Positions 1 through 21,556 of a stretch of 21,556 nt of DNA are shown piece after piece. Both the position numbers and the translations under genes were made by a program. Position 1 is the first letter of the stretch. Every line of letters begins with the position of its first letter. The stretch is from a virus: the IMG/VR virus record IMGVR_UViG_3300008107_000932, positions 1 through 21,556 of that record, one strand, 5' to 3'. The notes beneath the pieces were generated by a model that searched no databases, was not told the DNA's origin, and saw only the letters and a list, made by a program, of their open reading frames with translations.

Positions 1-595
1 CAGACCCGGCTTCCGAAATAGCACGAATCGCTGAGCCTACTCCTTCTGTTGCTCCTGACACTGCGTTGAAAGAGTCGCCCACGTTTGAAAACACGCGAGA
101 AACTTTCCCAGTTCGCTCCTCTACAACCGTTAGCGTCTTGTCGAGTCCGCCAAACTCTCGCTCAACTTCTTTTGCGGCTCTCGCATACGTCTCTGACGTG
201 ATCCTGCCAGCTTCTAGTTGAGCATCGAGTTCCGCAATCTTTGCACGGAACTTCTCGGCAGGAGTGACCACTGACTCCGTAATCTCAGCGGCGCGAGCAA
301 AGGCATCGGCCTCTTCTTTGACAGCATCGCCAAGTTTGGTGAACTCGCTCGCGAACGCTGAGACACTGATCTGATTTCGCTGAAGTTGACCAGCAAGCGC
401 GGCAAACTCGCCGCGAGCCTTCTGCTGCGACAGGGCGGCCGCTTCGCTTGAGCCAGAAAACTTGTCGAAGACCGACGTGACTTTGACTACCTCGGCATCA
501 AGTTGCTTGAGCGCACGCTCCGCTGGCGTAAGCCCCGCAGAAAACTGCGACGCATCAGCGGATATCTTCGCGGCAAGTCCGAGAACGGTAGCCAT
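1..595 (-). CDS. Tail tape measure protein, N-terminal part (runs off the left edge)
   Basis: The frame opens with ATG at 595, overlapping the TGA of the preceding chaperone frame (TGATG), and stays open for 198 codons to the window edge. It begins MATVLGLAAKISADASQF and continues with alanine-, glutamate- and lysine-rich sequence of helical, coiled-coil type (for example the stretch around AELDAQLEAGRITSE, about residues 119-133) without cysteines. Tape measure proteins are long helical proteins that set siphovirus tail length, and they are encoded directly after the G/GT tail chaperones, exactly as here. The opening pattern (LAAKISADASQFSAGL) is typical of tape measure N-termini. The length cannot be judged because the gene is cut off. 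The call rests on position plus composition and the N-terminal pattern. Confidence 0.85.
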   Translation of the reverse strand, partial: MATVLGLAAKISADASQFSAGLTPAERALKQLDAEVVKVTSVFDKFSGSSEAAALSQQKARGEFAALAGQLQRNQISVSAFASEFTKLGDAVKEEADAFARAAEITESVVTPAEKFRAKIAELDAQLEAGRITSETYARAAKEVEREFGGLDKTLTVVEERTGKVSRVFSNVGDSFNAVSGATEGVGSAIRAISEAGS

Positions 596-906
596 CACTC
601 GACGCCAAGTTGTTTCTTCAAATCCAGAATGACCTCACGCGCCTGCATGCTGTGCTGCGGTGGGATTTCAATCGGATTGAAGTCGTTTGCCTTGGGGGTT
701 TTTCCTTTCTCGCTGTAGGGTGCCAGCATCGCCGAGACGATGAGGCCTGTTTCGGCCCATGAGTCAGGGAACGCTTGGTAGTAGCGGGCGTAGGCCATCC
801 ACTCCGCGAGTTCTCTGGTGGTCATGCGACGTTCAATGTCGCCAACCGTCATGCTCAGATGCCCCGCCAAGCGAAACAGGAACTGCCTCGCCGGGCGGAT
901 GTTTAG
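595..906 (-). CDS. Tail assembly chaperone T-like frame, made by -1 frameshift from the upstream gene
   Basis: This frame is probably expressed only as a fusion to the upstream chaperone through the slippery heptamer at 906-912. Read from the slip, it gives LNIRPARQFLFRLAGHLSM followed by TVGDIERRMTTRELAEWMAY, the pattern of gpT-like chaperones (a small-residue/ELAEW motif followed by aromatic residues). It adds 103 residues, for a fusion of about 228 aa. An independent start at ATG 852 is possible, but no convincing Shine-Dalgarno precedes it, and the conserved-looking sequence upstream of that ATG argues for the frameshift. In phage lambda the G and GT products bind the tape measure and recruit tail tube subunits; the same role is inferred here. 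Confidence 0.8.
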   Translation of the reverse strand, partial: LNIRPARQFLFRLAGHLSMTVGDIERRMTTRELAEWMAYARYYQAFPDSWAETGLIVSAMLAPYSEKGKTPKANDFNPIEIPPQHSMQAREVILDLKKQLGVE

Positions 907-1280
907 TTTTTTGCCAACTCCTCCACGTCGGATTCGCTCATCGCGTTGTGCTTCATCGCTTTTTCAAACAGCGTCGAGACAACCTTCGCCGACTTGCTGG
1001 CGAGCTTCTCGATCTGCTCGTCGGTGAACAACCGCTCGCCGCTTTCCGGATGGCACAGGCAGCGGGCGAGGAACTTCGTTCGGAAGTTGTCGATGCCGGT
1101 TTCGCGTTTGCCGATCCACTCGCGCTCGTACGCGTCTCGCTCTCCGACCGTCATCACGCGGATGCCAAGCACCATCGGCTTGCCGTCCGTTCCGGGCCAC
1201 TCCTTGACCGTCACCTTGAGGATTCCGAGGTCATCGGTCGCAAGAATCTGAGCCGCAAGTTCCGCTGCCGTCAGGGCCAT
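903..1280 (-). CDS. Tail assembly chaperone G-like protein
   Basis: 125 aa, starting at ATG 1280, 2 bases after the stop of the previous gene, with GGAG in that gene's last codons serving as ribosome site. The sequence is acidic and soluble, with a central RVMTVGERDAYEREW segment typical of phage tail assembly chaperones. It lies between the tail tube genes and the tape measure, the canonical position for this family. Its last codons, GCA AAA AAC TAA, contain a perfect X-XXY-YYZ slippery site, so a fraction of ribosomes should make the longer GT form. Expected role: cytoplasmic chaperone for the tape measure during tail assembly, not part of the finished virion. Confidence 0.85.
   Translation of the reverse strand: MALTAAELAAQILATDDLGILKVTVKEWPGTDGKPMVLGIRVMTVGERDAYEREWIGKRETGIDNFRTKFLARCLCHPESGERLFTDEQIEKLASKSAKVVSTLFEKAMKHNAMSESDVEELAKN
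906..912 (-). promoter_or_regulatory. Programmed -1 ribosomal frameshift site, A AAA AAC
   Basis: On the minus strand the final codons of the G-like chaperone are GCA AAA AAC TAA. This places the canonical heptamer A-AAA-AAC in the correct phase just before the stop. A -1 slip resumes at CTA AAC ATC and enters the T-like frame, which is open to 595. Conserved G/GT frameshifting in long-tailed phages is well established. I did not identify a stimulatory pseudoknot. Confidence 0.85.
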
Positions 1281-1282
1281 GG

Positions 1283-1603
1283 TTACTCCATCACAATCTT
1301 GAAGGTTCCGACGTAGCGCGTCACGTCGTTCACGGTCCCTGTCGCGCGGAGCGTCTGGCAGATGGCCTTCGTGGTGAGCGTAAGGCCACCGCCCGTCACT
1401 GCGAAAACGGCCTTCTTGCCGTATTGATCCGCCGTGAGTTGCGCCGTGGAAAAGGACGATACTTCTATAGTCCCAGCGTCAAGCGTCCACACGCTGGCGC
1501 GAGCCAGCGGCAACTCGCCGCCGCGCGTCACGTCGATCTTGGATACCTCTCCAAGCGACGTGCCGTTCCATGTCACGGTGACTCCGGTGCATGGAATAGC
1601 CAT
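1283..1603 (-). CDS. Second tail-tube-like protein
   Basis: 106 aa, starting MAIPCTGVTVTWNGTSLGEV. A good ribosome site (GGAGG, 7-8 bases upstream) supports ATG 1603. The protein is rich in threonine, valine and glycine with predicted beta strands and a SKIDVTRGGEL segment that resembles the strand pattern of siphovirus tail tube proteins. It lies between another tube-like gene (1623-2009) and the chaperones. It could be a minor tube protein, a tube-decorating domain, or a component of a two-protein tube. The assignment rests on position and beta-rich composition, not on a firm family match. Confidence 0.55.
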   Translation of the reverse strand: MAIPCTGVTVTWNGTSLGEVSKIDVTRGGELPLARASVWTLDAGTIEVSSFSTAQLTADQYGKKAVFAVTGGGLTLTTKAICQTLRATGTVNDVTRYVGTFKIVME

Positions 1604-1622
1604 GACGGGCCTCCGTCACGGC

Positions 1623-2009
1623 TTATCGGGCGATTCGGACAGTCGCCTGACCCCGGATCGCGTCGTTCGTCGCCAGCGTCAGCGTCGAGGAGTTGACGGT
1701 GTACGCGATGCCAGAAAGCAGGCTCACGCCGCCCGTGACGATCGTGCAGGTTCCTGTCGAGGCGTCAGCGATGATCGTGTTGCCGAGGTAGTCGAACTGC
1801 ACCTGACGGCCCGTGTCGGTGGTCGAGCCTTGAAGCGGTCGGTCCTGCGTCAGGATCGACGCGCCGCTGGTCAGCCCGAGGTGCGATACGTCGATCTTTT
1901 CTTGATCGGCGGTCGGATCGGTGTAGGTGATGACGATGTTGGTGACGGTGTACAGCGTGGCACCGAGCCGCAGGGTCGTGCCGGTTCCGTCGTGCGGGGT
2001 AATCGCCAT
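1623..2009 (-). CDS. Probable major tail (tube) protein
   Basis: 128 aa, starting MAITPHDGTGTTLRLGATLY. The ATG at 2009 follows AGGAG with good spacing. The sequence is strongly beta-strand-like and contains EKIDVSHLGL, a pattern common near the N-terminal third of siphovirus tail tube proteins (an E-x-I-D-V/T motif). It follows the DUF3168-like tail terminator and precedes the chaperones, the normal place for the major tail protein, which polymerises into the hollow tail tube. It is shorter than many tube proteins (often 140-200 aa). Confidence 0.65.
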   Translation of the reverse strand: MAITPHDGTGTTLRLGATLYTVTNIVITYTDPTADQEKIDVSHLGLTSGASILTQDRPLQGSTTDTGRQVQFDYLGNTIIADASTGTCTIVTGGVSLLSGIAYTVNSSTLTLATNDAIRGQATVRIAR

Positions 2010-2022
2010 TGTGCTGTCTCTC

Positions 2023-2442
2023 CTACGACTCGGACCACATGATCGAAAACGTCATCGCCACGCTGTAGACCGGCGGCATATCGCCACCCGCCAACTGCAC
2101 AAATCCGTCCACCTCGTTGTCGAGGCTGACGTTCTGCACTACTACCGAGTCTGACGGCGTCCCCCCGTAGCCATCCAGAGACCGCCGCACCTTGTCGGCG
2201 ATGTCTCTTACTGCCTCGTAGGTCAAGGCGTAGATGTCGAGAGTCATGATGACCGTCGGCGTTCCCATCGGTCCCGACAGGGTTTGCTGCCGCTGGACGC
2301 CAGACCGCCGCCACGTGAGGAACGGAAGGTCCGCCGTGGCCGGTGCGATGACCGGATAGACGCGGGAGCCGACGGACAGGGCGATGACCGGGTCGGTCAC
2401 CAGCACGTTGCAGACGGCCTGCTCGGGGCTTTTGAGTGGCAT
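2023..2442 (-). CDS. Tail terminator/completion protein, DUF3168-like
   Basis: 139 aa from ATG 2442. Features typical of the DUF3168 group: an N-terminal helix with a VTDPVIALSVGSRVYPVIAP segment (a 'dP.v.alvG.RvyP..aP' pattern), then LPFLTWRRSG, a central LDIYALTYEAVRDIADKVRR helix and a beta-rich C-terminus ending TFSIMWSES. Proteins of this family cap the tail tube and join it to the head connector. It sits between the gp10-like gene and the tube protein, the expected order. No strong ribosome site is visible upstream. Confidence 0.75.
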   Translation of the reverse strand: MPLKSPEQAVCNVLVTDPVIALSVGSRVYPVIAPATADLPFLTWRRSGVQRQQTLSGPMGTPTVIMTLDIYALTYEAVRDIADKVRRSLDGYGGTPSDSVVVQNVSLDNEVDGFVQLAGGDMPPVYSVAMTFSIMWSES

Positions 2443-2479
2443 ACGGCACTATGCCGCCGCCGCCCCGTCCCCTTGCAGC

Positions 2480-3283
2480 CTAGAGCGTGTCGGTACCGTT
2501 GGCGGTCCCCGACTCGCGGTACTTCAGCGCGGCCCACGCCTGACTCAGCGACAGCGACAACTCCCGCTGGAGGATCGCGGCGACCTCGGCCTGCGTCTCC
2601 AGCCACGCCGTGTTGACCGGAGGATTTCCAGAAGTGCCGCCCGCCGGCATCGCCGGAATGATGATCGGCGTCTTCGACTTCTTGAAAAACGCCTTGGGAT
2701 ACGCCGGGTATGTCTGAACTCGACCTTCGTCCGAGTTTGTTGCCAAAACCTTGAACGGCCCGAGCCTGTTGTACGAGGACGCGATGTAGGCGTTCTGGCC
2801 GCTGACCCAGTGAACAATGCCTTTGCCAACCACTGTTTCCCGCTTACCCATGCGGACGCGGGTGTAGGGGGTGGTCGGCGACTTCCGCTGGTATGGCTTG
2901 TTTGCCAACTTGGCTACCTGTCTCGGTTGCGTTCCGGCTTCCAGCCACCACTGGTGGAACGCTCGGTCCTTCCCCGCTCGCACGCTGCCGCCCGCTGCGC
3001 TGCGTGCCGACCCGCGACCGGCCCGCGTGTAGCCGACGATGCCAACCGCCACGCCGTCTTGCGCGTACTGAACCACTTTGGACGCTACCGCGTTCTTGAG
3101 GTTCCCGGTCGGCCCCACAGGCGTGATCTGACGAAGCCGACGAGCCAGCGGGTTGATCGCCTTACGGATGATCGGAGCCAGCACGTTCGCCGCTTGCTTC
3201 GGCGGAAAGAGCTTCCCGACTTGCTCGACAAAGCCTTTGAACTCGTCGGTGTTGAGGCTGACACGCACGCCTGCGACTGCCAT
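2480..3283 (-). CDS. HK97 gp10-like head-tail/tail completion protein
   Basis: 267 aa from ATG 3283, overlapping the stop of the preceding gene by one base (TGATG). The N-terminal third (VSLNTDEFKGFVEQVGKLFP, then ITPVGPTGNLKNAVASKVV) matches the HK97 gp10 pattern: an amphipathic helix followed by a 'P..tG.L..s' turn and a strand. The rest is a long basic extension, so the protein is clearly longer than the usual 110-170 aa of this family. Expected role: joining or stabilising the connector and the tail end. The extension could be an inserted decoration or binding domain. Confidence 0.7.
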   Translation of the reverse strand: MAVAGVRVSLNTDEFKGFVEQVGKLFPPKQAANVLAPIIRKAINPLARRLRQITPVGPTGNLKNAVASKVVQYAQDGVAVGIVGYTRAGRGSARSAAGGSVRAGKDRAFHQWWLEAGTQPRQVAKLANKPYQRKSPTTPYTRVRMGKRETVVGKGIVHWVSGQNAYIASSYNRLGPFKVLATNSDEGRVQTYPAYPKAFFKKSKTPIIIPAMPAGGTSGNPPVNTAWLETQAEVAAILQRELSLSLSQAWAALKYRESGTANGTDTL

Positions 3284-3597
3284 CAGACTGTCTCCTGGCA
3301 GATCAGTTCGTGAACGCTGCGATTGTCGTGCTCAAGAATCGAGATGATTTCCAGCGTACGGCCTCGCCACGACAGCCGCATCTTCGACGTCAGGCCGCTT
3401 AGATACCGCATCCGAACGCGATGCGAAATCTCAACTTGCTGCTGACCCGCCGATAGCAACTCGCGTGCGGTGACGCCCTGCACGTTTGCCCACACCTCCT
3501 CAAACGTCGACCACTCAAGCAGCGTCTCGCCGAGGCGGTTCCGATTCTCGGTCGCCTGCTGCACCGTTACGCGCTCGCGGAGTGTTCCTGCGTCCAT
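3283..3597 (-). CDS. Head closure/head-tail joining protein (SPP1 gp16-like)
   Basis: 104 aa from ATG 3597. The sequence begins MDAGTLRERVTVQQATENRN and contains ANVQGVTARELLSAGQQQVE, a 'Vwa.v....a.E...a.q......' pattern, then 'Rmry..Gltskmrl.wrGrtleI'. This is the recognisable signature of phage head-tail joining proteins (Phage_H_T_join). These small beta-barrel proteins sit below the adaptor and close the filled head. The gene lies between a tandem paralogue pair and the gp10-like gene with one-base overlaps on each side. Confidence 0.85.
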   Translation of the reverse strand: MDAGTLRERVTVQQATENRNRLGETLLEWSTFEEVWANVQGVTARELLSAGQQQVEISHRVRMRYLSGLTSKMRLSWRGRTLEIISILEHDNRSVHELICQETV

Positions 3598-3998
3598 CAG
3601 TCATCGGCCCAAATGATGATGCTGTAGACACCGGTTGTTTCATGCGATTGCAGTTGCAGCGTGGGCTGCGTTCCGTCGAGGTTCGTCATGGCCACTTCGT
3701 TGTTCTTCGACATCAGCCGAAAGTCCTCGACGCCAACCTCATCTAGTTTGCGTGGCGTCGTGCCAGACCATGCGTAGGCTAGTTTGCGCGTGTTGACGAG
3801 GCTGACGATGTCGCCCGCCGAGTTTCTGTATGACGCAAACGTGATCGCGGTCGCGGAAGTCCCCGCGACGCCGCTCACTCGTATGGCCTGACCGCTGGCG
3901 TACTCGGTCGATGACTCCATCGACAGAACTTTCAGCCGCGCGGTGCCAGACCGATCAAGCAGTAGTGCGTCAACCGTGATTCGGCCTTCGATGCTCAT
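3597..3998 (-). CDS. Structural protein of unknown function, tandem paralogue B
   Basis: 133 aa, starting MSIEGRITVDALLLDRSGTA. It has the same length and order of motifs as the next upstream gene (3995-4396): M-[ST]-IEGRI opening, a 'SGVxGTSA' turn near residue 43, a 'YR[ND]xxGxxVSLxxxxxxx' segment, and a hydrophobic C-terminal strand. The two are joined by an ATGA overlap. The strand-rich sequence suggests a small beta-sandwich virion protein. Its position between connector and head closure genes suggests a virion role such as head decoration. I do not recognise a named family. Confidence 0.75.
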   Translation of the reverse strand: MSIEGRITVDALLLDRSGTARLKVLSMESSTEYASGQAIRVSGVAGTSATAITFASYRNSAGDIVSLVNTRKLAYAWSGTTPRKLDEVGVEDFRLMSKNNEVAMTNLDGTQPTLQLQSHETTGVYSIIIWADD

Positions 3999-4396
3999 GA
4001 GCCGTACATGACGAGTGTGTATGTGGCCGTGCCTGAACCAATCGGGCCGACCACAAAACCGTCAATGCCTCCCTGCTCTGTTCCGAGAACTACAACGCCG
4101 TTCGCCGCGCACCGTGTCCACGCACGTCCAGAAGACTCTTCCACTGAGCATTCTGCCGAACACTTAAACACGATTTGATTCACATATGTCAAAGACACCA
4201 CATTGCCTGACGCATCGCGGTATGTCGTTGGGTCAATCAAGACGGAGACCGCCGAAGTTCCAACAACACCACTTGCCACAGCAACTGTGCCAGTAGAAAT
4301 GGCCGTGACGTTTTGCAGGCTCACCACGTTGATGGCGTTGGTGCCGTCCGTGTCGTGGAACAGCACGTCGATGCCGATGCGGCCTTCGATGGTCAT
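3995..4396 (-). CDS. Structural protein of unknown function, tandem paralogue A
   Basis: 133 aa from ATG 4396, chosen because it gives a 4-base ATGA overlap with the connector stop and because the protein then begins MTIEGRIGIDVLF, matching the start of its downstream neighbour. A longer reading to 4834 in the same frame is arginine-rich antisense-type sequence and was not used. It is beta-rich, with two cysteines close together (FKCSAECSV) that the paralogue lacks. Function unknown; likely a virion component. Confidence 0.75.
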   Translation of the reverse strand: MTIEGRIGIDVLFHDTDGTNAINVVSLQNVTAISTGTVAVASGVVGTSAVSVLIDPTTYRDASGNVVSLTYVNQIVFKCSAECSVEESSGRAWTRCAANGVVVLGTEQGGIDGFVVGPIGSGTATYTLVMYGS

Positions 4397-4974
4397 GTGT
4401 ACGACCCCCACGACACGCTGTCGAGCAGCCGCTTGGCGGCATCCGGCATCTCGCCGCCGCCACGCTTCTCGTAGATTTCGTGGACGCACATGAGGATCGC
4501 CGTCTTGACACGCTGCGGCACGGTTGACGCGTCGCCGTAGCCAGCCCACCAAGTGACCGACACCGAGTTCTGATCGAGCAGATGGCTCGGCCACGACCCG
4601 TTGTAGACGTTGCGAATCACGCCCGGCGTGGCATCGCGATCCACACGGTACGATGTCGTGGCGAGGGTGGCGGTGGCGAGCGTGTCGCCGGTCGTGTACG
4701 TGATCGATACCGCCGTGGCCGTGCCGGTTGCCATCATCGGCGGGCGTGGCAGTTCGATCTCGGCGGGGAACGCGTCGAGCCGCATGACCAGTTGCTGGGC
4801 CACCAAGGAGCGATCCAGATAGTCCTCGCACCACTCTCGCGCCGTGGTGATGTAGCCAGCGATCAGCGTATCGTCTGCCGACGCATCGACGCGGAGATGG
4901 GCTTTGGCTTCGGCCAGCGTGATCGGCTCCGCAGCGGGAGCGGTGAGCCGCTTGAGGCTGCGGTAGCGTTTCAC
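4393..4974 (-). CDS. Head-tail connector/adaptor protein (HK97 gp6-like)
   Basis: 193 aa. The N-terminus contains PITLAEAKAHLRVDASADD followed by DTLIAGYITTAREWCEDYL, the classic 'sLaeaK.hLrvd...dD..i..yi.aA...ve.yt' signature of gp6-type connectors. The C-terminal half has 'vtWwaGYgdastVP..vk.ailm.v...Y..R', also typical. These proteins form a ring under the portal. The stop overlaps the start of the next gene (ATGA). Length is normal for the family. Confidence 0.9.
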   Translation of the reverse strand: MKRYRSLKRLTAPAAEPITLAEAKAHLRVDASADDTLIAGYITTAREWCEDYLDRSLVAQQLVMRLDAFPAEIELPRPPMMATGTATAVSITYTTGDTLATATLATTSYRVDRDATPGVIRNVYNGSWPSHLLDQNSVSVTWWAGYGDASTVPQRVKTAILMCVHEIYEKRGGGEMPDAAKRLLDSVSWGSYT

Positions 4975-5171
4975 TGGCGGCGTCTCCTCGGCGTTACATC
5001 AGCGGTTTCTTGGCTCGGCTCAACGCTGGCCGTCTCGATCATCTTCTGCTGGTCGCCGCGAACCGCCCTCGCGTATTCCCACGCGATCAGCCCTTCGGCC
5101 TGACGATGCGGAAGGTCCAGCACCTCACCGGCCTTGTACGCACCGTAGGCACGAAGCATCTGTATCTTCAT
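4971..5171 (-). CDS. Small conserved-type head-tail module protein
   Basis: 66 aa from ATG 5171, preceded by GGAAGGTGGGG, which also covers the last codons of the glycosyltransferase-like gene. The N-terminus reads MKIQMLRAYGAYKAGEVLDL followed by 'phrqAegLIawEYA', the pattern of small proteins often found between capsid and connector genes, with a 'y..Ge.v.lp...A..Li..g.A' layout. The C-terminal third is polar and ends in arginines. It overlaps the connector start by 4 bases. Function unknown. Confidence 0.7.
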   Translation of the reverse strand: MKIQMLRAYGAYKAGEVLDLPHRQAEGLIAWEYARAVRGDQQKMIETASVEPSQETADVTPRRRRQ

Positions 5172-5174
5172 CGC

Positions 5175-5906
5175 TCACCCCACCTTCCATGCAGATTCCG
5201 GCGGCTTCCTCGTCTCCTGCCATTCGTTGCAGTATTGGAAGACAGGCTTCCCAAGCTCTTGGCTGGGCCATGTGATGACGTACTCGCCGTGGCCGATGCA
5301 GACGCGCGGCGTAATGTAGAGGCGGTTGCCGCACGCCTTGAACGCCTTCCAGAACGAGATGTCGGAATCGATTCTTCCGTCCCCCCACGACCCGGTCGGA
5401 TCGGGCTGTTCGTGAAACCACGGCTTCGCCATCCGTCGCAGGGCGGCGGTCGAGATGATCGTGCAGCCGAAGTGAGCCGTATCGACTTGCTGGACAGGGT
5501 GTCCGAACCACTCTTTCGGAACCTGCGTCACGCCGTCTTCCGGCGGGTTGTCGAGCGTGTCGAGCAGCGTCAGCATCGGCCTGCCGTCCTCCCGCTTGGT
5601 CTGGAGCGGAGCCAAGGCATCGCACTGAAACGTCATCGCAAGGGCGAAGAGGTGCTCGATCGACTCGCGGGAGACGAACGAATCCATGTCCAGCGTGATG
5701 ATGTACTCCGTGGTCGGCTCAAACTTCTCCAGCATCCGCGTCAGGACTTGGCTCCAGAACGCTCCCTGCCCGAGCGTGGGCCGAATGTGCAGCGGCATCA
5801 TGGCCTCGATGAAGCCGAAGATGTTGATGAGCGGGCCGAACCGTGGGCCGCTCAGGATCGCCTCGCACCGCACGTCCACCGACGAGCCGCCGACTTGCAC
5901 CAGCAT
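5175..5906 (-). CDS. GT-A-like glycosyltransferase within the virion gene module
   Basis: 243 aa. The segment EYIITLDMDSFV (about residues 67-78) carries a D-x-D motif at the end of a hydrophobic strand, as in GT-A fold glycosyltransferases that bind nucleotide-sugar and metal. Downstream are LAPLQTKREDGRP, AHFGCTIISTAALRRM and a GSWGDGRIDSDISFWKA acidic region resembling the acceptor/catalytic part of family-2-type enzymes. The gene is first after a strong terminator and ends 3 bases before the next gene. Possible targets are capsid or tail proteins, or less likely a modified DNA base; the sequence does not say which. A catalytically inactive sugar-binding version cannot be excluded. Confidence 0.65.
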   Translation of the reverse strand: MLVQVGGSSVDVRCEAILSGPRFGPLINIFGFIEAMMPLHIRPTLGQGAFWSQVLTRMLEKFEPTTEYIITLDMDSFVSRESIEHLFALAMTFQCDALAPLQTKREDGRPMLTLLDTLDNPPEDGVTQVPKEWFGHPVQQVDTAHFGCTIISTAALRRMAKPWFHEQPDPTGSWGDGRIDSDISFWKAFKACGNRLYITPRVCIGHGEYVITWPSQELGKPVFQYCNEWQETRKPPESAWKVG

Positions 5907-5922
5907 CAGTTTCCACTTTCCA

Positions 5923-5964
5923 AAAACGAGAAAACGGCGGGGAGGCTTGTGCCATCCCCGCCGT
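5923..5964 (-). terminator. Rho-independent terminator after the capsid genes
   Basis: On the minus strand a perfect 10-bp stem ACGGCGGGGA / TCCCCGCCGT (arms at 5955-5964 and 5934-5943) encloses an 11-base loop. That loop can itself form a small GGC/GCC stem. The hairpin is followed at once by a T-rich tract (TTTTCTCGTTTTT, 5934-5922). It lies 27 bases beyond the stop of the possible decoration gene and before the glycosyltransferase-like gene, so it should end or attenuate capsid transcripts. Confidence 0.85.
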
Positions 5965-5990
5965 CTACTCTGCTCGTCGTGTCAAGCGAA

Positions 5991-6440
5991 TCAGCCGACC
6001 GCCTGCGTGCTCACGCCCTTCTCGGACGCGCTCATCGGGCCAGCCTCGCCCTTGCCGAGACGGCACGTCGTGATGACGCCGCACGTCGAGGCCGGGGTGG
6101 CGTAGACCGTCAGGTACCGACGCTTGCCGCGAAGGTCGATGTCGAAGCGGTGGGCATAGCCGACGCCAGCGGTGGCCGTCGTACCGGCAGCGACCGTGAA
6201 GTCGGTGCCAGCGACGAAGCCGCTGATGTTGGCCTGACCGGACCCGCTCGCGTCGCTCTGGGCGACCCGCAGCACGTTGGCTGCGGTGTTCGGGCCGGTC
6301 GCCGAGGTGAACGGCGAAAACAGGACATCGATCGACGCGAACTCGAAACCGAGCGTGTCGATTTCAAGCGAGTGCGTCGCGGTCAGGGCAACCGAGGTTT
6401 CGGCCTTGCTGACGCTCTTCGTAGCAGCAACGTGGTTCAT
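5991..6440 (-). CDS. Possible head decoration/stabilisation protein
   Basis: 149 aa from ATG 6440, with GGAGA about 9 bases upstream. It is rich in alanine, threonine, serine and glycine, with strand-like segments such as KRRYLTVYATPASTCGVITT, and has no signal peptide or membrane segment. It directly follows the major capsid gene and is closed by a strong terminator, suggesting it is made in high amounts with the capsid. Capsid-adjacent genes of this size are often decoration proteins or capsid-associated trimers. The function is inferred from position and composition only. Confidence 0.55.
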   Translation of the reverse strand: MNHVAATKSVSKAETSVALTATHSLEIDTLGFEFASIDVLFSPFTSATGPNTAANVLRVAQSDASGSGQANISGFVAGTDFTVAAGTTATAGVGYAHRFDIDLRGKRRYLTVYATPASTCGVITTCRLGKGEAGPMSASEKGVSTQAVG

Positions 6441-6470
6441 CTGTCAGAGTCTCCGGGGAAGGTGTCAGGA

Positions 6471-7403
6471 TCAGCCGAACTTGAGGGCCACGACCGGGCC
6501 AGCCTTGCTGGTCGAGCCGATGTCGTTCACCACCATCGCGTTCCGCGAGGTGGCGAAGGTGAGAGTCTGGTCGAACTCGATGTACCGCTCGCTGGCGGTC
6601 TTCATCGAGATGGCCCGCCGCTCGCCGAAGATCGCGGCCTGCGACAGATCGCCGAACAGGGCAGCCACCTTGCCGGTCGTGCCGGTGAGGGCCGACTCCA
6701 TCGGCTGCACCAGCGTGACCGGGTAGCCGAGGAACGTCTCGCCGAAGCCAGCCGCCACGTTGACGGTGGTGTTGCCACCGGCACCGGACGAGCCGCCGGG
6801 GAGCATGGCGAGCCGCAGCATGGCGGCACCCCAGCCAGCCGGGGAGATGTACCACCGGGCGTTCCGGTTGCGGGCGTACAGCGGAAGCCGAGCCAGCGTG
6901 TCGGTGAAGTTCTTCATCGTCAGGTCGCCGAAGGTCGTGTTGGACGTTGCCGTCACGACCGACGCCGAGTAGGCGGCGAGGAGAATCTTCGTGCAGATGC
7001 CGGTCGTACCGTGGTAGGCCAGCGTGCCGTCACCGATGAAGCCCGAGTTGTCGAAGGCTTCGCTGAAAGCCTGCGCCGTCTCGACGGCCATGGCATCGGC
7101 AAGGTCGACCACCGAGTCTTCAAGCAGGGAGTTCGGAGTGCGGTTTGCCACGCCCCAAATCTTCGCGTTGAGTTCGACGTTGTCGAACGTCACGTCGCTC
7201 GCTGACACCTCGACGTTCTCGCCGACAGGGCGGGCCGTGAGGCCACCCGTGCGCCGCGGGAAGACGAGCGTGTCGGAGTTCATCGTGACCCGCTTGGCGT
7301 ACTGAGGAAACACGCCAAACTCTTCGACCAGCCGGATGATCTCGCTGGACAGCTCGGGGCTGGTCAAAACGCCGCCGAGCGAATTGATGCCACCGGCCTG
7401 CAC
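6471..7403 (-). CDS. Major capsid protein, HK97 fold (shell domain)
   Basis: The 310 codons from GTG 7403 encode an HK97-type capsid: GGVLTSPELSSEIIRLVEE (N-arm to E-loop entry), a central 'NRTPNSLLEDSVVDLADAM' spine helix, 'wyispagwgaaml..a' and FGDLSQAAIFGERRAISM near the C-terminus. GTG 7403 is unlikely to be the true start. The same frame is open further upstream and reads GYVFGDAEARRWCKDHGVG immediately before it, which looks like real coding sequence, while the scaffold-like delta domain lies in another frame (7364-7789). Joining the two needs one -1 shift near 7472-7478, for a protein of about 439 aa, a normal size for delta-domain capsids. Confidence 0.9.
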   Translation of the reverse strand: MQAGGINSLGGVLTSPELSSEIIRLVEEFGVFPQYAKRVTMNSDTLVFPRRTGGLTARPVGENVEVSASDVTFDNVELNAKIWGVANRTPNSLLEDSVVDLADAMAVETAQAFSEAFDNSGFIGDGTLAYHGTTGICTKILLAAYSASVVTATSNTTFGDLTMKNFTDTLARLPLYARNRNARWYISPAGWGAAMLRLAMLPGGSSGAGGNTTVNVAAGFGETFLGYPVTLVQPMESALTGTTGKVAALFGDLSQAAIFGERRAISMKTASERYIEFDQTLTFATSRNAMVVNDIGSTSKAGPVVALKFG

Positions 7404-7789
7404 GCGGTATTCGGTGCCGACGCCGTGATCCTTGCACCACCGACGGGCCTCGGCATCGCCGAAGACGTAGCCCTTGGCTTCGGCACGGCGTACTCGGTTC
7501 GCTTCTCCACGGTCGGCTCCTTCGCCTCGGGGGTCTCGATCGCCTTGGCGGGAGCGGAACGCTCCAGCACGGAACGCAGTTCCTTTTCCTTCTCCGCGAC
7601 CTTCTCCAAGAAGTCGATCTTGGCCTTGATCGCGTCGGCACGGCTCATCAGCGAGCGAAGGGAGTTCTCTTCGGCGGCAACCGCCTCGGCGTCACCTTCC
7701 GCAGCGGGAGCCTCTTCCTGCTCCATCGCGGCTTGAATCTGCGCGGTCACGCTCGCCAGTTCGTCCAGCAGTGCCTTGATCTTGTCCAC
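7364..7789 (-). CDS. Capsid delta (scaffold) domain, N-terminal part of the major capsid gene in a different frame
   Basis: Start GTG 7789 is chosen because AGGAGAG lies about 7 bases upstream; a longer reading to ATG 7879 lacks such a site. The first 105 or so residues (VDKIKALLDELASVTAQIQ, then DAIKAKIDFLEKVAEKEKEL and a glutamate/lysine-rich tail) are a charged coiled coil like the HK97 gp5 delta domain, which scaffolds the prohead and is removed by the protease. After about PKP the frame turns into non-descript sequence, while the capsid frame becomes meaningful. An ordinary single capsid gene would result if one base were restored (for example CCA AGG to CCC AAG GGC). Either an assembly or natural indel, or an unusual programmed shift. 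Confidence 0.7.
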   Translation of the reverse strand: MDKIKALLDELASVTAQIQAAMEQEEAPAAEGDAEAVAAEENSLRSLMSRADAIKAKIDFLEKVAEKEKELRSVLERSAPAKAIETPEAKEPTVEKRTEYAVPKPRATSSAMPRPVGGARITASAPNTACRPVASIRSAAF

Positions 7790-7899
7790 GGCGATCTCTC
7801 CTAGTTCGATTCGTGGCGACGCGGACGCATCGCCTACGGTCGAAACTACGGATCGCAGCCCACACCCATGCAGACGCACGGCGAGCGAGAGTAAAAGAC

Positions 7900-8035
7900 T
7901 CAGCCCGCCTTGGTGCGGCGAACCTCGGCGGCGGCGAGGACGTGCTTGTCAGTCGCGCCGCAGCATCGGCATCGCTGCGACGAGCAGTTTGCCGTCGCGG
8001 CACTTGGAACACGGATCGCCCGTCTTAGCGGCCAT
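7900..8035 (-). pseudogene. Small zinc-ribbon protein, frame apparently broken
   Basis: ATG 8035 overlaps the protease stop by 11 bases and opens MAAKTGDPCSKCRDGKLLVA, the first CxxC half of a zinc ribbon. This frame stops at 7949 after 28 codons. Skipping one base near 7973-7976 continues into QRCRCCGATDKHVLAAAEVR and RTKAG to a stop at 7900, supplying the second cysteine pair and a basic tail. Together they form a plausible 46-residue zinc-ribbon protein of the 'GDPCxxC ... RCxxCGATDK' kind. Alternatively only a 28-aa peptide is made. Nothing else is seen between 7790 and 7900. Confidence 0.45.
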
Positions 8036-9041
8036 GCTGCTTGAGGTACTCGCGGAGTTCGTTGGCCTTGGACGCTGCAACTGTCCTTGATTCGCGAATC
8101 GCGGACAGCGACTGCCGAAACGCATCGTAGGAACGCTTCGCCACTGCCACGTCGGAGTCGGGATACGCCGGGAACGTGGTCGGGGACACGTCGATCAGCG
8201 AGTCCACGCGCTTGATCGTCCGCACGCTGCGGCCTTCCTCCATGCTCCAATCGTCACCGCCCGGCGCGACTTGGAACGCGAAGGAACTGCCCTTCACGAT
8301 TCCGGCGCGAATGTTCGCGGCGATGTCGCGGCCATAGGTCGTGTCCGGCACGGGAAACTCGTACCGCAGGCCCACGTCATCGACTGAGAGCTTGAGCGTG
8401 TCGGGATAGCGGGCCAGCGGGAAGTTGGCGTCGTGGTTCCACAGCGCGCGGGTCTGAAGCGGCTTCTTGCGGCCGCGCCGCTCAGAAACAAGCGAGAACG
8501 CACCGGGGTCAAGCCGCTCCACGAAGTCGCCGAGGTCGAGCGACAGCACGCCGAACTTCGCCGCGTAGCCGACGATCCACTCGCGGGACTCGTCGCTGCC
8601 TTCCTCGCTCCGCGTCTCGACCGCGAGCAGCGGGGTGTCGGACTCGATCTCGTCAAGGATCAGCGAACGTCGCTCGATGTTCATCGCCATGCTCCTGTCG
8701 TTGTTGTCTGCCGCGTCGATCTGCTTGGTCAGTTTGCTCGCCCACGCCTGTCCCGGATCGCCGCCCCACAAGGCCCACGCAATCCGGCCAGCACTCGGGA
8801 AGCCGTCCTCGCCGGGACTCCATCCCTGTCCCTGCTTGTCCACTTCGTGGCGGGCGAAGTAACTCGCCATCCGCTTCGCCGTGTCTGGCGAAATGTTCGT
8901 GCCGTTGGAAAGGTCGCGGGCGCGGGCCACGCCGACCGCCGTGCCGCCACGATTGAACTCGTCGCGCCACGCCAGCCCCTTCGCGGCCTCGTCGCGAACA
9001 CCGGCGGGCGGCGAGAAGTCGATGTGGTCATACTTCGCCAT
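8025..9041 (-). CDS. Prohead protease (S78-type) with an extra N-terminal domain
   Basis: 338 aa. Residues about 155-300 carry the HK97 prohead protease pattern: EWIVGYAAKFGVLS, ERLDPGAF, RALWNHD (candidate catalytic His203), 'Tlklsvdd.GLryE', 'YGRDIAANIRAGIVKGSSFAF' region (candidate catalytic Ser252/253) and a C-terminal helix. It processes the capsid delta domain during maturation. Residues 1-105 form a separate domain with 'FSPPAGVRDEAAKGL', 'NRGGTAVGVARARDL' and 'PSAGRIAWALWGGDPG', a module seen in phage proteins but not part of the protease fold. An AGGAG sits 7 bases before an internal ATG at 8684 (Met120), so a protease-only product may also be made. The ATG at 9041 follows AAGAAGG and overlaps the portal stop. 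Confidence 0.9.
   Translation of the reverse strand: MAKYDHIDFSPPAGVRDEAAKGLAWRDEFNRGGTAVGVARARDLSNGTNISPDTAKRMASYFARHEVDKQGQGWSPGEDGFPSAGRIAWALWGGDPGQAWASKLTKQIDAADNNDRSMAMNIERRSLILDEIESDTPLLAVETRSEEGSDESREWIVGYAAKFGVLSLDLGDFVERLDPGAFSLVSERRGRKKPLQTRALWNHDANFPLARYPDTLKLSVDDVGLRYEFPVPDTTYGRDIAANIRAGIVKGSSFAFQVAPGGDDWSMEEGRSVRTIKRVDSLIDVSPTTFPAYPDSDVAVAKRSYDAFRQSLSAIRESRTVAASKANELREYLKQHGR
8691..8696 (-). promoter_or_regulatory. Internal ribosome binding site in the protease gene
   Basis: The minus strand reads AGGAGC ATG GCG ATG AAC. The AGGAG is spaced 7 bases from ATG 8684 (Met120 of the long protein), exactly at the boundary between the N-terminal domain and the protease domain. This could permit a second, shorter protease. 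A chance match within GC-rich coding sequence is possible. Confidence 0.45.
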
Positions 9042-10896
9042 CTGTCGCCTTCTTCTTGCGGCTCCGCTTCACCGGCTTGTCGGTGATCGTCTGCGGCGAG
9101 TCATCGACCCACACGTCCACGCTGATGCCTGCGGCCTCGGCGGCGTCGGCCTTGAGCGTGTCGGTGCCGACGAGCAGGACTTGCGAGAACGCGGAAGCGT
9201 AGTCACCGAGCGTGTCGAGCACGGTCTGGCGATCCGCCTCGGGACGGCGGGAAATCATCACGACCGTATTGCCATCCGCGACCGCCTGCGTGGCGAACTC
9301 GCCCCACATCTGCGGGTCGGCGGCGAACGTACGGTCGAAGTCCATGCTGATCGTCATGGCCCGCGACTCGGGCAGCGACCGACCGAGCGGTGCGGCTGGG
9401 GCAGGAGCGGCCTGCGGAGGCTGCACGCTGCCTGCGGGATTGCCAGCCGACACCCCCGCAAGGATCGCCGTGACTTGAGCATCGGAGATGCTCGGGAACG
9501 ACGCGGCGATGAGGGCCGCAGCGCCTTCCTTGGTAAGCAAACCTGCGGGAACTTGAGAAAGAATCGCGATAAGTCCGGTGATCTGCCCACCGTTGAGCGA
9601 CACGTCGGCGACCTGCGGTGCCTCGGGCTGCGCCGGTGCCTCGCTGGTCGGAACCGAGTCGGCAGCCGCAGCGGCCAGCCCGCCTTCGACCGCCTGCCCG
9701 TCGATGCCGCTGTCTGGCTGCTGCTGGGACAGCACGTCGGTCGCGGTCGGCTGCTCGCCGAGCGTTCCCATGTTGAGCGGGCGATAGCGAACGTCGCCGC
9801 CTTCCACTGGGTCGAGGTTCTCGGTCGCTCTAATGTCGTTCGTGCTGACCACGCCGATGTCCCACATGGCCCGATAGAACGCCGAGCGGCTGGCGGCATC
9901 GCCACGCAGCAGCCCACGCACGTCGAACTCGACCAGATAGCGATCGTCATCCGGCAGCAAGTCCCTCATGAACGCCGACTCAAAGCGGCGCAGCCACGGG
10001 ATGATGCAGTGCGTTACGAACGCGATGTCGGAGTCGGGGCTGTCAGCCGCGATGCCAAGCCGCGAGCCGGGGATGCGGAACAGCCTCGCGATCTCTTCCA
10101 ACTGGTAGCGGCGCAGTTCGATGAACTGGCTGTCGGTGTTGCTGGCCTGCGGAATGTCGTAGGGCTTCAGCCCGCCCGTGAGGACCGCCGTGTTGTGGCT
10201 GTTGCCGACGCCGCCATGACGCCGGTCCCACTGCGAGCGGAGTTGCTCGCGGGCCTCGGCGTTGAGTTGACCCTCGGTCGAAAGAACAAACCCGGGGCGG
10301 GCACCGGCCGCAAAAAAGCGTGCCCCGTGCAACTCGCAAGCCCGGGCTAGTGCGATGGCATCCTTGCATTCGTCCACGATGGACATGCCGTTCACGCCGT
10401 CATCGGACGGGCCGCGAATCTGGAGAATCTTCTGCTCGTTGTACGGCGTCTCTTGTCCGTTTTGCTCGCGATACTTGTAGCGGAGGCTTCCGTTCTCCAG
10501 CCGCTCGACCTTCATGCGGCTCGGATGCAGCGGCACAATCTGCCCGGCCTTGAGTTCCGAGAACGCGTCGCCCCACAAGCCGACGTGGAACACGGCCTGC
10601 TCCCGCCACTCAAACGAAGTTTGCCAGCCGTTGGGCTGCGAGTGGAGTTGCTTGTAGAGCGGCAGTTCGCGGGCCTGCCGCTTGCCGCCTCCTGCCGTTC
10701 GCTCAAGCACGTGCAGCGGCAGGCTCGCGACCGTTTCGGCGATCACGCGAAGGCAGGAAAACACCGCCGCAACGGTGTGGGCGTTGCTGGAGTCAATCCG
10801 CACGCCAGCGGAGGAACGCGACGAAGAATCCTCGTCAAACATTCGCTCCTCGCCGGGGAGCCAGAGGATTCGGTGTTCGTGGTTTTGGGCGATCAT
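9028..10896 (-). CDS. Portal protein (HK97 family) with C-terminal HAD-like domain
   Basis: 622 aa from ATG 10896, which overlaps the TerL stop (ATGA); an in-frame extension to 11064 is basic antisense-like sequence. The body has standard portal features: SSNAHTVAAVFSCLRVIAET, 'aslPlhvler', 'lyklLhsqPN.wqt..ew', 'lhPsrm.verlengslryky', 'giArlfriPgsrLGi' and a 'd.lnG.qi..li.ils.v.aGlltke.a..li.asFP' segment usually found at portal C-termini. After a proline/alanine linker, residues 514 to about 605 form a further domain: ISMDFDRTF (D519, D521; HAD motif I), VVMISRRPE (motif II) and VDVWVDDSP (D598, D599; acidic motif). The portal forms the DNA channel; the fused HAD-like phosphohydrolase domain is unusual. 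Confidence 0.93.
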   Translation of the reverse strand: MIAQNHEHRILWLPGEERMFDEDSSSRSSAGVRIDSSNAHTVAAVFSCLRVIAETVASLPLHVLERTAGGGKRQARELPLYKQLHSQPNGWQTSFEWREQAVFHVGLWGDAFSELKAGQIVPLHPSRMKVERLENGSLRYKYREQNGQETPYNEQKILQIRGPSDDGVNGMSIVDECKDAIALARACELHGARFFAAGARPGFVLSTEGQLNAEAREQLRSQWDRRHGGVGNSHNTAVLTGGLKPYDIPQASNTDSQFIELRRYQLEEIARLFRIPGSRLGIAADSPDSDIAFVTHCIIPWLRRFESAFMRDLLPDDDRYLVEFDVRGLLRGDAASRSAFYRAMWDIGVVSTNDIRATENLDPVEGGDVRYRPLNMGTLGEQPTATDVLSQQQPDSGIDGQAVEGGLAAAAADSVPTSEAPAQPEAPQVADVSLNGGQITGLIAILSQVPAGLLTKEGAAALIAASFPSISDAQVTAILAGVSAGNPAGSVQPPQAAPAPAAPLGRSLPESRAMTISMDFDRTFAADPQMWGEFATQAVADGNTVVMISRRPEADRQTVLDTLGDYASAFSQVLLVGTDTLKADAAEAAGISVDVWVDDSPQTITDKPVKRSRKKKATDGEV

Positions 10897-12500
10897 ATGA
10901 AGAAGATTTCCGGCTCGCTGCTGGGCTTCTGCTCGTTGCCGATCCAGCACCCGATGCCTTGGCACAACGCCACGATGCCGTCGATGCGCTCCGTACTCTT
11001 GGCCTTGCTCGGGTAAATGTTTCCGTAGCGGTCTTCGTGGACGGCGACGTTGCCAGCGCACCACGACAGGACGGGATGCCCCGCGTGGCGGATTTTGGCG
11101 TTAGTGATCAGGTTCTCCAGAGCCTTGGCAGGCGCGCTCATGGCGCGACCGCCCTGTGGGTATCCGACCACTTCCACCCCGTCCCCTTGCAGCATGTTGG
11201 CGATCATCTGGCCGTTGAACTTGAGGTCCACCGCCAGTTGCCGCACCCGGTACTGCTCGCAGATGGCCGCGATATCGCGGTGCAGCACGGTGTAGTCGGT
11301 CACGTTGCCGTCAGTAACCTTGATGAATCCGTCGCGTATCCAGCCGAGGTAGTCCACCTTGTCGCGGTTCGTCCGCTCCACGGCGTTCGCCTCGGGAATC
11401 CAGAAGAACGGAAGCACGTCGATGCTGCCGTCTTCGGGGTCTGGGCAGATCAGAACGAGGGCCGTGAGGTCGTAGGTGGTGGCGAGGTCGAGGCCCGCGT
11501 AAACGGGCCGGTCGCCGAAGTCGCGGAGCGGCAGCGATCCCTGCTGCCACGTTTCCGGGGACAGCCAGCGAACGTCAGAAGTGGTCCACGTGTTGAGCCG
11601 ATAGCGGAGAAACGAGTTGAGTTTCGTCGGCGACTGCTCGGCTTCCTTCACGTCGAGGGCGAAGTCGGCAGGCTTGATCGTCACGCCCCACGACGGATTT
11701 GCCTGCGGCCACACGTCGGCGTCCTTCCAATCGGCTCCTTCTTCCATCTCGTAGATGCAGGAGAAGAACGTGGGGTCGTGCTTCCAGTTCGCCGCGACCG
11801 CCTTGGCGTACTGGTACTGCTCGTAGCAGATCCCCTTCCGGTCGTAGCCTGCCGTCGTGATCGAGACGAGGAGTGGCTGCTCGCGTGCCGCGCCGCCGTA
11901 GCGGAGGGCATCCCACAGACGGCGGTCCTTTTGGGCGTGCAACTCATCGAACAGGAGGCCGTGAATATTCAAGCCTTCCGCACGGAACGCGTCGGCGGAA
12001 AGGACGCGGTAGAACGACGCCTCCTTGCGGTAGGCGATCGTGCGGCGGGAGTCGATGACCTCCAGCACCTGTGAGAGTTGCGGTGAGGCCCGCACCATGC
12101 TCGCCGCCTCGCGGTAGACCACCGAGGCCTGCTCACGATCCGCAGCCGCGCCGTAGACTTCGGCCCCGTTCTCGCCGTCCATGACGAGCAGATACAGGCC
12201 GATGCCCGCGAGTAGGGTCGATTTGCCTTGCTTCTTGGCAGTCGAGATGTAAGCGACGCGGAATCGTCGCGTGTCATCGTCCAGCCGCTTCCAGCCGAAC
12301 AACTCGCCGATCATCACAGTCTGCCACTCAAGCAGCGCAAACGGCTTGCCAGCGTGCTTGCCCTTGCTGTGCCGCAGCCAGCCCTCGAAAAACTCGACGG
12401 CGTGCTTCGCGGCCTCAGGGTCGAAGTAGTAGTCAAGCCCCTGACGGACGGCGTCGCTTCGCAGCGTAGGCGGCAACCGGGTCTGTATCTTCGCTGCCAT
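10893..12500 (-). CDS. terL: Terminase large subunit
   Basis: 535 aa. The ATPase domain has Walker A STAKKQGKST (residues 86-95) and Walker B LLFDE (182-186). A downstream TTAGYD coupling motif follows. The nuclease domain begins near YAGLDLATTYDLTA, with Asp338 as first catalytic acid; a later ERIDGIVALCQ segment fits the final acidic residue. Length and layout match the Terminase_1 family. It cuts concatemers and drives DNA into the prohead through the portal. The start (ATG 12500) lies inside the end of terS, a 68-base overlap, longer than the other junctions; its stop overlaps the portal start. Confidence 0.96.
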   Translation of the reverse strand: MAAKIQTRLPPTLRSDAVRQGLDYYFDPEAAKHAVEFFEGWLRHSKGKHAGKPFALLEWQTVMIGELFGWKRLDDDTRRFRVAYISTAKKQGKSTLLAGIGLYLLVMDGENGAEVYGAAADREQASVVYREAASMVRASPQLSQVLEVIDSRRTIAYRKEASFYRVLSADAFRAEGLNIHGLLFDELHAQKDRRLWDALRYGGAAREQPLLVSITTAGYDRKGICYEQYQYAKAVAANWKHDPTFFSCIYEMEEGADWKDADVWPQANPSWGVTIKPADFALDVKEAEQSPTKLNSFLRYRLNTWTTSDVRWLSPETWQQGSLPLRDFGDRPVYAGLDLATTYDLTALVLICPDPEDGSIDVLPFFWIPEANAVERTNRDKVDYLGWIRDGFIKVTDGNVTDYTVLHRDIAAICEQYRVRQLAVDLKFNGQMIANMLQGDGVEVVGYPQGGRAMSAPAKALENLITNAKIRHAGHPVLSWCAGNVAVHEDRYGNIYPSKAKSTERIDGIVALCQGIGCWIGNEQKPSSEPEIFFI

Positions 12501-12963
12501 GCGTTGTGGAGACCTGTGACCTACTGCTCGGGTTCAGTCCGAAGTCCTGCTGCATCCGGCGGATGTCGCTGCGCAGCGACCGCTCATCGACGGCCCATGA
12601 GTGCGGCTGCGTCCACTTAATCCGCATCTTGCCGTCGGTGCGGTTCGGGTCTGGCTCCATCATCACGTTGTCGCGGCCAAACTGGCGGCACTTTGACTTC
12701 GCTTCCAGCCACTTAGACCATGTGTGGCAATAGATCGCCCACGCGTCGATGTCGGCCTCGGTGAACACCCGCATCCGCCGTAGCATCGGCACGGTCGCGT
12801 GCCACTTCTTGACCGCGACTGGATCGTCTTCGATCGACTCTGGCGGATCGAGCTTCTCGACCAACTCAGGCGTCGGCTCGTTCGTGGGCAGCGCGTCCTT
12901 CGACGGGTTGCCGCGAATGTATTTGAGGATCGACGGTTCGGGTGCGGGGCCGCGTTTGCCCAT
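12433..12963 (-). CDS. terS: Terminase small subunit (P27/Terminase_4 type)
   Basis: 176 aa from ATG 12963, which shares one base with the FolE stop (TGATG). It opens MGKRGPAPEPSILKYIRGNP, the recognisable 'kRGp.p.P..lk...GnPgk' start of P27-family small terminases, followed by helical sequence with 'a...Wh..vp.L.....lt..D...l..yc'. These proteins recognise the packaging start site and recruit TerL. A same-frame extension to 13026 lies wholly inside folE and was not used. Its coupling to folE ties the modification genes to the packaging genes. Confidence 0.92.
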   Translation of the reverse strand: MGKRGPAPEPSILKYIRGNPSKDALPTNEPTPELVEKLDPPESIEDDPVAVKKWHATVPMLRRMRVFTEADIDAWAIYCHTWSKWLEAKSKCRQFGRDNVMMEPDPNRTDGKMRIKWTQPHSWAVDERSLRSDIRRMQQDFGLNPSSRSQVSTTHGSEDTDPVAAYAAKRRRPSGA

Positions 12964-13520
12964 CACATCAACTCCAGCAGTTCGCTTCGTGCCATAGGGT
13001 CGTCCTTCATGCAACCTAGCAAACAACTGGTCACCATTTCAGCGTCTGGCTGTCGCACGCCTCGGCATCCCATGCACGAGTGGTGAGCCTTCACAATCAC
13101 GCCAACGCCCAAAGGACGAAGATGATCCATCAAGGCGTTAGCAATCTGATTCGTCATTCGCTCTTGAACTTGAGGGCGTTTGCCGAATAGTTCAACGAGG
13201 CGGGGAATCTTAGACAGCCCGATCACGCGACCGTCTGGCACGTAGCCGACTGCCGCAGTTCCTGTGAATGGCAAGAGGTGGTGCTCGCACATACTGGAAA
13301 ACCGGATGCCGCGTACGACCACCATCTGATCGCTCGTCTCGTTGAACACCGTCCCAAGCACTTCTGCTGGTTGCTGGTGCAGACCGGCTGTCATTTCACG
13401 GAACGCTTTCACGACTCGCTTTGGCGTGTCTCGAAGCCCTTCACGGGACGGGTCTTCGCCGATCCATTCCAGCAGACGGACGACTGCTGCCTGTGCGTGA
13501 AGGTGATCGTGTTCGCTCAT
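12963..13520 (-). CDS. folE: GTP cyclohydrolase I
   Basis: 185 aa from ATG 13520 (ATGA overlap with queE). It converts GTP to 7,8-dihydroneopterin triphosphate, the first step of 7-deazaguanine (and folate) synthesis. Zinc ligands are visible: MCEHHLLPF (Cys78, His81) and HHSCMGCRGV (Cys149). The segments 'REGLRDTPKRVVKAF', 'GLSKIPRLVELFGKRPQVQERMT' and 'plGVgVivkA.H.CM' follow the family closely. Length (185 aa) equals compact type-I enzymes. With queD, queE and queC downstream in the pathway and adjacent here, the role is deazapurine supply, not folate. Confidence 0.96.
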   Translation of the reverse strand: MSEHDHLHAQAAVVRLLEWIGEDPSREGLRDTPKRVVKAFREMTAGLHQQPAEVLGTVFNETSDQMVVVRGIRFSSMCEHHLLPFTGTAAVGYVPDGRVIGLSKIPRLVELFGKRPQVQERMTNQIANALMDHLRPLGVGVIVKAHHSCMGCRGVRQPDAEMVTSCLLGCMKDDPMARSELLELM

Positions 13521-14155
13521 CGGACACTCCATGCCTTGTGCTGCTGCATCGACAGCCGCCATTCGGGGTTCTCCTTGATGAGCCGCAGGCACCACTCGAC
13601 CGCCCTCGGGTCGAGAGTCCATCCGTCAAAAGCCGGGCTGATGAGTTGATGCGTCGCCTTGCACGTTGGCTTCGGCACGGCCTGCCCATGGCCGCGAACG
13701 TACTTAACCTCGTCGGCAGTGAGTTGCCTCACCGCATGTTCTGCGACCTTCGGACTGACCGTGATCCAATCAAGACCGAGGCCGGAAACGTCCTTGCTTC
13801 CATTAGTCTCGATGGCACAAAGAAACCCGGAGGCATTAATAGCATTGACCAGTTCGCGGTCCACTTGCAGCGCAGGCTCGCCGCCGCTGAACACGACCCA
13901 CGCCTTGCGCTCCTCAAACCATTCGTCTGGCTTTCCGACGAGTAGGCGAGCCTCAGAGATGATCTCTTCGGCGGTCATTTTCCTGCCCGACGCGAACTCG
14001 GTGTCACAGTCGAAGCCCCCCGGCGAGTCGTCGGCGGCTTCCATGCGGCAGCGAAGATTGCAACCTGTGAAGCGGACGAACACGCTCATCTGGCCTGCCC
14101 GCATCCCTTCGCCTTGCGGCGACCAGAAGATTTCGTTGACCGTGTAGTGCTTCAT
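13517..14155 (-). CDS. queE: 7-carboxy-7-deazaguanine synthase (radical SAM)
   Basis: 212 aa from ATG 14155, preferred over an upstream start at 14299 because of the ATGA overlap with queD and the family-like MKHYTVNEIFWSPQGEGMRA opening. QueE turns 6-carboxytetrahydropterin into CDG. The SAM-binding GGEP (91-94) and 'IETNGS' are present. The cluster cysteines are spaced C32-X3-C36-X13-C50, an expanded loop compared with the usual CX3CX2C; QueE enzymes are known to vary here. The N-terminal QGEG, the 'sVFVRFTGCNLRC' strand and the 'CDTEF' element all fit. Confidence 0.95.
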   Translation of the reverse strand: MKHYTVNEIFWSPQGEGMRAGQMSVFVRFTGCNLRCRMEAADDSPGGFDCDTEFASGRKMTAEEIISEARLLVGKPDEWFEERKAWVVFSGGEPALQVDRELVNAINASGFLCAIETNGSKDVSGLGLDWITVSPKVAEHAVRQLTADEVKYVRGHGQAVPKPTCKATHQLISPAFDGWTLDPRAVEWCLRLIKENPEWRLSMQQHKAWSVR

Positions 14156-14547
14156 GGTTTCACCGTGACAATGGAGGTGTCGGTTTCTTGCAGGGCGAGT
14201 TCCGTGACGTTCAGCCCAGTTGCTCGCAGTTCGGCAAGCAGATGGTCGGCCATATTTTCGGCCGACGTTGGGAACGGCACCTCGTACACGCGGCAGCACG
14301 CACCCGAGGCGAGCAGTGTGTCGCGAGCAGGGTCGGCAGCGTGCAGGAGCAGCGAGTGGTCAAGCCTGTCAAGCAGCGGCTTGACGCGGCTCTCGATCTC
14401 CTCAAAAAGCATAGTGATGCTGCCGTTGCGTGGTTCCTCAACTGTGACAGCGATGCCATAGCGATGCCCGTGAATCGACGCACACTTGCCGCCAATCTCT
14501 TCGTTGCGATGTGCTGCGTAGAACTTGAAGTGCTTCGTGATCGTCAT
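14152..14547 (-). CDS. queD: 6-carboxy-5,6,7,8-tetrahydropterin synthase
   Basis: 131 aa. It converts dihydroneopterin triphosphate to 6-carboxytetrahydropterin. Zinc ligands His13 (FYAAHR), His26 and His28 (IHGHRYG), the catalytic Cys22 (GKCASIHGH), Asp63-His64 (LDHS) and the PTSAEN motif are all present. Length is normal for QueD. The presence of the Cys and the pairing with queE and queC favour QueD over the related eukaryotic-type PTPS. Four-base ATGA overlaps bind it to queC upstream and queE downstream. Confidence 0.95.
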   Translation of the reverse strand: MTITKHFKFYAAHRNEEIGGKCASIHGHRYGIAVTVEEPRNGSITMLFEEIESRVKPLLDRLDHSLLLHAADPARDTLLASGACCRVYEVPFPTSAENMADHLLAELRATGLNVTELALQETDTSIVTVKP

Positions 14548-15200
14548 GCAGCGGCCAGCAGCGGGTCTGGCACTCCAGCGAACTCAAACGCCTCTGCACG
14601 CTCCGTGCAGGAGCCACATCTGCCACACGGGCGGTCACCACCCACGTAGCACGTCCACGTTTTTTCATATGGCACCCGCAACTCGACGCCACGCTTGCAG
14701 ATGTCGCCCTTGGTCATGTCGATGTAGGGGGCGTGAAGGGAGAGCGTGTGCCAATCGCACAGGCCTAACGCCTTGCCCATCGCTTCCACAAACTCGGGGC
14801 GACAGTCTGGGTAGATCGTGTGGTCGCCCGCGTGGGCTCCATAGGCCAGCCGGTCGGCCTTGCGGGCGATGGCGACGGCACCTGCGGCGGCCAGCATGAA
14901 CATATTGCGATTAGGCACCACGGTGAGTTTCATGCTCGGCTCGTCGTACTTGCCGAACGGCACCGGCACGTTCGGGTCGCTCTGGCTGCTGCCGGTCAAG
15001 AAGCCAGATAGGCTCGACAGATCGAGAACGTCGAACCGCACGCCGAGGCCGCGGCACAGGGTTTCAGCGTAAGTGAGTTCCTTGCCGTGCCGCTGCTTGT
15101 AGTTAACGCCGATGGCTTCGACCGAATCACCGTGGGCGATGAGGTCGTAAAGCAGGGTGGCGGAATCCATGCCACCGGACAGGATCAAGACGGTTTTCAT
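14544..15200 (-). CDS. queC: 7-cyano-7-deazaguanine (preQ0) synthase
   Basis: 218 aa. It converts CDG to preQ0 using ATP and ammonia. The PP-loop SGGMDS (residues 8-13), 'VNYKQRHGKEL', 'VPNRNM' (95-100), 'GDHTIYPDCRPEF' and the zinc site C184 with PCGRCGSC (C192, C195, C198) are intact. No glutamine amidotransferase domain is fused, so it is plain QueC, not the Gat-QueC that makes G+ in some phages. The stop overlaps queD and the start overlaps queF by 4 bases. Confidence 0.96.
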   Translation of the reverse strand: MKTVLILSGGMDSATLLYDLIAHGDSVEAIGVNYKQRHGKELTYAETLCRGLGVRFDVLDLSSLSGFLTGSSQSDPNVPVPFGKYDEPSMKLTVVPNRNMFMLAAAGAVAIARKADRLAYGAHAGDHTIYPDCRPEFVEAMGKALGLCDWHTLSLHAPYIDMTKGDICKRGVELRVPYEKTWTCYVGGDRPCGRCGSCTERAEAFEFAGVPDPLLAAA

Positions 15201-15583
15201 GAACGAGGCTCCTTGGGGGCGCAGGTTGCTTTTGCGACAATCGCCACGCCGCCCCGTGGCTTTTGATTCACAGTAGCCGTTGCGTCAACTTGCAGAGCGT
15301 CAGCGCAGTCTTGCGCGATCTTGTCTGCGAACTGCTCGCAGAACATTCCCGAGTTTCGAAACGACTGCACGTAGAGTTTGAACGTCTTACTTTCGATGCA
15401 GAGTTGCCCCGGTTCGTATTCGACCGTGATGGTGTACCAATCTGGTTGCCCCGTGACAGGACACATCGCGCAGCATTCGTCGCTGACCAAGCAAACTCGC
15501 TTGAGTCCGTGCGGCGAAGCAAAAGTTTCGAGACCATCAAACTGAGCGCGTGCCGTACCGAGTGCTTTCAAGTGCTCTGCCAT
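15197..15583 (-). CDS. queF: QueF-type preQ0 reductase, unimodular, with a His-to-Cys change
   Basis: 128 aa, the short unimodular form. The nucleophile and proton donor are present in CPVTGQPD (Cys41, Asp48). The NADPH-binding motif is present as ESKTFKLY (64-71), followed by SFRN, and the C-terminal KPRGG turn is kept. In the usual SFRNHGDFHE element this protein reads SFRNSGMFCE, so the normally conserved His of the H-E pair is Cys82 while Glu83 is kept. Because the NADPH motif is intact, reduction of preQ0 to preQ1 is the more likely activity. A changed reaction (archaeal QueF-L acts as an amidinotransferase but lacks the NADPH motif) is possible. It overlaps dpdA by 16 bases. Confidence 0.88.
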   Translation of the reverse strand: MAEHLKALGTARAQFDGLETFASPHGLKRVCLVSDECCAMCPVTGQPDWYTITVEYEPGQLCIESKTFKLYVQSFRNSGMFCEQFADKIAQDCADALQVDATATVNQKPRGGVAIVAKATCAPKEPRS

Positions 15584-16476
15584 AAATCAGCCTCCATAGC
15601 GCGGTCGCAGCGACCGTTTGCGTTCATCGCGAGCCGAACGTCGGACTTCGCGTTCCAACCGAGTTTTTCAAATAGTGCGCCCCACTTGGCGCGACACCTT
15701 GCCTCAAGTTCCAGATACCAGAGAACTTCGCAGCGCAGATCTTGCTTGCTTCCACGCACGCTCATCTTCCCGAACGTCTTCCAGTTTCCAAACGCGCACG
15801 GTCCCATTTCCCACGACGAAGCATCACACGAATGAAACGGAAATCGCAGCAACATGTCCTCTGCCACCCAGCCAAACGAATGGAACTTCTTGGGCCAAGC
15901 CTTTGCGAAGCACTGGTCGTAGAACTTCATGCTGTCTTTGATGGACTCGCCAAAGCGACACGAAAGACCGACCTTGTCCCAGCCAGCCGCGTATTCCTTC
16001 AAAATGCCCCAGTCGTCTCCAATATGAAAAACAGGCATGGCGTCAACGCCAGCCTGTTTCATCTTCTTTGCGTTTGCGAGTGATCCGGTTGCGGAGCCGA
16101 TCACGTCGAGCGCGATGATTTCGGAAAGTGACGAGTCTTTTGCTTTGATGGTTTTGCAGAACTGGATGTATTCAGAGAGATTGATTTCCGTTCCGCTGTT
16201 CCACGCGCTGAACGCTCCCGAGTCGAGCATCCAATCCCGGTAAGCGTATTGCTGCTGCTTCTTGATGAACTGCTCGATGTAGACATACGAGACAAGAATG
16301 GCGGGCAGCTTTTCTGGCTCAAGTCCCTTTCCGTTTCTTGCTCCAGCAAGCGTGTTGGTACCTTGTGCGCCTGGCCTGTGGGCAAGACGCACCTGCGGGG
16401 CCAATGCTTTTTCAAGAGCCTTGGGAGGCCCACCCATCGCCAGTCGGATAGACGGCACACTCACGCAGCACCCCAT
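15568..16476 (-). CDS. dpdA: DpdA-like DNA guanine transglycosylase (TGT superfamily)
   Basis: 302 aa from ATG 16476, preceded by GAAGAAA; a longer frame to 16563 lies inside the GNAT gene. The motif MLDSGAFSAW (Asp85) matches the DSGGFQ substrate-binding element of tRNA-guanine transglycosylases. LDVIGS (Asp124) and VFHIGDDWG follow the barrel, and FGWVAEDMLLRFPFHSCDASSW places Asp218 where the nucleophilic aspartate is expected. No CxCxxC zinc site as in tRNA enzymes is visible. Phage DpdA proteins exchange guanine in DNA for 7-deazaguanines; the adjacent queF, queC, queD, queE and folE would supply the base. A tRNA-directed role is the alternative. The DNA is noticeably AT-richer than the packaging genes. 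Confidence 0.8.
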   Translation of the reverse strand: MGCCVSVPSIRLAMGGPPKALEKALAPQVRLAHRPGAQGTNTLAGARNGKGLEPEKLPAILVSYVYIEQFIKKQQQYAYRDWMLDSGAFSAWNSGTEINLSEYIQFCKTIKAKDSSLSEIIALDVIGSATGSLANAKKMKQAGVDAMPVFHIGDDWGILKEYAAGWDKVGLSCRFGESIKDSMKFYDQCFAKAWPKKFHSFGWVAEDMLLRFPFHSCDASSWEMGPCAFGNWKTFGKMSVRGSKQDLRCEVLWYLELEARCRAKWGALFEKLGWNAKSDVRLAMNANGRCDRAMEADLWQST

Positions 16477-16907
16477 ATATTTTTCTTCATCGCAAGCACG
16501 TATCGTTTCTGCGATTTCTCTTTGGCGACTACTGCAAAGCCTCTTGATTTGTAGAAGCCACAAGCAGGAGTGCCCTCCACGACTTTCAGCGATATAGCGT
16601 GCCAGTGCCGCCGCTTTGAGAGGTCAATCAAGCACTTCATGAGCAGGGAGCCTATTCCTTTGCCTCGCTTGCTTTCGTCGACCGCATACTTGTAGATGGT
16701 GACAGTCCTGTCTTTTCTTGCATGGAACTGAAGGAAACCATCTACCTGTCCAGTAGCAGTGTCTTTCGCGACTAAAACTTCTTCGTTCTTTGCTGACTCA
16801 ATCCACCCGCCTCGCGGCAAGAAGCCAAGTGAGTCGACGTTCTTCCGCGCGATAGCTGAAATGGCGTCGATGTCTGACAGCGTCGCGAGCGATACCTTAT
16901 GCGTCAT
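16461..16907 (-). CDS. GNAT-family acyltransferase in the DNA-modification cluster
   Basis: 148 aa from ATG 16907, overlapping the ParB-like stop by 11 bases; the longer frame to 17114 is inside that gene. A typical GNAT: N-terminal 'ATLSDIDAISAIARKN', central strands, the acetyl-CoA pyrophosphate-binding RGKGIG (81-86) and a C-terminal GFYKSRGF (117-124). The segment 'LGFLPRGGWIESAKNEEVLVA' is found in a GNAT group I associate with phages. Its 3' end overlaps dpdA by 16 bases, so the two should be co-translated. The substrate is unknown. Plausible targets are the amine of preQ1 or, by analogy with the GNAT-fold Mom protein of phage Mu, adenine in DNA. A protein or antibiotic substrate is not excluded. 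Confidence 0.82.
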   Translation of the reverse strand: MTHKVSLATLSDIDAISAIARKNVDSLGFLPRGGWIESAKNEEVLVAKDTATGQVDGFLQFHARKDRTVTIYKYAVDESKRGKGIGSLLMKCLIDLSKRRHWHAISLKVVEGTPACGFYKSRGFAVVAKEKSQKRYVLAMKKNIWGAA

Positions 16908-17511
16908 GTGTTGAATGTTCTTCGCAGAGCAGCACAAGAAACTCAGCAATGTCTGTTTCTTCTCCAGCGGCGGCGACGACTGCTTCCCACTGTTCGGCAG
17001 AGAACCGAACAACGTGCCCGCTATCTTGTGAGCCTTGCTCGTCTTGTTCTCTGACGTGCGGTTTACTTCCGTCGTCGGCAGGCGGCGACCATTCGGCTGA
17101 AAGGAGCGGATCACGGATATAGTCTGGCCAGACCAGCGCAGCGAGATTGTCTTGCTGGTCTGCTAGTTGTTTGAATAGTGACGCGAGTGCTTCGCTGTCT
17201 TGATCTGCCATCGCCGCGAGCGGGTCGAGCGTGGCCAGAATCTTGTCGGCCTCGGCCTCGTTCACATCGAGGACCAGCACCGGCACGTCGCCGTCGCCAA
17301 GCGTTTCGGCACGCAGGTGACCGTCGATCAGCATGAGTGAGCCGTCGGGCAACTCGCGGGCGAGGCAGGCGTCGGCGAGGCCGACCTCGGCCAGCACGCC
17401 CCGGAGGGCGTCCTGCTGGGCCTTGGGGTGCGTCCGCCAGTTCTTCGGATTGGGTCTGAGGTCGCTCGCAGGGACCATACGGAGCGATTTGACGCGGTTT
17501 CGGATGTTCAT
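16897..17511 (-). CDS. ParB/Srx-like domain protein
   Basis: 204 aa. The N-terminal 100 residues are a ParB-like domain: 'MVPASDLRPNPKNWRTHPKAQ' and LIDGHLRAE (61-69), with 'VPVLVLDVNEAEADKILATLDPLAAMADQD' following, a pattern common to phage ParB-like proteins often fused to DNA methylases. No methylase domain follows; the C-terminal part has 'VRFSAEQWEAVVAAA' and 'AEFLVLLCEEH'. There is no HTH, so chromosome-partition function is unlikely. In bacterial Dpd islands DpdA works with DpdB, which as I recall is also a ParB-like ATPase; this gene may fill that place. No clear ribosome site precedes ATG 17511. Confidence 0.8.
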   Translation of the reverse strand: MNIRNRVKSLRMVPASDLRPNPKNWRTHPKAQQDALRGVLAEVGLADACLARELPDGSLMLIDGHLRAETLGDGDVPVLVLDVNEAEADKILATLDPLAAMADQDSEALASLFKQLADQQDNLAALVWPDYIRDPLLSAEWSPPADDGSKPHVREQDEQGSQDSGHVVRFSAEQWEAVVAAAGEETDIAEFLVLLCEEHSTHDA

Positions 17512-17573
17512 GTAGGGAAACTATTGGCTGGAGGAAACGGGCCGCAGAACGCAGATTTGGAAGCCGGAAAGGG

Positions 17574-17590
17574 GGGGGTCAAAAACCCCC
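17574..17590. repeat. G/C-run hairpin at the end of the 46-codon ORF
   Basis: On the plus strand GGGGGT-caaaa-ACCCCC forms a 6-bp stem with a 5-base loop, set in runs of eight G and five C. It overlaps the TGA of the small ORF (17579-17581) and lies 60-80 bases before the ParB-like start. There is no proper T-tract, so a standard terminator is not supported. Confidence 0.45.
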
Positions 17591-17719
17591 GACCACGCCC
17601 ATACAGGGAATACAGTTGGTTTTAGTGGTTGCCCCGGCGGTCGCACCCCCCCCTAGGGGGTCGGCCCTATGTATAAGGCTCCCTGACGCGTCGATCGGGA
17701 CCAAAAAGTCCACGTTCAT
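17579..17719 (-). CDS. Small ORF of unknown function downstream of the HNH gene
   Basis: 46 codons from ATG 17719, which forms an ATGA overlap with the HNH stop, the same junction type used across this operon. The product begins MNVDFLVPIDASGSLIHRAD, has a glycine/alanine/threonine-rich middle, and ends with NCIPCMGVVGGF, containing one CxxC pair. The reading passes through two G/C runs that encode glycines and proline. No family recognised. The coupling to the HNH stop is the main evidence that it is translated; the alternative is that this is a non-coding cis-acting stretch. Bases 17512-17578 hold no gene. Confidence 0.45.
   Translation of the reverse strand: MNVDFLVPIDASGSLIHRADPLGGGATAGATTKTNCIPCMGVVGGF
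17649..17660. repeat. Perfect 12-bp palindrome CCCCCTAGGGGG
   Basis: A run of eight C, then TA, then five G gives a perfect 12-bp palindrome. It lies inside the 46-codon ORF, about 60 bases from the HNH stop. Together with the nearby G/C-run hairpin it makes the most structured short region in the window. Confidence 0.6.
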
Positions 17720-18021
17720 CCATTCGTCATGGTTTTGCGGGTGTGACAGCCGTGGCAGAGGCACTGGCCGTTGTCTACCACGTACCGCAAGTCTGGCCGC
17801 ACCGCGACCGGAATGATGTGGTCGGCGTGAGCCTCCCGCTTCGCTCCGCAGGCTCGGCCACACGACCGGCAGAGGTAGCCATCGCGGAGCAGCACCGCGA
17901 GCCGCCATGCCTTGTGCTTGCCATCGCAGTAGCCTCGGGCCGCAGCGTTCGGTCTGGACTCCCGCCGCCGCACCTTCGCGGTGCTGCGCGGCAGTTTCCA
18001 CATCTCGATCCGCTGCGGCAT
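17716..18021 (-). CDS. HNH endonuclease
   Basis: 101 aa from ATG 18021. Zinc-knuckle CRSC (51-54), then HADHIIPVAV (Asp67-His68 of the HNH core), Asn84 in VVDNGQCLCHGC, and His93 after the second cysteine pair give a complete small HNH fold with a basic N-terminus. Such free-standing HNH proteins are frequently encoded next to terminase genes and in HK97-like phages are needed for efficient genome cutting during packaging. Here the terminase lies 4.8 kb downstream, separated by the deazapurine block. A homing endonuclease role is the alternative. Confidence 0.9.
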   Translation of the reverse strand: MPQRIEMWKLPRSTAKVRRRESRPNAAARGYCDGKHKAWRLAVLLRDGYLCRSCGRACGAKREAHADHIIPVAVRPDLRYVVDNGQCLCHGCHTRKTMTNG

Positions 18022-18025
18022 CGAC

Positions 18026-18382
18026 TCAACTCTTGAGGGTCAGGGTCGCCGATACCCCCGTGCCTGCGGTATTTCCGACCAGCACTTCGAGGTATGGCAC
18101 GCCGAACACGGCGTCAGGCAGGGCGTACATTCCACCCACCGAGGTCGATGGAGTCAGCGTGATGTCGGCCACCGAGCCGTCGGTGTTGTAGAGCCGCTTG
18201 AACGTGCCACCATCAGTCGAACCACCCCACATCTGGAGCGTGGTCGCTGCCGTCGCGATCGTGCCGATGTCCACGACCCCGCCAGCAAAGTCCTCAAGGT
18301 ACAGCGTGGTCGCCGACGCGGTGGACGTGGTCAGCGTGATGGGAACTTGCCGCGACCGGCGGCGCATCTTGATCTCGGACAT
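18026..18382 (-). CDS. Unknown beta-rich protein, possibly a virion component
   Basis: 118 aa from ATG 18382, with AGGAG 8 bases upstream. After a short basic start (KMRRRSRQVP) it is a threonine/alanine/glycine-rich, strand-like sequence with TTLQMWGGSTDGGTFKRLYN and FGVPYLEVLVGNTAGTG, consistent with a single beta-sandwich domain. No cysteines, membrane segments or enzyme motifs. It lies 4 bases from the HNH gene and after the LamG-like gene, so it could be an accessory virion or appendage protein. The 72 bases upstream (18383-18454) hold only this ribosome site and a weak CGGG/CCCG hairpin. Confidence 0.7.
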   Translation of the reverse strand: MSEIKMRRRSRQVPITLTTSTASATTLYLEDFAGGVVDIGTIATAATTLQMWGGSTDGGTFKRLYNTDGSVADITLTPSTSVGGMYALPDAVFGVPYLEVLVGNTAGTGVSATLTLKS

Positions 18383-18454
18383 CGCATCATCTCCTGTGGT
18401 GGCACGGGTCTTGCCCGCAACGTGGCCTGCGGTTCAGCCTATGGGCGGAGCCTG

Positions 18455-18745
18455 TCATCCTTGCAGCGGATTTTGCACCGCATCGCGGTACTCGGCCTCG
18501 GTGATCTCTGCTGCTGCACCGCTGCCAATCATGTAGCCAAGCATCTCCTCGGCAGCAGCGTACGCACAGAACTCGTCATTGACGGCTAAGACGATGCGTC
18601 CTGCTGCGTCCCGTGGAGCGACGGCAGCCGGATCAATACACGTCTGCGTTTTCGTCTCTTCGTTGGGGTGGCCCCATGCGGCATCAAGGGCAAGCCTTGC
18701 CTGCTCGTACACCTCGTCGCCAGCCTCGCAGCGGAAGTACCTCAT
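18455..18745 (-). CDS. Small acidic phage protein of unknown function
   Basis: 96 aa from ATG 18745, chosen over 18763 because it gives an ATGA overlap with the LamG-like stop. It opens MRYFRCEAGDEVYEQARLAL with DAAWGHPNEETKTQTC next, a pattern I associate with conserved small phage proteins ('gDevYe..R..lD.AWG.P'), then APRDAAGRIVLAV and an acidic helix EITEAEYRDAVQ. Cytoplasmic by composition. No function can be assigned. Confidence 0.8.
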   Translation of the reverse strand: MRYFRCEAGDEVYEQARLALDAAWGHPNEETKTQTCIDPAAVAPRDAAGRIVLAVNDEFCAYAAAEEMLGYMIGSGAAAEITEAEYRDAVQNPLQG

Positions 18746-19476
18746 GCCAAAGTTATTCCCCATTTTCGGGCCAAGGCTCGCTCTACAGTTGCGATTTCAC
18801 TTGAAGTCACCGCCCGTCCAAAAACGATGACTTCGCCAATCGACCCTGTCAGATATGAAGCGTCATAGCCAACTGCCCAAGACTGCGATGTCAATGCACG
18901 CCACGTTGCGAACGTGGTCGCACACGTCTCGGTTAAATAGGCTGCCCCATTGACCCGCAAAACTTGGGCATCAGAGTTCACGCTTGACGAACTGGTCAAA
19001 AGAACTCGCCCAGATGACGGAGGCGGTGGCGTCAGGTTTACGAACCGGGACTGCCGGAAATATCCGTGGTATGTTGTTGAGTTGAAGCGATCATGCCCAG
19101 ATCCGGCCGTTGATGTTTTAAACGCCGCATATTGCAAATCTGTTCCGCTCAGTTCGTACACCAAGAACGCACAAGCACCTGTCGAATCTGCCACGCTGGA
19201 GTTTGTTACTCCAGTGCGATCCAGCCCGTCGTTGATCCCGTCGAATGCAACTGCCGCCTTTCCGTTGATTGTCCCCGTGTATGCGGGCTGGTTGTTTGCT
19301 ACAGCCTGTGAGAAATGAAATCCGTTGCCGCTCTTGTCCCTCCACTCTGACACGGCCGAACCATTGAGCGTCAGCGTCGATGAGTCAGTGGCGTCGAGCC
19401 AAACCTTCAGGCCTGCAATGCTCTTAGGATTGAAGCCCGTGGCCCGTGGCCGCAGCAGTCGTGGACTCATCGGCAT
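18742..19476 (-). CDS. LamG/concanavalin A-like jellyroll protein
   Basis: 244 aa from ATG 19476, with AGGAG about 9 bases upstream. The sequence follows the LamG-like lectin-fold pattern: IAGLKVWLDATDSSTLTLNG, 'sEWRDKSGNG.hFsqa..nnQPaytg', 'NGKAAVAFDGINDGL', and a C-terminal SIGEVIVFGRAVTSSEIATV followed by 'ALARKWGI'. Domains of this kind bind carbohydrates and in phages are often part of tail tips, fibres or head appendages. No signal peptide. A role in binding host surface glycans is inferred from the fold only; it is far from the tail genes in this window, so another virion location is possible. Confidence 0.8.
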   Translation of the reverse strand: MPMSPRLLRPRATGFNPKSIAGLKVWLDATDSSTLTLNGSAVSEWRDKSGNGFHFSQAVANNQPAYTGTINGKAAVAFDGINDGLDRTGVTNSSVADSTGACAFLVYELSGTDLQYAAFKTSTAGSGHDRFNSTTYHGYFRQSRFVNLTPPPPSSGRVLLTSSSSVNSDAQVLRVNGAAYLTETCATTFATWRALTSQSWAVGYDASYLTGSIGEVIVFGRAVTSSEIATVERALARKWGITLA

Positions 19477-19479
19477 GGC

Positions 19480-19668
19480 TCAGTTCTCCTGCGTCGAGAC
19501 CGGATGAACTTCCTCCACGCCCACACGAACAGCATCCGCACCCACCATGGTTGCCCTTGCAGCAGCAACCGCAGCGGCGCATCGAGCGGGTTCGTTGTTG
19601 AGGTGATGCGTGTCAGCAGAAAGCCACACCAAGAGCGAGACGATCCACTTCCAGAACAGGGCGATCAT
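19480..19668 (-). CDS. Small membrane protein
   Basis: 62 aa from ATG 19668, overlapping the previous stop (ATGA) with GAGG upstream. It opens MIALFWKWIVSLLVWLSADT, one hydrophobic segment at residues 2-18, followed by an alanine-rich helix ('CAAAVAAARATMVGADAV') and an acidic tail. No family recognised. It is the last of three consecutive small membrane proteins after a membrane-anchored peptidase. Confidence 0.65.
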   Translation of the reverse strand: MIALFWKWIVSLLVWLSADTHHLNNEPARCAAAVAAARATMVGADAVRVGVEEVHPVSTQEN

Positions 19669-19916
19669 AGGGATGCCTCGTTGTATTTCTTCCAGACGAA
19701 CATGCACAGCAACGCACCGGCCACGCTGAGGACCAGACCTCCGGGAGCGTAATGGCTCCCCGTGATGATCGAACCGACCAGCCCGCCAGCCACCGATCCA
19801 GCCACGCCGATGCCGATGGTCACGAACCGCGAACGCGGCGCGACCGGTGGCCACAGCCACTCGGCCACGCTGCCAGCGATCCAACCGAACACCAGCCAGA
19901 CAATGATTCCAAGCAT
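19665..19916 (-). CDS. YmgE/GlsB-like (transglycosylase-associated family) membrane protein
   Basis: 83 aa from ATG 19916 (TGATG with the preceding gene). It has three hydrophobic segments: MLGIIVWLVFGWIAGSVAEW, VTIGIGVAGSVAGGLVGSII and GLVLSVAGALLCMFVWK, with the short polar turns and 'GIIvWLvfGwIAGsva' opening of the GlsB/YeaQ/YmgE family. The usual charged loop after the second segment is short here. Family members are small inner-membrane proteins of unclear function. In a phage and beside a peptidase it could be a holin or holin-like partner, but that is inference. Confidence 0.72.
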   Translation of the reverse strand: MLGIIVWLVFGWIAGSVAEWLWPPVAPRSRFVTIGIGVAGSVAGGLVGSIITGSHYAPGGLVLSVAGALLCMFVWKKYNEASL

Positions 19917-20158
19917 CACCAACCCTCCGAATGACAGATGTTTCCTTGCTCCCGGTAGAGCCGCTCCTGTCTCGGCGGCGGATCGGCGAACACAGCCACC
20001 CACAAGCCGAGCTTCGCCAGCCGCTGGAGAAACCGAACCACCGGCCGGTCGTGCTTCGGCACGAACGGGTTGATCGGATCGAACCCCGGCACGCACGCGA
20101 CCAAGTACCCCGCGACGAGGCACCCAAGACACGCGGCGACGAAGGTGTTTCGTGTCAC
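19916..20158 (-). CDS. Small membrane protein, GTG start coupled to the peptidase
   Basis: 80 aa. GTG 20158 is chosen because GTGA overlaps the peptidase stop, the same coupling seen at most junctions; an in-frame ATG at 20221 would give 101 aa but lies inside the peptidase gene. One hydrophobic segment (TFVAACLGCLVAGYLVACV, residues 5-23) is followed by 'PGFDPINPFVPKH', a basic stretch 'VRFLQRLAKLGLWVAVFADPP' and a polar tail. The cysteine near the end of the hydrophobic segment could be a lipobox-like site, though weak. Function unknown. Confidence 0.6.
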   Translation of the reverse strand: MTRNTFVAACLGCLVAGYLVACVPGFDPINPFVPKHDRPVVRFLQRLAKLGLWVAVFADPPPRQERLYREQGNICHSEGW

Positions 20159-21279
20159 AATGCCAACGCGTGGTTGACCGTTGACTCGCGGCGCGAAGCC
20201 TGCGGAGACGGCGACATCCATTCTCGATGCTCCAGTTTTCTCCAAGGGAAACCTGACACTCCACCAATCGCGAACGAGTCACCCTGCCTTAAGATCGCCT
20301 CGATGTCGGCGCGGCTCGCCCAGAACGAACCATCGGGCTGATCGGCAGGCCACTTCGGCCCGGTGACCCACGTCGTGTTCCATGAGTTAAGGATCAGCAC
20401 GCCGTCTCGCTTGCCCGGCCCGTCTGCAAAGCGCACAGAAATGCAGCACATGCAATGATTCCATTGCCCGCCGCGTGGCAAGAAGCCGTCCTTGTCCCGC
20501 GTCTTGGTCGCGGCGAACCCAACGTCGGAGCAGATCGGAACGCAGTAGCCAGACGTGATCGCTGCCACCAACTCGTCCCACGTCGTGACCTGAGCCACGG
20601 CCAACGCTCGGTGATTCGCCGCAGCCGTGGCGATCTCGCGGGGAGGCCCGTAGGCTCCCCACTCGCGGGAGCGGTCGATCGAGTAGCGGCTCAGGTCGTA
20701 CTTGCCGATGACCTCGCGGTAGAGAATCCCGCCCACGTCCTTGTCTTTGCACCGTCCTGCGACCCACCGTGCCGCCGCTGCGCCGTACGAGCCGTCGCTG
20801 TAGCCTGCGAACGTGACCGGAGGAAGCCTCGCGAACGTGCGGCTCCCGCCGTAGATCGGCTCGGTGGCGACGAGCTTCGGAGGGGCTGGCAGTTCGCCCT
20901 GCTTCCATGACACGGCCTGCCCGATGTAGGAGCCGACGCCCCAACCGAACGACACGCACGTGCCAGCAGAGCCTTGATCCCACGCGGTGAACGGCTTGCC
21001 GTAAACGGACCGGTGGGCCTCGTCGGCGTAGCGGTACAGGAACGTGTCCGTCCGCTGGACGTTCTCCATGCACTCTTTTCCGGCCTGCGCGAATCGCGGC
21101 TGGTCAAGTTCGGAGAGGAACTCGGCCGTCGCTGCCGGATCGGGCAAGTAGCCGAAGTTGTTCTCGACGCGGTCGGCGAGGAATCCGACGTATCGGCTGA
21201 CCAGCGTGCCGAGAGCCGCCGCGAAGATGACGAACGAGATGGCCGAAAGGGTCCACGATCCGCTACTGCGCTGCGTCAC
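20155..21279 (-). CDS. Membrane-anchored papain-like (C1) cysteine peptidase
   Basis: 374 aa. GTG 21279 is preferred because GGGGAGGG lies about 6 bases upstream; ATG 21297 has no such site. One membrane segment lies near residues 10-28 (LSAISFVIFAAALGTL). The catalytic set of C1 peptidases is visible: oxyanion Gln102 and nucleophile Cys108 in DQGSAGTCVSFGWG, His275 in GGQWNHCMCC, and Asn298 in LILNSWNTTW. An 'ATEPIYGGSRTFA' and glycine-rich region lies between, as in papain-like folds. With a signal-anchor and no prodomain of ordinary length it would act in or outside the cytoplasmic membrane. A role in host lysis or envelope attack is plausible; none is proven. Confidence 0.85.
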   Translation of the reverse strand: MTQRSSGSWTLSAISFVIFAAALGTLVSRYVGFLADRVENNFGYLPDPAATAEFLSELDQPRFAQAGKECMENVQRTDTFLYRYADEAHRSVYGKPFTAWDQGSAGTCVSFGWGVGSYIGQAVSWKQGELPAPPKLVATEPIYGGSRTFARLPPVTFAGYSDGSYGAAAARWVAGRCKDKDVGGILYREVIGKYDLSRYSIDRSREWGAYGPPREIATAAANHRALAVAQVTTWDELVAAITSGYCVPICSDVGFAATKTRDKDGFLPRGGQWNHCMCCISVRFADGPGKRDGVLILNSWNTTWVTGPKWPADQPDGSFWASRADIEAILRQGDSFAIGGVSGFPWRKLEHREWMSPSPQASRRESTVNHALAL

Positions 21280-21553
21280 TGGCCGCCCTCCCCACATCGC
21301 GGAACGCCGACACCCACGCTGCCCGGCTCTCGGGCGTCAGCGGCCCTCCGTCCGTGCCAACATGGGCTTCCAGATACGTGGCGATCTTGTCACGAGCCAC
21401 CGGCTGACGGTCGCCGATGCTCTCTCCCTTGCATCGCAGCAGGCGGGCGGTCTTTCGCAGTTGATCGATCTGCGACCCGGTGACGTAGAACGGCTCGGAT
21501 TGCGACCCGTCCCATTCGATCTCGTCGGCTAGTTCCAGCAGGATATTGCCCAC
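21263..21553 (-). CDS. Unknown acidic protein, 5' end uncertain at window edge
   Basis: 96 aa if it starts at GTG 21553, but the frame continues to the window edge, so the true start may lie outside. It begins GNILLELADEIEWDGSQSEP and contains a helical GSQIDQLRKTARLLRCKGE and a 'GPLTPESRAAWVSAFRDVG' segment. Soluble; no known motif. Its last 17 bases overlap the peptidase start, so the two are likely co-translated. Confidence 0.65.
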   Translation of the reverse strand: MGNILLELADEIEWDGSQSEPFYVTGSQIDQLRKTARLLRCKGESIGDRQPVARDKIATYLEAHVGTDGGPLTPESRAAWVSAFRDVGRAASDAAQ

Positions 21554-21556
21554 CGT

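Follow-up and report, generated by a model that had tools for sequence, protein, structure and literature searches.

The window analysed here, the whole 21,556-nt stretch of virus record IMGVR_UViG_3300008107_000932 (the record itself is a 21.6-kb fragment), contains a single overlapping run of minus-strand genes, with folE, queE, queD, queC, queF and a phage-type dpdA, that extends into terS, terL and the portal gene. We regard it as likely that these genes constitute a phage DNA-modification cassette operating as follows. FolE, QueD, QueE and QueC would lead from GTP to preQ0, QueF would convert free preQ0 to preQ1, and DpdA, probably partnered on the DNA side by a ParB-like protein, would replace guanine in phage DNA with preQ1 after replication. 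The modified base would camouflage the DNA from restriction, the cassette would head the packaging operon, and related phages would exchange the base-deciding block, comprised of dpdA and a base-finishing gene, in one piece. The chemistry is of a known kind, as Streptococcus phage Dp-1 has the same enzymes and dPreQ1 was detected in its DNA (PMC6884629). The first-pass annotation of the pathway is confirmed, with corrections to the dpdA start, one QueF residue and the length of the run. Its central claim was production of a 7-deazaguanine by the phage and insertion of this base into DNA; as a prediction, this finds good support in the family assignments and in the Dp-1 measurement.

Organization of the gene run

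The first gene of the cassette encodes a ParB-like protein of 204 aa (16897-17511, minus strand as for all genes below). It overlaps head-to-tail with the gene of a 148-aa GNAT-family acetyltransferase (16461-16907), which in turn overlaps dpdA, and the extent described previously was thus too short. The dpdA and queF genes share 16 bases. The ATGA overlaps annotated at the queF/queC, queC/queD, queD/queE, queE/folE and terL/portal junctions were all borne out, as was TGATG at folE/terS, where terS starts inside the folE stop. The terminase small subunit (12433-12963) matches phrog_83 (2.5e-22), and the large subunit (10893-12500) matches PF03354 (3e-29) and PF20441 (7e-42). The portal gene (9028-10896) is assigned by its open frame and its junction with terL, and a homologous ORF follows terL in relatives. 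Six open, overlapping genes that match their families are not a product of chance. In addition, the gene order from ParB to FolE is repeated in two separately assembled contigs, L003 and L004.

Promoter and terminator scans gave no signal above the shuffled background, and an Rfam scan gave nothing above background, with no preQ1 riboswitch found. The earlier proposal that the modification genes share one message with terminase and portal is consistent with the gene overlaps and with the absence of promoter and terminator signal, the transcript itself being a prediction from the sequence.

The preQ0 pathway and QueF

As annotated previously, all four genes of the route to preQ0 are present and intact. 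FolE, the GTP cyclohydrolase I (12963-13520), matches PF01227 (1e-72) and scores above the cut-off of TIGR00063; it lacks the N-terminal PRTase-like domain that most relatives have. QueD, 6-carboxytetrahydropterin synthase (14152-14547; PF01242, 3e-22; TIGR03367, 4e-18), contains C22/H26/H28. The radical SAM 7-carboxy-7-deazaguanine synthase QueE (13517-14155) matches TIGR04508 (5e-43) and phrog_2076 (6e-28); its TIGR04508 score, like that of QueD to its own model, falls under the curated NCBIfam equivalog cut-off. The preQ0 synthase QueC (14544-15200; PF06508, 2e-57; TIGR00364 above cut-off) has the SGGMDS motif and C184/C192/C195/C198.

QueF, a member of the preQ0 reductase family (15197-15583; PF14489, 5e-16; TIGR03139, 7e-23), scores 80.6 bits in the latter NCBIfam model, just under the equivalog cut-off of 86.9 bits. 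Its catalytic residues had been described as intact, and this stands for C41, D48, E64 and E83, equivalent to Cys55, Asp62, Glu78 and Glu97 of the Bacillus subtilis enzyme, by which QueF is recognized (PMC5372742). It does not stand for His96, replaced by Cys82, or for the backdoor Cys99, replaced by Phe85. In the clade of the window, His96 is Cys and Cys99 is lost, and Cys also occupies the His96 position in QueF of Knocker and Mufasa8, whereas His96 is retained by B. subtilis QueF and by both phage QueFs with measured dPreQ1 (Dp-1 and HVTV-1). These substitutions, together with the difficulty of separating QueF from QueF-L by sequence (Hutinet 2019), raise the alternative that the homologue is not a preQ0-to-preQ1 reductase, being weak or forming another product such as G+, which may arise by amidine transfer in the style of archaeal QueF-L; the base in DNA would then be dPreQ0 or dG+ instead of dPreQ1. 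We consider this unlikely in view of the four conserved residues and of the NADPH motif, ESKTFKLY, which fits E(S/L)K(S/A)hK(L/Y)(Y/F/W) apart from Thr at the S/A position. Moreover, the profile match is 1e-42 to B. subtilis QueF (4f8b) and just 6e-8 to QueF-L, and the B. subtilis enzyme without Cys99 keeps 74-80% of its activity.

DpdA and its ParB-like neighbour

The putative DNA guanine transglycosylase, of the phage 9g (DpdA1) type, is placed at 15568-16464, because the ATG at 16476 chosen before is a less likely start than the GTG at 16464, whose GTGA overlaps the GNAT stop. Residue numbers are nevertheless counted from ATG 16476. The protein matches the phage TGT families phrog_887 (6.6e-34) and phrog_7068 (1.5e-18), with no match among Pfam and NCBIfam models, and 225 phage records match it in tblastn. 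Two catalytic aspartates, D85 (DSGA) and D218 (D.SSW), are invariant in all 11 aligned DpdAs; the latter is the aspartate of DASSW and, as at first pass, the candidate nucleophile. H199 (HSFG) aligns with H196 of 9g (HGFG), and the conserved His of DpdA1 is thus present; His196 is missing from DpdA2 (PMC6884629). The CxCxxC zinc motif, CDCYTC in Escherichia coli TGT, is absent from this and five other phage DpdAs.

Structure comparison gave a TGT-like TIM barrel. TGT entries dominate the VIA matches of the DpdA model (Z about 11.0-11.7; pLDDT 65), with unrelated TIM barrels scoring similarly (12.3, 11.2). Foldseek alone, with this model of modest confidence, placed no TGT in its top 50 and ranked other TIM barrels best. 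A sequence search against PDB gave no relevant match, and the hhalign alignment with E. coli TGT was confined to the DSG(A/G)F stretch. A structural match to a tRNA enzyme, named earlier as potential counter-evidence, does not discriminate, since the fold is common to DpdA and TGT; by sequence the protein belongs to the phage DpdA families and not to TGT. Insertion of 7-deazaguanine into DNA is its predicted activity. The genes from FolE to QueF also form the queuosine precursor pathway, so the cassette could instead raise host tRNA queuosine, an option made highly improbable by a transglycosylase of phage DpdA families without the TGT zinc motif and by the record's ORF list, in which queA and queG were not noticed.

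A ParB-like protein beside DpdA, the arrangement expected of DpdB, was found in the window (phrog_620, 1.7e-12; no Pfam match up to E 0.1). Such a gene adjoins or lies near dpdA in Knocker, Bipper, Finch, Mufasa8, phi38:2, L012 and most IMG/VR relatives, and a DpdB (ParB) role was suggested for ORF1 of phage CRB2 (PMC6392294). The ParB-like protein is probably a DpdB-like, DNA-side partner of DpdA.

Comparison with known cassettes

Mycobacteriophage Knocker (MZ150786) resembles the window in having ParB, QueF, DpdA, QueC, QueD, QueE and FolE immediately upstream of its terminase and portal genes. It differs in its DpdA (~26% identical), in queF preceding dpdA, in carrying the CxxCxxCC protein gp4 instead of GNAT, and in its host group. 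CRB2 (cluster B) has que genes, a DpdA-like ORF2 next to the suggested DpdB, and terminase as ORF7-8 (PMC6392294). Dp-1 shares QueF, QueC, QueD, QueE, FolE and DpdA, but its cassette lies by replication genes, its QueF has His96, it has a QueT transporter, and ParB and GNAT are not annotated in the cassette. Enterobacteria phage 9g and CAjan (DpdA1) share a DpdA with DSGA and His196 and the FolE/QueD/QueE/QueC pathway; unlike the window, their cassette lies by DNA polymerase, QueF is not annotated, and in 9g a Gat-QueC makes G+. Deletion of dpdA in CAjan abolished modification and protection (PMC6884629).

The closest cassettes, from IMG/VR and a MAG (L003/L004, L009, L010 and L011), were identified in this analysis and share the cassette, with QueC 85-93% identical and a DpdA of the same QueF-associated clade. 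Differences concern GNAT (lacking in L009, L010 and L011), the terminases (unrelated in L003 and L010) and FolE (fused to a PRTase-like domain in L009 and L010). L011 sits in a Planctomycetota MAG, which is weak evidence on the host.

Linkage to the terminase

The terL gene lies within 1 kb of folE in 27 of 30 related cassettes, which include at least three unrelated terminase families; the linkage is therefore real and recurrent. The terminase-side layout is already in public records of the mycobacteriophages Knocker and CRB2. New here are its recurrence over these terminase families and the exchange of dpdA and queF as a block described below.

The first-pass annotation drew from this position that modification may be timed just before packaging. 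It is about equally probable that the place by the terminase is a hotspot for accessory genes heading the late operon, given that HNH and ParB genes are found there too, and that the cassette lies beside replication genes in 9g, Dp-1, R26L and phi38:2 and near neither in Finch and Mufasa8. The same four phages indicate that coupling to packaging is not required for modification. Against a mere hotspot, the linkage persists across the terminase families and extends to the distant phages Bipper and Knocker, and to L012 at 3.8 kb.

The GNAT gene

The GNAT assignment rests on PF00583 (2.7e-13, above cut-off) and on a model (pLDDT 76) matching GNAT structures with Foldseek E 1e-9 to 1e-10. Among the relatives compared, the gene occupies this slot solely in L003/L004; it is confined to QueF cassettes and occurs in none of the QueF-less relatives. 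Homologues in phage records are limited to two distant ones, one an uncultured 735-kb phage. In three unrelated QueF phages, Knocker, Pan1 and phi38:2, a shared CxxCxxCC protein is found beside dpdA in the cassette, as if this position were a slot for amine-tailoring enzymes. Because of this apparent slot, the restriction to QueF cassettes and the overlaps with parB and dpdA, we put forward, as a speculative and rather doubtful reading, that GNAT adds an acyl group to the primary amine of preQ1, either before the base is inserted or afterwards. The result would be an N-acetyl-type dPreQ1 in DNA, so far undescribed, alongside the methylated and formylated dPreQ1 that were reportedly found by Cui et al. 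in 2023. If true, the tailored base would be an additional DNA modification.

Exchange of dpdA and queF among relatives

Trees were built for 14 cassettes, with QueF left out of the backbone set. QueF-bearing cassettes form a single DpdA clade (support 100/100) and are scattered over the ParB, QueC, QueD, QueE, FolE and TerL trees, where their monophyly is rejected (p 6e-4 for ParB, 4e-8 for QueC, 8e-12 for QueD, 5e-6 for QueE, 7e-6 for FolE and TerL). Between L010 and L026, a stretch of 4,991 bp that begins at the queC start and runs on through terL is 96.1% identical, while no match was detected between their dpdA genes. Similarly, the alignment of L009 with L022 breaks off at the parB stop and resumes at the queC start. 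Exchange breakpoints are thus at gene borders, and dpdA with queF appear to be one exchangeable block on a shared queD-queE-folE-terS-terL backbone. Well-supported independent pairs number three, too few for a sign test, and grouping of the window with L003 on the ParB tree as well counts against joint exchange. The window and L003 clade is weakly rejected by the QueC tree (p 0.044) and not by the QueE and FolE trees.

A joint swap of GNAT and DpdA, considered from sequence identities, was discarded: a five-row tree was without conflict, grouping the window with L004 both on DpdA and on ParB, QueF and QueC combined, in part because that backbone set included QueF.

Joint exchange could also be hitchhiking, in which recombination in conserved parB and queC carries whatever sits between them without matched specificity. 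The breakpoints do lie within conserved neighbouring genes or at their edges. The dpdA gene adjoins queF, and its types, unalignable at the DNA level, are too divergent for internal recombination, so the exchange could be mechanical. We hold hitchhiking to be possible and the less probable reading: it need not make dpdA far more divergent than its flanks between cassettes with and without QueF, yet within the 14 cassettes the DpdA type of QueF-bearing cassettes never occurs in a QueF-less one, nor the reverse. Furthermore, the DpdA loop corresponding to the base-binding loop of TGT varies with cassette chemistry (GLS-CRFGE, ALG-GAVGYRK, ALA-GLRRPxK), a correlation that holds only inside the clade of the window, the CRFGE loop being absent from the QueF phages Dp-1, Knocker and Mufasa8.

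Hutinet 2019 did not decide between two substrates of phage QueF, free preQ0 and dPreQ0 that is already part of DNA. Joint exchange speaks for a match between DpdA and its free base, and QueF would then act prior to insertion. Natural pairs of the L010/L026 type, nearly identical from queC through terL and differing in dpdA and in the presence of queF, permit a direct test of the order of QueF action. If each DpdA type goes with its own base type, these phages would alter the chemistry of their DNA through swaps of about 1.1 to 1.7 kb, which would resemble the exchange of restriction specificities in bacteria.

Gene content of the cassette

The window is an entire IMG/VR virus record, a fragment 21,556 bases long, and on its minus strand genes follow in the order ParB-like (16897-17511), GNAT (16461-16907), dpdA (15568-16464), queF, queC, queD, queE, folE, terS, terL and portal (9028-10896). 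Pfam, PHROG and NCBIfam scans bore out the enzyme identities of the first-pass annotation, and its ATGA and TGATG junctions are correct. The run it described stands, extended by two upstream genes it had missed, ParB-like and GNAT, which overlap dpdA and each other. Its observation is sound, and its interpretation, that a phage with 7-deazaguanine DNA makes these enzymes on the same message as terminase and portal and may time modification shortly before packaging, is supported in part. GC content of GNAT (0.51) and dpdA (0.54) is lower than that of terL (0.63) and portal (0.65).

The predicted transglycosylase is assigned to the phage DpdA family because it matches the TGT-like phage families phrog_887 and phrog_7068 in the PHROG scan, has the aspartates of DSGA and DASSW plus a 9g-type His196, and lacks the tRNA TGT zinc motif, absent also from five other phage DpdAs compared. 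Its model, of modest confidence (pLDDT 65), hits TGT structures with Z scores of about 11.0-11.7, alongside other TIM barrels. Matches to it were found in 225 phage records.

The window QueF keeps the family-defining Cys55, Asp62, Glu78 and Glu97, while Cys replaces His96 and Phe replaces Cys99 (residue criteria from PMC5372742). Measured dPreQ1 coincides with a QueF homologue in two phages, Dp-1 and HVTV-1 (PMC6884629), both retaining His96, whereas Knocker and Mufasa8 share the Cys of the window. Because the family-defining residues are kept, but His96, retained in the dPreQ1 phages, is lost, preQ1 is most likely, though not certainly, the product.

Comparison with known systems

DpdA accompanied by FolE, QueD, QueE, QueC and QueF constitutes group one of Hutinet 2019 (PMC6884629). 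The layout beside the terminase is already present in public records, since the cassettes of mycobacteriophage Knocker, Bipper and CRB2 adjoin it as in the window. The Knocker order is ParB, QueF, DpdA, gp4, QueC, QueD, QueE, FolE, a terS-like P-loop gene, terminase and portal. Its "adenylate kinase" gene (L005:5581-6147) matches terminase small subunit phrog_800 (5e-31), and therefore a terS-like gene follows folE there too. The CRB2 authors proposed the ParB-like gene as a DpdB (PMC6392294). In contrast, the cassettes of 9g, Dp-1, R26L, Pan1 and phi38:2 sit among replication genes, and those of Finch and Mufasa8 are close to neither.

Relatives and terminase linkage

Scanning IMG/VR with DpdA, QueF, QueC and QueE, and bacterial genomes once with DpdA, disclosed about 30 distinct cassettes. 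TerL lies within 1 kb downstream in 27 of the 30 that bear folE (window counted), a count of relatives gathered by similarity and non-independent. Of the other three, L012 has terL at 3.8 kb, the L028 contig ends, and no terL was recognised in L048. At least three unrelated Pfam families are represented among the neighbouring terminases, PF03354/PF20441 (as in the window), gpA (L003, L044) and Terminase_6 (L010, L047, L051), and the linkage has survived exchange of the terminase. One QueF+ cassette (L011, VGYP01000125.1) comes from a contig assigned to a Planctomycetota MAG, a weak host hint, with additional proteins resembling those of the 18-21 kb part of the window.

Exchange of the dpdA block

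The shared backbone carries cassettes of three predicted chemistries. QueF is present in five cassettes, including the window, and missing from most relatives, where the predicted pathway should end at preQ0. Among the set scanned, L032-L036, L042 and L044 have no recognised queC, with a PTPS-like small protein (phrog_17812) and/or a Vut_1/YhhQ-type transporter instead. The former follows dpdA at L032:1469-1798, L042:4777-5106 and L047:1358-1678, some of these queC-less cassettes also carrying the transporter; it is perhaps a 7-carboxy-7-deazaguanine tailoring enzyme. Two DpdA genes in tandem, possibly encoding a heterodimer, occur without recognised queC at L036:669-2419 and L044:3090-4840.

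The DpdA phylogeny places all five QueF+ cassettes in a single clade (100/100), while they are scattered on ParB, QueC, QueD, QueE, FolE and TerL trees. Their monophyly is rejected for ParB (AU p = 6e-4), QueC (4e-8), QueD (8e-12), QueE (5e-6), TerL (7e-6) and also FolE, for which alone the p value is too extreme to be read at face value. Breakpoints agree with this evidence for exchange of the dpdA block. Between L010 (QueF+) and L026 (QueF-), identity is 96.1% across a 4,991-bp stretch that begins at the queC start and runs through terL, and their DNA alignment detected no match within dpdA. The L009-L022 alignment reaches the parB stop and restarts at the queC start, and the window-L022 match resumes exactly at the window queC start (15200). 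L022 and L035 have unlike dpdA blocks, yet beginning at the queD start they match at 91.4% for 4,793 bp.

The TGT loop holds Leu231, Ala232 and Glu235 (PMC3660597), and its DpdA equivalent varies with cassette chemistry. This is most simply read as a match between each DpdA and the free base that it inserts, and therefore QueF would act before insertion. Alternatively, dpdA and queF may hitchhike together between conserved neighbours; adjacency forces much of the joint-exchange pattern, and well-supported independent pairs number only three.

Accessory features

FolE has an N-terminal phosphoribosyltransferase-like domain (weak Pfam/NCBIfam matches, xanthine PRTase type) at L009:3857-4192 and L010:4161-4500 and in the ORFs of L022-L024, L026, L027, L031, L034-L036, L038, L039, L050 and L051, a domain absent from FolE of the window and L003. 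As DpdA releases guanine, this domain could recycle it to GMP for FolE. The window QueE (13517-14155) has the cysteine spacing C32-x3-C36-x13-C50, identical in L004 and L009 and deviating from the usual radical SAM motif CX3CX2C. A DUF6884/YaaA-like protein lies between queC and queD at L025:1576-1974.

Among relative cassettes, GNAT occupies the slot by dpdA only in the window and L003/L004, both QueF+. A CxxCxxCC protein is common to three unrelated QueF phages, in the cassette beside dpdA: Knocker gp4 (L005:2544-3188), Pan1_55 (L019:9722-10372) and phi38:2 gp53 (L018:9404-10057), the other two being 51% and 40% identical to that of Pan1. Methyl and formyl derivatives of dPreQ1, with their enzymes, were reportedly described by Cui in 2023. 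On these grounds it is plausible that GNAT transfers an acyl group to the preQ1 amine, from few cases and perhaps one evolutionary event. The window system would be a DpdA cassette of the preQ1 type that includes a GNAT, and its family appears to swap the base-choosing block beside packaging genes.
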